Origin: Acidovorax temperans | GTDB taxonomy: Bacteria > Pseudomonadota > Gammaproteobacteria > Burkholderiales > Burkholderiaceae_C | NCBI RefSeq assembly: GCF_006716905.1 | Contig: NZ_VFPV01000003.1 | Location: 434,001 to 498,000, forward strand | Direction of reading: 5' to 3' | Length of the DNA stretch: 64,000 nucleotides | Shown: piece by piece, positions 1 to 64,000 of the stretch | Layout of the letters: the number at the start of each line of letters is the position of its first letter | Position numbering within the stretch: the first letter of the stretch is position 1 | The notes under the pieces: model-generated | The model's database searches: none | What the model saw: the letters and a program-made list of their open reading frames with translations, nothing else | What the model was told of the DNA's origin: nothing | Made by a program: the position numbers and the translations under genes

Positions 1-826
1 CGGTCGCGCTGGCACACAGGCCCAGGGCTTGCAGGGGGTAGGCAATGATGCCGGGCGCCAGCACGGGCGAGCCGATGATCTGCTGGCGTTCATCTGCCGG
101 GGCGATGTGGGTGACGGCGGTCACGGCCTGCAGCACGGCTTGCTGGAAGGCGGGTTGCAGGTTTTCGGTGTCGTCTACCAAGTAGAAGCCGTCGGGAATG
201 GTGCCGGGCTGAAATGCCTTGCCGTCCCGCGCGGCGAGTGCGGGGCGGTATTCGGATTCGTCGGTGTCGGTGGTTTCGTGCAGGTCAATGTGTGCAGCGA
301 ACTGCCCGCGCAGGGGCGCAACCAGGGCCATGAGCGCGGCAGATTCCTGCACCGTGGTGCCGGGGCGGAAGCTGCGGTTGGGGTCGATGGCGTCGTGGTT
401 CCAGCGCTGGATACGCTCCCACCCCCAGGGGCTGACGCAGGGAGCCACCAGCCAGTTCACGCGGCCTGCGTAGCGTTCGCCATGCGCATCCACAAAGCGC
501 AAGGCGCCCAGCACGCCGCTGGTTTCATAACCATGCACTCCGCCGGTGACCAGCACCGTGGGCAGACCTGCTACCCACTGGCGGGGGCGAATGGCGTGAA
601 CGGGGTAGCGGTCATCGCCGTAGGCCACTTCGCCGTAGCAGCTGACGTCAAAGCGCGTGCGCAGGCCTTCCACCACCGCCAGCACATCATTGGCATAGCT
701 GCGCTGGCGCACTTGCCGCGCGCGCCACTGGGCTTGCTCGGCAGGCCCCCAGGCCTGGCCGGGGGTGCCGATGGGGTAGGACGACGGGGGGAAAGCCGAG
801 GGGTTGGCGGTGCTGGGTGCAGTCAT
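1..826 (-). CDS. M14-family zinc carboxypeptidase, C-terminus cut by window edge
   Basis: Predicted metallocarboxypeptidase or deacylase of the M14 / succinylglutamate desuccinylase-aspartoacylase superfamily. The minus-strand frame is open from ATG at 826 to the window edge, giving about 275 residues. The zinc site is visible: HGYE (His98, Glu101) after GGV, and the third ligand His183 in HIDLHE. DPNRSFRPG (about 149-156) fits the substrate-carboxylate-binding Asn-Arg of the family. No signal peptide is apparent, so it is probably cytoplasmic. The downstream end is not in the window. The substrate cannot be told from sequence; M14 peptidase and N-acyl amino acid deacylase are both possible. 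Confidence 0.82.
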   Translation of the reverse strand, partial: MTAPSTANPSAFPPSSYPIGTPGQAWGPAEQAQWRARQVRQRSYANDVLAVVEGLRTRFDVSCYGEVAYGDDRYPVHAIRPRQWVAGLPTVLVTGGVHGYETSGVLGALRFVDAHGERYAGRVNWLVAPCVSPWGWERIQRWNHDAIDPNRSFRPGTTVQESAALMALVAPLRGQFAAHIDLHETTDTDESEYRPALAARDGKAFQPGTIPDGFYLVDDTENLQPAFQQAVLQAVTAVTHIAPADERQQIIGSPVLAPGIIAYPLQALGLCASAT

Positions 827-1014
827 GGGATGGGGGTTTGCATTCAATCGGATAACCAGGCGGTGCTGCAGCACGGCAAGGCGAACGAACGCGGTTATAC
901 GTTGGAAGGCAAAGCCGTATGAAGGCCACGGCGGCCAGGCCGGTGTGGTCACCGGCGCATTGCCGGTGCGCTTATTTTGCAGTGCCTGGCCCCCGCCCCA
1001 GCGGCATCAGGGCG

Positions 1015-1797
1015 TTACTTCAGCCACTTGTCGGCGGCTTGCTTGATGGCGCCACGGCTTTCTATCAAACCCCACACAAAGCCCATCACGCGGGTGTAGT
1101 CCGCGTCATCCGTGGGCACCATGAAACCCAGGTAGTTCTTGGGGGTGAGGGGTGCATCCACAAACGCGGCGTGCAGGCGGGTGTCCACGCGGGCGTAGTG
1201 CAGGGCTTCGTAGGTTTCGGTGATCATCACATCGCCCTTGCCTTCCGCGATCAGCGCGGGGATTTCGGCGTTCTTGTCGTGGGTGCTGACCTGCGCGGCC
1301 TTCAGGTTGGCCAGCACATAGGTTTCGTTGGTACCGCCAGGGTTCTTGATGACGCGCACGCCGGGCTGGTTCATGGCGTCCACGCTGGTGAACTTGGCCT
1401 TGTCGGCCGCGCGCACCAGGGCCACTTTGCCGAAGGGTGCGTAGCCGGGCAGCATGTCGAACAGGCGCATGCGGTTCACGTTACGGGTAATGCCGCCCAC
1501 GGCCACGTCGAACTTGTCGCCCTGCAGGTCTTTGACCAGGTTGGGCCACGAGGTGGGCACGTATTCAATCTTCACACCCAGCTCTTTGGCCATGGTTTCG
1601 ATCACGTCGATGTCGTGGCCCGAATAACCGCCATCGGTCTTGATGGCAAACGGCCGGTAGTCGCCCGGCGTGCCCACGCGGATGACCTTGGTCTCCATGA
1701 TCTTGTCGAGCCGGGGGCCAGCCACGGCTGCCTGGGTGAACGACAAGGTAGCCACCACGGCAGCAGCAGCCACTGCCAGGAATTTGTTGGGGGTCAT
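1015..1797 (-). CDS. periplasmic solute-binding / cyclohexadienyl dehydratase-like protein (PheC-like)
   Basis: A 260-residue SBP_bac_3-type protein. The ATG at 1797 is preceded by GGAG and opens a clear signal peptide (residues 1-26, ending AAVAG); a longer upstream start at 1857 would bury this signal. Motifs RVGTPGDYRPF (about 40-50), VPTSWPNL (80-87) and NPGGTNE (152-158) are those I recall from periplasmic cyclohexadienyl/arogenate dehydratases such as PheC, which evolved from amino-acid-binding proteins. It may therefore be an enzyme of phenylalanine synthesis or a plain ABC-transporter binding protein. No permease or ATPase gene lies beside it, which favours the stand-alone enzyme. Divergent from katG. 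Confidence 0.75.
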   Translation of the reverse strand: MTPNKFLAVAAAAVVATLSFTQAAVAGPRLDKIMETKVIRVGTPGDYRPFAIKTDGGYSGHDIDVIETMAKELGVKIEYVPTSWPNLVKDLQGDKFDVAVGGITRNVNRMRLFDMLPGYAPFGKVALVRAADKAKFTSVDAMNQPGVRVIKNPGGTNETYVLANLKAAQVSTHDKNAEIPALIAEGKGDVMITETYEALHYARVDTRLHAAFVDAPLTPKNYLGFMVPTDDADYTRVMGFVWGLIESRGAIKQAADKWLK

Positions 1798-1994
1798 TTT
1801 CAAAAAGCTCCAAAAGGGTGAACGTGCAAGCAGAACCAGCGGCACACGGTATGCCAAAGCAAAGGGGGTGCCAATGCGTAGAAACCATTTGCATGCTTAT
1901 CAATGCCGCGCCGCATAGCCCAGGTGCATACAAGCGATTAGTTTTAACAAATGGCCATCGCACTTCGATTGAAATATCCTTCATTCACTATTGA

Positions 1995-4250
<2,256 letters not shown>

Positions 4251-4354
4251 GCGAGCGTTGCGGAGGAACGCGACGCAGGGCGCGAAAGTGGGTTAACTTC
4301 ACGCCCCTGCGCTGTGGCCTGCCTTTGAGATGGCAGGCCCGTTGGATCACCCCT

Positions 4355-4392
4355 GGGGCTGGCGCAGCAATGCGCCGGCCCCTTCTTCTTTT
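4355..4392 (+). terminator. katG rho-independent terminator
   Basis: Stem GGGGCTGGCGCA, loop GCAA, TGCGCCGGCCCC, followed by a T-rich stretch (TTCTTCTTTT). It lies about 100 bp after the katG stop and just before the next start codon. Confidence 0.75.
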
Positions 4393-4405
4393 GGAACTTG
4401 CCCCC

Positions 4406-4726
4406 ATGAACTTCGCTGACCGCCTCAAGCAACTGCCCTCTGCCGCCCACCTCACGTCCCTGCAAGTGCTGGACGCTGGCGGCCAAGTGGTGGCCACCCT
4501 CGAAAACAAGCCGGGCCAGGCCGGTTCGCTGGCACTGTATGCCGCGCTGGCCGCGCTGTACGGCGGCCACATCACCCCCGCCGCCGCCAGCCTGGGCCTG
4601 GAGTGGTACGCCGAGCACACAGCCGACGCCCACGCCAACCCCGGCAAGCACCCCAACATTGACCGCCTGGTGCAATGGGCCCAGGGCAGCACCAGCTACG
4701 AAGTGCGCCTGCAAGCCGCGGCCTGA
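4406..4726 (+). CDS. conserved hypothetical protein, DUF2322-like
   Basis: A 106-residue soluble protein starting MNFADRLKQLP and containing GQAGSLALYAALAALYGG and HTADAHANPGKHPNIDRL. I recognise this as the small DUF2322 family of Beta/Gammaproteobacteria, from memory. No function is known to me. The ATG at 4406 is chosen because homology-like sequence begins there; the frame is open further upstream, but only across the katG terminator. No signal peptide or membrane segment. Confidence 0.7.
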   Translation: MNFADRLKQLPSAAHLTSLQVLDAGGQVVATLENKPGQAGSLALYAALAALYGGHITPAAASLGLEWYAEHTADAHANPGKHPNIDRLVQWAQGSTSYEVRLQAAA

Positions 4727-4825
4727 ACCAGTGCGCCAACAACGCTGGCGGCCATACCCTGCACCGTGAACCCAAGCAAGGCGGGTGTGCGCCAGTGCTG
4801 GCCCAGCCACGCTTTTTCGCTATTT

Positions 4826-4847
4826 TATTGATAGCTGCCAGCGCTTA
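4826..4847 (+). repeat. REP-like motif, single arm (copy a)
   Basis: TTGATAGCTGCCAGCGCTTA in the gap before the 4920 gene. It matches the left arm of the full palindrome at 5217-5255 but has no right arm here. Member of the dispersed family discussed in the findings. Confidence 0.7.
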
Positions 4848-4919
4848 TTCACCGTGCCCCAGCACCATTTTTTCTTCAAACTCGGTTACCCTTGGCAGCT
4901 TACTCTTTAGGAATGCACC

Positions 4920-5168
4920 ATGAAAAAACTCAACGTCACCATCCAGCTTGAAATGTCCGTGCCCGACGATTGGAGCCTGGTGGAAACGTCTGAAGGCACG
5001 CCCGTGCTCCAGTTGCCCGACGGCACGTTCATGGACCTGGCCATCGAACCCCTGTTTGCCACCAACCCCGAAGAGACCTGGAGCAGCACCGACGACGATG
5101 AGGTGCTCAACGATGTGCTGGACATGGTGGACAGCGAATCCGTCACCTACGAATTCACCCCCGTCTGA
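4920..5168 (+). CDS. small acidic hypothetical protein
   Basis: An 82-residue acidic protein (start MKKLNVTIQLEMSVPDDW, middle rich in Asp/Glu). It has no signal peptide, membrane span or motif that I recognise. TTTAGGA precedes the ATG at a workable distance. It ends just before a perfect palindromic terminator, which supports it as a real transcription unit. Flanked on both sides by copies of the REP-like motif. Confidence 0.6.
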   Translation: MKKLNVTIQLEMSVPDDWSLVETSEGTPVLQLPDGTFMDLAIEPLFATNPEETWSSTDDDEVLNDVLDMVDSESVTYEFTPV

Positions 5169-5216
5169 CGCGGCGCTGCTAGCCGTCCAGCCAGCCAGCA
5201 ACTCACTTCAAATTTG

Positions 5217-5259
5217 ATAGCTGCCAGCGCTTATAGAATAAGCGCTGGCAGCTATTTTT
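5217..5259 (+). terminator. perfect 18-bp palindrome, REP-like (copy b), acting as terminator
   Basis: Arms 5217-5234 (ATAGCTGCCAGCGCTTAT) and 5238-5255 are exact reverse complements with a 3-base loop AGA, followed by TTTTCTTTC. This is the most complete member of the dispersed REP-like family and would terminate the 4920 gene. Confidence 0.8.
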
Positions 5260-5281
5260 CTTTCAAACACCGCCCCCTTCC

Positions 5282-6160
5282 ATGCCGCTCTTGAACCGCC
5301 GCCACCTGCTCGCGTCCCTCACCCTGGCATCGTTGCCCGGCATTGGCCTGGCGGCCAAGCAGCGGCCCGCGCCCGCAGGTGTCTGGCCGCGCGCGTTGGC
5401 AGTGCCAGGCGGGGTGGCGCGGCTGTCGCTGGGCCCCGCAGCGCAGCGGCCCCGTGTGCAGGTGCGCCAGGGCGATGCGGATGTGCCCGTGCTGGTGGTG
5501 GGCGACGCCATCGAGTGGACGGCCGTGCTGGGCATTCCACTGGCCGCACCCACGGGCGACGCCCATGTGACGGTGCTGCCCACAGCGGCCGAAGGGCAGA
5601 CACGGCAGATTCATTACACCGTGGCCCCCAAACGGTATGCGGAGCAAAAGCTCACCGTCTCGCCCCGCACGGTAGACCTGTCGCCCCAAGACCAGGCCCG
5701 CTACGAACGCGAGCGTGACCACCAGGCCCGCGTCATGGCCACTTGGAGCGAACCCGCAGGCGGCGCCCTTCCGTCACTGCACATGCGCCAGCCTACACCG
5801 GGGCGGCGCTCCAGCTCGTTTGGCCTGCGGCGGGTGTTCAACGGGCAAGCCCGCAATCCGCACAGCGGCATGGACATCGCCGCCCCCACCGGCACGCCCA
5901 TCGTGGCGCCGCTGCCGGGCACCGTCATCGACACGGGCGACTATTTCTTCAATGGCGGCACGGTCTGGCTGGACCATGGCCACGGCGTGCTCACCATGTA
6001 TTGCCACCTGAGCAGCATCGACGTGCAGGTGGGCGACACCCTGAGCGCAGGCGACGCTTTCTGCAAGGTGGGCGCCACCGGCCGCGTGACCGGGCCGCAC
6101 CTGCACTGGGGCGTGATGCTCAACCGCACCATGGTGGACCCAGCCCTGTTCATGGACTGA
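5282..6160 (+). CDS. M23-family (LytM) metallopeptidase
   Basis: Probable periplasmic peptidoglycan endopeptidase of 292 residues. The N-terminus MPLLNRRHLLASLTLASLPG has a twin-arginine-like export signal. A beta-rich middle region (about 40-115) precedes the LytM domain (about 175-290), whose zinc and catalytic residues are all present: HSGMD (His194, Asp198) and HLHWG (His273, His275). It is therefore likely active rather than a degenerate activator. The start sits about 20 bp after the palindromic terminator, so it has its own promoter or relies on readthrough. Confidence 0.9.
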   Translation: MPLLNRRHLLASLTLASLPGIGLAAKQRPAPAGVWPRALAVPGGVARLSLGPAAQRPRVQVRQGDADVPVLVVGDAIEWTAVLGIPLAAPTGDAHVTVLPTAAEGQTRQIHYTVAPKRYAEQKLTVSPRTVDLSPQDQARYERERDHQARVMATWSEPAGGALPSLHMRQPTPGRRSSSFGLRRVFNGQARNPHSGMDIAAPTGTPIVAPLPGTVIDTGDYFFNGGTVWLDHGHGVLTMYCHLSSIDVQVGDTLSAGDAFCKVGATGRVTGPHLHWGVMLNRTMVDPALFMD

Positions 6161-6240
6161 CCGGGGCTGGAGCACAATCCGCCCCTCAACCGTTGAACGC
6201 GGGCGCTGAAGCCCCCACTCACCTTCCTATCGTCCAGCCC

Positions 6241-6477
6241 ATGCTCCCAGCCCCATCGTCTGCACGCCCGTGCCATATCCCAGGGTGTCGCTCCACACTG
6301 CCTGCCCTGGCCTGCGCGGCTGCCATGCTGTGCTCAGGTTGTGCTGTGGTAGCTGTGGCCGACGCAGCCGTCACCGTAGTGAGCACCACCGTGAAGGTGG
6401 GCGCGACCGTGGTGGGCACCACGGTGGACGTGGGCGCTGCCGGTGTGCGGGCCGTGGTGGGCAAAGACGAGGACTGA
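6241..6477 (+). CDS. small Val/Ala-rich lipoprotein
   Basis: A 78-residue protein. A basic N-terminus and hydrophobic stretch lead into the lipobox LCSGC, followed by a low-complexity tail dominated by Val, Ala, Thr and Gly ([20 protein letters not shown]). It resembles short proteobacterial lipoproteins of unknown role that begin their mature part with CAVVAVADA. The ATG at 6241 is chosen to place the lipobox at a normal distance. It lies 25 bp upstream of the pseudouridine synthase and may be co-transcribed with it. Confidence 0.6.
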
Positions 6478-6502
6478 CGCAGCGCCTTCCGCTGCCCGCG
6501 CC

Positions 6503-7174
6503 ATGACCCAACCTACCCCCCGCCCGAAGCTCACCCGCCCTGGCAAACCGGCGGCGCGGGCAACGCGCGACACGGCCCCCGCACGAGCCGGCGCTCGCAG
6601 ACCGGTAGCCGAACGCATCGCGCCCGAAGACGCGCTGCTGATCTGCTTTTACAAACCCTACGGCGTGCTCAGCCAGTTCACGCCCGAGGGCAAGTGGCAA
6701 GGCCTCAAGGATTACATCGACCTGCCCGGCGTGTATGTGGCCGGGCGGCTGGATGCGGACAGCGAGGGCCTGCTACTGCTGACCAACGACGGCAAGCTGC
6801 AAGCGCACATTGCAGACCCGCGCTTCAAAATGGAGAAGACTTACTGGGTGCAGGTGGAGGGCACGCCCGACGAAGCCGCCTTGGCCGCCCTGCGCCAGGG
6901 CGTGGTGCTGAATGACGGCCCCACCCTGCCCGCCCGCGCACGCCTGTTGAACCCACCGCCCGATGTGGGTGAACGCGTGCCCCCGATCCGTGAGCGCAAG
7001 TCCATCCCCACGTCGTGGCTGGAGCTGGTGATCCGCGAGGGTCGCAACCGCCAGGTGCGCCGCATGACGGCAGCGGTGGGCTACCCCACCCTGCGCCTGG
7101 TCAGGGCGGCCGTGGGGCCGTATTCACTGGAAGGGCTTGCGCCCGGCCTGTGGAAACAGGTGAGCGCGCGGTAA
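6503..7174 (+). CDS. rluE: 23S rRNA pseudouridine synthase, RluE type
   Basis: RNA pseudouridine synthase of the RsuA/RluB/E/F family, 223 residues. The catalytic motif [17 protein letters not shown] carries Asp84. [16 protein letters not shown] near the C-terminus is the other family signature. There is no N-terminal S4 domain, only a short basic Pro/Arg-rich leader of about 40 residues; this fits RluE (23S U2457) rather than RsuA, RluB or RluF. An upstream start at 6443 overlaps the lipoprotein gene and is rejected. Confidence 0.88.
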
Positions 7175-7272
7175 CCAACGCCCAGCCGCTAAGTTGCAGC
7201 CACGCTTGCCAGCGTGCGACTGCGGGGTGTGAGGCAACAGTGCTGAATCGTTAAATCAGCTCAATCCAGCCA

Positions 7273-7644
7273 TCAAGCAAACACGTTGACGTAGCGCCCC
7301 GTGCTGGAAGACCCCGCCACGCGCCCGTCTGCCCTGAGCAGCGTGGGGTCCGACGGTGGGGGCGCCAGCGTCCCCCCCGGCGGCGTGGCGGCAGGGCGCG
7401 ATGCTGCATCAGTGGCCGCAGCCAAGCTGCTACGCGCCCGGTTGGCACGCTGGTCGGCGGTGGCGGACTGGCTGCTGAGGTCGTCAGCACGGGCCTGCTC
7501 CTGGTCTGCGCTGCGCTGGGCGGCCTGCGCCTGGCTTTGCAGCGCGCGCGCCGTTTGCTCGGCCTGCTGCGCTTCGCGCCGAGCACTCTGCACAGCCAAG
7601 GAGGTATTGGCGGCAGGGGCCACACTGCGAACGGCGGAAACCAT
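7273..7644 (-). CDS. Ala/Gln-rich coiled-coil hypothetical protein
   Basis: A 123-residue protein with a long, probably coiled-coil segment (about 15-80) rich in Ala, Gln, Arg and Glu, a Pro-rich linker (APPPSDP), and an ordered-looking C-terminus ending GRYVNVFA. No signal peptide. A good CAGGAG lies eight bases before the ATG, so it is probably translated. It lies 66 bp downstream of a similarly composed gene on the same strand. Function unknown to me. Confidence 0.6.
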   Translation of the reverse strand: MVSAVRSVAPAANTSLAVQSARREAQQAEQTARALQSQAQAAQRSADQEQARADDLSSQSATADQRANRARSSLAAATDAASRPAATPPGGTLAPPPSDPTLLRADGRVAGSSSTGRYVNVFA

Positions 7645-7710
7645 GGCGAACTCCTGGCGCTTGGGGGTGGTGCTGGGGGTGAACCTGCGGTGTGCGGTAG
7701 CGCGGCTGCG

Positions 7711-8130
7711 TCAGCCAGCGGCCGACATGCTGTCCACACCCTGGTAGGCCCGGCGGGCCTGCGCACCCAGGGCCCCTGCCACTTCAGTGGAAGTGGATTG
7801 GGCCGTGGCCCTGCGATTGACCTCGGCAGCCGCATCGGTCTCAGCCACTTGGCGCGCCTGCATGGCGTCATTCGTCTGACGGGCCGTCATGCGATCCTGG
7901 TCTTGTGTGTCCTGCGCCTGTCGCACCTCTTGCGTCTGCCGGGCCGAAAGCTCTTGCGCGCGGCGGCTGAAGGTGGCGGTGGTTTCACCGGCGTCGCTGG
8001 AGGGGCTGGCCGCATTGCCGGGCTGTGCGGCGGCTTCGCGGCGGGCGTTGCCCGCAGACTGAACGGCGGTGGTGGCGGTCAGCGGGCCGTATCGGGTGGC
8101 GGCATCGGCGCGGGGCTGAACAGATTCCAT
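7711..8130 (-). CDS. Ala/Gln/Thr-rich hypothetical protein
   Basis: A 139-residue polar protein rich in Ala, Gln, Arg, Thr and Asp. A probable helical middle contains repeated RQT/QAR patterns (SARQTQEVRQAQ, TARQTNDAMQARQ), and the C-terminus is RRAYQGVDSMSAAG. No signal peptide or membrane span. AGGAG sits at good spacing before the ATG at 8130. It likely forms a two-gene unit with the next gene on this strand. The low complexity prevents family assignment. Confidence 0.58.
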   Translation of the reverse strand: MESVQPRADAATRYGPLTATTAVQSAGNARREAAAQPGNAASPSSDAGETTATFSRRAQELSARQTQEVRQAQDTQDQDRMTARQTNDAMQARQVAETDAAAEVNRRATAQSTSTEVAGALGAQARRAYQGVDSMSAAG

Positions 8131-8238
8131 GGCTGTCTCCTGTTGCAGTGCATAAAAACCAAATGGTCATGCAACTGCGCACAAAAGTAAAGGCTGCGGC
8201 CATTCAGGCCCAGCCCATGGGGGTTCACAACCCGGGCA

Positions 8239-8817
8239 TCAGCCCCCGCTGGCCGACGCCTCAGGCGGCAGGTCATCGGCCGCCAGGTAGCGCTTGATCA
8301 GGTCAAAGAAGCTGTCGTAGAAAACATCGGAGGCGATGGTTTCGCTCCCCACCTTGACCAACGAATCGCTGCTGGCCGCTATGGGCAACGACACGGACCC
8401 CAGGGCCCCCACGCCCAGACTGGCGGAGTTGTTGGTCTTGCGCAGGGCATAGCTGTCCTGCAAGGCCGTCACAAACCCGAGGCTCACTTTGCCGCTGGGG
8501 CTGTCAGGCACGCACACCACGCGAATGACCATCTGCAAGTGGGTTTCTGGACTGGGCTGGAAGCTCTTCTTCCCCTCCACCATCTCGGCCGTGGTGGTGT
8601 TGATCAGGTAGCCCTGGCTGAGCAAGGCGCGGCGCGAGGCCTCGCACGTCTGCGCAGGGGTGGCGTCAAACAGGCGCGAATAGGTGGCCAGCGAGCCAAA
8701 CTTCTCCTGCGGGCCGTAAAACACCGGCACGCTGCCGGTGGTGGCGCAACCAGCCAGCAAGGTCACCGCACACAGGGCGATGGCGCTCATCACCCGGCGC
8801 CCGATGGGCAGGGGCAT
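8239..8817 (-). CDS. DUF2242 lipoprotein
   Basis: A 192-residue protein whose N-terminus GRRVMSAIALCAVTLLAGC is a lipoprotein signal with the lipobox LLAGC. The body (VEGKKSFQPSPETHLQMVIR and VCVPDSPSGKVSLGFVTALQD) matches the DUF2242 family as I remember it. The ATG at 8817 is preferred. A TTG start further upstream with GGAG nearby, or a GTG at 8913, would only lengthen the cytoplasmic leader. Function unknown; presumably an outer-membrane-anchored periplasmic protein. Confidence 0.75.
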   Translation of the reverse strand: MPLPIGRRVMSAIALCAVTLLAGCATTGSVPVFYGPQEKFGSLATYSRLFDATPAQTCEASRRALLSQGYLINTTTAEMVEGKKSFQPSPETHLQMVIRVVCVPDSPSGKVSLGFVTALQDSYALRKTNNSASLGVGALGSVSLPIAASSDSLVKVGSETIASDVFYDSFFDLIKRYLAADDLPPEASASGG

Positions 8818-9026
8818 GGCCCCGGCACGCGAGGCGCTTGAAAACTGGTTCAAATCTGTGTTCTCCGACAAGACTGGAAAGGTAGTGAAAGGGTAGCCGG
8901 TTTTTCTGGCCACTTTGTGAACTGCGAGCGTAAAGAACTGTAGCCCACCATGCGCCGCCGAGCGGGATCACCGTATAGTGGCGCCCCTTTTGGTTCCATT
9001 GCGCCACGGTTTGTTCCCGCGCGCCT

Positions 9027-9467
9027 TTGCTCGTGTCTCTCACTGTCATGTTCTGCCTGGTTGTTGCCATCAGCGATGGCGACACCCTCACCGCCCGCTG
9101 CGGCGCACCGGGGGCGTATCGCCCCGTCAAGGTACGCGTCGCCGCCATTGATGCCCCCGAAACCAAACAGGCGTTTGGCACCCGCTCCAAGCAGCACCTG
9201 GCGCAGCTGTGCTTTCGGCAAAAGGCCCGGCTACAGCCGCTGACCCGGGACGATTACGGCCGCACCGTGGCCAATGTGCAGTGTGCGGGCAAAGATGTGG
9301 CGGCCGCCCAGGTTGCCGCTGGGATGGCCTGGGTCTACGCGCCCTATGCACAGCAACACCCCCAGCTGCAGCCGTTGCAGCAGCGCGCGCGATCGCAGCG
9401 TCTGGGGCTTTGGTCGCAAAAGCGCCCTCTGGCGCCATGGACTTATCGGCAACGGCACCGGGCCTAA
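9027..9467 (+). CDS. thermonuclease-family (SNase-like) nuclease
   Basis: Staphylococcal-nuclease-fold protein, about 146 residues. Calcium and catalytic residues are recognisable: DGDT (Asp19), RVAAIDAPE (Arg37, Asp42, Glu45) and DDYGRTVANV supplying the second catalytic Arg. The C-terminus has RSQRLGLW, typical of bacterial members. The N-terminus is a short hydrophobic stretch (LTVMFCLVVAIS), probably a signal peptide. The exact start is unsure: TTG at 9027 or ATG at 9048. Likely secreted or periplasmic. Confidence 0.85.
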   Translation: MLVSLTVMFCLVVAISDGDTLTARCGAPGAYRPVKVRVAAIDAPETKQAFGTRSKQHLAQLCFRQKARLQPLTRDDYGRTVANVQCAGKDVAAAQVAAGMAWVYAPYAQQHPQLQPLQQRARSQRLGLWSQKRPLAPWTYRQRHRA

Positions 9468-9569
9468 GGCGCCAGCAGTCAATGCGGCCAACCCTTGCGC
9501 GCTCCTGCGCCAGGCCAAGCGTTAGCATCCTCCTCCCCTCTCTGCAGGCCTCTGGGCCCGCCAAGCAAC

Positions 9570-10841
9570 GTGACCATCCCCAGCCCCGCCCTCGCTGCCA
9601 AGCCGTCCGCCAGCATCTACCGCCACCCGGGCTTTCTGGCGTTCATCAGTGCACGGCTCATGGCGGTGTTTGCGACGCAGATACAGGCCGTGGTGGTGGC
9701 CTGGCAGGTGTATGACCTGACACGAGACCCACTCGCACTCGCGTACGTAGGGTTGGCGCAGTTTTTACCCATGCTGTGCCTGCTGCTGCCGGCCGGGGAT
9801 TTGATTGACCGTTTCAACCGCAAAGCCATCCTGGCCAGCAGCTGGGCGGTGGGAGCCGTGTGCAGCGGCGCACTGTGGTGGCTTTCAGGCCACTCCGCAG
9901 CAGGCGTGGCGGGATTGACGGGCGTCTATGCCGTGCTGGTGTTGTTCGGCTGCTCGCGGGCGTTCTCTGGGCCCGCACTGCAAAGCCTGCTGCCGCAAGT
10001 CGTGCCGCGCGAACAGCTGGCCGCTGCCATTGCCGCCAACAGCATGCTCATGCGCGCTGCCAGTATTGGCGGGCCCTTGCTGGGTGGGGTGCTGTATGCG
10101 CTGGGCGGGGGCCGGTTGACCTATGCCTTGTGCTTTGTGTGCTTTGCGCTGGGCACCGCGCTGCTGTCACGCGTTGTCACCCTGCAGGCCCGCAATGCAG
10201 CGGCGGCCACGGGCACCATGTGGGAACGGTTTGGCGCAGGTATTCGTTTCATCCGCTCACGCCCCATCATCCTGGGCACCATTTCGCTGGATCTTTTTGC
10301 GGTGCTGCTGGGCGGTGTGGTGGCCTTGCTGCCCATCTACGCCAGCGAAGTGCTGCACGTAGGCCCGGCGGGGCTGGGTGCGCTGCGCAGTGCCCTGGCG
10401 GTGGGTGAAGTGGGTGCAGGGCTGTACCTCAGCATGCGCCCCTTCAACCGCAAGGTGGGGCGCACCATGTTTGTGGCGGTGGCCGTGTTTGGGCTGGCCA
10501 ACCTGCTGTTTGCGGTGTCCACCTGGTTCTGGCTGTCGTTCGCGGCCTTGCTGGTGGCGGGCGCTGCCGACATGGTCAGCGTCTACATCCGCGGTGCGCT
10601 GGTGCAGTTCTCCACGCCCGACCATATGCGGGGCCGCGTGAACGCGGTCAACATGCTGTTCATTGGCTCATCCAATGAGCTGGGTGAGTTCCGCGCCGGC
10701 ACCAGCGCCGCCTGGCTAGGCGTCGTGCCCGCCGCCGTGCTGGGTGGGCTGTGCACGCCGGGCGTGGTGGGGGGATGGACCCTGGGCTTCAAGCAACTGC
10801 GCACGGTAGACCGGTTTGAAGAAGCCGCGAACGCGCACTGA
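9570..10841 (+). CDS. MFS transporter (MFS_3 / EntS-like exporter)
   Basis: Major facilitator of about 423 residues with some 11-12 hydrophobic segments. The loop motif GDLIDRFNRKAIL lies after the second helix, and GRVNAVNMLFIGSSNELGEFRAG lies in the second half. This latter region is typical of the MFS_3 group that includes the enterobactin exporter EntS. GTG at 9570 is proposed as start because the conserved part begins soon after (SIYRHPGFLAFI). An ATG at 9495 would add 25 residues and leave only a short gap after the nuclease. Substrate unknown. No siderophore genes are nearby. Confidence 0.8.
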   Translation: MTIPSPALAAKPSASIYRHPGFLAFISARLMAVFATQIQAVVVAWQVYDLTRDPLALAYVGLAQFLPMLCLLLPAGDLIDRFNRKAILASSWAVGAVCSGALWWLSGHSAAGVAGLTGVYAVLVLFGCSRAFSGPALQSLLPQVVPREQLAAAIAANSMLMRAASIGGPLLGGVLYALGGGRLTYALCFVCFALGTALLSRVVTLQARNAAAATGTMWERFGAGIRFIRSRPIILGTISLDLFAVLLGGVVALLPIYASEVLHVGPAGLGALRSALAVGEVGAGLYLSMRPFNRKVGRTMFVAVAVFGLANLLFAVSTWFWLSFAALLVAGAADMVSVYIRGALVQFSTPDHMRGRVNAVNMLFIGSSNELGEFRAGTSAAWLGVVPAAVLGGLCTPGVVGGWTLGFKQLRTVDRFEEAANAH

Positions 10842-10886
10842 AGTATTGCGCGCCAAGGCGGGCGGCTCGGCCCGTTAAAAGCACTG

Positions 10887-11366
10887 TCAGGCGCGGTAGA
10901 TCAGCGCAGCGGCACGCGCTTCCATGGCCAGCCCCTGCCCCACCGGGCCCAGGCGCTCTGCGGTCTTGGCTTTCACGTTGACCTGATCAGGTTGCACACC
11001 CAGTGCCTGCGCAATGCAGGCGCGCATGCCAGGAATGTGCGCTGCCAAGCGCGGCGCTTGGGCCACCACGGTGCTGTCGATGTTGCCAATCTCGTAGCCA
11101 GCCGCGCGCACCCGGCGGGCTGCTTCAGCCAGCAGCACGGACGAATCCGCGCCACGGAAGGTGGGGTCGGTGTCTGGAAAATGCGTGCCAATGTCGCCCA
11201 GACCGGCCGCGCCCAACAGGGCATCGGTGATGGCGTGCAGCAGCACATCGGCATCTGAGTGACCCAGAAGCCCCATGCTGTGCTCAATCACCACGCCACC
11301 AATCACCAAACGGCGGCCGGGCACCAGTGCGTGCACGTCCCATCCTTCACCAATCCGGAAATTCAT
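10887..11366 (-). CDS. ispF: 2-C-methyl-D-erythritol 2,4-cyclodiphosphate synthase
   Basis: Fifth step of the MEP isoprenoid pathway: closes CDP-methylerythritol phosphate to the cyclodiphosphate with release of CMP. 159 residues, family length. Zinc ligands lie in GWDVH (Asp10, His12) and [11 protein letters not shown]. The C-terminal [14 protein letters not shown] is the cytidine-binding region. Lies 75 bp downstream of ispD on the same strand, the usual pair. Confidence 0.97.
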
Positions 11367-11441
11367 CGCTTCACCTTCTGCCTGCGTAGAGGCAACCTGT
11401 TTCAGAAATCGTTCGCAATAGGTTTGTGGAGCAGACCAGGC

Positions 11442-12272
11442 TCAGCCGCCCAGGGTGGGCGCCACTCGCCCGCCGCCAAAACGCTCCAGCGTCGTGCCAT
11501 GCCCGCGCTGGGCCAGCACCGCGCTGGCCAGGGCAAAGTCGTCGGGGTAGGTCACCTTGAAGTTTTGCGCCCCCCCGGGCACCAGCCGAGGGTGCAGCCC
11601 CATCGCTTCCATCGCGCTGGCCTCATCGGTTGCAGCAGGGCCAATGCGCTCGATGGCGGCCATCAGTGGCCCGATGCGGAACATCTGCGGGGTTTGGGCC
11701 AGCCATTTGTCGCTGCGGTCCACCGTGGTGGCCACGCGCACGCCGCCTGGGCCATCAATCGAGGTTTTCAGCGTGTCAGCCAGCTTGTGGGCGAGCAGAC
11801 CGCCCACGCCATCAGTCGCGCAAGTGTCAATCAGGGTGTCGATCTGCGCCGAGGTAATGAGGCAGCGGGCCGCATCGTGCACCAGCACCCAGTCCTGTGG
11901 CTGCGCGCCGCGCGCCAGCAGCGCCTTCAGCCCTCCCAGCACCGTATCAGCCCGGGTAGGGCCGCCGCACTCCACCCTGAAGAAAGAGGGATGGGCATAG
12001 GCGTCCAGAAAATGGTCACCCGCCGCCACCGCCACCAGCGTGCCCAACAAACGGCTGACACCAGAAAAAGCAGCCAAAGTGTGCAGCACCATGGGCTGGC
12101 CCGCGACCAAGTGGTACTGCTTGGGCAGCGAGGGTGCAGGCGCCGTGCCCGCTGCGGGCGCAGCGACCGCGCGCAGCCCCATGCCTGCGCAGGGCACCAG
12201 GCCCCAAAAACGGCCGTGGGCCGACAAAGGAACAGGATCAGAAGGGGTGGAGGGCAGGAGCGCAGCGGTCAT
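11442..12272 (-). CDS. ispD: 2-C-methyl-D-erythritol 4-phosphate cytidylyltransferase
   Basis: Third step of the MEP pathway: transfers CMP to methylerythritol phosphate. 276 residues, somewhat long. The nucleotide-binding start GLVPCAGMGLR is separated from PKQYHLV by an Ala/Pro-rich insert of about a dozen residues absent from textbook IspD. About 20 extra residues precede the domain. VHDAARCL and the later conserved TVDRSDKWLAQTPQMFR are intact, so the enzyme is likely active. Divergent from mfd across about 100 bp. Confidence 0.95.
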   Translation of the reverse strand: MTAALLPSTPSDPVPLSAHGRFWGLVPCAGMGLRAVAAPAAGTAPAPSLPKQYHLVAGQPMVLHTLAAFSGVSRLLGTLVAVAAGDHFLDAYAHPSFFRVECGGPTRADTVLGGLKALLARGAQPQDWVLVHDAARCLITSAQIDTLIDTCATDGVGGLLAHKLADTLKTSIDGPGGVRVATTVDRSDKWLAQTPQMFRIGPLMAAIERIGPAATDEASAMEAMGLHPRLVPGGAQNFKVTYPDDFALASAVLAQRGHGTTLERFGGGRVAPTLGG

Positions 12273-12370
12273 GAGGAGAGCATTCTAAAATCCCCACTCC
12301 CCCGCCCCGCCCAGCCCGTGCGCGCTTCGCGCCCCAGGGGGTGCTGCGGGGCTGACGACACCGTCTCCGC

Positions 12371-15300
12371 ATGGAACTGCCAAAACTCACCCCTGGTAAA
12401 CGCTTCTCCCTGCCCCGCCCCGTGGGCAGCGCCGATTCCCTGCTGTTGGCCCGCCTGGCCGAGCGTGACAAAGCCTCTCACCGCACCACGGCCATCATCG
12501 CCGCCGACGCTGCCGACGCGCAGCGCCTCATCGACGAGATGGCCTTCTTTGCGCCCGGCCTGCGCTGCGCGCTGTTCCCCGACTGGGAGACGCTGCCCTA
12601 CGACACATTCAGCCCGCACCAGGACCTGATCAGCGAGCGGCTGGCCACACTGTGGCGCATCTCGCAAGGTGAAGCCGATGTGGTGCTGGTACCCGCCACG
12701 ACTGCGCTGTACCGCTTGGCACCCCCCTCGTTCTTGGCCGGCTACACCTTCCACTTCAAGACGAAGCAAAAGCTGGACGAAGCCAAGTTCAAAGCGCAGC
12801 TCACGCTGGCCGGGTACAGCCATGTCTCTCAGGTGGTAAGCCCCGGCGAATACGCGGTGCGCGGCGGGCTGATCGACCTGTTCCCCATGGGCTCGCTCGT
12901 GCCGTTCCGCGTAGACCTGTTCGACGACGAAATCGACAGCATCCGCACCTTCGACCCCGACAGCCAGCGCAGCCTGTATCCCGTGCCCGAGGTGCGCCTT
13001 CTGCCCGGCCGCGAGTTCCCCATGGACGACGAGGCGCGCGCCAAATTCAGAAGCCGCTGGCGCGAGATGCTGGAAGGCGACCCGACCAAGAGCCGCATCT
13101 ACAAAGACATGGGCGCGGGCGTGGCCACGGCGGGCATCGAGTACTACCTGCCGCTGTTTTTTGACGAGACGGCCACCGTATTTGATTACCTGGGCAACGA
13201 AGCCACGGTGGTGCTGCACGGCGACCTGGAGCCTGCCTTTCAGCGCTTCTGGCAGGACACGAAAGACCGCTTCCGTCTGGTGCAGGGCGACCCCGAGCGC
13301 CCTGCCCTGCCGCCCGAATCGCTGTTTCTCTCGATAGACCAGTTCTACACCCGCGCCAACGAGCATGCCCAGTTGTCGCTGCGCCCCGGCGTGCAGGACG
13401 TGGATGACAACCCGCACTTCCAGAAGCTTGGCGACCTGTCGGTAGTGCGCGGTGCGGAAGACCCGCTGGCCCGCCTGCACGCCCACATCCGCAACACCCA
13501 GCACCGCGTGCTGCTGCTGGCCGAGAGTGACGGCCGACGCGAAAGTCTGCTGGACTTTTTGCGCGCGTCGCAACTGAATCCGCCCGCGTTTGATTCGCTG
13601 GCCGAGTTTCAGGGAGCAGCCGACGAAAAGGTGGGCATCGCCACCGCCGGGCTGACCGCGGGCTTCAGCTGGATCGAGGACGGCATCGACTTCGTCACCG
13701 AGACCGAGCTGTTTGCCGCGGGCCCCACCACGCGCCGCCGCAAGAAGCAGGAGCAAGTCAGCGATGTCGAAGCGCTGATCAAGGACCTGGCCGAGCTGAA
13801 CGTGGGCGACCCCGTAGTGCACAGCCAGCACGGCATCGGCCGCTACCGGGGCCTGGTCAACATGGACGTGGGCAACAAGAACCCCGATGGCTCGCCCGCC
13901 ATGCAGGAGTTTTTGCACCTGGAATATGCCGACAAGGCCGTGCTGTATGTGCCCGTGAGCCAGCTGCAGCTCATCAGTCGCTACACCGGCGTGAGCGCCG
14001 ACGAGGCGCCGCTGCACAAGCTGGGCAGCGGCCAGTGGGAAAAGGCCAAACGCAAGGCTGCCGAGCAGGTGCGTGACAGCGCGGCCGAGCTGCTCAACAT
14101 CTACGCCCGGCGTGCGGCGCGCGAAGGCCATGCCTTCCGCTACAGCCCGCAGGACTATGAGACCTTTGCCAACGACTTCGGCTTTGAAGAAACGGCCGAC
14201 CAGAATGCCGCCATCCACGCGGTGATCCAGGACATGATCAGCCCCCGCCCCATGGACCGCCTGGTCTGCGGCGACGTGGGCTTTGGCAAGACCGAGGTGG
14301 CGCTGCGCGCTGCCTTCGTGGCTGTGACGGGCGGCAAGCAGGTGGCCTTCCTCGCGCCCACGACGCTGCTGGCCGAACAGCACTACCAGACGCTGGTGGA
14401 CCGTTTCAGCAAGTGGCCGGTGAAGATTGCCGAGGTCTCGCGCTTCCGGTCGGGCAAGGAAATCACGGCCGCCATCAAGGGTATCGGCGACGGCACGGTA
14501 GACATCGTGGTGGGCACGCACAAGCTTCTCAGTGAATCCACCAAGTTCCACAACCTGGGCCTGCTCATCATCGACGAGGAGCACCGCTTCGGCGTGCGCC
14601 ACAAGGAGCAGATGAAGGCCCTGCGCGCCGAGGTGGACGTGCTCACCCTCACCGCCACCCCCATCCCGCGCACGCTGGGCATGGCGCTGGAAGGGCTGCG
14701 CGACCTGTCGGTCATCGCCACCGCGCCGCAGAGGCGCCTGGCGATCAAGACCTTTGTGCGCAACGAAGGCACGGGCGTGATCCGCGAGGCGGTGCTGCGC
14801 GAATTGAAGCGCGGCGGTCAGGTCTACTTCCTGCACAACGAGGTGGAGACCATCGAGAACCGCCGCCAGAAGCTCGAAGAGATCTTGCCCGAGGCCCGCA
14901 TCGCCGTGGCCCACGGCCAGATGCCCGAGCGCGAGCTCGAACGCGTGATGCGCGACTTCGTGGCCCAGCGCTTCAACATCCTGCTGTGCTCGACCATCAT
15001 CGAGACCGGCATCGACGTGCCCACGGCCAACACCATCATCATGAGCCGCGCCGACAAGTTCGGCCTGGCGCAGCTGCACCAGCTGCGCGGGCGCGTGGGC
15101 CGCAGCCACCACCAGGCGTATGCCTACCTCATGGTGCCCGACGTGGAAGGCCTGACCAAGCAGGCGCAGCAACGGCTCGAAGCCATCCAGCAGATGGAAG
15201 AACTGGGCAGCGGCTTTTACCTGGCCATGCACGACCTGGAGATCCGCGGTGCGGGCGAGGTGCTGGGCGAAAACCAGAGCGGCAACATGCTCGAAGTCGG

Positions 15301-15844
15301 GTTCCAGCTGTACAACGAGATGCTCAACGAAGCCGTCAAGGCGCTCAAGGCGGGCAAGGAGCCCGACCTGCTCTCGCCCCTGTCCGTCACCACCGACATC
15401 AACCTGCACGCCCCCGCCCTGCTGCCCGACGACTACTGCGGCGACGTGCACCTGCGCTTGTCGTTCTACAAGAAGCTGGCCACGGCCAAGACACCTGACC
15501 AGATCGACGGCTTGCTCGAAGAGATCGTGGACCGCTTTGGCAAACTGCCGCCGCAGGCCCAGACCTTGATTGACGTGCATCGCCTGCGCGTGCTGAGCCA
15601 GCCCTACGGCGTGGTGAAGGTGGACGCCGCGCCCGGCGTCATCAACATCACCTTCAAGCCCCAGCCGCCGATCGACCCGATGCGCATCATCGAACTGATC
15701 CAGAAGAACAAGCACATCAAGCTGGCGGGCAACGAGAAGCTGCGCATCGAGCGCGAGCTGAAAGAACCCAAGGACCGGGCACAACTGGTGCGCGATATCT
15801 TGCGCGGGCTCGGGCAGCCGCTGGCCCAGCCCGCCCTCGGATAA
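12371..15844 (+). CDS. mfd: transcription-repair coupling factor Mfd
   Basis: ATP-dependent translocase that removes stalled RNA polymerase from lesions and recruits UvrA. 1157 residues, full length. The order is a UvrB-like N-terminal region, an RNA-polymerase-interacting domain (around 470-560), then RecG-like motor domains with Walker A GFGKTEVAL (about 637-645) and the DEEH box (about 735). GRVGRSHHQAYAYL is helicase motif VI, and a C-terminal regulatory domain follows. No frameshift seen. Confidence 0.98.
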   Translation: MELPKLTPGKRFSLPRPVGSADSLLLARLAERDKASHRTTAIIAADAADAQRLIDEMAFFAPGLRCALFPDWETLPYDTFSPHQDLISERLATLWRISQGEADVVLVPATTALYRLAPPSFLAGYTFHFKTKQKLDEAKFKAQLTLAGYSHVSQVVSPGEYAVRGGLIDLFPMGSLVPFRVDLFDDEIDSIRTFDPDSQRSLYPVPEVRLLPGREFPMDDEARAKFRSRWREMLEGDPTKSRIYKDMGAGVATAGIEYYLPLFFDETATVFDYLGNEATVVLHGDLEPAFQRFWQDTKDRFRLVQGDPERPALPPESLFLSIDQFYTRANEHAQLSLRPGVQDVDDNPHFQKLGDLSVVRGAEDPLARLHAHIRNTQHRVLLLAESDGRRESLLDFLRASQLNPPAFDSLAEFQGAADEKVGIATAGLTAGFSWIEDGIDFVTETELFAAGPTTRRRKKQEQVSDVEALIKDLAELNVGDPVVHSQHGIGRYRGLVNMDVGNKNPDGSPAMQEFLHLEYADKAVLYVPVSQLQLISRYTGVSADEAPLHKLGSGQWEKAKRKAAEQVRDSAAELLNIYARRAAREGHAFRYSPQDYETFANDFGFEETADQNAAIHAVIQDMISPRPMDRLVCGDVGFGKTEVALRAAFVAVTGGKQVAFLAPTTLLAEQHYQTLVDRFSKWPVKIAEVSRFRSGKEITAAIKGIGDGTVDIVVGTHKLLSESTKFHNLGLLIIDEEHRFGVRHKEQMKALRAEVDVLTLTATPIPRTLGMALEGLRDLSVIATAPQRRLAIKTFVRNEGTGVIREAVLRELKRGGQVYFLHNEVETIENRRQKLEEILPEARIAVAHGQMPERELERVMRDFVAQRFNILLCSTIIETGIDVPTANTIIMSRADKFGLAQLHQLRGRVGRSHHQAYAYLMVPDVEGLTKQAQQRLEAIQQMEELGSGFYLAMHDLEIRGAGEVLGENQSGNMLEVGFQLYNEMLNEAVKALKAGKEPDLLSPLSVTTDINLHAPALLPDDYCGDVHLRLSFYKKLATAKTPDQIDGLLEEIVDRFGKLPPQAQTLIDVHRLRVLSQPYGVVKVDAAPGVINITFKPQPPIDPMRIIELIQKNKHIKLAGNEKLRIERELKEPKDRAQLVRDILRGLGQPLAQPALG

Positions 15845-15880
15845 ACGCCACACCATCGGCAACACCGCGCCAGGAACGCT

Positions 15881-16537
15881 ATGGAACTTGAAGCTTGTCT
15901 GATCGCGGTGGCCTTGGTCATGTCGCTATGGCTGCGCCCCTGGCGCATGCTGAGCCGTCAGGCGCTGGGGAAAGACGGGCCCAGCGAGCCCTCCCCGCTC
16001 GTGACGCCGCTGCTGGCCACGCTGGTGGTGCTGCCCTGGCTGTGGGCGCTGCCCACACTGCATCGCATGCCGCTGCAGTTGCAATGGTCTGGTGCCTGCC
16101 TGGTGGTGCTGATGCTGGGGTGGCCGCTGGCCATACCGGCCTTGGTGGCCGTGGGCGGCATTGCGGCCGTGCTTTCACCCTCGCTCGACTGGGCTGACGC
16201 CGTGGGCACGATTGCCTGGCAAGGGGTTGTGCCTGCCACCTTGGCGCTGGCATTGGGTGCGGTCATCCGGCGCCTGATCGGCACACAGCCCTTTGTCTAC
16301 GTGCTGGGTCGCGCCTTTCTCGGCACGGCCGTGTGCTTGTTTTTGGCAAACGTGCTGGGGCAGTGGAGCGGACATTCGCTCCCAGGCGTGGAAGGCGACC
16401 TGTCGCTGGTCGCACGCTGGCTCATGGCCTGGGGCGACGCTTTCGTCACGGGCATGTTGACGGCGATCTTTGTGGCGTTCAAGCCCGAGTGGCTGGCCAC
16501 ATGGTCGGATCGTTTGTACTTGCGCAAACCCGATTGA
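15881..16537 (+). CDS. integral membrane protein, CbiM/ECF-permease-like
   Basis: A 218-residue protein with about six to seven hydrophobic segments. The closing stretch MAWGDAFVTGMLTAIFVAFKPEWLATW resembles a family annotated as energy-coupling-factor transporter permease (COG3235, CbiM-like); this assignment is from memory. No ECF ATPase or T component is adjacent, so a transport role is uncertain. Starts 36 bp after the mfd stop and may be co-transcribed with it. Confidence 0.6.
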   Translation: MELEACLIAVALVMSLWLRPWRMLSRQALGKDGPSEPSPLVTPLLATLVVLPWLWALPTLHRMPLQLQWSGACLVVLMLGWPLAIPALVAVGGIAAVLSPSLDWADAVGTIAWQGVVPATLALALGAVIRRLIGTQPFVYVLGRAFLGTAVCLFLANVLGQWSGHSLPGVEGDLSLVARWLMAWGDAFVTGMLTAIFVAFKPEWLATWSDRLYLRKPD

Positions 16538-16636
16538 AGCCGACCGCCGTGGCTGGTGGATTCTTGACATAGCGCAAGCCGCCCACGCCTCTGGGGCACG
16601 ATAGTGGGATATCCATTCAAGAAAGAGGGTTTCCCC

Positions 16637-16822
16637 ATGAAATTGCTGAACGACCTTTTCTCTACCGACTACGGCCTGATGAGCATCATCGGCATTGGAT
16701 TCATGCTGTGCATGGCCGCGTTCTTCGTGCGCATGTTTGTGGTGAAGATGAACGAGCCACCAGCGCCCAACCCCGCACAGGTCGGCAAGGGCAACCGAGA
16801 AGGACAGACGTCCACGCGCTGA
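16637..16822 (+). CDS. DUF3149 single-span membrane protein
   Basis: A 61-residue protein, MKLLNDLFSTDYGLMSIIG, with one transmembrane helix (about 12-34) and a polar Pro-rich tail. The N-terminal block is the DUF3149 signature as I recall it. The ATG at 16637 is preceded by AAAGAGGG at good spacing. Function unknown. Confidence 0.75.
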   Translation: MKLLNDLFSTDYGLMSIIGIGFMLCMAAFFVRMFVVKMNEPPAPNPAQVGKGNREGQTSTR

Positions 16823-16874
16823 GTTGCTTTGAGAGGCGCCTGCAGTGATGGCGCTTTGGGCGCAAGCGTTTGCT

Positions 16875-16931
16875 TCGATTTTGATAGCTGCTCGCGCTTT
16901 ATCCATGGGCCTTAGGGCCTTTTTTCGCTTT
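16875..16931 (+). repeat. REP-like motif (copy c) with possible terminator
   Basis: TTGATAGCTGCTCGCGCTTT at 16881, one arm of the dispersed family, followed by GGGCCTTAGGGCC and a run of T. The GGCC repeats could form a short stem ending the DUF3149 transcript. The stem is short, so the terminator call is weak. Confidence 0.5.
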
Positions 16932-17083
16932 AAATCCTGTAGCCACCCACTAGTGACGTGGGCTGGCTGAGCGTGCGCTTACAAAGCGATGCGCCCTGTG
17001 CCCAATGTCTGCGGCACAGCAGCAGCCCTATGCCACAGGGCTACCATTGCGGTTTTCCATTTCCGTCTAGCCGCAGTTTTTTC

Positions 17084-17800
17084 ATGACACAAGCCACCGA
17101 ACTGGCCCCAGGCCTCGTTGTCCAGGGCATTCAAGCGCCGCTCTCGCTGTCCCATTTCAAGCTGATTGCTTTTGACATGGACTCGACGCTCATCAACATC
17201 GAATGCGTGGATGAAATTGCGGATGCCGCTGGCCGAAAGGCAGAAGTGGCCGCCATCACCGAAGCAGCGATGCAAGGACTGATCACCGACTACAAGGAAA
17301 GCCTGCGCCAGCGCGTCGCCCTGCTCAAAGGGGTGACGGTGAGCCATCTGGAGCATGTGTTCACCGAACGGCTGCGCTTCAACCCCGGAGCCAAAGAGCT
17401 GATCACCGCCGCGAAAGCCGCCGGACTCACCACGCTGCTGGTATCGGGCGGCTTCACCTTCTTTGCCGATCGCGTTCGCGCGGGCCTGGGCATCGACTTC
17501 GCCCGCTCCAACATGCTGGAAGTGGACAACGGCCAACTGACCGGGCGCATGGTGGACCAGGCTTGGGGAGACATCTGCGATGGCGCCGAAAAGCGCCGCA
17601 CCCTGCTGGAGCTGGCATCGCTGATGGGCATTTCCCCCAAGCAGGCCATTGCTGTGGGCGACGGTGCCAACGACCTGCCCATGATGGGCGTCGCCGGTCT
17701 TTCAGTGGCCTACCACGCCAAACCCACCGTGCGTGCGCAAGCCCATGTGGCCATCAACCAGGGCGGCCTGGACCGTTTGCTGGAAGTGGTGACTCCGTAA
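17084..17800 (+). CDS. serB: phosphoserine phosphatase
   Basis: Last step of serine synthesis: hydrolyses O-phosphoserine in the cytoplasm. 238 residues, HAD superfamily. Motif I is FDMDSTLINIECVDEIA, motif II is LLVSGGFTFF, and motif III/IV is GDGANDLPMM. It lacks the N-terminal ACT-like domain of some SerB proteins. ATG at 17084 is chosen. The open frame extends 42 codons upstream through non-conserved sequence. Confidence 0.95.
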   Translation: MTQATELAPGLVVQGIQAPLSLSHFKLIAFDMDSTLINIECVDEIADAAGRKAEVAAITEAAMQGLITDYKESLRQRVALLKGVTVSHLEHVFTERLRFNPGAKELITAAKAAGLTTLLVSGGFTFFADRVRAGLGIDFARSNMLEVDNGQLTGRMVDQAWGDICDGAEKRRTLLELASLMGISPKQAIAVGDGANDLPMMGVAGLSVAYHAKPTVRAQAHVAINQGGLDRLLEVVTP

Positions 17801-17805
17801 ACTCC

Positions 17806-17837
17806 TTCGAAAAGGTCTGGCAACAAACCTTTTCGAA
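17806..17837. repeat. perfect 11-bp inverted repeat after serB
   Basis: TTCGAAAAGGT (17806-17816) and ACCTTTTCGAA (17827-17837) are exact reverse complements with a 10-base loop, beginning five bases after the serB stop. There is no clear T-tract, so it is either a 3'-end stabilising hairpin or an atypical terminator. Confidence 0.6.
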
Positions 17838-17959
17838 CACACACAAAGCATCCAATCAGCGCGGCCCCACATCGCAGCGCCGCCCCGTCAGGGGCAGTAT
17901 TGAATGCAGGTGGAATAGGCCCGGCCAGGCCCTAGGCCACCTCAAGCACGCTCACCGGA

Positions 17960-18448
17960 TCATTTCACCGCCAGGCCAGACGCAGGCTTGGCGCTGCGCC
18001 GGGGATGCTGAACCAGCGGCAACACCTCCATGGTGGAAGTGGGCGCATCCACCAAATCCGCCAGGGTCACGCCATCCAGCACCGCCAGGTAAGCGTTGAT
18101 GGCTGCCCCCAAGGCACCCTTGAGCCGGCAGTTGTCACTCAAGCGGCAACGGTTCACCCGGGGGTCAAAGCACTCGACCAGGTGAAAGTCGGTTTCGGTC
18201 TGGCGCACCACGGCGCCCAGATTGATCTCGCTGGGCGGCTTCATCAGGCGCATGCCGCCTCCTCTGCCCCTTGTCGTCTCGAGCAAGCCCTGCGCTGCCA
18301 GCTCTTGCACGATCTTCATCAGGTGGCTGCGGGAGATGCCATAGCCCTCGGCCACCTCGGTGATCGTCACAGGTTGTTCACGGCCCTGCGTAGCCGCGCA
18401 ATACATCAGTACACGCAAGGTGTAGTCAGTCCATTGGGTAAGGCGCAT
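17960..18448 (-). CDS. nsrR: Rrf2-family NO-sensing repressor (NsrR type)
   Basis: A 162-residue Rrf2 regulator with an N-terminal winged helix (MRLTQWTDYTLRVLMY onward). The iron-sulfur ligands of NsrR are present: Cys93, Cys101 and Cys107 in ECFDPRVNRCRLSDNC, plus an Asp at residue 8, a cluster ligand known in studied NsrR. It likely represses NO-response genes until NO destroys the cluster. This fits its neighbours, a divergent YtfE/RIC protein and a hemoglobin. CAGGAACA eight bases before the ATG is the ribosome site. Immediately upstream lies an inserted MITE, so the native promoter is displaced. The frame stays open through the MITE, but homology starts at 18448. Confidence 0.85.
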   Translation of the reverse strand: MRLTQWTDYTLRVLMYCAATQGREQPVTITEVAEGYGISRSHLMKIVQELAAQGLLETTRGRGGGMRLMKPPSEINLGAVVRQTETDFHLVECFDPRVNRCRLSDNCRLKGALGAAINAYLAVLDGVTLADLVDAPTSTMEVLPLVQHPRRSAKPASGLAVK

Positions 18449-18461
18449 GGCGTTGTTCCTG

Positions 18462-18567
18462 GGCTCTTCTAGCGAATAGTAGTGATGGAAATCGCCGCAC
18501 GTCTGTAAACGACGATTTCGACGTACGACATTTATCGAGTGCATCACTAGCATTCGCTAGAAGAGCC
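18462..18567. mobile_element. 106-bp MITE (copy 1), IS1595-type ends
   Basis: Non-autonomous element with terminal inverted repeats beginning GGCTCTTCTAGCGAAT. The left end reads on as AGTAGTGATG and the right end as GCTAGTGATG, so the two differ at two positions. It is flanked by a perfect 8-bp duplication TGTTCCTG (18454-18461 and 18568-18575). It matches copy 2 (25898-27849) base for base where comparable. Only the ends match the IS1595-family element at 38619-41144; the roughly 55-bp core is unrelated. The insertion is 13 bp upstream of the nsrR start codon. Confidence 0.92.
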
Positions 18568-18618
18568 TGTTCCTGGCTCAAATTAAAAGATGCTTGCAAC
18601 GTGAATTTTATTGAATAA

Positions 18619-18641
18619 AATATTCATACCAAATGAATCTT
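18619..18641. promoter_or_regulatory. putative NsrR operator
   Basis: A 23-bp imperfect palindrome with the core ATTCAT-ACCAA-ATGAAT, lying 14 bp upstream of the YtfE start. Compared from memory with the E. coli NsrR consensus (two half-sites like AAGATGCAT and ATGCATCTT around a 5-base centre), about 17 of 23 positions agree. A second palindrome, ATTTTAT-TGA-ATAAAAT, sits immediately upstream. Its position would block transcription of the NO-defence genes. Confidence 0.6.
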
Positions 18642-18654
18642 TAAGGAAAGCCCC

Positions 18655-19380
18655 ATGAATGCCCGCCTGCAAGACACCCAACCCGCTTTGAGCGCAGAGC
18701 AAGCCATCGGTCAGATCGCTGTGGAGCTGCCGGGTTCCACCGCCGTTTTTCGCCGTTTGAAGCTGGACTTTTGCTGCGGCGGCCAGATCAGCCTGCGCGA
18801 GGCGGCTGCACAGAAATCGCTGGACGTGGACGCCATCCTTGCCGAGCTGTCGCAACTGCAGCGCAGCACTGACCTGCCTGGCATTACTTCGCCAGCCGAA
18901 CTGGTAGACCACATCCTGGCCCGCTACCACGAAGTGCATCGCGCGCAGCTTCCAGAACTGATTCGCATGGCGCGCCGAGTGGAAGCCGTGCACCGCGACA
19001 ACCCCGAGGTGCCAGCGGGCCTGGCCGATACGCTGGAAGCCATGCACGAAGAGCTGCTGTCGCACATGGAGAAGGAAGAAACCATTCTGTTCCCCATGCT
19101 GAAGACCGGCGGCAATGCCTTCGTGGTGCACCCTATTGGCATGATGCGTGCCGAGCATGTGGACCACGGCGAGGCGCTCGACAAGCTCAACGCCCTGACC
19201 AACGATGCCACGCCCCCCCAGGGCGCGTGCAACACCTGGCGCGCCCTGTATGCCGGCATCGCCCAGCTCAACGATGACCTGATCAATCATATCCACCTGG
19301 AAAACAACGTGCTTTTCCCTCAGTTTGAGGCGTCTTCCAAGGCCGGGGGTTGCGGTACGTCAGCATGTAGCTGCAGCTGA
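18655..19380 (+). CDS. ytfE: di-iron iron-sulfur cluster repair protein (YtfE/RIC/ScdA)
   Basis: A 241-residue RIC-family protein that helps rebuild Fe-S clusters after nitrosative or oxidative damage. The N-terminal ScdA_N-type segment holds the Cys pair in LDFCCGGQISLREAA. The hemerythrin-like domain follows, with His/Glu ligands in HEELLSHMEKEETILFPM, RAEHVDHGEALDKL and NHIHLENNVLFPQFE. The end GGCGTSACSCS adds three cysteines not typical of the family as I know it. TTAAGGAAAG is the ribosome site. A predicted NsrR operator precedes it, and the hemoglobin gene follows by 18 bp, so the two are probably co-transcribed. Confidence 0.92.
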   Translation: MNARLQDTQPALSAEQAIGQIAVELPGSTAVFRRLKLDFCCGGQISLREAAAQKSLDVDAILAELSQLQRSTDLPGITSPAELVDHILARYHEVHRAQLPELIRMARRVEAVHRDNPEVPAGLADTLEAMHEELLSHMEKEETILFPMLKTGGNAFVVHPIGMMRAEHVDHGEALDKLNALTNDATPPQGACNTWRALYAGIAQLNDDLINHIHLENNVLFPQFEASSKAGGCGTSACSCS

Positions 19381-19398
19381 TCGCTCACACTGCGCGCC

Positions 19399-19824
19399 AT
19401 GCAAGCCAACCTGACCTATCACACCCCCACTGTTGAAAGCATTTCCGAGTTGGTGCACGCGTTTTATGCCGATGTGCGGCAAGACGCGCTGCTAGGCCCG
19501 GTGTTTGACGAGGCCCTGAACGGCCAGTGGGACGAGCACTTGCACAGGTTGGTGGATTTTTGGAGCACAGTGCTGCTGGGCAGTCGCAGCTTTAAAGGCA
19601 ATGTGCTGGGCAAGCACATGCAGCTGCAAGGCATCACGCCCGCCCACTTTGCGGCCTGGGTGCGTTTGTGGAACGAGCACACGGCCCGGCTGTTTGCTCC
19701 GGAAGTGGCACACGGGCTGCAGGCCGCAGCGCATGGGGTGGCCCGCAATCTCTTCCGAGGGTATTTTGGGGAGCTGCCCGGCTTTGCCACGCCGCGCCAA
19801 GACGCCCATGCCAACGGGGCTTGA
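19399..19824 (+). CDS. group III truncated hemoglobin
   Basis: A 141-residue truncated globin. The proximal heme histidine is in GKHMQLQGI, and FWSTVLLGSRSFKG and HFAAWVRLWNEHT are typical of the group III type found in Campylobacter and many betaproteobacteria. Likely role: NO or oxygen chemistry alongside YtfE, 18 bp downstream in the same direction. Ends before a bidirectional hairpin terminator. Confidence 0.88.
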   Translation: MQANLTYHTPTVESISELVHAFYADVRQDALLGPVFDEALNGQWDEHLHRLVDFWSTVLLGSRSFKGNVLGKHMQLQGITPAHFAAWVRLWNEHTARLFAPEVAHGLQAAAHGVARNLFRGYFGELPGFATPRQDAHANGA

Positions 19825-19886
19825 GCGCTTCGCGCCCATTCTCCAGTCACGGGGTTGGTGACCGGAAACCCCTGCTGCCTTTCAAC

Positions 19887-19916
19887 AAGCCTGCGCCGCA
19901 AGCGCAGGCTTTTGTC
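19887..19916. terminator. bidirectional terminator
   Basis: Stem AAGCCTGCG / CGCAGGCTT with loop CCGCAAG, then TTTGTCTT on the plus strand. It lies between the hemoglobin gene and the convergent small membrane protein gene, whose stop codon abuts it. Confidence 0.75.
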
Positions 19917-20090
19917 TTACCGCCCCTTGCCCCCGGGGGTGAAGAAAAGTGCCACGCCGACGGCGATCAACGCGACAGGCCACCAGACGCGAAGCAGTTC
20001 GCGCAAGCTGATGCTGATGAGCCCCAGGTTGGTCAACAGAAAAAATACGCCCAGAACAATCAGCACGATGGCTGCGACGTTGCCCTTCAT
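19917..20090 (-). CDS. small two-helix membrane protein, LiaI/DUF5668-like
   Basis: A 57-residue protein, MKGNVAAIVLIVLGVFFLLTN, with two transmembrane helices (about 5-22 and 33-49) around LRELLRVWWP. This is the LiaI-LiaF-like (DUF5668) fold seen in short membrane proteins. GGGAG precedes the ATG at 20090; an upstream start would add a basic, unrelated leader. Function unknown. Confidence 0.7.
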   Translation of the reverse strand: MKGNVAAIVLIVLGVFFLLTNLGLISISLRELLRVWWPVALIAVGVALFFTPGGKGR

Positions 20091-20174
20091 CTGCACTCCC
20101 TTTTTTTTATGAATTGATCGGCAGCCATTATGGTGCCGGGCCCCCACGCATCCGCGATGCGGCTTGAGGCAGGG

Positions 20175-20402
20175 CTACCGCCGCCGCAGCGGCGTCAAAA
20201 GCTCGCTCAAACCGTTGTGGTCGATTTCGTGCATCAACGCCAGCAAACGGCCCAGCTCGTTGTTCGGAAAGCCCTCGCGGGCAAACCAGTTCAGGTAGTT
20301 GCCGGGCAAGTCTGCCAACACACAGCCTTTGTGCTTGCCATAGGGCATTTGCACCGTGACCAGGCGCTGCAACGCGGCCGGGTCTAGCCCAGGAATGTTC
20401 AC
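20175..20402 (-). CDS. DUF3820 family protein
   Basis: A 75-residue protein starting with GTG at 20402. MPYGKHKGCVLADLPGNYLNWFAREGFPNNELGRLL is the DUF3820 signature (putative quorum-sensing-regulated virulence factor family in Pfam). The GTG lies four bases after the stop of the SUI1-type gene, so translation is probably coupled. Function unproven. Confidence 0.75.
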   Translation of the reverse strand: MNIPGLDPAALQRLVTVQMPYGKHKGCVLADLPGNYLNWFAREGFPNNELGRLLALMHEIDHNGLSELLTPLRRR

Positions 20403-20406
20403 GCCT

Positions 20407-20778
20407 TCAGCCCCCTGCCCGCTTGACCTTGTAACCCAGCTTCTGCAGCGCGGCCATGACCTTTTCGACATGGTCGCCTTGCACCTCGATCACACCGTCC
20501 TTGACGGTGCCACCGGTACCACAAGCGGTTTTGAGCTGCTTGCCCAGCTGCTCCAGTTGGTCTGAATCCACCAGAACGCCTTTGACCAAGGTGACAGCCT
20601 TGCCCCCACGGCCTTTGGTTTCACGCGATACGCGCACGATGCCGTCGCCCGTGGGCACTGGCTTGATTTGCTTGCAGACGCACTGCGCCTGTGGCTTGCT
20701 GCAGGCAGGGCACATGCGGCCATGGTCGGTGGAATACACCAGCCCACCCAGGCTTTGAAGGTCGCGCAACGAGGCCAT
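20407..20778 (-). CDS. yciH: SUI1/eIF1-like translation factor (YciH)
   Basis: A 123-residue bacterial eIF1-like protein thought to influence start-site fidelity. The N-terminal part has a zinc-ribbon-like CPACSKPQAQCVC. The SUI1 domain follows with VSRETKGRGGKAVTLVKG and the conserved CGTGGTVKDGVIEVQGDH. First of a short run with the DUF3820 gene, and immediately downstream (3 bp) of the DUF2721 gene, so three genes probably form one operon. Confidence 0.93.
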   Translation of the reverse strand: MASLRDLQSLGGLVYSTDHGRMCPACSKPQAQCVCKQIKPVPTGDGIVRVSRETKGRGGKAVTLVKGVLVDSDQLEQLGKQLKTACGTGGTVKDGVIEVQGDHVEKVMAALQKLGYKVKRAGG

Positions 20779-20781
20779 GGC

Positions 20782-21240
20782 TCACTTCCCTCTCGCGTTC
20801 AGTAGCTGGAAATTGAGCAGGCGGGTGGCCATCACCGTCTCGGTGAAAAACAGCACCAATGCGGCCAGGAAGGAAATCACGCCCGACAGAAAGCTGGCCA
20901 CCGCCCAGCTGTGCCCCCGGAAATCCATGGTTTCGCCCAGAAACAGCAAGACGATGGTCACGCCAATCAAGAAGCCGCACAGCGTCAGCAACCCGATGCA
21001 GGCATTGGCCAAGCGCCCACGGGTGCGCAGGTAGCCCAACTCCAGCATGGCGTGGTCGTGGTGTTCGGCATCGCTGGAATTGCGGGCCCTGTCTTCCACC
21101 ACGCGTGCACGGTCAATGATGCGCGCCAGCCGCCCAGCCACCGCGCCAATCATGCCGGCCACGGCGGTCAACAAGAAAACCGGGGCCACGGCCAGCTGGA
21201 TGCCGTGGGTGATGGTGCTGGGTTCGGGGGCAATGCTCAT
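20782..21240 (-). CDS. DUF2721 membrane protein
   Basis: A 152-residue protein with about three membrane helices (near 14-36, 83-103 and 115-135). The loop GRLARIIDRARVVEDR after the first helix is the DUF2721 hallmark. Function unknown. First gene of the probable operon DUF2721-yciH-DUF3820, divergent from the DEAD-box helicase. Confidence 0.8.
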   Translation of the reverse strand: MSIAPEPSTITHGIQLAVAPVFLLTAVAGMIGAVAGRLARIIDRARVVEDRARNSSDAEHHDHAMLELGYLRTRGRLANACIGLLTLCGFLIGVTIVLLFLGETMDFRGHSWAVASFLSGVISFLAALVLFFTETVMATRLLNFQLLNARGK

Positions 21241-21543
21241 GGTCGGCTACCGGTAAGAAATCAACGCTGCAAAAGAGCGGGGAAGCGATTATCGGTGTGT
21301 TCCCGTGGCTCCAGACAGGGCACCCACCCCCTGCCGCTGAAGTACGAGAGAAACAAACTTTTCCACAGGCCTGTGCCGCCTGGCGCGAAGCGCCCGACAA
21401 TCAGGCGATCCCTGCACCGCGAAATGCCATGCCCGTTGCGCGACGGGTCTGGGCATCACGACCTGCCAACGGTTCAGGGGGGGCGCAGGTGCTCCCGCAC
21501 ACACCGTGTTTCGCGCTTTATTTGCCTCGCCAGACTCCAACCC
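21241..21543. other. 303-bp gap between divergent genes
   Basis: Holds the promoters of the DUF2721 operon and the helicase gene, but I see no convincing operator, repeat or small gene. It may include a long leader for the helicase mRNA, as is common for cold-induced DEAD-box genes; nothing in the sequence proves this. Confidence 0.4.
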
Positions 21544-22800
21544 ATGCCTTTTGCCTCCCTCGGTTTATCCCCAGCACTTGCCCAGGCCGCTGTGGCCAGC
21601 GGTTTCACTGCACCCACGCCTGTGCAGGCAGCGTCCATTCCATCGGTGCTGGAAGGACGCGATGTCTTGGCCTGTGCCCAGACGGGGTCGGGAAAAACCG
21701 CCGCCTTTGCCCTGCCCTTGCTCCAGGCCTTGCAAAGCGCCCCCCAGCAAAGGGACCCCAGCGTTCTGGTGCTGGTGCCCACGCGCGAGCTGGCATCCCA
21801 GGTGGGCGAGGTATTCAGCCAGTTCGCGTTGGCCCTGCCCACCCGCACCAGGGTGGCCGTGCTGTACGGGGGAGTCTCCATCAACCCGCAGATGATGCGC
21901 CTGCGCGGGGGCGCAGATGTGGTCGTGGCAACGCCTGGCCGGCTGCTGGATCTGGTGCAGAACAACGCACTGCGGCTGGGCCAGGTCCAACACCTGGTGC
22001 TGGATGAGGCCGATCGCCTGCTGGATCTGGGTTTTTCCGAAGAGTTGCAAGCCGTGCTGCAACTGCTGCCGCAGCGCCGCCAGAACCTGTTTTTCTCGGC
22101 CACCTTCCCCCAAGAGGTGGAAGCGCTGGCGGGAAGCCTGCTGCGCGACCCCGTGCGCATCGAGATTGCCGCCACCGAGCAAACCCAACCCGATATTGCC
22201 CAACGCGCCATCGTGGTGGATGCCCCCAGGCGCACCCAGTTGCTCAAGCACTTGATCGAGCAGCACCAGTGGTCCAGGGTGCTGGTTTTCGTGGCCACCC
22301 AATACGCCGCAGATCACGTCGCAGAAAAGCTCTACAAAGCAGGCATCTACGCATCGCCGTTTCACGGCGGGCTCAGCCAGGGCTCGCGCGCCCAAGTCTT
22401 GCAGGAGTTCAAGGATGAACGCTGGCAGGTGGTGGTGACCACCGATCTGGCCGCACGCGGGATTGATATTGCCCAGTTACCCGCCGTGGTGAATTACGAC
22501 CTTCCCCGCTCTGCGGCCGACTACACCCACCGCATCGGCCGCACCGGTCGTGCAGGGCAGAGTGGTGTGGCCGTGAGCTTCATCACCCCGGAAGCCGAAG
22601 CACATTTTCAGTTGATCGAGAAGCGGCAGAACCAGCGGCTGGCGCGTGAAACCGTGGCGGGCTTTGAGCCCACGGCCGTGGCCGTGAGCAAGCAGCCGCC
22701 CGGCACTGGCGGTATCAAGGGCAAACGCCCCAGCAAGAAAGACAAGCTGCGCGCTGCGGCAGCCCTGGCCGCCAGCGCCCAGGCCGACTCCAAAGACTGA
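21544..22800 (+). CDS. DEAD-box RNA helicase (RhlE-like)
   Basis: A 418-residue ATP-dependent RNA helicase. The Q-motif region is FTAPTPVQAASIP, Walker A is AQTGSGKT (44-51), the DEAD box is near 154-157, motif III is SAT, and motif VI is HRIGRTGRAGQ. A short basic C-terminal tail (GKRPSKKDKLR) fits the RhlE/RhlB-like group rather than DbpA. Role: ribosome assembly or RNA turnover. A much longer open frame upstream is not conserved-looking. Confidence 0.9.
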   Translation: MPFASLGLSPALAQAAVASGFTAPTPVQAASIPSVLEGRDVLACAQTGSGKTAAFALPLLQALQSAPQQRDPSVLVLVPTRELASQVGEVFSQFALALPTRTRVAVLYGGVSINPQMMRLRGGADVVVATPGRLLDLVQNNALRLGQVQHLVLDEADRLLDLGFSEELQAVLQLLPQRRQNLFFSATFPQEVEALAGSLLRDPVRIEIAATEQTQPDIAQRAIVVDAPRRTQLLKHLIEQHQWSRVLVFVATQYAADHVAEKLYKAGIYASPFHGGLSQGSRAQVLQEFKDERWQVVVTTDLAARGIDIAQLPAVVNYDLPRSAADYTHRIGRTGRAGQSGVAVSFITPEAEAHFQLIEKRQNQRLARETVAGFEPTAVAVSKQPPGTGGIKGKRPSKKDKLRAAAALAASAQADSKD

Positions 22801-22945
22801 CGCCACCAGCGCGTCAGCGACAGGCTCCAGGCCGCAACGCGGCAGCGCCTGGGCTTGGCACATGCGTGACAGTTTGCAAAAAAATGTGTGCGAGCGGGCC
22901 ATGGCGGGTGCCACAATGCACCGACTATTCCGGCAAGCCCACCAC

Positions 22946-24214
22946 ATGTCTGACCCACTAGATCTGCTGCACGCGCTGCCTGGGGCTGTGCTGATCACCC
23001 AGGACGGAGCCATCCAGTACACGAACGCGGCCGCGGTGGCATTGCTTGAAGTGGAAAGCGCTGGATGCCTGATCGGGCGGCAGTCTGGCGAATTCGTGCA
23101 CCTGGTGGACCAGATCCGCTCCACCCAACGCATCCAGCAAGTGGCTGACCCTGACCAGGAGCGGCGCCCCAACAAGTCCTCCGAATTTCGCATCTGCACG
23201 GCCAAAGGCCATTTGCGCATGGTGCTGATCTCCAGCGTCGCCGTGGAGTGGCATGGCAAGCCCGCCGTGCTGGTGTGCGGGCTGGACATGACCCACCAAA
23301 GTGAAATCCAGGCCCAACTGCGCGAGAGTGAGCAGAACTTTCGCCGTCTTTTTGAAAACATGCAGGACGTGTACTACCGCACGGACGCCAACGGCGTCGT
23401 CCAGCATGTGGGGCCCGGTGTGCGGCGCGTGCTGGGTTACGAGCCCCACGAGATCGAGGGCCGCACGGCCGAGTCGTACTACCCGCAAAGCAAAGACCGC
23501 GACGCCTTCAAGGCGGCCATCCAGCAAACAGGCGAGGTGTCGGACTTTCCGGGGCAGATGGTGCGGCGCGATGGCTCGGTGATCGACATCTCCATCAGCA
23601 GCCACGCCCTGTACGACCATGCCGGCAATTTTGCGGGCGTGGAGGGCATCTACCGCGACGTGACCCAGCGCAAAAATCTGGAGCGCGAGCTGCACCGGCT
23701 GGCCACCACCGACATGCTCACCGGCATGGCCAACCGCAGGGCTTTTCTGGAAGCAGCCACCCAGGTGTACGAAAAGGCGCGCGCTGATGGCGCGCCGTTT
23801 GCCCTGCTCATGCTGGACCTGGACCATTTCAAAACCATCAACGACGAATTGGGCCACCTGGAGGGTGACCGAGCGCTGGCAGAGTTTGCCCATGTGGTCA
23901 AAGCCCAGCTCCGGGCCACGGATGCGGTGGGCCGCTTGGGCGGTGAAGAATTCTGTGTGCTGCTGCCCCTGACGCCGCACGACCAAGCCATCGAGATTGC
24001 GACCCGCATCATGCACGGGGTTGCCTGCACGCCACTGGCCGATGAGGCAGGCCGCCCCTACCGCATCACAGTCAGCGTAGGGGTGGGCACCATCAGCCCC
24101 CATGACCGCAGTTTGCGGGACGTTTTGGACCGCGCCGACCAGGCGCTGTACCTCGCCAAGAACCGGGGCCGCAACCAGATTGCGATAGCGCCGGTGGACG
24201 GCTCTCCCACCTAA
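22946..24214 (+). CDS. PAS-GGDEF diguanylate cyclase
   Basis: About 422 residues. A divergent PAS-like N-terminal segment (LPGAVLITQDGAIQYTNAA) is followed by a typical PAS with PAC motif (LFENMQDVYYRTDANGVV to GIYRDVTQRK) and a GGDEF domain. The active-site loop is GGEEF (about residue 332), a competent variant, so cyclic-di-GMP synthesis is expected. No membrane helix was seen, so it is a cytoplasmic sensor. The ATG at 22946 is preferred over a start at 22862. Confidence 0.9.
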   Translation: MSDPLDLLHALPGAVLITQDGAIQYTNAAAVALLEVESAGCLIGRQSGEFVHLVDQIRSTQRIQQVADPDQERRPNKSSEFRICTAKGHLRMVLISSVAVEWHGKPAVLVCGLDMTHQSEIQAQLRESEQNFRRLFENMQDVYYRTDANGVVQHVGPGVRRVLGYEPHEIEGRTAESYYPQSKDRDAFKAAIQQTGEVSDFPGQMVRRDGSVIDISISSHALYDHAGNFAGVEGIYRDVTQRKNLERELHRLATTDMLTGMANRRAFLEAATQVYEKARADGAPFALLMLDLDHFKTINDELGHLEGDRALAEFAHVVKAQLRATDAVGRLGGEEFCVLLPLTPHDQAIEIATRIMHGVACTPLADEAGRPYRITVSVGVGTISPHDRSLRDVLDRADQALYLAKNRGRNQIAIAPVDGSPT

Positions 24215-24298
24215 AAACCAGTCCAAGGCAAGGTCGGGCCGATGGCCGCGAACCCCTGGCATTTCAGTGCGTGGACACAGCCACGCACCGCGTAAAGC

Positions 24299-25273
24299 TT
24301 ATTGCGCCCGTGGGTCGCCCGATCCTGGCTCTCGCTTGCCTGAACCCTTGCCACGGGACTTGAGCCGAGCCTCTTTTTTGGCAGCGCGCTCGGCATCCTT
24401 GGCCAAGCCTGCAGTCAGCCAGCACTCGAATTGCTCAGGGGTTTCCAGCGTGATGCGGCCCAGCGTGGCCGTGCGGAAGTCGGTCATCACGATTTCTGCT
24501 GTTTTTTGCAGGTTCACCCGCCCACCGCTCATCATGGCGCCACGCTTACGGCCAATGGCTTCCAGCAATTCGTCGTCCTGCATCTCGGCCATGGCGCCGG
24601 GCGGCAAGCCCAGCTTGTAGCGCGCTTCCAGCAAAGGGGCGTAGTGCGCTTGCAGGCGGCGCAGCAGCTCCAGCGCTACCAATTCCTCATCGTAGGCATT
24701 GCGCCCCACGGCGCCGCTGGCGGCCAGGTTGTAGCCGCTTTCGGGCACGATGATGCGGGGCCACAGCATGCCGGGGGTGTCCCACAGGTAGAAGTCATCG
24801 GCCAGTGTGATGCGCTGCTCCAGCTTGGTGATGCCCGCCTCGTCACCCGTCTTGGCCTGGCGCTTGTTGCTAAGCGTGTTGATCAGCGTGGACTTGCCCA
24901 CGTTGGGCACGCCGCAGATCAGCACCCGCATGGGCTTGGCCATGCCGCCCCGGTTGGGTGCCAGCAGGTGGCAGGCATCGATGAGCTTGCGCGCCGGGGC
25001 TGGGTCAGACGCATCCAGCGGCACGGCACGGGTTTCGCTCTGGGCGTTGTACCAGTCCAGCCAAAGGGCCGTGCGCTCGGGGTCGGCCACGTCCTGCTTG
25101 TTCAGCACCTTGAGCTTGGGCTTGTGGTCGGTCATTTCGGCCAGCAGCGGGTTGGCGCTGGAGCCCGGCAGGCGCGCATCCAGCACCTCGATCACCACGT
25201 CAATGTCCTTGATGCGCTCTGAGATGGCTTTTTTGGTCAGGTGCATGTGACCGGGGAACCACTGGATGGACAT
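24299..25273 (-). CDS. ylqF: circularly permuted ribosome-biogenesis GTPase (YlqF/RbgA-like)
   Basis: A 324-residue GTPase with the permuted motif order G4 NKQD (58-61), G1 GVPNVGKST (121-129), G3 DTPG (165-168). It starts MSIQWFPGHMHLTKKAI, the classic YlqF beginning, which fixes the start at 25273. It assists late 50S assembly. The C-terminus is Lys/Arg-rich (KKEARLKSRGKGSGKRE), plausible for rRNA contact. Confidence 0.92.
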   Translation of the reverse strand: MSIQWFPGHMHLTKKAISERIKDIDVVIEVLDARLPGSSANPLLAEMTDHKPKLKVLNKQDVADPERTALWLDWYNAQSETRAVPLDASDPAPARKLIDACHLLAPNRGGMAKPMRVLICGVPNVGKSTLINTLSNKRQAKTGDEAGITKLEQRITLADDFYLWDTPGMLWPRIIVPESGYNLAASGAVGRNAYDEELVALELLRRLQAHYAPLLEARYKLGLPPGAMAEMQDDELLEAIGRKRGAMMSGGRVNLQKTAEIVMTDFRTATLGRITLETPEQFECWLTAGLAKDAERAAKKEARLKSRGKGSGKREPGSGDPRAQ

Positions 25274-25398
25274 GCGGGATCTTTCTTGTTCGTTCAGTTC
25301 AGACAGAGGCGGCAAGGATAATCGCGCTGCGCTTTCCTGCGCCACCATTTCTATTGCGGCAACCGGTCAAACCGGCACGCCACCTTTTTCAGAAGCCC

Positions 25399-25653
25399 AT
25401 GCCACCACGCCAACCCACGCCCCCCAACACCCGGCAGCCCAGCAAGGCCGACAAGGAACTGCTGTTCAAAGGCGTGACCTGCGCGCTGATCGGGCTGGTG
25501 ATTGTGCTGGCGCCGTACATTGCCCGCTCGGGCGACGTGCGCGAGCTGATGGGCCAGGTAGCAGCCGTGGGCTGGTTTGCGCTGGTGCTGGGCGGGGCGT
25601 TCATCGTGCAATACGTGGTGCGCCGGGTGCGTGCCGGGGCACACCGCCAGTGA
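25399..25653 (+). CDS. small two-helix membrane protein
   Basis: An 84-residue protein with a Pro-rich polar start (MPPRQPTPPNTRQPSKADKE), two membrane helices (about 25-42 and 54-75) and a basic tail RRVRAG. No family recognised. Its stop overlaps the GTG start of the next gene (GTGA), implying translational coupling. Confidence 0.65.
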   Translation: MPPRQPTPPNTRQPSKADKELLFKGVTCALIGLVIVLAPYIARSGDVRELMGQVAAVGWFALVLGGAFIVQYVVRRVRAGAHRQ

Positions 25654-25892
25654 GCACGCGGCCTGCCCTGCCCGCCGTGGCTGCGACCCGCGCAACGGAC
25701 GGACCCAGCGCAAGCGCCATGTTTGCCGCGCTGCAGGCCCAAGCACTTGCGCAGGGCCTGGCATTGCGACCACCACCGGCCGAGCCCACCACCTGCTGCG
25801 GGCGGGGTTGCAACGGCTGCGTGTGGGAAGGCTTTGCAGACGCTGCAGAGTACTGGCGGCAGGAAGCGCTGCTGGTGCTGGGTTATGAATAA
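25650..25892 (+). CDS. oxidoreductase-like domain protein (PF09791 type)
   Basis: An 80-residue protein. RPPPAEPTTCCGRGCNGCVWEGFADAAEYW is the cysteine-rich oxidoreductase-like N-terminal domain: Pro-rich lead, then CCGxGCxxCVW. The GTG start at 25650 overlaps the previous stop. Its biochemical role is unknown to me; the four cysteines suggest metal or Fe-S binding. The MITE copy 2 insertion lies five bases past its stop. Confidence 0.75.
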   Translation: MSTRPALPAVAATRATDGPSASAMFAALQAQALAQGLALRPPPAEPTTCCGRGCNGCVWEGFADAAEYWRQEALLVLGYE

Positions 25893-25985
25893 AAATGGGC
25901 TCTTCTAGCGAATAGTAGTGATGGAAATCGCCGCACGTCTGTAAACGACGATTTCGACGTACGACATTTATCGAGTGCATCACTA

Positions 25986-27165
25986 GTGTGGCGTCTCAAA
26001 AGTAAGCATCAAATAATGGTACTCGCTGCCCGCGCCACAGATGCCAAGATGGTGTCCGCACTTTTATGCCACACGAACGGCTTGGGATCCTCGTTGTGAC
26101 GATCAATGTATTCCCGTATGGATTGCTCCAGCTGAGCAACGCTGGTGTGGGCGCTGCGCTTGATCCACTGCTCGCTGATCTGGCTAAAGAAACGCTCGAC
26201 CAGATTGAGCCAGGACGCTGAGGTGGGCGTGAAGTGAACGTGGTAGCGAGGATGGGCTGCTAGCCAGGCCCGCACTGCCTGCGTCTTGTGCGTGCCGTAG
26301 TTGTCCATGATCAGGTGAATGTCTTGTTCGCCAGGCACCGCTGCATCGATGGCTTTGAGGAACTGCAGGAATTCCACACTGCGGTGACGGCGCTTGAGCT
26401 GTCCTATGACTTTGCCAGTGGCCACATCCAGCGCTGCAAACAGCGACGTTGTGCCATGGCGCTTGTAATCGTGCGTGCGCGTGCTGGGTTTGCCAAACGT
26501 CAGTGGTAACCCTGGTTGGGTGCGATCCAGAGCCTGGATCTGGCTCTTCTCGTCCACGCACAGCACCAAGGCGCGATCGGGTGGTGCCATATACAGCCCC
26601 ACCACATCCCGTACCTTGTCCACGAAATGGGGATCCGTCGATAGCTTGAAGGTTTCTTGCAGGTGCGGCTTCAGCCCAAAGGCATGCCAGATGCGCTGCA
26701 CCGTCGCGGGCGATACGCCAGCGTGCCGACTCATCTGGCGCACGCTCCAGTGCGTGGCGTTGTCAGGCTTGCTCTGGCGAACCTTGTCCACAATGAGCTG
26801 AACCTGCTCGTCGCCCACACTGCGCGGGCGGCCAGCGCGCGGGGCATCGGTCAAACCCGCCAGACGATACGCCCGGTAGCGCCGCCGCCACTTGGAGACA
26901 GTTTGCACCGTCGTGCCCAAGCGTTGGGCAATCATGGTGCCCGACTCCCCATCTGCGCAGCCCAGCACGATTCGCATGCGCAGCTTCTCGTCCTCGGGCG
27001 CTTTGCGTACGCGCAGTCGCGCATGCAGCTCTGCGCGCTCGGCATCGGTGATCTGCAGCTTCGTGGCGGGGCGTCCAGGGTGGGCCATCAGCGTAGTCTC
27101 CTATAAGGAAGCTGATTCGACCAACACCGGTCAAGATAGTTCTATCTATTTTTGAGACACCACAC
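25986..27165 (-). mobile_element. IS630-family element inserted in the MITE
   Basis: 1180 bp between duplicated TA dinucleotides (25984-25985 and 27166-27167), as IS630/Tc1-mariner elements produce. Ends are inverted repeats starting GTGTGGYGTCTCAAAA. It carries one intact transposase gene. The target TA is inside CACTAG of the MITE right end. Confidence 0.92.
26009..27088 (-). CDS. IS630-family transposase
   Basis: 359 residues, one uninterrupted frame. An N-terminal helix-turn-helix region ([19 protein letters not shown]) and a second HTH are followed by the DDE catalytic domain, with Asp in [10 protein letters not shown], Asp in [10 protein letters not shown] and Glu in [11 protein letters not shown]. 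It appears complete and potentially active. It ends 23 bp from the left end of the element. Confidence 0.93.
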
Positions 27166-27174
27166 TAGCATTCG

Positions 27175-27838
27175 GTAACCATCCCCCGGCAAAGCCGGGG
27201 GCATTCGGGATGTGAGCCGCTCAAAGCGGCTGTAAGGGGTCGCTAACGCGGCCCCTCATTCTTGGGGCCACCTATCGGTGGCTACTCACCTCCATAGACC
27301 GAGTTGGTCCAACCTCTCGTCTTCCTTCTCCTGGTTTCGGATGTACTCCCGTATCACCGCTTCGTCGCGTCCCACCGTCGAGACGAAGTACCCTCGCGCC
27401 CAGAAGTGCTGACCCACGAAGTTGCGCTTTCGCTCTCCGTACACCCGCGCAAGGTGGATTGCGCTCTTGCCTTTGATAAAGCCCACCACCTGCGACACCG
27501 AGTACTTCGGTGGGATCGACAGCATCATGTGCACGTGATCGGGCATCAGATGCCCCTCTTCAACCCTGCATTCCTTTTGCGCGGCCAACTTTCTGAATAC
27601 CTCACCCAGGTGTTCGCGTAGCTGCTTGTACAGCGTTCGCCTTCGACACTTGGGGATGAAGACCACGTGATATTTGCAATCCCAGGCCGTGTGACTCAAA
27701 CTTTCATACTTGTCCATCGTGTTTCTTCCTTTCGTTTGCTTGGCGGCTCACGATTGAAAGTCTCTACGGTGGACAACCTCCTGAAAAGTCAAACTTCTAC
27801 TGCCTCCCCGGCAGAGCCGGGGGGCCTCCTTTTGGTAG
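27175..27838 (-). mobile_element. IS200-type (IS200/IS605 family) element, tnpA only
   Basis: About 664 bp inserted without target duplication between ATTCG and CTAG of the MITE right end; one base of boundary is ambiguous. Subterminal hairpins stand at both ends: CCCCCGGCAAAGCCGGGGG on the left and a CCCCGGCAGAGCCGGGG stem on the right, as recognised by Y1 transposases. No tnpB is present. Confidence 0.85.
27286..27717 (-). CDS. tnpA: IS200-type Y1 transposase TnpA
   Basis: 143 residues, REP/HUH single-strand transposase. The metal-binding HUH motif appears as DHVHMML, and the catalytic Tyr lies in the C-terminal helix around AVIREYIRNQEKED. Begins MDKYESLSHTAWDCKYHVVF, a typical IS200 opening. 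Intact. Confidence 0.93.
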   Translation of the reverse strand: MDKYESLSHTAWDCKYHVVFIPKCRRRTLYKQLREHLGEVFRKLAAQKECRVEEGHLMPDHVHMMLSIPPKYSVSQVVGFIKGKSAIHLARVYGERKRNFVGQHFWARGYFVSTVGRDEAVIREYIRNQEKEDERLDQLGLWR

Positions 27839-27857
27839 CTAGAAGAGCCTAAAAATG

Positions 27858-27905
27858 GGCTCTAGCGCTTACACAGCAAGCGCCACCAGCTCACATTTCA
27901 ATAGC
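27858..27905. repeat. REP-like palindrome (copy d), degenerate
   Basis: AGCGCTT (27864-27870) and AAGCGCCACCAGCT (27878-27891), followed by an AT-rich end containing CAATAGC. It lies downstream of gshA and may serve as its 3'-end hairpin. Confidence 0.5.
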
Positions 27906-27937
27906 AATCCAGCATCACACCGGTCAGCCCCGGCGAA

Positions 27938-29461
27938 TCAGCCCAACCCCTCCACCGCCATGTACTGCTCGCGCCAAGCCTCAAACGGCAGGGTGTCAGC
28001 GGCTTCAATGGCCTTCTGGGCGGCAATGGACTCTTCGCTCATGGCCACGTAGCGTGCCTGCTGCTCGGCCGTCCAGGGCAAGTTCAGCAAGGTGTCGTGG
28101 GCCAGTTCTGACTGGTGGAAGGCGAAGCTTTCGAAGCTGCTGGCATGTTCGCGCACCATGGTGGCCAGCACCCGGGCAGAGGGGGTGCGCTCGGGCGCCT
28201 GCATCAGCGCGCGGGCCTCGCGCAAGGCGGCGCTGTAGTCGGTGCAACCGTGGGTGGCGTCCAGCGCGGCCGCCAGGGGTTCGCACGCCGCCAGCACTTC
28301 GTCACCCCATTGGGTCAAGGCCACAGCCTGGCCCTGGCGCTGAAGCAGCAGGCCGGGCTCGCGGCCACGCTCTGCCGTAAGGTGCTGGTTCTGCTTGAGC
28401 TCCGCGATTTCTTCAGGGGTGTCCGGTGGGCTGTCTGACAGCAGGCAGTGCAGCAAAAACACATCCAGCAGACGCATGGTGGGCGCTGTGATGCCAACGG
28501 GAACGAAGGGGTCGATGTCCATCAACCGCACTTCCACATATTCCACCCCGCGCTCTCGCAAGGCGTGCAAGGGGCGCTCGCCCGTGCGCACCGTGCGCTT
28601 GGGGCGGATGGTGCCGTAGAACTCGTTTTCAATCTGCAGCAGGCTGGTGCCCAGCTGGTTGTAGTCGCCACCCGGGTTGCGCACGCCCAACTGTTCGTAG
28701 GCGGGGTAAGGCTTGGTCAGCGCTTCGTGCAGCGAGTTGGCATAGCCTTGCAGGCCGTTGTAGCTCACGGCCAGGGTGGCTTGGGCATCGCTCTGGTAGC
28801 CCAGCCGCCCCATGCGCAGTGATGTGGCGTGTGGCAGGTACAAGGCGCTGTCGCTCAGGCGTTGCAAGCGGTGCTCACGCCCTTGCACAAAGCAAGGGCA
28901 CAGCGCAGGTGATGCGCCAAACAGGTACAGCAGCACAAACGCATGGCGACGGAAGTTGCGGATGAGCGAGAAATATTGCTCGCTGCTCACGCCGGGCAGC
29001 GACCAGTTGTAGTGGATGCCCGAAATGGTCTGCATGCGCCGGCCATAGCGGTGGCCCAGGCCCATGCGGTACACGCTTTTGGCCCGGCCCACGTTGGAGC
29101 CGCCATAGCGGGCCAGCGGAATGGTCTCGTCCGTGGGCAGCCCGCACGGCATGCTCGACGCCCACAGCAGCTCGCCGCCGCTGTCCTTCAAGGTGTGGTG
29201 CACAAACTGGTGCACCTCGGTCAACTCATCCATGCACTGCTGCACACCCAGGTGTGCGCCGGTGATGAGTTCCAGTTGGGATTCGCTGTAGTCAGTGGTG
29301 ATCAGCGGGTGGGTGAGTGCAGAGCCCAGGGCTTTGGGATGGGGGGTGAGCGCCAGTCCTCCGGTGGGCTGCACGCGCAGCCCCTCTTTTTCCACACCAC
29401 GGCGAATGCCGCGCAGGGAATCCGTGGGGAGGGCGTTCAGTCTGTCCTGCAGTTTGCTCAT
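27938..29461 (-). CDS. gshA: glutamate-cysteine ligase, type 1
   Basis: First step of glutathione synthesis, joining glutamate and cysteine with ATP. 507 residues, close to the E. coli type-1 enzyme. GVEKEGLRV near the start, HRYGRRMQTISGIHYNWSLP and EVRLMDIDPFVPVGI are conserved. The start at 29461 (MSKLQDRLNALP) aligns best with family N-termini. An in-frame ATG at 29479 would add only six residues. Functionally linked in the window to the glutathione-dependent FrmA/FghA pathway. Confidence 0.95.
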   Translation of the reverse strand: MSKLQDRLNALPTDSLRGIRRGVEKEGLRVQPTGGLALTPHPKALGSALTHPLITTDYSESQLELITGAHLGVQQCMDELTEVHQFVHHTLKDSGGELLWASSMPCGLPTDETIPLARYGGSNVGRAKSVYRMGLGHRYGRRMQTISGIHYNWSLPGVSSEQYFSLIRNFRRHAFVLLYLFGASPALCPCFVQGREHRLQRLSDSALYLPHATSLRMGRLGYQSDAQATLAVSYNGLQGYANSLHEALTKPYPAYEQLGVRNPGGDYNQLGTSLLQIENEFYGTIRPKRTVRTGERPLHALRERGVEYVEVRLMDIDPFVPVGITAPTMRLLDVFLLHCLLSDSPPDTPEEIAELKQNQHLTAERGREPGLLLQRQGQAVALTQWGDEVLAACEPLAAALDATHGCTDYSAALREARALMQAPERTPSARVLATMVREHASSFESFAFHQSELAHDTLLNLPWTAEQQARYVAMSEESIAAQKAIEAADTLPFEAWREQYMAVEGLG

Positions 29462-29644
29462 AAGGTAATACCGGTCCATCTTCTCATTGGCCCGGAACTT
29501 AGCACGGCCCGGCCCCCTGCGCCTGAACCCTGCTCAAATCCTTGTCGCAAAACGGCTGAAAACGCCGCCCCGCACACGCATCGGAAGGCTGTGGTTGGGG
29601 GCTGCTCGCAACCCCCACCCTCACCCTTGGCACCTCGCCAGCAC

Positions 29645-30553
29645 TCAGCGGGCGGCCATCGCCTTGGCCACCTCGTTGGTGCCCTGGGCCGCGCCGCTTT
29701 GCGGCACCTGCTCCCCCGCGCGATTCGTGACTTCGGCCAGGCGGGCTGCAAGCCGCTCGGGCACCTCAGAGCCAATGCCCAAGTGCACGCCCTGCGTGAG
29801 CGTGATGTGGGCCGCCTCGAACGTGCCAGCCCCAGCGCACAGGATGGTGCGGGTGGGCGCGGACTCGTGCGCCAGCACCAGCATGGCGGGCACTACGGCC
29901 TCGGGCTTGAGGGCGTCCAGCACTTCCTGGGGCATCAGCCCTTCAGTCATGCGCGTGGCGGCTGTCGGGGCCAGGGCGTTGACGTGGATGTTGTGCTTGG
30001 CGCCTTCCAGGGCCAGGGTTTGCATCAACCCCACCTGGGCCAGCTTGGCAGCGCCATAGTTGCTCTGCCCAAAGTTGCCATACAGGCCAGTGGACGAAGT
30101 GGTCATCACGATGCGCCCGTATTGCTGGGCCACCATGTGCGGCCACACCGCCTTGCAGCAGTAGGCCGCGCCCATCAGGTGCACATCCACCACGAGCCGG
30201 AAGTCGTCCATGCTCATCTTGGCAAAGCTCTTGTCGCGCAGAATGCCGGCGTTGTTGACCAGTACATCCACGCGGCCCCAGGCGTCGATAGCTTGCTGCA
30301 CCATGGCTTCGACCGCTGCAAAGTCGGTCACCGAGGCTGCGTTGGCCAGGGCCTCGCCGCCCGCAGCACGAATCTCATCCACCACCTTTTGCGCCGCGCC
30401 TGCTGTACCACCGCTGCCATCCACGGCGCCACCCAGATCATTGACCAGCACCTTGGCGCCGCGGGCCGCCAGGGCCAACGCATGTTGACGCCCCAGGCCG
30501 CCACCTGCACCCGTGACGATGGCTACGCGGCCTTTGAATTCGATGTCTGCCAT
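29645..30553 (-). CDS. short-chain dehydrogenase/reductase (3-hydroxyacyl-CoA dehydrogenase-like)
   Basis: A 302-residue NAD(P)-dependent SDR. Cofactor motif is TGAGGGLGRQHAL, NNAG is present, and the catalytic pattern includes Ser in TTSSTGLYGNFGQ and YGAAK. The length and the extended C-terminus resemble the (3R)-hydroxyacyl-CoA dehydrogenase domain of peroxisomal multifunctional enzyme, so a role in fatty-acid oxidation is plausible but unproven. The ATG at 30553 (MADIEFKGRVAIVTG) is the start. Confidence 0.85.
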   Translation of the reverse strand: MADIEFKGRVAIVTGAGGGLGRQHALALAARGAKVLVNDLGGAVDGSGGTAGAAQKVVDEIRAAGGEALANAASVTDFAAVEAMVQQAIDAWGRVDVLVNNAGILRDKSFAKMSMDDFRLVVDVHLMGAAYCCKAVWPHMVAQQYGRIVMTTSSTGLYGNFGQSNYGAAKLAQVGLMQTLALEGAKHNIHVNALAPTAATRMTEGLMPQEVLDALKPEAVVPAMLVLAHESAPTRTILCAGAGTFEAAHITLTQGVHLGIGSEVPERLAARLAEVTNRAGEQVPQSGAAQGTNEVAKAMAAR

Positions 30554-30680
30554 GGAAAAACTCTCCGTATCAAAAAAAGGGGGGGAATGGGATGAATGTC
30601 GGAACAAAAACTGCTGGCAGCACTGTACGGCAACGCCCGCCGCGGCATCGTTGCGAAGGGGACAGAACGCCGTGCACGGG

Positions 30681-31080
30681 TTATCCCTGACAGCACTGGA
30701 CAAGCATGTGGATAAGTGGGGAAAAGTCTTGTATGAGACTGCTAAGTGGTTGATTTATCAAGAAGCCACTTGTGCTGCTTAATTTTTCATCAACGCAAAC
30801 CACTCAGGCGCTCAGTTTTCCCTGTTCACGCTGAACAAGCCTGTGCATAAGTTTTGACAAGTCTTGTATGAGCGATGCAACCCTTTGATTTTCAAAGACT
30901 TTCAACGAAATGCTGAAAAATTAAGCAAATCTACCACCCGGTGCTGACACGCCAGTTTTCAGCGGTTATCCCGTTCTTTTTTGGACAAAATTGTGGATAA
31001 CTCTGAACAAGTGCTGTATGAGCGTCGCAAGTCATTGATTTACAAGGGCCGCCTATCCGCTGCACATTTTTTAAGCAAAT
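30681..31080 (+). repeat. three spaced modules, each with a DnaA box
   Basis: Each module has a perfect TTATNCACA-type box read as TGTGSATAA (30707-30715, 30842-30850, 30992-31000), then exactly 8 bases, then AAGTSYTGTATGAG, then exactly 12 bases, then TTGATTT. An AT-rich TTAA-containing stretch follows 27-32 bases later. A TTATCCC or TTTTCCC and a GRACAA precede each box. Module spacing is 135 and 150 bp, all in one orientation. The arrangement looks like a DnaA-binding locus (origin-like, titration or reactivation site), but dnaA itself is not nearby. Confidence 0.75.
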
Positions 31081-31130
31081 TGGCACATGGGCTGCCGGCC
31101 CGGAAAAAACCGGGCAACACTGCGGCGCTC

Positions 31131-31170
31131 TATTTTTGATAGCATCTTGCGCTTGACTGTAAAGCGCTAA
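31131..31170. repeat. REP-like palindrome (copy e)
   Basis: TTTTTGATAGCATCTTGCGCTT followed by GACTGTAAAGCGCTAA and a C/T run, 12 bp before the DUF938 gene. It matches the dispersed family at TTGATAGC and the GCGCTT / AAGCGC arms. Confidence 0.6.
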
Positions 31171-31181
31171 CCCCCTTTTTT

Positions 31182-31808
31182 ATGCAAACACCGCCATGGG
31201 CCCACAGCCCCGCTGCTGAACGCAACCAGGGCCCCATCCTTGCGGTGCTGCAAGCGCTGCTCGCCCCCCATGGCAACGCTCTGGAGATTGCGAGCGGCAC
31301 GGGGCAGCACGCAGCGCACTTTGGCGCCGCCCTGCCCGGCTGGCGCTGGCAGCCCACTGACTGGCAAGACGATCTGTTCGCGTCGATCTCCGGATGGTGC
31401 GCGCACAGCGGTGCGCAGCAGGTATTGCCGCCGCTGCGGCTGGACGTGACCCAGGCGCAATGGCCCAGCGAGGGCGAGCCCTTCTCCACGCCGTTTGACC
31501 TGATTTACTGCGCCAACATGATCCACATTGCGCCCTGGGAATGCTGCGTGGCACTGATGCGCGGCGCCGCCCGCCACCTGGCCGCCGACGGAATGCTGGT
31601 GACCTATGGCCCCTATCTGGAGCAAGGGGTTCTCACTTCTCCAGGCAATCTGGCCTTTGACGCCAGCCTGCGAGCCCAAAACAGCCAGTGGGGCCTGCGC
31701 GCGCTGGAAGATGTCGCCCGGCAGGCAGAGGCGGCCGGCCTCCGTTTGAGCGAGCGCCACGCCATGCCTGCCAACAACCTGCTGCTGGTGTGGCGGCGCT
31801 CGCGTTGA
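31182..31808 (+). CDS. DUF938 SAM-dependent methyltransferase-like protein
   Basis: A 208-residue class I methyltransferase fold. Motif I is ALEIASGTGQHAAHF, motif II region is WQPTDWQDD, and IYCANMIHIAPWE is characteristic of DUF938 (METTL26-like). Substrate unknown. Followed after 61 bp by a ferredoxin gene in the same direction. Confidence 0.85.
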   Translation: MQTPPWAHSPAAERNQGPILAVLQALLAPHGNALEIASGTGQHAAHFGAALPGWRWQPTDWQDDLFASISGWCAHSGAQQVLPPLRLDVTQAQWPSEGEPFSTPFDLIYCANMIHIAPWECCVALMRGAARHLAADGMLVTYGPYLEQGVLTSPGNLAFDASLRAQNSQWGLRALEDVARQAEAAGLRLSERHAMPANNLLLVWRRSR

Positions 31809-31869
31809 CCCGATCATTCCCTCTGCCACTTACCCCTTCCACCCACCGCTCACTTCGGCCCCAACCACC

Positions 31870-32160
31870 ATGACCCAAGCTGCCCCCTTTTTCATCGCCC
31901 GCATCGAGCCCGACGGCACCCAGTGCGATGCCTGGCCCGAACAACCGCTGCTGACTTCCATGGAGCAAGGCGGCATCGACTGGCCCAGTTCCTGCCGCAA
32001 TGGCACCTGCCGCACCTGCATCGGCCATTTGGTTGAAGGAAGCGTGCGCTATGACATCGAATGGCCGGGCCTGAGTCCTGAAGAAAAGGCCGAAGGCTGC
32101 GTACTGCCCTGCGTGGCCTACCCCGAGTCGGATGTAGTGATCCAGGGCAGCGCCATCTGA
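31870..32160 (+). CDS. [2Fe-2S] ferredoxin, plant type
   Basis: A 96-residue ferredoxin with cluster ligands in SCRNGTCRTC (C-x4-C-x2-C) and a fourth Cys in CVLPCVAYP. Cytoplasmic electron carrier; partner unknown. No reductase or oxygenase gene adjoins it. Confidence 0.9.
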   Translation: MTQAAPFFIARIEPDGTQCDAWPEQPLLTSMEQGGIDWPSSCRNGTCRTCIGHLVEGSVRYDIEWPGLSPEEKAEGCVLPCVAYPESDVVIQGSAI

Positions 32161-32456
32161 CCCAAGGGCTGGCACAAAAGGCCGACTCAGCCGCAAGCTC
32201 TGCAGCCGCCCATGGCAACGCCGTTTTTTTGCCAGCCATGACAGAGGCCATTGATCCGGCGCACCAAAGCGCGGCCCCGGCTGAACTAAAATACTCAGCT
32301 TTGCAAGAGGCTGCACGCTTGGCCCCTTGCGCTGCGGCAGCGCCGCACAACATGTTCTTTGGATGGCTAGGCGACCCTTTGCGGTTGTGCGGCCCATGAG
32401 GGCGTGTGGTTTCGCGCTGCACAACCCCGCTGTGGCCCTAACGAAAGCCCTCTCCC
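32161..32456. other. ribBA leader region
   Basis: Contains several GC-rich inverted stretches (for example GCTGCGGCAGCGCCGC) and a weak purine tract before the ribBA ATG. I looked for the conserved segments of an FMN riboswitch (GGGGTGAAATTCCC, ACCGGCGGT) and do not find them, so riboflavin control by RFN is not supported here. Confidence 0.5.
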
Positions 32457-33578
32457 ATGAACACCCCCCTCACCCCTGTGTCCATCTCGCCCGTCGAAGA
32501 CATCGTGGCCGACATGCGCGCTGGGCGCATCGTCATCCTGGTGGACGAAGAAGACCGTGAAAACGAAGGCGACCTGGTGCTCGCCGCCGACCACGTCACC
32601 CCAGAAGCCATCAACTTCATGGCCCGCTTTGGCCGTGGCCTCATCTGCCTGACGCTGACCCGCGAGCGTTGCGAGTTCCTGAAGCTGCCCCCCATGGCAG
32701 CGCGCAATGGCACGGTGTACAGCACCGCGTTCACTGTGTCCATCGAGGCAGCCGAAGGCGTCACCACCGGCATTTCCGCCGCTGACCGTGCCCGCACCGT
32801 GCAAGTGGCCGTGGACCGCAAGAGCCAGCCTTCCGACCTGGTGCAGCCAGGCCACATCTTCCCGCTGCAGGCGGTGGATGGCGGCGTGCTGATGCGCGCC
32901 GGGCACACGGAAGCCGGGTGCGATCTGGCCGCCATGGCCGGCTGCAGCCCGTCGTCGGTGATCTGCGAGATCATGAAGGACGACGGCACCATGGCCCGCC
33001 TGCCTGACCTGCAGCTGTTTGCCGCAGAGCATGGCCTGAAGATTGGCACCATTGCCGATCTCATCCAATACCGCAGCCGCAATGAATCGCTGGTGGAAAA
33101 AGTGGGCAGCCGCCCGCTGACCACGGCATACGGCACCTTCACCGCCCACGCCTTCCGCGACAAGCCCAGCCAGGCCGTGCACCTGGCCCTGGTCAAGGGC
33201 GAATGGACGGCCGACGAAGTGGTGCCCGTGCGCGTGCACGAACCTCTGTCGGTGCTTGACGCGCTGGAAATCAACCGCTCCATGCATTCATGGGGTCTGG
33301 ACACCAGCCTGCAGTACCTGGCCAAGCAGGGCAAGGGCGTGGCGGTGCTGCTGAACTGCGGCGAAACCGCGCAGCAATTGCTGGCCCAGTTTGAAGGCAC
33401 GGCCCGCGCATCTCAGGCCCCAGAGCGCGGCCGCATGGATCTGCGCACTTATGGCGTGGGCGCGCAAATCCTGCGCGACTGCGGCGTGCAAAAAATGGCA
33501 CTCATGGGCCAGCCCCGCCGCATGCCCAGCATGGCCGGCTACGGCCTCGAAATCACCGGCTTCATCCCCAAGGAATAA
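32457..33578 (+). CDS. ribBA: RibBA: 3,4-dihydroxy-2-butanone-4-phosphate synthase with degenerate GTP cyclohydrolase II half
   Basis: 373 residues. The N-terminal domain (about 8-205) makes the four-carbon precursor of riboflavin and keeps its active-site motifs [11 protein letters not shown] and [12 protein letters not shown]. The C-terminal half has the GTP cyclohydrolase II fold, but its zinc site is lost: where active enzymes have SECLTGD and RCDCGxQL, this protein reads [20 protein letters not shown]. The second activity is therefore probably absent, and a separate ribA should exist elsewhere. First gene of ribBA-ribH-nusB. Confidence 0.93.
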
Positions 33579-33580
33579 AC

Positions 33581-34045
33581 ATGTTTGGCGCAGAAAAAGG
33601 CACAGCGGACAAGCTGGACGGCAAGAAGTTGCACATCGGTATCGTGCAGGCCCGCTTCAATGAAAGCATCACCAACACCCTGGCCTCTGCCTGCCTGGCA
33701 GAGCTGAAGGCACTGGGCGTGCAGGAAAAGAACATCACCCACGTGAAAGTGCCCGGCGCACTGGAAGTGCCCGTGGCGCTGCAAGCCATGGCCGAGAGCG
33801 ACAGCTTTGACGCCCTCATCGCACTGGGCTGCATCATCCGCGGCGAGACTTATCACTTTGAGCTGGTGGCCAACGAGTCTGGCGCCGGCGTGACGCGACT
33901 CTCGCTCGATTACCAGATCCCCATCGCCAACGCGATCATCACCACCGAAAACATGGAGCAAGCCATTGCCCGCCAAAGCGACAAGGGCACCGATGCAGCC
34001 CGTGTGGCAGTAGAGATGGCCAACCTGCTGGACGAATTGTCATGA
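33581..34045 (+). CDS. ribH: 6,7-dimethyl-8-ribityllumazine synthase
   Basis: Condenses the RibB product with the pyrimidine intermediate to form lumazine, the penultimate riboflavin step. 154 residues. Conserved blocks are [40 protein letters not shown] and the [11 protein letters not shown] region. Starts two bases after the ribBA stop. Its stop overlaps nusB (ATGA). Confidence 0.97.
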
Positions 34046-34608
34046 CCGAAACCACCCCATCGTCCAAAACGCGCCCACCCAAGCAATCGCGCACCGGCCT
34101 CAAGGCCAACGGTACGCGCAAGGCGGCATCCAAATCCAACCGCAGCCGTGCGCGCGAATTTGCGCTGCAGGCGCTGTACCAGCACATCGTGGGCCGCAAC
34201 GACGCGGCTGCCATCGACTCCTTCACGCGTGACCTTGCAGGCTTTCACAAGGCCGACGCGGCGCACTACAACGCCGTGCTGCATGGTTGCATCAACACCG
34301 CTGATGATCTGGACGCCCTGATCACGCCGCTGCTGGACCGCAAGCTGGGCGAGATCTCGCCCATCGAACGCGCCTCCATGTGGATCGGCGTGTACGAGTT
34401 CATGCACTGCATGGACGTGCCCTGGCGCGTGGTGCTCAATGAATGCATTGAGCTGGCCAAGGAGTTTGGTGGCACCGACGGCCACAAGTACGTGAATGCC
34501 GTGCTCAACGGCCTGGCCCCCCGCTTGCGTGCCAACGAAGTCGCTGCCGACAAAGCGGCTGGCAAGCCCGGCCCCGAAGCCGCAGCCGCCGAAGGCGAAG
34601 GGGCCTGA
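34042..34608 (+). CDS. nusB: transcription antitermination protein NusB
   Basis: A 188-residue rRNA antitermination factor. [14 protein letters not shown] is the characteristic opening after a basic leader of about 35 residues, and [21 protein letters not shown] is the conserved end. An Ala/Glu-rich tail follows. Overlaps ribH by four bases, the classic ribH-nusB pair. Confidence 0.97.
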
Positions 34609-34733
34609 GCCCTTCCCGTGCTGCGCCTATCTGTCGATGGGTGCTGCACCGGCCAGCCAGAGGCCGCGCCTCCGGCGCAGTCTTTCTCTTTTGAGCCATG
34701 CCCGCAGCCTCGCGGGCCGCAGGATTCCCGAGC

Positions 34734-35918
34734 ATGAAATTCTCCAGCCGCGCAGAGCGCATTGATCCGTTTTATGTCATGGAAGTGGCCAAGGCCGCCC
34801 AGGCGATGGCACGCGAGGTGGCGGGCACCAGCGAGCCCATGATCTTTCTGAACATCGGCGAACCGGACTTCACCGCCCCGCCGCTGGTGCAGGAAGCTGC
34901 CGCCAAGGCGGTGCGCGACGGCGCCACCCAATACACCAACGCCCTGGGCCTGGATGCACTGCGCGAACGCATCAGCGGCTGGTACCAAAGCCGCTTCGGG
35001 GTGGACGTTCCGGCACGGCGCATTGTGGTCACGGCTGGCGCATCTGCCGCGTTGCACCTGGCCTGCCTGGCGCTGATTGAGCGTGGCGACGAAATCCTGA
35101 TGCCCGACCCGAGCTACCCCTGCAACCGCCACTTCGTGAGCGCTGCCGAAGGCCGGGCCGTGCTGGTGCCCACCACGGCAGCCGAGCGCTACCAGCTGAG
35201 CAGCGACAAGGTGCAAGCCGCGTGGACAGACAACACGCGGGGCGTGCTGCTGGCATCGCCCTCTAACCCCACCGGCACATCGATTGCCCCCGCCGAACTG
35301 CGCCGCATTCACGAGGTGGTGCAGGCGCGTGGCGGCGTGACCATGATCGACGAGATCTACCTGGGCTTGTCGTACGAGGAAGAGTTTGGCCACACCGCCC
35401 TGGCCATCGATGAGCACATCATCAGCATCAACAGCTTCAGCAAGTACTTCAACATGACCGGCTGGCGCCTGGGCTGGATGGTGGTGCCCGATGCCATGGT
35501 GCCCGTGGTGGAGCGGCTGGCACAAAACCTTTTCATCTGCGCCAGCACCGTGTCGCAACAGGCCGCCCTCGCCTGCTTTGAAGCCGAGAGCATTGCCGAA
35601 TACGAACGCCGCCGCGCCGAGTTCAAGGCGCGCCGCGATTACTTCATCCCGGCCTTGCAGTCGCTGGGGCTGAGCGTGCCCGTGATGCCGGATGGCGCCT
35701 TCTACGCCTGGGCCGACTGCACCGACGCAGCCCAGCGCCTGGGCGTGCAAGGCAGCTGGGACTTTGCCCTGGAAGTGATGCGCCGCGCCCATGTGGCCAT
35801 CACACCGGGCCGTGACTTTGGCAGCTTTGAGCCCGAACGGTTTGTGCGCTTCTCCACGGCCAACTCCATGGAGCAATTGCAGGAATCCGTCGCGCGCCTG
35901 CGCAAGCTGCTGGCCTGA
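34734..35918 (+). CDS. PLP-dependent class I/II aminotransferase
   Basis: A 394-residue fold-type I aminotransferase. The PLP lysine is Lys237 in SINSFSKYFNMTGWRLGW. SPSNPTGT (175-182) and DEIYLGLSY are also conserved. The closest look is to the aspartate/alanine-type aminotransferases of beta- and gammaproteobacteria. The natural substrate is not clear. ATG at 34734 (MKFSSRAERIDPF) is the start. Confidence 0.9.
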   Translation: MKFSSRAERIDPFYVMEVAKAAQAMAREVAGTSEPMIFLNIGEPDFTAPPLVQEAAAKAVRDGATQYTNALGLDALRERISGWYQSRFGVDVPARRIVVTAGASAALHLACLALIERGDEILMPDPSYPCNRHFVSAAEGRAVLVPTTAAERYQLSSDKVQAAWTDNTRGVLLASPSNPTGTSIAPAELRRIHEVVQARGGVTMIDEIYLGLSYEEEFGHTALAIDEHIISINSFSKYFNMTGWRLGWMVVPDAMVPVVERLAQNLFICASTVSQQAALACFEAESIAEYERRRAEFKARRDYFIPALQSLGLSVPVMPDGAFYAWADCTDAAQRLGVQGSWDFALEVMRRAHVAITPGRDFGSFEPERFVRFSTANSMEQLQESVARLRKLLA

Positions 35919-35937
35919 GCGGCATTGAGGGAACGGC

Positions 35938-36354
35938 ATGGCTTTTGAATTCCCGATCCGCGTGTACTGGGAGGACACCGATGCCGGCGGCATCGTGTTC
36001 TATGCCAACTACCTGAAGTTCTTTGAGCGCGCGCGCACCGAATGGCTGCGCTCATTGGGCGTTGGCCAGCACAATTTGCGGGAACAAACCGGCGGCATGT
36101 TTGTCGTAACCGACGCGCAGTTGCGTTACCTGCGGCCCGCCAAGCTGGACGACGAACTGATTGTTACCGCCAGCCTGCTCGACAAGGGCCGCGCATCCCT
36201 GACAATCACGCAGCAAGCGCTCCTGAAACCAGAGCACATGACCGAAGACAAGCCCACGTTGCTGACCGAAGGCACCATCCGCATTGGCTGGGTGGATGCT
36301 GCAACGATGCGGCCCGCAAGAATACCGAGCACCCTTCTGGAACAACTTTCATGA
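35938..36354 (+). CDS. ybgC: Tol-Pal-associated acyl-CoA thioesterase YbgC
   Basis: A 138-residue hot-dog-fold thioesterase. The catalytic region WEDTDAGGIVFYANYLKFFERARTEWLRSLG is intact. First gene of the tol cluster. Its stop overlaps the tolQ start (ATGA). Confidence 0.95.
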   Translation: MAFEFPIRVYWEDTDAGGIVFYANYLKFFERARTEWLRSLGVGQHNLREQTGGMFVVTDAQLRYLRPAKLDDELIVTASLLDKGRASLTITQQALLKPEHMTEDKPTLLTEGTIRIGWVDAATMRPARIPSTLLEQLS

Positions 36355-37055
36355 CCCCTCAAAACATGTCCATCTTGAACCTGGTGCTGCAGGCCAGCTG
36401 GGTGGTGCAGCTGGTGATGTTGCTGCTGCTTAGCGTCTCCATCGCTAGCTGGGCGGCCATCTTCCGCAAGCTGTTTGCACTCAAGCGGGTGAAGTCACTC
36501 AACGAGGATTTTGAGCGCGAGTTCTGGTCGGGCACCAGCCTGAATGACCTGTTTGCCAGCGCAGCACAGAATGCCAAGAACGCAGGCCCGATGGAGCGAA
36601 TTTTTGCCAGCGGCATGCGCGAATACCAAAAGCTGCGCGAGCGCCGCATCACCGACCCCGGCACGCTGCTGGACGGCGCCCGCCGCGCCATGCGTGCGAG
36701 CTTCCAGCGCGAGATGGATGTGGTGGAGTCCAGCCTGTCGTTCCTCGCATCGGTAGGCTCCGTCTCGCCTTACGTCGGCCTGTTTGGCACCGTGTGGGGC
36801 ATCATGCACGCCTTCACCGGCTTTGCAGGCATGGAGCAGGTCACGCTCGCCACCGTGGCCCCTGGCATTGCCGAAGCGCTGGTCGCCACGGCCATTGGCC
36901 TGTTCTCTGCCATTCCTGCGGTGATTGCCTACAACCGGTTTGCGCGTGACATTGATCGCGTGGCCACGCACCTCGAAACCTTCATCGAAGAGTTCTCCAA
37001 CATTCTGCAGCGCAACCTGGGCGCACAGCCTTCGCAATCGGCCTCTGGCCATTAA
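36351..37055 (+). CDS. tolQ: TolQ, inner-membrane proton channel subunit
   Basis: A 234-residue MotA/TolQ/ExbB-family protein with three membrane helices (about 16-37, 135-155 and 170-192). GLFGTVWGIMHAF is the conserved second helix. It works with TolR to energise TolA for outer-membrane constriction at division. Overlaps ybgC by four bases and is followed by tolR after 9 bp. Confidence 0.97.
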   Translation: MTPQNMSILNLVLQASWVVQLVMLLLLSVSIASWAAIFRKLFALKRVKSLNEDFEREFWSGTSLNDLFASAAQNAKNAGPMERIFASGMREYQKLRERRITDPGTLLDGARRAMRASFQREMDVVESSLSFLASVGSVSPYVGLFGTVWGIMHAFTGFAGMEQVTLATVAPGIAEALVATAIGLFSAIPAVIAYNRFARDIDRVATHLETFIEEFSNILQRNLGAQPSQSASGH

Positions 37056-37064
37056 GGAGCCCGC

Positions 37065-37487
37065 ATGCCCGCCATGGCGTCCCGCGGCCGAGGCCGTCGC
37101 ACCATCAATGAAATCAACATGGTGCCTTTCATCGACGTGATGCTGGTGCTGCTCATCATCTTCATGGTGACAGCGCCCATGCTCACGCCCGGCATGATCG
37201 ATGTGCCCAGCGTGGGCAAAGGCAAAAATGTACCCAAGGTGGTGGCGCAGGTGATCGTGAACAAGGACGGGTCGCTACAGCTCAAGACACCTGAGGCCAC
37301 GCGCACCGTCACCCAGCGCGAAGTGGGTGAGGCTGCCCTGCGCTGGCAAAAAGACCAGAGCAAGGACACCGCCGTCATCATCAGTGCCGACAAGGGCGTG
37401 CAATACGAAGCCGTGGTCAAAGCCATGGATGCCCTGCAAAAAGCCGGCGTGCAGCGCGTGGGCCTTTCCGTCAAGCAAGGCGGCTGA
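37065..37487 (+). CDS. tolR: TolR
   Basis: A 140-residue ExbD/TolR protein with one N-terminal membrane helix. The proton-pathway Asp is in NMVPFIDVMLVLLIIFMV. The periplasmic domain ends in VKQGG. Confidence 0.97.
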   Translation: MPAMASRGRGRRTINEINMVPFIDVMLVLLIIFMVTAPMLTPGMIDVPSVGKGKNVPKVVAQVIVNKDGSLQLKTPEATRTVTQREVGEAALRWQKDQSKDTAVIISADKGVQYEAVVKAMDALQKAGVQRVGLSVKQGG

Positions 37488-37511
37488 TACCGCAGCGTCA
37501 CCAGACCATCC

Positions 37512-38549
37512 ATGCACGCTCACGACGAACGCGACCAGTTCTCCCCCCCCTCGCCGCCCGGCCGCCTGCGCGCGGTGTCGCTGGCCGTTGTGGTGCACGC
37601 CGCATTGATCGCGGCGCTGACCATGGGGGTGAACTGGACCACGACGACCGACCAGCCAGCAGTGGAGGCCGAGCTGTGGTCAGCGGTTCCGCAGCAGGCC
37701 GCGCCTGCCCTCGTGGCCCCGCCCCCACCGCCTGCGCCTCCCACGCCCGCAGAGCCTCCTCCGCCACCCGCTGCCGTGGTGCCGCCCCCGCCTCCACCTG
37801 CGCCACGGGCTCAGGAAAAGCCTGACACCCGCGAAGCAGACATTGCCATCGAGCGCGAGAAAAAGCGGCTGGCGCAGGAAAAGCGTGAACGCGCCGAACA
37901 GCAGGAGCGAGAAAAGCGCGAACGCGAGCGCCGCGAGAAGCTGGAAGCTGAAAAGAAAGAGCGCCTGCAAAAAGAAAAAGAACGCGAGAAGGAACGTGAA
38001 AAAGAGCGCGAGCTGAAGGAAAAGCAGGAAGCACAAAAACGCGCCGAGCAAAAGAAGCAGGCCGAAGAAAAGCGCCGTGCCGAAGAAGCAGAAGCCAAGC
38101 GCAAGGCCGCCGCAGACGCGGAGGCCAAACGCAAGGCGGAAGCCGATGCGAAGCGCCGGGCCGATGCCGAAGCCAAGGAACTGGCCGCCTTGCGTGACGC
38201 CAACATGCGCCGCATGCAAGGCCTGGCGGGCGCCACTGGCGGCGAACATGCCACGGGCAAAGACAAGGTTACCTCGGGCCCCTCAGGCAGCTACGGCGGC
38301 AAGGTGGCAGCCAAGGTCAAGCCCAACATCGTGTACCCCGATGCTATTTCGGGCAACCCCCGGGCCGTGGTGGAAGTGCGTGCGGCGCCCGACGGAACCA
38401 TCGTCGGCAAAAAGCTAATCCAGTCCAGTGGCAACAAGGCATGGGACGACGCCGTGTTGCGCGCCCTGGAAAAGACGGAAACCTTGCCACGCGATGTGGA
38501 TGGGCGTGTACCTTCCTCACTGGAGATTGGCTTCAGGCCACAGGATTGA
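37512..38549 (+). CDS. tolA: TolA, energy-transducing envelope protein
   Basis: 345 residues. One N-terminal membrane helix (about 20-40) is followed by a Pro-rich segment, a long highly charged Lys/Glu/Arg/Ala helix (about 105-235), and a TonB-like C-terminal domain (KVKPNIVYPDAISGNPRAVVEVRAAPDG). Spans the periplasm and links TolQR to Pal/TolB. The expected tolB and pal genes do not follow. Instead, mobile elements begin 69 bp downstream. Confidence 0.95.
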   Translation: MHAHDERDQFSPPSPPGRLRAVSLAVVVHAALIAALTMGVNWTTTTDQPAVEAELWSAVPQQAAPALVAPPPPPAPPTPAEPPPPPAAVVPPPPPPAPRAQEKPDTREADIAIEREKKRLAQEKRERAEQQEREKRERERREKLEAEKKERLQKEKEREKEREKERELKEKQEAQKRAEQKKQAEEKRRAEEAEAKRKAAADAEAKRKAEADAKRRADAEAKELAALRDANMRRMQGLAGATGGEHATGKDKVTSGPSGSYGGKVAAKVKPNIVYPDAISGNPRAVVEVRAAPDGTIVGKKLIQSSGNKAWDDAVLRALEKTETLPRDVDGRVPSSLEIGFRPQD

Positions 38550-38625
38550 ACGAGAGAGTGGCGCCTGGGGCTTGCCACCACAAGCCACCCAGGTGGGCCG
38601 CGATTTCAAGACAAAACGGGCTCTT

Positions 38626-39594
38626 CTAGCGAATGCTAGTGACACTTTGATTCCCCATGGCCGCACCCAGCACCAGCGCGGGCTGCAGCCCCGTGGGGCC
38701 TGATCGGTCCAGCATCCTGAACCAGCCCAGGTACGAATCAAGGTATTTCGTTGCAACGCCCTTGAAACGCTGCATCCACCCGCGCAGCCTGCTGACATAG
38801 GCATTGACGTTCTGGACATGCCAGGGCCCCCTCACCCGCTGGCCCCGGCTCACGTTCACTGCCCGGTGCTGCACACCCAAGAGCCGCGCTGCACTGGCCA
38901 GAGTGACGCTGCCGTCGGTGCACAGGATGGTGTCCGGTGGCAACAAGGGCTTGAGTGCTGCTTGCACACTGACGGCCTTGCTCGTCTGCAGAATGAGGTT
39001 GACCGTTGCTCCCGCCCGGTCTCGTGCCATCAGTACGGGTGTGTACTCCGAACCCTTGCAGCCAGCCAGTGCCTTGCCGCCCCGCCGGCGAGGACGGCGC
39101 AGCAACCCTCTTTGGCCTTTGCAGGAGACCAGGAAGTAGGACTCATCGGCCTCGGCAATGCCCACAAGCTGGTGAGCCTGCTGGTGGCTTGGGCAGGCCA
39201 GGAAGCGGTGGCGCCAGCGAAAGGCGGTGCTTTGCGCCACGCCCAGGCGCTGGGCCACCTGGTTTAGCGAAAGGCCCTCGCTCAGAGCTTGTGCCTGACC
39301 CATCCACTTGTCCCGCAGATGCAAACGCGCCAGCGGTGTGCCAGTCAAGGCGTTGAAGGTGCGTGCGCAATGGCGACACTTGAAACGTTGCAGCCCATTG
39401 GCCGAGCCGTTCTTGACGAGCAGGGAGCTGCTGCAATGCGGGCAAGCCCGAGGAGCATCACCGTGTGCTTCTAAAACGGCGATGGCTTGACTGTGATCGA
39501 GCAGAGCCTGCAGAGAGCTTGCCAGTTGCTGGAGCTGGTGGTGCGTCAGCTGGGGCAAGCTGTGGATCAAGCGCGTCATCTGTTGCTGTCGCAT
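38626..39594 (-). CDS. IS1595-family transposase (ISXO2-like)
   Basis: 322 residues from the ATG at 39594, which has a strong AGGAG eight bases upstream. An N-terminal zinc ribbon (CPHC ... CRHC) and helix-turn-helix (LNQVAQRLGVAQSTAFRWRHR) precede the ISXO2-like catalytic domain. Asp residues lie in AEADESYF and CTDGS, and an Asn in the HVQNVNAYVSRLRGWM region stands where DDE enzymes carry Glu; some IS1595 groups use Asn. The stop codon and last residues (TSIR) are encoded by the terminal repeat itself. Coding sequence intact, but the nested IS4 copy separates it from upstream promoter sequence. Confidence 0.9.
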   Translation of the reverse strand: MRQQQMTRLIHSLPQLTHHQLQQLASSLQALLDHSQAIAVLEAHGDAPRACPHCSSSLLVKNGSANGLQRFKCRHCARTFNALTGTPLARLHLRDKWMGQAQALSEGLSLNQVAQRLGVAQSTAFRWRHRFLACPSHQQAHQLVGIAEADESYFLVSCKGQRGLLRRPRRRGGKALAGCKGSEYTPVLMARDRAGATVNLILQTSKAVSVQAALKPLLPPDTILCTDGSVTLASAARLLGVQHRAVNVSRGQRVRGPWHVQNVNAYVSRLRGWMQRFKGVATKYLDSYLGWFRMLDRSGPTGLQPALVLGAAMGNQSVTSIR

Positions 39595-39651
39595 GGCCTT
39601 CTCCTGGGGCAGACGCAAAGGCGTCATACTTAAAAAATGAGGGCCATGGGG

Positions 39652-41093
39652 CAATGCCGCTCAGTTAAGTCTGAGCGGCATTTTTTTGACGGGATACTGG
39701 GTCTTGGTCATACGAACCTCACGCGGATACCGCCTGTGGGATCTGCGAGGCGGCAGCACGAAGCGGCGGATGTTCTTTCTCATGGCCGCAAGCTTGGCCG
39801 GGATGGCCCCAGGGGTGTGTGATCCTGAACTCCACAGCCACTCATCCACGATGTAGCGCAGCGCCGTGATGAAGCTGATGCGACAGGGCTGCACTTTGGC
39901 CTCGTCTGCGATGCGCGTGATCTCCAAGCGGATCAGGTTGTACATCAACAAGGTTGCCCACAGCTCTTGCTTGACCCCATCGGGTTGCTGGCTGCGCAAC
40001 GTCATCGCCTGGCCCAGCATGTCCGTCTTCATCTCTCCATAGGCCAGCTCAATCTCCCAGCGTTCGTGGTACAGCGCGAACACCTCCTCGGCCTTGTAGC
40101 GTGCCGGATCCATCAGGGACGTGAACAAGGTTCTGGGTTTGCCATCGAGTTCACGGGTGATGGCGCGCACCTCCCACGTGAGCGGCAAGCCGGGGTCTTT
40201 CTTGCGAGCTTGGGGCGAGACCTTCATGCGCAAGCTCACATCGCCAGGGCCATGCGTTTGCACCACCTCGCCCCTGAGTCCGGCACGCGCAGGGATCAGC
40301 CAGTGACGTCCCTGGCGGTGTTGCAGCGGCCACAGCAGACTTGCCGAGTAAAACCCTTTGTCCACAATCACCAGCGAGTCAGGCGGCAACTTCGGCCACA
40401 AGCGTTCAGCCAATGCGTACTCACTGGTGTCGTAGGCATCCAGGCTGGCATCTACCAATAAACGAGCTCTGGCATCGAGCAAGCAGGCCATGCGCACCAG
40501 GGGGAAGGGACTTTGGTGGTCTGCGTGGTTGCGCTGGCAACCAAAGTGCTGGCGGTTGTCTTGTGTGTCGGGGGTACGCCAGACCACGCCATCCAATGCG
40601 TACAGCGCCAAGCCTTGCCAGCGGTGGCGAGCGGCCTGCTGGTGCGCCCAATGGGCAGCAGTGTGGCGAAACAGCCATTGCAGGGGCTCACTGCCCAGCC
40701 GTTGGCGCGCCTGGCTCAGCGCGCTGGAGCTGATGGGTTCATTGTGCTGCCCAGGCAGTGCCAGCTCCAGTACCTCGGCCACGTTCACGATGGAGCGGTC
40801 TCTAAGCAAGGCCACACCCAATACCAGCCAAAGTGCCTGCTCCATGGGCAGTCGCCGCTTGCGCAGCGTGGCTACACCCGTCATCTGCAAGGCCTGTTCA
40901 ATCCACTGCTGGGGTATGTTGCTTTGAACGACACCCCATTGTTCGGGGCTCGCAAACTCATGGGTATCGTTCAGGTACTCTTGCAGCAGCATTGGCTATC
41001 GCTTGACCTCTATGGCCAAAGCTCAATTGATCAAGCCTGCACTGTACAAACAACAAAGACCCCGAAGGGCCTTTGCTTAACTTACTGGCATTG
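39652..41093 (-). mobile_element. IS4-family element, copy A
   Basis: 1442 bp with imperfect inverted ends (CAATGCCAGTAAGTTAAG against CAATGCCGCTCAGTTAAG, 15 of 18 matching). It is flanked by an 11-bp duplication GGGCCATGGGG (39641-39651, 41094-41104). It is inserted in the leader of the IS1595 element, between that element's right end and its transposase gene. Same length and encoded protein as copy B. Confidence 0.93.
39661..40992 (-). CDS. IS4-family transposase, copy A
   Basis: 443 residues, DDE transposase. The IS4 signature Y-(2)-R-(3)-E-(6)-K is perfect in YHERWEIELAYGEMK. The catalytic Asp residues are in YALDGVVW and VIVDKGFYS. Identical in protein sequence to the copy at 43944-45275. 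No frameshift, so potentially active. Confidence 0.95.
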   Translation of the reverse strand: MLLQEYLNDTHEFASPEQWGVVQSNIPQQWIEQALQMTGVATLRKRRLPMEQALWLVLGVALLRDRSIVNVAEVLELALPGQHNEPISSSALSQARQRLGSEPLQWLFRHTAAHWAHQQAARHRWQGLALYALDGVVWRTPDTQDNRQHFGCQRNHADHQSPFPLVRMACLLDARARLLVDASLDAYDTSEYALAERLWPKLPPDSLVIVDKGFYSASLLWPLQHRQGRHWLIPARAGLRGEVVQTHGPGDVSLRMKVSPQARKKDPGLPLTWEVRAITRELDGKPRTLFTSLMDPARYKAEEVFALYHERWEIELAYGEMKTDMLGQAMTLRSQQPDGVKQELWATLLMYNLIRLEITRIADEAKVQPCRISFITALRYIVDEWLWSSGSHTPGAIPAKLAAMRKNIRRFVLPPRRSHRRYPREVRMTKTQYPVKKMPLRLN

Positions 41094-41148
41094 GGGCCAT
41101 GGGGCGCAATTAAAGGGGCATCACTAGCATTCGCTAGAAGAGCCACAA

Positions 41149-41205
41149 AACGACCTCCAGCGCTTGTCAGACAAGCGCAAGCAGCTATATTTTTTATAGC
41201 ATATG
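41149..41205. repeat. REP-like palindrome (copy f)
   Basis: Perfect 9-bp stem GCGCTTGTC (41160-41168) and GACAAGCGC (41170-41178), followed by AAGCAGCTATATTTTTTAT. It lies just beyond the ankyrin gene stop, so it could act as its terminator, though its T-tract is on the plus strand. Confidence 0.65.
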
Positions 41206-41219
41206 ATCAAACCTGCACC

Positions 41220-43751
41220 TCAAGGCGCCACTGGCTGGCGCTCTTGCAGCCAGCGCACCGCATCTGCCTGTTTGCCAAACTGGGCCCAGTCCAGCGCCGT
41301 TTTGCCGTGCGCGTCGCGGCTCCACAAATCCACGCCTTGCGCTTGCAACCACTCCAAAGCGGCCAGGCGCCCTTTGGCCGCCGCCAGCATGGCCGGTGTC
41401 TCGCCACGGCTTGCCGGGGCAGGCTCCACCAGTGACTGGCCCTGCCCTTGCAGCCACGCCAGGCAAGGCACACAGCCGCTTTGCGCGGCCATGTGCACGG
41501 GGCCCCAGTCCCAGCGGTTGCGGGCCTGCAAGCTGGCACCCGCCTGCACCAGCCGTTGCGCCACGCCAAGGTGGCCGCCATAGAAGGCCCGCAGCAAGGC
41601 GGTGTCGCCCCGCTCACTGTCTTTTTGCATCTGTCGAAAATCCACCTGCGCCCCTGCCTGGAGCAACAGTTCCACATGCTCCTGCTGCCCGCGATGGGCC
41701 GCGAGCATGAGCATGGAAGAACCACTGTCGGCCAGCAAATTGGGGTTGGCGCCCTGCTGCAGCGCCTGCGCCAGGGCTTGTGCATTTCCTGCGTTCTGGG
41801 CGTCGATGAGCTGGGCATCTGCGGGGGCCCAGATGCGTTCCACCTGTGGAGCACGGGCAGACTGCTGGTGCCGGGCGGGGTTCCAGGCCAGAACCCGGGT
41901 ATCCATCACCCATGCGCACGCCAGCGCCGCGACCAAGAAGCCGCCCCACGCAGGCCGGGAATGCTCCGTTGCCACCGCCCGCTGCAACCCTGGCGTGAAG
42001 CGGCCTTGACGGTCCTTCCACGCCTGCGCGATAGCTTGACCTACGGCACGCGCAGTGCCCGTGCCATGCACACCAGGGGTGAGCCTGGTCAACTCACCCT
42101 GTGCATTTTTGGCATGCACGGCGTAGTAGTCTCGCTTCGCGGCGCCTGCGCCATGCGTAAAAAACAGTTTGTAGACCAGGGACTGGCTGGCAGCACCGGG
42201 CAACTGAACCCGTCGCGACCAGAACCACGAACCTCTTGCCACCAGCAGACCATCGTCCAGCACGCTCAAAGTCCAGCGCCGGGTTGCAGCGTGCAGCAGC
42301 CACCCCAGCAACACCAGCCAGGCCAACATGCCCCACAGGCTCTGCGGTAGCACGAATGCGCCGGGCTGCAGGCGGGCATGATTCCACCCATCGCCTACCA
42401 ATGCGGCAGCAGCCACCACGGCAGACCAGCGCCAAGGCGTTTGCCCAAACTGCAGACTCCATCCACCGGCCCCTTCGCGCACCTGAACATTGACAGGCAG
42501 CCGTGATACGCCCGGTGAAGCCGCGCCGCCCTCTTCCGCCGCGTCGACCGGTCCAATAGGGATCTCCTCCTGCCAGGCAGCCGAAGGAGCGTACGGATCG
42601 ACATCCAACCGCACCTCTATCGCGGTGGATGCTTGAATAGGCAAGTCATAAGCCAGCTCCAGCCCGCCCTCTGCCCCCAACAACTCCAACCGCCAGTCCA
42701 CGCGCTCGCCACTGCGCTGGGCGCCATGGGTAGGAGCATCGTCTGGAAGGGAAAACCGGGCCACTAGGCGCAGATGCCCATCACCCAGTGCCAGGCGGCG
42801 CGTGCCAGCCTCCAGGGTCTGCACGCGCCGCTCGGGTGAGCCTGAACTGGCTTCGTCCACACGGTATTGCGCCACGCGCAGCTGGAATTGGTCAGCAGCC
42901 GGGTGCTGCGCCGCGCGGGGCGGCAGCACCAGCGTCACTTCAACGGGCTGCCCAGCCCTGGGCCGTGACGGCAGTGCCGTCATGGCCAGACCACGGTAGC
43001 GCCAGACCTTGCGGGTTTGATGAACAGCAGCCCAGACCATGCCCGCGCCAATGGCCACAAAACCTCCCAAAAGCGCCTTGACCCACCAGGGTGCGCGAGC
43101 GTCGCTCCAGAACAGCGCCGCCATGGGAAAAGAAATACCGCACCAGAACAGCGTGAAGGCCCACAGACCCCAATGGCTGTTGGTCAGCGGGTTGGGCGGT
43201 GAATCTTCTGGCGCCTTTGCAACGCGGCCCGACAGCAGCCGCCACAGCATCCAGCCAGCGGCCAAGCCCACCCCGGTAAAGACCAGTGCAAACGGCAAGC
43301 GAAAGATTTGCAACCGCCAGCGGATGGACGGGTCTACCAGGGCCTCAGAGGGCTGCGCGGGGTTGACCCAGACCGTGATGGGGCGCCCTTGTTGCTGCGC
43401 CTGGTGCAGCGTCTGAAACCATCGCTCCTGCCAATCACCCACGTTGTCGGCACCCGCTTGGGGGGCCAACCCCACGCGCTGACTTTCGTAGGATTTGCCA
43501 GCGATTTCGTAGCGATAGCGCACCAGCACCTGGTAGGCGGTGCCTCCCTCACTGCCCGCATGTTTGCGAATCTGGGCGTCCAGCACCTGCGCTGGCACAG
43601 GCTGCCACGACTGGACTGACAACGCAGCCTGCAAGGTAGAGGCCAGGGGACGCAGCCCGGCCCAGTAACCCACGGCCGTGAAGAGGACCACAAACACGGC
43701 ACAAAACACCAGCAACACGCCCCGCCCCACTGCCGTTCTTCCTTCTGCCAT
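41220..43751 (-). CDS. DUF3592 membrane protein with C-terminal ankyrin repeats
   Basis: 843 residues. A membrane helix lies at about 12-32. A DUF3592-like extracytoplasmic segment follows (VQSWQPVPAQVLDAQ, YQVLVRYRYEIAGKSYESQRVG). Several further helices lie near 150-175, 195-240, 455-490 and 625-640. At the C-terminus there are four to five ankyrin repeats (about 665-835, for example GANPNLLADSGSSMLMLAAHRG). The ribosome site is AGGAGGAG. The combination suggests a membrane-anchored protein-interaction scaffold. Function unknown. It is enclosed by the two inverted IS4 copies. Confidence 0.8.
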   Translation of the reverse strand: MAEGRTAVGRGVLLVFCAVFVVLFTAVGYWAGLRPLASTLQAALSVQSWQPVPAQVLDAQIRKHAGSEGGTAYQVLVRYRYEIAGKSYESQRVGLAPQAGADNVGDWQERWFQTLHQAQQQGRPITVWVNPAQPSEALVDPSIRWRLQIFRLPFALVFTGVGLAAGWMLWRLLSGRVAKAPEDSPPNPLTNSHWGLWAFTLFWCGISFPMAALFWSDARAPWWVKALLGGFVAIGAGMVWAAVHQTRKVWRYRGLAMTALPSRPRAGQPVEVTLVLPPRAAQHPAADQFQLRVAQYRVDEASSGSPERRVQTLEAGTRRLALGDGHLRLVARFSLPDDAPTHGAQRSGERVDWRLELLGAEGGLELAYDLPIQASTAIEVRLDVDPYAPSAAWQEEIPIGPVDAAEEGGAASPGVSRLPVNVQVREGAGGWSLQFGQTPWRWSAVVAAAALVGDGWNHARLQPGAFVLPQSLWGMLAWLVLLGWLLHAATRRWTLSVLDDGLLVARGSWFWSRRVQLPGAASQSLVYKLFFTHGAGAAKRDYYAVHAKNAQGELTRLTPGVHGTGTARAVGQAIAQAWKDRQGRFTPGLQRAVATEHSRPAWGGFLVAALACAWVMDTRVLAWNPARHQQSARAPQVERIWAPADAQLIDAQNAGNAQALAQALQQGANPNLLADSGSSMLMLAAHRGQQEHVELLLQAGAQVDFRQMQKDSERGDTALLRAFYGGHLGVAQRLVQAGASLQARNRWDWGPVHMAAQSGCVPCLAWLQGQGQSLVEPAPASRGETPAMLAAAKGRLAALEWLQAQGVDLWSRDAHGKTALDWAQFGKQADAVRWLQERQPVAP

Positions 43752-43842
43752 GGCTCCTCCTTTTTGTTGTTATGGCCTTTAGCATAGTGACGAATTCATG
43801 ACGATTTGGTGACAACGCCCAACAAAAAACGGCCCCGAAGGG

Positions 43843-45284
43843 CAATGCCAGTAAGTTAAGCAAAGGCCCTTCGGGGTCTTTGTTGTTTGTACAGTGCAGG
43901 CTTGATCAATTGAGCTTTGGCCATAGAGGTCAAGCGATAGCCAATGCTGCTGCAAGAGTACCTGAACGATACCCATGAGTTTGCGAGCCCCGAACAATGG
44001 GGTGTCGTTCAAAGCAACATACCCCAGCAGTGGATTGAACAGGCCTTGCAGATGACGGGTGTAGCCACGCTGCGCAAGCGGCGACTGCCCATGGAGCAGG
44101 CACTTTGGCTGGTATTGGGTGTGGCCTTGCTTAGAGACCGCTCCATCGTGAACGTGGCCGAGGTACTGGAGCTGGCACTGCCTGGGCAGCACAATGAACC
44201 CATCAGCTCCAGCGCGCTGAGCCAGGCGCGCCAACGGCTGGGCAGTGAGCCCCTGCAATGGCTGTTTCGCCACACTGCTGCCCATTGGGCGCACCAGCAG
44301 GCCGCTCGCCACCGCTGGCAAGGCTTGGCGCTGTACGCATTGGATGGCGTGGTCTGGCGTACCCCCGACACACAAGACAACCGCCAGCACTTTGGTTGCC
44401 AGCGCAACCACGCAGACCACCAAAGTCCCTTCCCCCTGGTGCGCATGGCCTGCTTGCTCGATGCCAGAGCTCGTTTATTGGTAGATGCCAGCCTGGATGC
44501 CTACGACACCAGTGAGTACGCATTGGCTGAACGCTTGTGGCCGAAGTTGCCGCCTGACTCGCTGGTGATTGTGGACAAAGGGTTTTACTCGGCAAGTCTG
44601 CTGTGGCCGCTGCAACACCGCCAGGGACGTCACTGGCTGATCCCTGCGCGTGCCGGACTCAGGGGCGAGGTGGTGCAAACGCATGGCCCTGGCGATGTGA
44701 GCTTGCGCATGAAGGTCTCGCCCCAAGCTCGCAAGAAAGACCCCGGCTTGCCGCTCACGTGGGAGGTGCGCGCCATCACCCGTGAACTCGATGGCAAACC
44801 CAGAACCTTGTTCACGTCCCTGATGGATCCGGCACGCTACAAGGCCGAGGAGGTGTTCGCGCTGTACCACGAACGCTGGGAGATTGAGCTGGCCTATGGA
44901 GAGATGAAGACGGACATGCTGGGCCAGGCGATGACGTTGCGCAGCCAGCAACCCGATGGGGTCAAGCAAGAGCTGTGGGCAACCTTGTTGATGTACAACC
45001 TGATCCGCTTGGAGATCACGCGCATCGCAGACGAGGCCAAAGTGCAGCCCTGTCGCATCAGCTTCATCACGGCGCTGCGCTACATCGTGGATGAGTGGCT
45101 GTGGAGTTCAGGATCACACACCCCTGGGGCCATCCCGGCCAAGCTTGCGGCCATGAGAAAGAACATCCGCCGCTTCGTGCTGCCGCCTCGCAGATCCCAC
45201 AGGCGGTATCCGCGTGAGGTTCGTATGACCAAGACCCAGTATCCCGTCAAAAAAATGCCGCTCAGACTTAACTGAGCGGCATTG
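43843..45284 (+). mobile_element. IS4-family element, copy B
   Basis: 1442 bp, same ends as copy A but opposite orientation. Flanked by a 10-bp duplication CCCCGAAGGG (43833-43842, 45285-45294), which is different from copy A, so this was an independent insertion. The target is the loop and stem of a GC-rich hairpin that terminates acnB. Confidence 0.93.
43944..45275 (+). CDS. IS4-family transposase, copy B
   Basis: 443 residues, protein sequence identical to copy A, with the intact YREK signature and Asp residues. It starts about 100 bp inside the element, downstream of an internal hairpin (AAAGGCCCTTCGGGGTCTTT) that may shield it from outside transcription. Confidence 0.95.
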   Translation: MLLQEYLNDTHEFASPEQWGVVQSNIPQQWIEQALQMTGVATLRKRRLPMEQALWLVLGVALLRDRSIVNVAEVLELALPGQHNEPISSSALSQARQRLGSEPLQWLFRHTAAHWAHQQAARHRWQGLALYALDGVVWRTPDTQDNRQHFGCQRNHADHQSPFPLVRMACLLDARARLLVDASLDAYDTSEYALAERLWPKLPPDSLVIVDKGFYSASLLWPLQHRQGRHWLIPARAGLRGEVVQTHGPGDVSLRMKVSPQARKKDPGLPLTWEVRAITRELDGKPRTLFTSLMDPARYKAEEVFALYHERWEIELAYGEMKTDMLGQAMTLRSQQPDGVKQELWATLLMYNLIRLEITRIADEAKVQPCRISFITALRYIVDEWLWSSGSHTPGAIPAKLAAMRKNIRRFVLPPRRSHRRYPREVRMTKTQYPVKKMPLRLN

Positions 45285-45325
45285 CCCCGAAGGGCCGTTT
45301 GCATTCATGCGCTGAGCGCAGCCTG

Positions 45326-47917
45326 TCAGGCCGTCACGCCCTTGGCAACCTCAGCATATTCCTCGATCTGGTCGAAGTTCATGTAGCGGTACACGCTGGC
45401 CTTGTCAGCATCGATCACGCCCATTTCCTGGAGGTATTCCTCCTTGGTGGGCAGCTTGCCCAGGCGCGAGGCGATGGCGGCCAGCTCGGCAGAGCCCAGG
45501 AACACGTTGGTGTTCTTGCCCAGGCGGTTCGGGAAGTTGCGGGTGGAGGTGGAAATCACCGTCGCACCCTCGCGCACCTGCGCCTGGTTGCCCATGCACA
45601 GCGAGCAGCCGGGCATTTCGGTACGCGCACCAGCCGTGCCGAAGGCGGCGTAGTGGCCTTCCTTGATCAGCTCGCTCTGGTCCATCTTGGTGGGCGGTGC
45701 CACCCACAGCTTGACGGGAATATCGCGCTGGCCGCCCAGCAGCTTGGCTGCGGCGCGGAAGTGACCGATGTTGGTCATGCACGAGCCGATGAAGGCTTCG
45801 TCGATCTTGGTGCCAGCCACTTCGGACAGGAACTTGGCGTCGTCCGGGTCGTTCGGGCAGCAAACGATCGGCTCCTTGATGTCGGCCAGATCGATCTCGA
45901 TCACGGCGGCGTACTCGGCATCCTTGTCGGCTTCGAGCAGGTTGGGGTTGGCCAGCCAGGCTTCCACCTTCTCAATGCGGCGCTGCAGGGTCTTCGCGTC
46001 CTGGTAGCCATCGGCGATCATGTTCTTCATGAGCACGACGTTGGAGCGCAGGTACTCAGCGATCGGCTCGGGGTTGAGCTTGATCGTGCAGCCGGCGGCG
46101 GAACGCTCGGCCGAGGCGTCGGACAGCTCGAAGGCTTGCTCCACCTTCAGGTCCGGCAGGCCCTCGATTTCGAGGATCTTGCCCGAGAAGATGTTCTTCT
46201 TGCCGGCCTTGGCCACGGTCAGCAGGCCCGCCTTGATGGCGTACAGCGGGATCGCGTGCACCAGGTCGCGCAGCGTCACGCCGGGCTGCATCTCACCCTT
46301 GAAGCGCACCAGCACCGACTCGGGCATGTCCAGCGGCATCACGCCGGTGGCAGCGCCGAAAGCCACGAGGCCCGAGCCTGCGGGGAAGGAGATGCCGATG
46401 GGGAAGCGGGTGTGCGAGTCACCGCCCGTGCCCACTGTGTCGGGCAGCAGCAGGCGGTTGAGCCAGCTGTGGATCACGCCGTCGCCCGGGCGCAGGGACA
46501 CGCCGCCGCGGCTGCTGATGAAGGCCGGCAGTTCGCGATGGGTCTTCACGTCCACCGGCTTCGGGTACGCAGCGGTGTGGCAGAAGGACTGCATCACGAG
46601 GTCGGCCGAGAAGCCCAGGCAGGCCAGATCCTTCAGCTCATCGCGCGTCATCGGGCCGGTGGTGTCCTGCGAACCCACGGTGGTCATCTTCGGCTCGCAA
46701 TACGTGCCGGGACGGATACCCTGGCCTTCGGGCAGGCCGCAGGCACGGCCGACCATCTTCTGCGCCAGCGTGAAGCCGGCCTTGGATTCAGCCGGCGCCT
46801 TGGGCAGGCGGAACACGGTCGATGCGGGCAAGCCCAGGGCCTCGCGCGCCTTGGCGGTGAGCGAGCGGCCAATGATCAGGTTGATACGGCCACCGGCGCG
46901 CACTTCGTCCAGCAGCACGTCGCTCTTGAGCGCGAACTCAGCCACGGTTTCGCCGTTCTTGACGATCTTGCCGTCGTAGGGCAGCACGTCGATCACGTCG
47001 CCCATTTCGAGCTTGGACACATCGACTTCGATGGGCAGAGCGCCGGAATCTTCCTGCGTGTTGAAGAAGATGGGGGCGATCTTGCCACCCAGCGTCACGC
47101 CGCCGAAACGCTTGTTCGGCACGAAGGGGATGTCCTGGCCGGTGGCCCAGATCACCGAGTTGGTAGCGGACTTGCGCGAAGAACCGGTGCCCACCACGTC
47201 ACCGACGTAGGCAACCAAGTGGCCCTTCTTCTTCAGGTCTTCGATGAACTGCATCGGGCCGCGCTTGCCGTCTTCCTCGGGCTTGAAGGCCGCGTCAGGA
47301 CGCGTGTTCTTGAGCATGGCCAGGTAGTGCAGCGGAATGTCGGGGCGGCTCCAGGCGTCGGGGGCGGGCGACAGGTCGTCGGTGTTGGTCTCGCCGGGCA
47401 CCTTGAACACGGTGACGGTGATTTTCTTCTCGACCTCGGGGCGGCTGGTGAACCACTCGGCATTGGCCCAGCTCTGCATGACCTCCTGGGCCTTGGCGTT
47501 GCCGGCCTTGGCCTTGGCGGCCACGTCGTTGAAGAAGTCGAACATCAGCAGCGTCTTCTTGAGGGCTTCTGCGGCCACGCCAGCGACTTCCGCGTCGTCG
47601 AGCAGTTCGATCAGAGGGTGCACGTTGTAGCCGCCCACCATGGTGCCCAGCAGCTCGGTCGCCTTGGCCTTGGAGATCAGGTCCACCTTGATGTCGCCAT
47701 GCGCCACAGCGGCCAGGAAGCTGGCTTTGACCTTGGCGGCATCGTCCACGCCTGGAGGCACACGGTGCGTCAGCAGGTCCAGCAGAAAGGCTTCTTCGCC
47801 TGCGGGCGGGTTCTTGATGAGCTCGATCAACTCGGCCACTTGCTTGGCGTCGAGGGGCAGCGGCGGGATGCCCAGGGCGGCGCGCTCGGCGACGTGGTCA
47901 CGGTAGGCTTTCAACAT
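45326..47917 (-). CDS. acnB: aconitate hydratase B
   Basis: TCA-cycle enzyme isomerising citrate to isocitrate. 863 residues, full AcnB length. The N-terminal HEAT-like domain ([20 protein letters not shown]) marks AcnB rather than AcnA. The [4Fe-4S] ligands lie in SCMTNIGHF and CSLCMGNQA. Its 3' terminator is disrupted by IS4 copy B. The gene itself is intact. Confidence 0.97.
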
Positions 47918-48005
47918 ACTTCTCTCCGGTTACGTTCTAAAGTGGGGCAACAGCGCACCTCCCTGCCCACTGGCCGGGCAAGAAAGTGCTGCGTTTTCAA
48001 GGTTC

Positions 48006-48635
48006 TTATTTGCTGCCGCTGGGGGCGTCAAAAACGCTCTGCGGGGGAGCTTTCTTGATGGCTTCAGCAACAACAAACTGCTCGGGGCTCATGCATTCGT
48101 CTGCCATGCGCTGACCCAGCTTCTGGTTCATCAGCATGGACTTGTTGGCAATCTGCAGCCAGACCGCGCCGGCCTTGGTGTCTTCCAGACGCACCGCACC
48201 CGTGGTGGTCGCCACGGGAATCATGCGGTACTTGAAGCCCTTGCCTTCGACCTGGAAGTGGCCTGGATTGGCCTTGTCGGCTGAGACATTGACGAAAGCG
48301 CCCAGTTCGCAGGCGATGCGCCCGACATGCACACGCTCGGCAATGGCCAACTCTTCGGGGGACAGTGCAGCCTCTGCGGCGATGATGCCGGTAGCCACCT
48401 GGTTGGCCGCGCTCTTGAGTTGGGTGCGGCTGCTGGTCTGCTGGGCCTTGGCCACTACAGTCTTGCCATTGCCTGCCGCAGCGGTAGAGGATTTGGTGGT
48501 GTTGGCGGGCTTGGCCTTGGCCGCCGTCGCCTGTTTGGCCGATGCAGGCTTGGCAGGCGTTGCGGCGCCGGAACCCTGGGCCATCACCCAAGCAGGCGCC
48601 AAAAGCAGGAGAGCGGAGGCGAAAAGTTGTTTCAT
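48006..48635 (-). CDS. exported conserved hypothetical protein
   Basis: 209 residues. Signal peptide MKQLFASALLLLAPAWVMAQ, then an Ala/Lys/Thr-rich low-complexity linker (about 22-90) and a compact C-terminal domain with two Cys (CELGAFVNVSADKANPGHF and MADECMSPEQF). Possibly a disulfide-bonded periplasmic domain. Lies upstream of acnB on the same strand. No family recognised. Confidence 0.65.
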   Translation of the reverse strand: MKQLFASALLLLAPAWVMAQGSGAATPAKPASAKQATAAKAKPANTTKSSTAAAGNGKTVVAKAQQTSSRTQLKSAANQVATGIIAAEAALSPEELAIAERVHVGRIACELGAFVNVSADKANPGHFQVEGKGFKYRMIPVATTTGAVRLEDTKAGAVWLQIANKSMLMNQKLGQRMADECMSPEQFVVAEAIKKAPPQSVFDAPSGSK

Positions 48636-48657
48636 GGCGTCAAAGCTCCAGTAAAAA

Positions 48658-49674
48658 TCATGCAGTAACGTGGCTCACGGGGGTAACCACATCAAACCAG
48701 TGGCCCACCGAGGAAGGAAGCGCAACACCAGTGTAGTGCGCACGCTCCAGCAACTGCCAGTAGTAGCGGTAACTCGCCCGGTCATGCAACACCCCATCGT
48801 GGCTGATGGGGGCCCACTGGGCGGCCTGGGCTGCCAGCAGGATGCGCGCCGCCGCTTCCACCTCAGCCAACGCCGGCGCAAACGCACGCAGGATGGGGCG
48901 GATCTGCGACGGATGGATGCTCCACATCCGGGTGTAACCCAGTTCCTGGGATGCGCGCTGGGCCGCAGCCTGCATCGCGGCAGGGTCGGTGAATTCCGTC
49001 ACCACGCAATGCGAGGGCACCTTGCCGTAGGCATGACAGGCTGCTGCAATCTCCAGCTTGGCACGCACCACCAGAGGGTGGGCGAACTGCCCCTGCGATG
49101 TCATGGCGTGGGCAGGAATGGCGCCACCGTGGGAGGAGACAAAGTCCATCAACCCAAAGCTGATGCTCTGCACTTGGGGGTGGGATGCGATCTCAAAAGC
49201 GTGTGATACCGCCAAGGGCGATTCAATCAGCACATGCAAAGGCAAATGGGTGGCGCCTGCACGCAGCAAGGCTTGTTCGGCAGCAACCACGTCGTCCACC
49301 GTTTCCACCTTGGGCACCATGATGTGACACAGGCGTTGACCGGCCGCGCCGGCAATGATGTCGATATCGCTTGCAAAAGCAGGGTGGTCTGTGGCGTGCA
49401 CACGCGCTGCCACCCGGGCAGTGGCCGAGGCACCCGATGCCAGCGAAGCCACCAGGCGGGCGTGCTCCACCTCTTGCCCCACCGGAGCGCCGTCTTCGCA
49501 GTCCAGCGTCACATCCACCACGCAAGCGCCAAACTCTTCGGTCAGCTCAGCCTGCATCTGCAGGCTCTTGCGCATGCGAGCTTCCACACCGCTGTAGTGA
49601 TCGCACACAGGCAATGCCTGTACACCCGCCTGGGCGCCGAGCAGTATTTCACGGGGGTGGAGTGCGTCCATCAT
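48658..49674 (-). CDS. HpcH/HpaI-CitE family lyase
   Basis: A 338-residue TIM-barrel protein of the citrate lyase beta / malyl-CoA lyase group. VTLDCEDGAPVGQE supplies the acidic metal ligand region. MVPKVETVDDV and LPLHVLIESPLAVSHAFEIA follow, then SFGLMDFVSSHGG. Likely cleaves a beta-hydroxyacyl-CoA (malyl- or citramalyl-CoA). Its place between acnB and mdh fits central carbon metabolism, but the substrate is not proven. The ribosome site is weak. Confidence 0.83.
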   Translation of the reverse strand: MMDALHPREILLGAQAGVQALPVCDHYSGVEARMRKSLQMQAELTEEFGACVVDVTLDCEDGAPVGQEVEHARLVASLASGASATARVAARVHATDHPAFASDIDIIAGAAGQRLCHIMVPKVETVDDVVAAEQALLRAGATHLPLHVLIESPLAVSHAFEIASHPQVQSISFGLMDFVSSHGGAIPAHAMTSQGQFAHPLVVRAKLEIAAACHAYGKVPSHCVVTEFTDPAAMQAAAQRASQELGYTRMWSIHPSQIRPILRAFAPALAEVEAAARILLAAQAAQWAPISHDGVLHDRASYRYYWQLLERAHYTGVALPSSVGHWFDVVTPVSHVTA

Positions 49675-49767
49675 CAGCTACAGGGCTATGTGCAATGCCC
49701 AGGGGGAGAAAAATCGTGTGGCCACTGCAAATCGAAAGCAAGGGCCACAGCATGTCTCTCACCGCTC

Positions 49768-49812
49768 TCAAATTGAGAGCTGCTAGCGCTTGATTGGCGG
49801 GCGCTAGAGGGC
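49768..49812. repeat. REP-like palindrome (copy g)
   Basis: TTGAGAGCTGCTAGCGCTTG from 49773, with CTAGCGC (49783-49789) answered by GCGCTAG (49801-49807). It lies between mdh and the upstream end of the CitE-like gene, where it may mark the mdh 3' end. Confidence 0.6.
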
Positions 49813-49858
49813 AAAAACCCTCAAACCGCCCGCCACAAAGCGCTAGCGACTACGTGCT

Positions 49859-50845
49859 TTACAGCAGGTGCTTGACGCCGTCCTTCTCGCCTTCGAGCTC
49901 AGCCAGGGTCTTGTTGATGCACTCTTGGCTGAATGCGTCGATGGGCAGACCTTCGACGATCTTGTATTCGCCGCCTTCGCAGGTGACGGGGTAACCGAAC
50001 ACGACTTCCTTGGGAATGCCGTATTCGCCATTGGAAGGAATACCCATGGTGACCCACTTGCCGTTGGTGCCCAGGGCCCAGTCGCGCATGTGGTCGATGG
50101 CAGCGTTGGCGGCCGAGGCAGCCGACGACAGGCCACGGGCTGCGATGATGGCGGCGCCGCGCTTGCCCACGGTGGGCAGGAACGTATTGACGTTCCAGTC
50201 GTGGTCGTTGATGGTGTCCTTCACGGACTTGCCGTTCACTGTAGCGAAACGGTAGTCAGCGTACATGGTGGGCGAGTGGTTGCCCCACACGGCCAGCTTT
50301 TCGATGTCGCCCACAGCGCAGCCGATCTTGGCGGCGATTTGCGAAGCAGCGCGGTTGTGGTCCAGACGCAGCATGGCGGTGAAGTTCTTGGCTGGCAGAT
50401 CAGGAGCCGACTTCATGGCGATGTAGGCGTTGGTGTTGGCGGGGTTGCCCACCACCAGCACGCGCACATTGCGGGAAGCCACGGCGTTCAGAGCCTTGCC
50501 TTGGGCGGTGAAGATCTGGGCGTTGGCAGCCAGAAGATCAGCGCGCTCCATGCCTGGGCCGCGAGGACGGGCACCCACCAGCAGGGCGTAATCGGTGTCC
50601 TTGAAAGCGGTCATGGGGTCGCTGTGGGCTTCGATGCCAGCCAGCAGAGGGAAGGCGCAGTCTTCCAGCTCCATGATCACGCCCTTGAGTGCGTTCTGGG
50701 CCTTTTCGTCAGGAATTTCCAGCAGTTGCAGGATGACGGGCTGATCCTTGCCGAGCATTTCGCCGGAGGCGATGCGGAACAGCAGTGCGTAACCGATTTG
50801 ACCAGCGGCGCCAGTAACGGCAACACGGACAGGCTTCTTGCTCAT
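49859..50845 (-). CDS. mdh: malate dehydrogenase
   Basis: 328 residues; oxidises malate to oxaloacetate with [21 protein letters not shown] is the NAD-binding start, [12 protein letters not shown] and the catalytic His in [12 protein letters not shown] are intact. It belongs to the two-domain type similar to eukaryotic cytosolic MDH. Divergent from the GntR regulator. Confidence 0.97.
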
Positions 50846-50972
50846 GGTGAAAAACTCCAGGAAGTGACAAAAACAGGTAAAGGTGCAACGCAGCACCAGC
50901 GCCTGTTACCAGCAGCCCGTGCCCCGCAAACAGCCTTGGAGTTTACCCCCGTTTCATGGCCTCGGTCAATTT

Positions 50973-50995
50973 GTCTTATGTCTTATATAAGATAT
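50973..50995. promoter_or_regulatory. palindromic operator between mdh and gntR
   Basis: Perfect 12-bp palindrome TCTTATATAAGA (50981-50992), extended by matching AT pairs outside one mismatched position. Its left half is repeated directly (GTCTTAT at 50973 and 50980). Its place, 49 bp before the GntR start and between divergent TCA-cycle genes, suggests binding by that GntR protein. Confidence 0.6.
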
Positions 50996-51043
50996 GATTG
51001 CGAGCGCCGCGGTTCACCGCCCATCCCGCCCAACCAACTCCAC

Positions 51044-51829
51044 ATGTCCTCGCTCCCGTTCGCTGCCGACAATTCGCCCGCCCCTCAAGGCGCCGGGTTG
51101 CCGACGCCTGCGTTCAGCCCGCTGTACCAGCAAATCAAGGGCTTGATTTTGCAGAGCCTGCAGCAAGGCGAGTGGAAGCCTGGGGAATCGATTCCCAGCG
51201 AGATGGAGCTGGCAGCGCGCTTTCGGGTAAGCCAAGGCACCGTGCGCAAGGCCATTGATGAACTGGCTGCCGAAAACCTAGTGGTGCGCAGGCAAGGCAA
51301 GGGCACCTTTGTTGCCACCCACGCCGAGCAACATGTTCAGTACCGGTTTCTGAAGCTGCTCCCCGATACAGGCGACGCCAGCGTGGAAGGTCCGGCCCAG
51401 CGCTCCGTGATCGAATGCCGCCGCGTGCGCGCCAGCGCCGACATTTCACGGGTGCTGGCATTGCGCAGCGGTGACCCCGTCATGCAGGCCAAACGCATCT
51501 TGTCTTTTGCCGGTGTTCCAACCATTCTGGAAGACATCTGGCTGCCCGGCCACGCTTTCAAAGGACTGACGGGCGAGCAGATGGCCAACTACCAAGGCCC
51601 CACCTACGCCATGTTCGAGATGGATTTCGGAGTACGCATGGTGCGTGCCGAAGAAAAGATTCGCGCCGTGCTGCCCGATGCAGAGCAGGCCCAATTGCTA
51701 CAGGTCACCACAGCCACCCCCCTGTTGAGTGTGGAGCGCATCGCTTACACCTATAACGATGTTCCCATGGAGTTACGACGTGGCCTCTACCGCACCGACA
51801 CCCACCATTACCGTAACGAACTGAGCTGA
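51044..51829 (+). CDS. GntR-family regulator, HutC/UTRA type
   Basis: 261 residues. The N-terminal winged helix (PLYQQIKGLILQSLQQGEW ... IPSEMELAARFRVSQGTVRKAIDELAAENLVVRRQGKGTF) is followed by a UTRA ligand-binding domain (YRFLKLLPD ... LSVERIAYTYNDVPMELRRGLYRTD). Lying between mdh and sdhC, it is a likely local controller of TCA-cycle genes. The ligand is unknown, perhaps an organic acid. The ATG at 51044 is chosen; the longer open frame upstream runs through the divergent mdh gene. Confidence 0.88.
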   Translation: MSSLPFAADNSPAPQGAGLPTPAFSPLYQQIKGLILQSLQQGEWKPGESIPSEMELAARFRVSQGTVRKAIDELAAENLVVRRQGKGTFVATHAEQHVQYRFLKLLPDTGDASVEGPAQRSVIECRRVRASADISRVLALRSGDPVMQAKRILSFAGVPTILEDIWLPGHAFKGLTGEQMANYQGPTYAMFEMDFGVRMVRAEEKIRAVLPDAEQAQLLQVTTATPLLSVERIAYTYNDVPMELRRGLYRTDTHHYRNELS

Positions 51830-51963
51830 CAGCAGGCTGGCACCTGATTACAAACGTCGATTTTTGATCCCGATACAAAAGCGCGGTTGTTGCATTGCAA
51901 TAGAATTTTGTGTTGTTTGCATCTTCCAATTACAGAGCAGTTACATCCACGAAAGCACCAGAC

Positions 51964-52398
51964 ATGACTGAACTAGCCAAAAAACGGCCTGAATTCCGCA
52001 ACATCAATGCCTTCAAGGACTTGACGACCTATCGCATGGCACCAGCAGCATGGGTTTCGATCCTGCACCGTGCCAGCGGGGCCATCATGTTCCTGCTGCT
52101 GCCCTTTGTCATCTGGATGTTCGACACCTCGCTGTCGTCGGAAATCTCTTTCGGAAAATTCAAAGCAGCCTTCAATGCGGGCTTGGGCTTTGTCCCCGGC
52201 TGGTTCATCAAACTCGTGGTTCTGGCATTGATCTGGGCCTACATGCACCACCTCATCGCCGGCCTGCGCCACCTGTGGATGGACGTCAGCCACGACGCCG
52301 TGAACAAGGAATTCGGCAAGACCTCTGCCGTTTTCACGCTGGCAGTCAGCATCGGCCTGACGCTGGTACTGGGCGCCAAACTTTTCGGCTTGTACTGA
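51964..52398 (+). CDS. sdhC: succinate dehydrogenase cytochrome b556 subunit
   Basis: 144 residues, three membrane helices. RPEFRNINAFKDLTTYRMAPAAWVSILHRASG is the conserved start, with the quinone-site Ser/Arg region. The heme-ligand His is in MHHLIAGLRHLWMD. First gene of sdhCDAB-sdhE-gltA. Confidence 0.95.
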   Translation: MTELAKKRPEFRNINAFKDLTTYRMAPAAWVSILHRASGAIMFLLLPFVIWMFDTSLSSEISFGKFKAAFNAGLGFVPGWFIKLVVLALIWAYMHHLIAGLRHLWMDVSHDAVNKEFGKTSAVFTLAVSIGLTLVLGAKLFGLY

Positions 52399-52462
52399 TT
52401 TCAAACAACAAGGCGTGCGTGCCATTGAAGGCACCATAGCCCCCGCAAAAAAGGAAACCAAT

Positions 52463-52828
52463 ATGTCCGTCAATTACGGCTCCAAGCGCACGGTCGTCGG
52501 CGCCCACTATGGCCTTCGCGACTGGCTCAGCCAGCGCGTCACCGCCGCCCTGATGGTTCTGTTCACCGTCGTGGTTCTGGTTCAGCTCGTGGCGTCCAAG
52601 GGCCCCATCGGTTACGACCTGTGGGCCGGCATTTTCTCTGCCCAATGGATGAAGGTTCTGACTTTCTCCGTGATCGTGGCCATGGCATGGCACGTGTGGG
52701 TGGGCGTCCGTGACATCTTCATGGACTACATCAAGCCCGTGGGCCTGCGTCTGGCCCTGCAAGTTTTCACCATTGTCTGGCTGGTCAGCTGCGCTGGCTG
52801 GGGTATCCAGGTTCTGTGGCGTCTCTGA
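52463..52828 (+). CDS. sdhD: succinate dehydrogenase membrane anchor subunit
   Basis: 121 residues with three membrane helices. GLRDWLSQRVTAALM and the second-helix His in AMAWHVWVGVRDIFMDY (heme/quinone region) are typical of SdhD. ATG at 52463 is chosen (AAAGGAAACC upstream). Confidence 0.95.
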   Translation: MSVNYGSKRTVVGAHYGLRDWLSQRVTAALMVLFTVVVLVQLVASKGPIGYDLWAGIFSAQWMKVLTFSVIVAMAWHVWVGVRDIFMDYIKPVGLRLALQVFTIVWLVSCAGWGIQVLWRL

Positions 52829-52850
52829 TTCCCGCGATTGAAGGTACAAA

Positions 52851-54659
52851 ATGAGCTATACAAAAGCCAACATCACCACGCGCAAGTTCGACGTAGTCAT
52901 CGTCGGCGCAGGCGGCTCGGGCATGCGTGCCGCGCTGGAACTCTCCCGTGCAGGCCTGAACGTGGCCTCGCTGTCCAAAGTCTTCCCCACCCGCTCGCAC
53001 ACCGTGGCCGCACAAGGTGGCGTGTCTGCCTCGCTGGGCAACATGAGCGAAGACAACTGGCACTATCACTTCTACGACACCATCAAGGGTTCTGACTGGC
53101 TGGGCGACCAGGACGCCATCGAGTTCATGTGCCGCGAAGCACCGAAGGTGGTGTACGAACTGGAACACTTCGGCATGCCGTTCGACCGCAACCCCGACGG
53201 CACCATCTACCAGCGCCCCTTCGGCGGCCACACCGCCAACTACGGCGAAAAGCCCGTGCAACGCGCCTGCGCAGCCGCTGACCGTACTGGTCACGCCATG
53301 CTGCACACGCTGTACCAGCAAAACGTCAAGGCCAAGACCAACTTCTTCGTGGAGTGGATGGCTCTGGACCTGATTCGCGACGAATCCGGCGACGTGGTCG
53401 GTGTGACGGCCCTGGAAATGGAAACCGGCGACCTGCACATCCTGCAAGCCAAGACCGTGCTGCTGGCCACGGGTGGCGCAGGCCGTATCTTCGCGGCATC
53501 CACCAACGCCTTCATCAACACCGGTGACGGCCTGGGCATGGCAGCGCGTGCTGGCATCGCCTTGCAAGACATGGAGTTCTGGCAGTTCCACCCCACCGGC
53601 GTGGCCGGTGCCGGCGTGCTGCTGACCGAAGGCTGCCGCGGTGAAGGCGCCATCTTGCTCAACAGCAATGGTGAACGCTTCATGGAGCGCTATGCGCCTA
53701 CCCTGAAGGACTTGGCTCCCCGCGACTTCGTGTCGCGCTGCATGGACCAGGAAATCAAGGAAGGCCGTGGCTGCGGTCCGAACAAGGACTACATCCTGCT
53801 CAAGCTGGATCACCTGGGTGCGGAAACCATCCACAAGCGTCTGCCTTCGGTGTACGAAATCGGCGTGAACTTCGCCAACGTGGACATCACCAAGGAACCC
53901 ATCCCCGTGGTTCCCACCATCCACTACCAGATGGGTGGCGTGCCCACCAATATCCACGGCCAGGTCGTGGAGCAAAAGAACGGTGTGAACAACTCCGTGG
54001 TGAACGGCTTGTACGCTGTGGGTGAATGTGCCTGCGTGAGCGTGCACGGCGCCAACCGCCTGGGCACCAACTCGCTGCTGGACCTGTTGGTGTTCGGCAA
54101 GGCCGCTGGCCGCCACATCGTTGAGTTCAACAACAAGAACAAAGAGCACAAGCCACTGCCTGCCGACGCGGCAGACCGCACGCTGGAACGCCTGAACCAG
54201 CTCGAAAGCTCCAAGAGCGGCACCTACGCCCAAACCCTCGCCGGCGACATCCGCGCCACGATGCAACAGCACGCTGGCGTGTTCCGCACCCAGGCCAGCA
54301 TGGACGAAGGCGTCAAGAAGATTGCCGAGCTGCGCGATCGCGTGGCAAGCGTCACTCTGCAAGACAAGTCCAAGGTGTTCAACACCGCCCGCATCGAGGC
54401 ATTGGAAGTGGACAACCTGATCGAAGTGGCGCAGGCCACGATGGTGTCTGCCGCTGCCCGCAAGGAATGCCGTGGCGCCCACACCGTGTACGACTACGAG
54501 CATCCTGCCGACCACCCAGAGTTCCCACTGGGCCGTAACGATCAGGAGTGGATGAAGCACACCCTGTGGTACAGCGAAGGCAACCGCCTGGATTACAAGC
54601 CGGTCAACCTCAAGCCCCTGACAGTGGAAAGCATTCCACCCAAGGTCCGGACGTTCTAA
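52851..54659 (+). CDS. sdhA: succinate dehydrogenase flavoprotein subunit
   Basis: 602 residues. FAD-binding motif VIVGAGGSGMRAAL, and the covalent flavin-linked His50 in PTRSHTVAAQGG. The active-site region HPTGVAGAGVLLTEGCRGEGAIL and the C-terminal Arg-rich end (HPEFPLGRNDQEWMKHTLW) are intact. Attachment of FAD needs SdhE, encoded downstream. Confidence 0.98.
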   Translation: MSYTKANITTRKFDVVIVGAGGSGMRAALELSRAGLNVASLSKVFPTRSHTVAAQGGVSASLGNMSEDNWHYHFYDTIKGSDWLGDQDAIEFMCREAPKVVYELEHFGMPFDRNPDGTIYQRPFGGHTANYGEKPVQRACAAADRTGHAMLHTLYQQNVKAKTNFFVEWMALDLIRDESGDVVGVTALEMETGDLHILQAKTVLLATGGAGRIFAASTNAFINTGDGLGMAARAGIALQDMEFWQFHPTGVAGAGVLLTEGCRGEGAILLNSNGERFMERYAPTLKDLAPRDFVSRCMDQEIKEGRGCGPNKDYILLKLDHLGAETIHKRLPSVYEIGVNFANVDITKEPIPVVPTIHYQMGGVPTNIHGQVVEQKNGVNNSVVNGLYAVGECACVSVHGANRLGTNSLLDLLVFGKAAGRHIVEFNNKNKEHKPLPADAADRTLERLNQLESSKSGTYAQTLAGDIRATMQQHAGVFRTQASMDEGVKKIAELRDRVASVTLQDKSKVFNTARIEALEVDNLIEVAQATMVSAAARKECRGAHTVYDYEHPADHPEFPLGRNDQEWMKHTLWYSEGNRLDYKPVNLKPLTVESIPPKVRTF

Positions 54660-54684
54660 ACAGTAGCCCCACGAGAGCAGAATC

Positions 54685-55389
54685 ATGAAGCGCACATTCC
54701 AAATCTATCGCTACGATCCGGACAAGGACGCCAAGCCCTACATGCAGACCATCGAGATCGAACTCGACGGCCACGAACGCATGCTGCTGGACGCCTTGAT
54801 CAAGCTGAAGCAACAAGACCCTACGCTGTCGTTCCGCCGCTCCTGCCGCGAAGGCGTCTGCGGTTCTGACGCCATGAACATCAATGGCAAGAACGGCTTG
54901 GCCTGCCTGACGAACATGAACACCCTCAAGGGCACGATTGTTCTGAAGCCCCTGCCCGGCCTGCCAGTGATCCGCGACCTGATCGTCGACATGACGCAGT
55001 TCTTCAAGCAGTACAACTCGATCAAGCCCTACCTGATTAACGACAATCTGGTGGCACCTGATCGTGAGCGCCTGCAAAGCCCCGAAGAGCGTGAAGAACT
55101 GAACGGTCTGTACGAGTGCATCTTGTGCGCAAGCTGCTCGACCAGCTGCCCCAGCTTCTGGTGGAACCCCGACAAGTTCGTGGGCCCCGCTGGTCTGCTG
55201 CAGGCCTACCGCTTCATCGCCGACAGCCGCGACGAAGCCACAGCCCAGCGCCTGGACAACCTGGAAGATCCGTACCGCCTGTTCCGTTGCCACACCATCA
55301 TGAACTGCGTGGACGTTTGCCCCAAGGGCCTGAACCCCACCAAGGCCATCGGCAAGATCAAGGAATTGATGGTGCGCCGCGCCATCTGA
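54685..55389 (+). CDS. sdhB: succinate dehydrogenase iron-sulfur subunit
   Basis: 234 residues. [2Fe-2S] ligands lie in SCREGVCGSDAM ... LAC, [4Fe-4S] in CILCASCSTSCP, and [3Fe-4S] in CHTIMNCVDVCPKGLNP. Full length. Confidence 0.98.
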   Translation: MKRTFQIYRYDPDKDAKPYMQTIEIELDGHERMLLDALIKLKQQDPTLSFRRSCREGVCGSDAMNINGKNGLACLTNMNTLKGTIVLKPLPGLPVIRDLIVDMTQFFKQYNSIKPYLINDNLVAPDRERLQSPEEREELNGLYECILCASCSTSCPSFWWNPDKFVGPAGLLQAYRFIADSRDEATAQRLDNLEDPYRLFRCHTIMNCVDVCPKGLNPTKAIGKIKELMVRRAI

Positions 55390-55407
55390 TCCTTTCAGGG
55401 CCTCACC

Positions 55408-55728
55408 ATGAGCGATATCGCCACCACAGCGCCTGCAGCCGCCGACGAGTTGCTGACAGAGCGCGAACTGAGCAAGCTGCACTGGCGCTGCCGGCGCGGC
55501 TTGCTGGAGAACGACCTGTTCATTCAGCAGTTCTTCAAACGTTTCGAACCTGAGCTGAAGCAACGCCATGCTCAGGGGTTGGCGGCGCTCATGGCCCTGG
55601 CAGACAACGACCTGCTGGACCTGTTGCTCTGCCGCCGCGAACCAGACGAGACACTGGCCAGCGCCGAAGTGAACGAAGTGCTCAGCATGCTGCGCTTGAG
55701 TGGCGGCACCCCTGCCCTGCGAGCCTGA
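55408..55728 (+). CDS. sdhE: FAD assembly factor SdhE
   Basis: A 106-residue SDHAF2/SdhE protein needed to flavinylate SdhA. The RGxxE motif is present as RRGLLEND. Its N-terminal extension of about 18 residues is Ala/Thr-rich. Lies 18 bp after sdhB. Confidence 0.94.
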   Translation: MSDIATTAPAAADELLTERELSKLHWRCRRGLLENDLFIQQFFKRFEPELKQRHAQGLAALMALADNDLLDLLLCRREPDETLASAEVNEVLSMLRLSGGTPALRA

Positions 55729-55784
55729 CAAACGCAGGGCGCCCCTAGACCGGATTGACATCGGCAAACCTAAGGAAAGTAACA

Positions 55785-57095
55785 ATGAAGCTAGCTGACA
55801 ACAAAGCCACCCTGTCGTTCTCCAACGGCAGCCCCAGCGTGGACCTGCCGGTCTATCAGGGCAGCATCGGCCCGGACGTCATCGACATCCGCAAGCTGTA
55901 TGCACAAACGGGCATGTTCACCTATGACCCCGGCTTCCTGTCCACAGCCGCAACCCAGTCCGCCATCACTTACATCGATGGCGACAAGGGCGAGCTGCTG
56001 TACCGCGGCTACCCCATTGAGCAGCTGGCTGTGAACTGCGACTTTCTGGAAACTTGCCACCTGCTGCTGTACGGAAACCTGCCCAATGAAGCCCAGAAGA
56101 AGGACTTCACCAGCCGCGTGACCAACCACACCATGGTCAACGAGCAAATGCAGTTCTTCCTGCGTGGCTTCCGCCGTGACGCACACCCCATGGCTGTGCT
56201 GACCGGTCTGGTGGGTGGTCTGTCGGCCTTCTACCACGACAGCACCGACATCAACAACCCAGAGCACCGCGAAATCGCCGCGATCCGCCTGATCGCCAAG
56301 ATGCCTACGCTGGTGTCCATGGCATACAAGTACAGCGTGGGCCAGCCTTACATCTACCCACGCAACGACCTGAGCTACGCTGGCAACTTCATGCGCATGA
56401 TGTTTGCCACGCCTTGCGAAGAGTACAAGGTCAACCCGGTGCTCGAACGCGCTCTGGACCGCATCTTCATCCTGCACGCTGACCACGAGCAAAACGCATC
56501 CACATCGACCGTGCGTCTGTGCGGCTCGTCGGGCACCAACCCCTTCGCAGCCATCGCTGCGGGCGTGGCCTGCCTGTGGGGCCCTGCCCACGGTGGCGCC
56601 AACGAAGCCTGCCTGAACATGCTGGAAGACATCCAGCGCAACGGTGGCGTGGCCAAGGTCGGCGAGTTCATGGAGAAGGTCAAGGACAAGAACTCCGGCG
56701 TGAAGCTGATGGGTTTTGGCCACCGCGTGTACAAGAACTACGACCCCCGCGCCAAGCTGATGCAGGAAACCTGCAACGAAGTGCTGCAGGAACTGGGCCT
56801 GGAAAACGACCCCCTGTTCAAGCTGGCCAAGCAGCTCGAGAAGATTGCGCTGGAAGACGACTACTTCGTGTCGCGCAAGCTGTACCCCAACGTGGACTTC
56901 TACTCGGGCATCGTGCAACGCGCCATCGGCATCCCCGTGTCGCTGTTCACTGCCATCTTCGCGCTGGCTCGCACCGTGGGCTGGATTGCCCAACTGAACG
57001 AAATGATTGGCGACCCCGAGTACAAGATCGGCCGCCCACGCCAGCTGTTCACCGGTGCTGAGCGCCGCGACGTGCTGCCTATCAGCAAGCGTTGA
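55785..57095 (+). CDS. gltA: citrate synthase
   Basis: A 436-residue type II (hexameric, NADH-sensitive type) citrate synthase. The catalytic His is in [12 protein letters not shown], with [14 protein letters not shown] and the catalytic Asp in [23 protein letters not shown] at 55785 with AAGGAAAG upstream. Last gene of the sdh operon, followed by a strong terminator. Confidence 0.98.
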
Positions 57096-57140
57096 TCGGT
57101 GAAGTGCCTGGCGCGCATGGCGCCCAGGCCTGAACCCCAA

Positions 57141-57170
57141 AGCCCGCAGGTGCCCCCTGCGGGCTTTTTT
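57141..57170 (+). terminator. gltA/sdh operon terminator
   Basis: Stem AGCCCGCAGG, loop TGCCC, CCTGCGGGCT, then TTTTT. Lies 45 bp after the gltA stop. Confidence 0.9.
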
Positions 57171-57568
57171 ACGCCTGCTGCCGCTTCTTTTGAGCCTGCG
57201 ATGGGGTTCAGACCAGGGAAATGACCCCAGGGTGATTGGCAGGAACCTTGCGGCCCAAGAGCACCGCGCATCCCTCGGAGCCGCCAGCCGTTGAGCGAAG
57301 CAACACCCGCAGTGATGGCGAGTCTTTGCAACGCAGCAGTCCAAGCCACACGGCCGACACGGCCCACAGCGCAGTGTTGAGCGCCGAGGATTCCAAGGGA
57401 TTTCCATCACCGCGCCAGCTGCCAGCGCACCGCAGAATGCAGCCATTGCGGCAGAAGCCAGACATGGATCGCTGGACGCGCTGACCGCCCCCGGCCCCAT
57501 GGGACCAGCGCGCCAGCATGACGCTTATGTCCCTGCTCACAGCCAAACCCTACACGGAGGAAGTTCCT
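57171..57568. other. 398-bp gap with no recognised gene
   Basis: Between the gltA terminator and the small ankyrin gene. Several short frames exist on both strands, but none has a ribosome site plus protein-like composition. It may be the remains of a lost gene, but no homology is visible to me. Confidence 0.4.
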
Positions 57569-57907
57569 ATGTCCGCAGGTGACTGGAAGCGCTTTTACCA
57601 GGCGGTCTGTGATGGCGACATGCGCCTGGTGCGGCACTACATCGAAGCGGGCATTGATGTGAACTACGCCCACCCAGAGTTCTTCTCCACCCCGCTGGTG
57701 GCAGCCATACGCAACCAGCGTGAAGAAGTGGCGCTCTTCATCTTGCAGCGCGGCGCAGATCCGCTGCGGGTGTCTGAAGTGGATGGCGCCTCCCCCATGG
57801 ATCTGCTGGCCACCAGCAACCTTCCGCGCCTTCAAGAACAACTGGACCGCATGGGGATTGCCGCCCGGCCTGCCCGGAATTTCTGGAAACGCTGGCTGGG
57901 CTGGTAG
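57569..57907 (+). CDS. small ankyrin-repeat protein
   Basis: 112 residues. Two to three ankyrin-like repeats are visible (AVCDGDMRLVRHYIEAGIDVNY, TPLVAAIRNQREEVALFILQRGADPL, DGASPMDLLATSN). A basic Trp-rich end RNFWKRWLGW could touch membrane. Ribosome site GGAGG eight bases before the ATG. Cytoplasmic; partner unknown. Confidence 0.8.
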   Translation: MSAGDWKRFYQAVCDGDMRLVRHYIEAGIDVNYAHPEFFSTPLVAAIRNQREEVALFILQRGADPLRVSEVDGASPMDLLATSNLPRLQEQLDRMGIAARPARNFWKRWLGW

Positions 57908-58043
57908 CGGCAGCGCAGGCCCGCACCGGCCGCTAGGTGGATCAACCCGAGGGGCCAGGACGCCAACCCAACTCACCCCCGATACCTTGAAGAGTCAGCG
58001 TGCTCCGCCAAAACGCATAACCTCTTTTTCACAGGCACGCACG

Positions 58044-58058
58044 TACTCCCCCCTAGTA
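58044..58058. promoter_or_regulatory. putative FrmR operator
   Basis: TACTCCCCCCTAGTA: inverted TACT/AGTA flanks around a six-base C (G on the other strand) tract plus one base. This is the layout known for RcnR/FrmR-type sites (TACT-G6-N-AGTA, from memory). It lies 110 bp upstream of frmR. Confidence 0.65.
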
Positions 58059-58076
58059 ACCACACTTTGTGCCATG

Positions 58077-58101
58077 CCAGCGCTTATATTTAAAGCGCTG
58101 G
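58077..58101. repeat. REP-like palindrome (copy h)
   Basis: CCAGCGCTT (58077-58085) and AAGCGCTGG (58093-58101), a perfect 9-bp inverted repeat with a 7-base loop, between the FrmR operator and frmR. A possible -10 TATACT follows at 58107. Confidence 0.6.
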
Positions 58102-58167
58102 TAATTTATACTGCCACCCAGTACACCTCTTGATCCACGATTGAGAGGCGCCAGAACGGAATACCCC

Positions 58168-59584
<1,417 letters not shown>

Positions 59585-59613
59585 CCCAGGCACTACAAAA
59601 ACAAGAGCACCTT

Positions 59614-59690
59614 GCGCTTGCTGGATAAGCATTCAAGCCATAAAACCCTTGAAACCCTGATTCAGCAAGCGCCACCAGCTATTCTTTTGT
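59614..59690. repeat. REP-like palindrome (copy i), wide loop
   Basis: GCGCTTGCTG (59614-59623) and CAGCAAGCGC (59663-59672) are perfect inverted repeats 39 bases apart, followed by CACCAGCTATTCTTTTG. They occupy the frmA-fghA gap and could form a hairpin within the operon mRNA. Confidence 0.6.
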
Positions 59691-59699
59691 GAGCAACCC

Positions 59700-60563
59700 A
59701 TGTCCACCCATCTAGAACTGTTGAGCAGCCATGCCTGCTTTGGCGGCGAGCAACGCTTCTACCGCCATGATTCGGGCACCATCGGCCTGCCGATGAAATT
59801 TGCGGTGTACCTGCCGCCCCAGGCCAGCCAGGGCCCCGTCCCGGCCCTGCTGTACCTGGCCGGGCTGACCTGCACCGAAGAGACCTTCGCTACCAAGGCC
59901 AGCGCCCAGCGCCGCGCAGCCGAACTGGGCCTGGCGCTCATCACGCCCGACACCAGCCCGCGCGGCGCCAACGTGCCCGGCGAAGCCGAGAGCTGGGACT
60001 TTGGCGTGGGCGCAGGTTTTTACCTGGACGCCACCCAGGCACCCTGGGCCACGCACTGGCGCATGGAAAGCTACGTGATGAACGAGTTGCTGCCGCTGTG
60101 CACGGCACAGTTGCCGATCGACGCGCAGCGCCTGGGTATTTTTGGCCACTCGATGGGCGGGCACGGCGCGCTCACCCTGGCCTTGCGCCACCCTGGGCGG
60201 TTCAAAACCCTCTCGGCGTTTGCGCCCATCTGCGCGCCCACCCAATGCCCCTGGGGCGAGAAGGCGTTCACCGGCTACCTGGGTGCAGACCGCACCAGCT
60301 GGGGTGAGCACGATGCCACCGTGCTGATGGAAAACCAGCCCCTGGCCCCCTACCCTGGCGGCATCCTCATCGACCAGGGCCTGGCGGACAAGTTTCTGGA
60401 AGGGCAACTGCACCCCCACCTGTTCGAGGCAGCATGCGCGCAGATTGGCCAGCCCCTCACGCTGCGCCGCCACGCGGGGTACGACCACGGCTACTACTTC
60501 ATCCAGACGTTCATCGACGACCACCTGCAGCACCACGCCAAGGGCCTGGGCGTAGCAGCCTGA
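59700..60563 (+). CDS. fghA: S-formylglutathione hydrolase
   Basis: A 287-residue esterase-D-type alpha/beta hydrolase that releases formate and glutathione. Nucleophile Ser151 in GHSMGGHGAL; the Asp and His of the triad are in the C-terminal third (DQGLADKFL and RRHAGYDHGYYFI). Completes the FrmA pathway. Followed by a strong terminator. Confidence 0.96.
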   Translation: MSTHLELLSSHACFGGEQRFYRHDSGTIGLPMKFAVYLPPQASQGPVPALLYLAGLTCTEETFATKASAQRRAAELGLALITPDTSPRGANVPGEAESWDFGVGAGFYLDATQAPWATHWRMESYVMNELLPLCTAQLPIDAQRLGIFGHSMGGHGALTLALRHPGRFKTLSAFAPICAPTQCPWGEKAFTGYLGADRTSWGEHDATVLMENQPLAPYPGGILIDQGLADKFLEGQLHPHLFEAACAQIGQPLTLRRHAGYDHGYYFIQTFIDDHLQHHAKGLGVAA

Positions 60564-60594
60564 GCGGGCTGTTTCGTACCGCCTTCCAATGGCA

Positions 60595-60630
60595 AAAAGG
60601 GCTGTCCCGCAAGGGGCAGCCCTTTTTTTA
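60595..60630. terminator. bidirectional terminator between fghA and phoX
   Basis: AAAAAGGGCTG ... CAGCCCTTTTTTT with inner CCCGC/GGGG pairing. T-tracts on both strands serve the two convergent genes. Confidence 0.88.
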
Positions 60631-60648
60631 CTCAGCGCCCAGTGCGGG

Positions 60649-62577
60649 TCAGGTGCCCACCACGCCGCCGTCTGCCTTGCGGATGACCACCGTAGCCGAG
60701 CGGGGACGGCCGTTGGCCTTCTTCTCGGGCCAGTTGGACACGGCACGGGGGTTCTCGGGGTCGGACAGCTCGTTGGCGGGCTCACCGGGGTGCTGGATGT
60801 TGACGAACATGGTCTTGCCGTCCGGCGTGGTGGTCACGCCGGTGACCTCGCAGCCTGCGGGGCCGACGAGGAAGCGCCGCACTTCGCCCGTGTTCACATC
60901 GGCAGCCACCATCATGTTGTTGCCAAAGTTCTTCAGGTCGCCCTTGCCCATGGCCGACGTGGACATGTCGCACTGGATCCACAGCACACCGCGGCCGTCC
61001 ACCCACAGGCCATCGGGGCACGAGAACATGTCGCCCTTGATGTTGCCCTTGGCCTCGGCGCGCTCCAGCGATGGATCACCCGCCATGACGAAGTGGTTCC
61101 AGGCAAAGGTCTGGCCGCTGAAGTCGCCATCTTCCTTCCAGCGAATGATGTTGCCTTGTGTGTTGTTGGCACGGGGGTTGGCCGCATCCACCGCAGGCTG
61201 GTTGGCGCCGCCGCGGTTGCTGTTGTTGGTCAGCGTGGTGTAGACCCAGCCTTGCTTGTCCACGGCAATCCACTCGGGACGGTCCATCTTGGTGGCGCCC
61301 AGCAGGTCGCTGGCCTGGCGGGCCTTGATCAGCACTTCGCCCTGGTCGGCAAAGCCGTTGGCGGCTGTGAGCGGGCCTTCGCCATGCGTCAGCGCAATCC
61401 AGCGGCCCTTGCCGTCGGCGTTGAACTGTGCCACGTACAGCGTGCCATGGTCCAGCAGCGTGGCGTTGGCCGCGGCACCGCCGGGCTTGATGGCATCACG
61501 GCTCACGAACTTGTAGATGTACTCAAAGCGTGCGTCTTCGCCCATGTAGACCACAGCCCGGTTGTCACGCGTGACGGCCACCGTGGCGCCTTCGTGCGCA
61601 CCCCGGCCCATGGCCGTGCGCTTGACGGGGGTGGAGCTGGGGTTGTTGGGGTCGATCTCGACGATCCAGCCGAAGCGGTTGGGCTCGTTGGGGTTCTTGG
61701 TGGCATCAAACCGCGCGTCAAACTCATGCCAGCGGTAGCCAGAGCCGCCCTTCTTCAGGCCCCAGCGCTTTTCGTGGGCGCTGAGTGTGTCGCCACCGCT
61801 GAAGTAGTTGATGAAGTTTTCTTCAGACGTGAGGTACGTGCCCCAGGGCGTGATGCCGCTGGCGCAGTTGTTGAGGGTGCCGAGCACCGAGCGCCCTTGC
61901 GGGTCGGCCGCGGTTTTCATGAGCGCGTGACCTGCGGCGGGGCCGCTGACCAGGGTGGGCGTGTTGGCAGTGATGCGGCGTGCCCAGGGCGAGGGTGTCA
62001 CCACCTCCCACTTGCCGTTCTTTTCCTGCACTTCGCAGATCGACACGCCGTGGGCTGCCTGCGACTTGCGCACCTTCTCCAGGCTCCAGTTGGCTGCACC
62101 GTCAGGGAACAGCAGACCGTGGTCCACATACTCGTGGTTCATGGCCAGCAAGCCCACCTTGGAGCCTTCTTGCGCAAAGTAGTGGATGCCGTCGTGGTGC
62201 ATGCCAAACTGGGTTGCCTGCTGGGCGGCGCTGTTGCTGGCGTCGTCCTTGAACGCAGCGTTTTCACCAGACATGCCCACCGGGTCACCCCAGGGTGCGA
62301 TCACCTGCACGGTGTAGCCCTCGGGCACCGTCACCGTGTCGGCCGTGGAAAGAGCCACGCTCTTGAAGCCCAGCAGGGGGCCAGCACCAGAGCCAGGGGT
62401 GGCACAACCCACCAGCGCAGCCGCACCGGCCACCGTGCTCAGCGGCGCCAGAAAATTGCCGGCCAACGCGCCCAAACCGCCACGCAACAAGGTGCGGCGC
62501 GAAGGGGCTGACACCTCATGGATGCTGGGGTTGGAAGAACGGTTGCTGTCTTCCATCAGGGAGAAATCTTTTGCCAT
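60649..62577 (-). CDS. PhoX-family (DUF839) alkaline phosphatase-like protein
   Basis: 642 residues. Twin-arginine signal SRRTLLRGGLGALAG around residues 26-40, followed by CATPG that may be a lipidation Cys. The PhoX body has the calcium/iron site regions GLLAMNHEYVDH, FSGGDTLSAHEKRWGL, RMGRGAHEGATV-like (AMGRGAHEGATVAV) and DGLWVDGRGVLWIQCD. Likely a periplasmic, calcium-dependent phosphatase for organic phosphates. The ATG at 62577 is preferred over a start at 62679 that lacks a sensible signal. Confidence 0.88.
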   Translation of the reverse strand: MAKDFSLMEDSNRSSNPSIHEVSAPSRRTLLRGGLGALAGNFLAPLSTVAGAAALVGCATPGSGAGPLLGFKSVALSTADTVTVPEGYTVQVIAPWGDPVGMSGENAAFKDDASNSAAQQATQFGMHHDGIHYFAQEGSKVGLLAMNHEYVDHGLLFPDGAANWSLEKVRKSQAAHGVSICEVQEKNGKWEVVTPSPWARRITANTPTLVSGPAAGHALMKTAADPQGRSVLGTLNNCASGITPWGTYLTSEENFINYFSGGDTLSAHEKRWGLKKGGSGYRWHEFDARFDATKNPNEPNRFGWIVEIDPNNPSSTPVKRTAMGRGAHEGATVAVTRDNRAVVYMGEDARFEYIYKFVSRDAIKPGGAAANATLLDHGTLYVAQFNADGKGRWIALTHGEGPLTAANGFADQGEVLIKARQASDLLGATKMDRPEWIAVDKQGWVYTTLTNNSNRGGANQPAVDAANPRANNTQGNIIRWKEDGDFSGQTFAWNHFVMAGDPSLERAEAKGNIKGDMFSCPDGLWVDGRGVLWIQCDMSTSAMGKGDLKNFGNNMMVAADVNTGEVRRFLVGPAGCEVTGVTTTPDGKTMFVNIQHPGEPANELSDPENPRAVSNWPEKKANGRPRSATVVIRKADGGVVGT

Positions 62578-62907
62578 CGTGCTTACTTGGTTGTGACTGC
62601 GCTGCCGGGGGTCGGCAGCACGCGCGGCATTTGTAGGCGCGGCGTATGACCAAGGCATGACAGGCACGCAGAAGATCATCTCCCGCGCGGCACTCGGTCA
62701 GCGACTTGCACACGCTGATCTGCCGTAGAGCGCGCGGACAAGGTCGATGCTTCTTGATATCAAAAATTGATACATTTATCAAATAACCATTTATTTGATA
62801 GATATGCTTGAAATTTAGCAAATTCGTCACATAATGTAACCATGCGCACCGCTGGTGCACGGGTTCCAGCGACAGCCACCAGCAGACGCAGGCACCGGAA
62901 AGATTGC
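62578..62907. other. divergent promoter region of phoX and GGDEF gene
   Basis: 330 bp. The phoX-proximal 170 bp are featureless to me. From 62754 to 62840 it becomes AT-rich and contains the TTGATA hexamer array and an imperfect palindrome GTCACAT-A-ATGTAAC (62826-62840). I do not find a convincing Pho box (paired CTGTCAT-like 7-mers at 11-bp spacing). Confidence 0.6.
62754..62800. promoter_or_regulatory. array of five TTGATA/TATCAA hexamers
   Basis: TTGATATCAA (62754-62763) is a perfect palindrome. TTGATA follows at 62767. A perfect 10-4-10 inverted repeat (TATCAAATAA, spacer CCAT, TTATTTGATA) fills 62777-62800. The density of one hexamer in both orientations suggests cooperative binding by a single regulator. 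Confidence 0.6.
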
Positions 62908-64000
62908 ATGACGACGACCTCTTCTTTGTCGACAGAAACTTCCCCCACGCCAGGCGGCGCCACCGCCGAGGTGTGCGCGTCTGTCGATGAACTCAAACAA
63001 CGGATCTTCGACGCGACGCCCATGGGGCTTTGCCTGCTGATCCGTGCCCAGCCCGTGCTCATCAACGCGCGCTTCGCTGAGCTGCTCGGGGCAGCCCCTG
63101 AAGACGCCTTGCGCCCTGCCACCTGGCTGCAGCAACAGTGGCCAGAGCTGTGGCCGCAACTGCTCGGCATAGGCCGCGGCCAACGGCATGTGAGCTGTGC
63201 CACTGCCTCGGGCCGCATCTTCAATGGGCGTGCCTATGCGCGGGTGCTGCCCGCACTGGCCGAAGGGGCCGAACTGATCACCGTGGTGGACGAACCCCAG
63301 CGCGCGCAAATTGCTTTTTCTTCGCACTGGCGTGCCCGCATGCTGGAGCAGACGGAGACCATGGGCCGCAGCGGCTCGGCAGAAATCGACCTGGACCAAG
63401 GCAAGGCCGTGCTGTCCAAGGGCCTGTATGCGCTGCTGGGGCTGCCCTTTCACCCCAAAGCTGTGCCCAGCTGGCGCCTGCTGCAGCGGCTGCCCGCGAA
63501 AGAGCGCGGCTATGCGGCCTCGATATGGCAAGGCGCACTGCCCGACGAGCCGTTCGAGTTCCAGCACCGGCTGGTCTGTAGCGATGGCAAGCGGCTTGAA
63601 GTGCTGCAGCGTGGCATGGTCGAAACCGACGGCTCTGGCCGCCGCCATGGCTACGTCATCATCCAGGACATCACCGCCCAGCGTGAAGCCGAGCAGCGCA
63701 TCCAGGAGCTGGCCAACCACGACGAAGTCACGGGCCTGGCCAACCGCACGCAACTGCTCGACCGCATTGATGCCGCCGTGCACGCTGCCAAGTGGGACCC
63801 GCAACCGTTTTTGCTGCTCTCCATCCAGGTCGATCAGGTGGACCAGCTCAAGCAGGCCATGGGCTATGGCGCGGGTGATGCCATGGCCATGGCCGTGGCA
63901 TCACGCCTTTGCACGCTGACCGAGCCCAGCGACATCGTGGCGCGCCTGGACGGCGGTGAATTTGCAATTTTGCTGAGCCCCGAAAGCAGCGCGCTCGACC
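62908..64000 (+). CDS. GGDEF-domain protein, C-terminus cut by window edge
   Basis: Open from the ATG at 62908 to the window end (364 codons seen). A PAS-like N-terminal part (LKQRIFDATPMGLCLLIRAQPVLINARFAELLG) precedes a second PAS/PAC (FEFQHRLVCSDGKRLEV to YVIIQDITAQREAEQ) and a GGDEF domain (LANHDEVTGLANRTQLLDRI). The signature loop reads RLDGGEFAILL, so GGDEF is altered to DGGEF and cyclase activity is doubtful. An EAL domain may follow outside the window. ATG at 62842 is an alternative start. Confidence 0.85.
   Translation, partial: MTTTSSLSTETSPTPGGATAEVCASVDELKQRIFDATPMGLCLLIRAQPVLINARFAELLGAAPEDALRPATWLQQQWPELWPQLLGIGRGQRHVSCATASGRIFNGRAYARVLPALAEGAELITVVDEPQRAQIAFSSHWRARMLEQTETMGRSGSAEIDLDQGKAVLSKGLYALLGLPFHPKAVPSWRLLQRLPAKERGYAASIWQGALPDEPFEFQHRLVCSDGKRLEVLQRGMVETDGSGRRHGYVIIQDITAQREAEQRIQELANHDEVTGLANRTQLLDRIDAAVHAAKWDPQPFLLLSIQVDQVDQLKQAMGYGAGDAMAMAVASRLCTLTEPSDIVARLDGGEFAILLSPESSALD

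Follow-up and report, generated by a model that had tools for sequence, protein, structure and literature searches.

The window, that is the whole 64,000-nucleotide stretch analysed here, contains SDR and DUF938 genes that diverge around an interval in which I found no convincing gene: the frames there are short, apart from one that extends the SDR frame upstream. This agrees with an earlier sequence-only reading, which had placed a gene-free region between an SDR and a methyltransferase gene. The interval is occupied by three units of 112 bp each, arranged head-to-tail on the plus strand and matched by a profile, R1. The units, their parts and the flanking genes are as follows.

29645-30556, minus strand: SDR gene (PF00106), a syntenic marker outside the element
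30681-30792, plus strand: unit 1 (R1 match 30676-30800, 90.5 bits; model columns 8-119)
30681-30689, plus strand: unit 1 box I, TTATCCCTG, opposite in orientation to boxes II and III (from sequence and alignment)
30695-30703, minus strand: unit 1 box II (ACTGGACAA on the plus strand), 5 bp from box I, the E. coli DARS spacing
30707-30715, minus strand: unit 1 box III (TGTGGATAA on the plus strand), a consensus DnaA box 3 bp from box II
30743-30755, minus strand: unit 1 predicted IHF site (TAAGTGGTTGATT on the plus strand), fitting YAANNNNTTGATW
30777-30791, no strand assigned: unit 1 Fis-like 15-mer GCTTAATTTTTCATC, G-N13-C with an A/T-rich centre
30816-30927, plus strand: unit 2 (R1 match 30813-30936, 81.3 bits)
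30816-30824, 30830-30838 and 30842-30850: unit 2 boxes I (TTTTCCCTG), II (GCTGAACAA) and III (TGTGCATAA)
30878-30890 and 30912-30926: unit 2 predicted IHF site and Fis-like 15-mer
30966-31077, plus strand: unit 3 (R1 match 30962-31084, 84.8 bits)
30966-30974, 30980-30988 and 30992-31000: unit 3 boxes I (TTATCCCGT), II (TTTGGACAA) and III (TGTGGATAA)
31028-31040 and 31062-31076: unit 3 predicted IHF site and Fis-like 15-mer
31182-31808, plus strand: DUF938 methyltransferase-like gene (PF06080), a syntenic marker missing in some relatives
32457-33578, plus strand: ribBA (NF010626, above cut-off), the next syntenic marker

Two adjacent transposase frames, DDE_3 at 26009-27088 and IS200-like Y1 at 27286-27717, lie near the gshA end of the block. 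No RNA element reached the Rfam gathering threshold in the window, so a known RNA element was rejected as the identity of the array.

Much of what the sequence-only reading described is indeed there: its three DnaA boxes begin at 30707, 30842 and 30992, all read on the plus strand and 135 and 150 bp apart, and each is followed after 8 bp by AAGTSYTGTATGAG and after a further 12 bp by TTGATTT, which turns out to be the 3' part of the IHF consensus. It was also right that the module is rigid, but wrong to start it at the box, as the unit begins 26 bp earlier with TTATCC and TGGACAA; likewise, the A/T tract it noted is present, not at a loose distance of 27-32 bp but at fixed columns 103-119 of the unit. 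The box-8-AAGTSYTGTATGAG pattern, with up to 3 mismatches allowed, has three matches in the organism's own 4.65-Mb assembly (6 contigs), all of them in the array, and its reversed control has none, which for this genome rules out a repeat found at many unrelated loci.

A first alignment of 24 units ran without gaps over 133 columns, so the unit is both longer and stiffer than had been described. The larger set, obtained by an R1 profile search of 44 named loci and the window, comprises 124 units, all distinct, from 45 sources and with zero internal gaps. Along columns 8-119 each unit has an inverted box I (TTATCCC), then, 5 bp after its ninth base, box II (nCTGGACAA) and, 3 bp on, box III (TGTGGATAA), followed by a conserved TGTATG at columns 57-62, by AAGTSnTTGATTT, which fits the IHF consensus, and by TGC...GCA with an inner G-N13-C, the outline of a Fis site. 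Box II TGGACAA is found in 112 of the 124 units, box III TGTGGATAA in 105 and TGTATG in 111, counts that lean upward since the pattern by which the named loci were collected held these three parts. Box I, IHF and Fis-like parts stood outside that pattern, though inside the R1 model that gathered the units: inverted TTATCC at 5 bp from box II is present in 116/124, and the IHF consensus YAANNNNTTGATW (forms for IHF and Fis as given in the accessible text of PMC4245941) in 118/124 and at no other offset, with the strict TAA form in 42/124.

The Fis-like part is looser. The strict Fis consensus fits 32/124 units, the relaxed one 77/124 and TGC-N11-GCA 61/124; bare G-N13-C is present at this position in all 124, but also at one other offset in 96. 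A/T content is 84% in the centre of the site, compared with 53% and 36% in the columns beside it. Only 51/124 units have a fourth nine-mer, TGNACAA in form, 1 bp past box III. The 14-bp partner motif, which matched no binding site known to the sequence-only reading, is only partly explained: its TGTATG is well conserved, and I infer from its sequence that the motif may be a degenerate DnaA nine-mer in a 10-bp register.

Units are repeated head-to-tail on one strand in all 45 sources (two of which hold a single unit), with 1-7 units per fetched stretch. The outer spacing does vary, as the sequence-only reading had it, yet start-to-start distances in the 45 sources take few values, mostly 124/125, 134/135, 137, 172/173 and 184 bp, with no clear 10.5-bp period that would indicate helical phasing.

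The distribution of the array in relatives shows that it is a real, conserved, syntenic and rigid module, and the family matches together with the shared locus rule out its absence from close relatives. The box-8-partner pattern was carried by 11 of 150 family genomes, own genome included (control matches were 0 in the rows concerned). R1 at E<=1e-3 matched 205 of 397 family genomes, representing 82 of 126 genera, and left 192 without a match; a hand count puts about 84 of the 205 at E<1e-10, and many of the others are weak and are not claimed as units. An order-level R1 search found 7 of 250 genomes at E<=1e-5, four of them in the same family. The pattern of box II, box III and TGTATG has exact matches in 44 stretches of genome contigs, for which the named genera are Acidovorax, Paracidovorax, Paenacidovorax, Diaphorobacter and Giesbergeria, the remaining stretches being titled only Burkholderiales, Burkholderiaceae, Comamonadaceae, Gammaproteobacteria or Proteobacteria.

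The array locus is syntenic, in the order gshA-SDR-array-ribBA. Thirty-nine of the 44 named loci have at least one of GshA, SDR, DUF938 and RibBA (>=55% identity) in the fetched stretch, and five (L063, L064, L070, L075 and L085) have none of the four. Among 30 unnamed loci, taken with 1.5-kb flanks, 17 have at least one marker gene. Frames beside the other loci could be assigned to a Pfam family in 7 of 30 cases only.

The array is intergenic and lies between oriC and the terminus, a position that rests on complete relatives, the organism's own genome being a six-contig draft. With the origin assumed near dnaA throughout, the arrays that 14 complete relatives have at the gshA-SDR-ribBA locus are separated from dnaA by 0.30-0.46 of the chromosome, seven on each arm, and arrays or units at other loci by 0.08-0.49. 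Of 36 genomes for which dnaA coordinates were available, 21 could be used for placing matches (the 15 left out are drafts, in several contigs, or have weaker matches), most chromosome lengths being known to 0.1 Mb only and those of G147, G259 and G270 being summed contigs. In 14/14 genomes with the array at the gshA-SDR-ribBA locus, it is oriented opposite to the assumed movement of the fork; this constant polarity may only reflect inversions about the ori-ter axis, which keep polarity. Three genomes of genus g17 (G016, G132 and G275) have a further array at 0.08-0.15 from dnaA, pointing with the fork. An E. coli-type dif pattern was found in none of 8 genomes.

What known element does such a unit resemble? 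In the accessible text of PMC5742627, the common core of DARS is three DnaA boxes with box I opposed to boxes II and III and the same spacing in DARS1 and DARS2. From E. coli K-12 I read the DARS1 core as TTATCCACT-5-TGTGGATAA-3-TGTGTATTA and the DARS2 core as TTATCCCAG-5-TGTGGATAA-3-GGTGTAAGA. The array core likewise has three DnaA boxes with box I opposed to II and III, which is the sequence definition of DARS, and shares box order, orientation and the 5- and 3-bp spacers with both E. coli sites, without a gap in 124 units. R1 was also scanned against 14,486 bases comprising DARS2, DARS1, datA and the organism's own dnaA locus. Its best match was the DARS2 core, at 8.2 bits and E 0.029 across a 12-bp gap; next came the DARS1 core, which aligned to columns 6-47 without a gap at 7.5 bits and E 0.048. 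Both E-values are weak alone, and datA, with 5.5 bits, ranked lower than either core.

DARS2 too is intergenic and has the inverted box I (TTATCCC), a 5-bp spacer, box II, a 3-bp spacer and box III, together with an IHF site and a Fis-type site; in the array the DARS2-type IHF site is assigned by consensus only, and the Fis-type site is a candidate whose strict consensus fits 32/124 units. However, DARS2 has one core in a 455-bp site (rppH-mutH), whereas the array repeats a 112-bp unit in tandem, and the DARS2 IHF sites found by scanning, with one mismatch each, lie about 200 bp away on the other side of the core, whereas the IHF and Fis-like sites of the array follow just downstream. Its neighbour genes also differ from those of the array. 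DARS1 (bioD-uvrB) shares order, orientation and spacers but is single-copy, and no IHF or Fis requirement for it is reported in the accessible part of PMC5742627. The chromosomal place of the array differs from those of both. Furthermore, the strong box is II in E. coli DARS1 and DARS2 but III in the array units. Some diverged units of the family (L127, L129 and L130) nevertheless have the E. coli-like form, with TTGTCCCCG or TATCCCCG, 5 bp, TGTGGATAA, 3 bp and TGTG, so that box II is the strong one, and the IHF and TGC..GCA parts come next.

The order, orientation and spacing of the boxes and the predicted IHF and Fis-like sites thus lend good support to one option of the sequence-only reading, a DARS-like site. 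I consider it likely, with a probability of about 0.68, that the array is a tandem series of DARS-type DnaA-reactivating elements and so a new form of an already known element type; judged by its sequence it is probably a site for the control of replication timing. On each unit ADP-DnaA would assemble on box I and, facing it head-to-head, on boxes II and III; IHF would bend the DNA about 30 bp downstream of the boxes, with help from a Fis-like protein bound to the A/T-rich 15-mer. ADP would then be released and apo-DnaA would depart and rebind ATP, raising ATP-DnaA for the next initiation, and repetition of the unit would give greater capacity, tied to local gene dosage. The host has Hda, above the model cut-off, and a 77-residue Fis homologue that scores 123.5 bits against the 122-bit cut-off of NF002517 but, with 79.6 bits, misses the 99-bit cut-off of NF001659, the E. 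coli-type model; it matches E. coli Fis structures by sequence, and the gene before it was read as dusB. Against the DARS reading stand the weak R1 match to the E. coli cores, the strong box in another position, the few strict Fis matches, the Fis score under the NF001659 cut-off, the other chromosomal place and IHF distance, the 192 family genomes lacking a match, and the limit that PMC4245941 sets on the DARS2 core and Fis.

The most serious alternative, itself an option of the sequence-only reading but one I hold unlikely, is that the array resembles datA or a titration site, gathering DnaA on tandem boxes with IHF and either hydrolysing its ATP or soaking it up, so as to lower initiation potential. 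With boxes II and III head-to-tail and the units consecutive, each IHF site in units 1 and 2 is flanked by DnaA boxes on either side, and IHF acts at datA too, according to the accessible text of PMC4245941. Like the array, datA combines DnaA boxes with an IHF site, a single one. Yet datA, defined by boxes 2, 3 and 7 in the text available of PMC5742627, lies beside tRNA-Gly genes, shows no inverted 5/3 core and ranks under both DARS cores with R1, and an inverted box I kept at 5 bp in 116/124 units would be needless for titration.

A region through which DnaA and IHF control the flanking genes is suggested by the position of the array between divergent SDR and DUF938 genes in the window, but no sigma-70-like promoter was found in 30500-31250. 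Moreover, some relatives (L107 and L113, for example) have the array flanked by SDR and RibBA only, with DUF938 not found, and arrays occur at other loci: in G016 and G132 one lies between IclR-type and OprM-type genes, so named from their translations, that converge on it (in G132 the SDR-RibBA locus, L007, carries units as well). A promoter array is improbable on these grounds and was rejected.

A secondary replication origin, another option of the sequence-only reading, would account for the joint presence of DnaA boxes, an IHF site and A/T-rich tracts. It would also fit the organism's own dnaA locus (L025), where a single consensus DnaA box lies upstream of dnaA and none elsewhere in the 3.5-kb stretch on either strand. 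However, GC skew has no switch in the window. Twenty 20-kb samples from the complete relative G003, whose dnaA and array lie at 3.33 Mb and 1.78 Mb respectively, place the switch from plus to minus at 0.98-1.2 Mb and that from minus to plus at about 3.1-3.84 Mb (skew is near zero at 3.30-3.56 Mb, and one odd plus sample falls at 2.58 Mb), not near the array. An origin is therefore very improbable and was rejected. Least probable of all, and also rejected, is a mobile or decayed repeat: several genera have units at more than one locus, but the own genome has three copies, all in the array, plasmid and phage collections gave no match at E<=1e-5, and comparison of 19 three-unit loci gives 73-78% identity between positional orthologues against 67% between units inside one genome, so that the copies are old and have been kept apart (a signal that is weak for the window's own three units).

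In the accessible text of the primary DARS2 paper, PMC4245941, the DARS2 core and Fis are limited to gamma-proteobacteria related to E. coli, and the available text of a later review gives the distribution of DARS as beta or gamma (PMC5742627). The core TTRTCC-N8-TGTGGAYAA-N3-TGTG, with at most one mismatch, was found in 256 of 370 genomes of the class; the control count is 0 in the rows displayed, but this control, the reversed pattern alone, ignores the clustering of DnaA boxes. Beside 30 such loci, own array among these, no neighbour gene of E. coli DARS or datA was found. At 10 of 29 fetched loci (own array excluded) an IHF consensus lies at a distance of 30-230 bp from where box I starts, other 200-bp bins holding 0-3, and at eight of the 29 it follows the core at 118-121 bp from box I, which by its sequence suggests a second, widespread module layout. 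These eight loci (L142, L147-L149, L152, L158, L160 and L163) belong to distant members of the class.

It is tempting, if still doubtful, to regard the DARS-type core with IHF as an ancient control element across Gammaproteobacteria, a class that in GTDB takes in the former beta. The Comamonadaceae would have turned one such element into a tandem array within a fixed region of the chromosome arm, and the number of units, together with local gene dosage, would determine the recharging of DnaA, as a countable replication timer. A literature search, with poor coverage of subscription papers, met no report of tandem DARS arrays, and DnaA reactivation sites have so far been worked out in E. coli. 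A compact and rigid unit, repeated up to seven times at a syntenic site, would thus offer a minimal, countable DARS-like element for reconstitution, and the array would let one test directly whether the timing of initiation is set by the number of units and their position.
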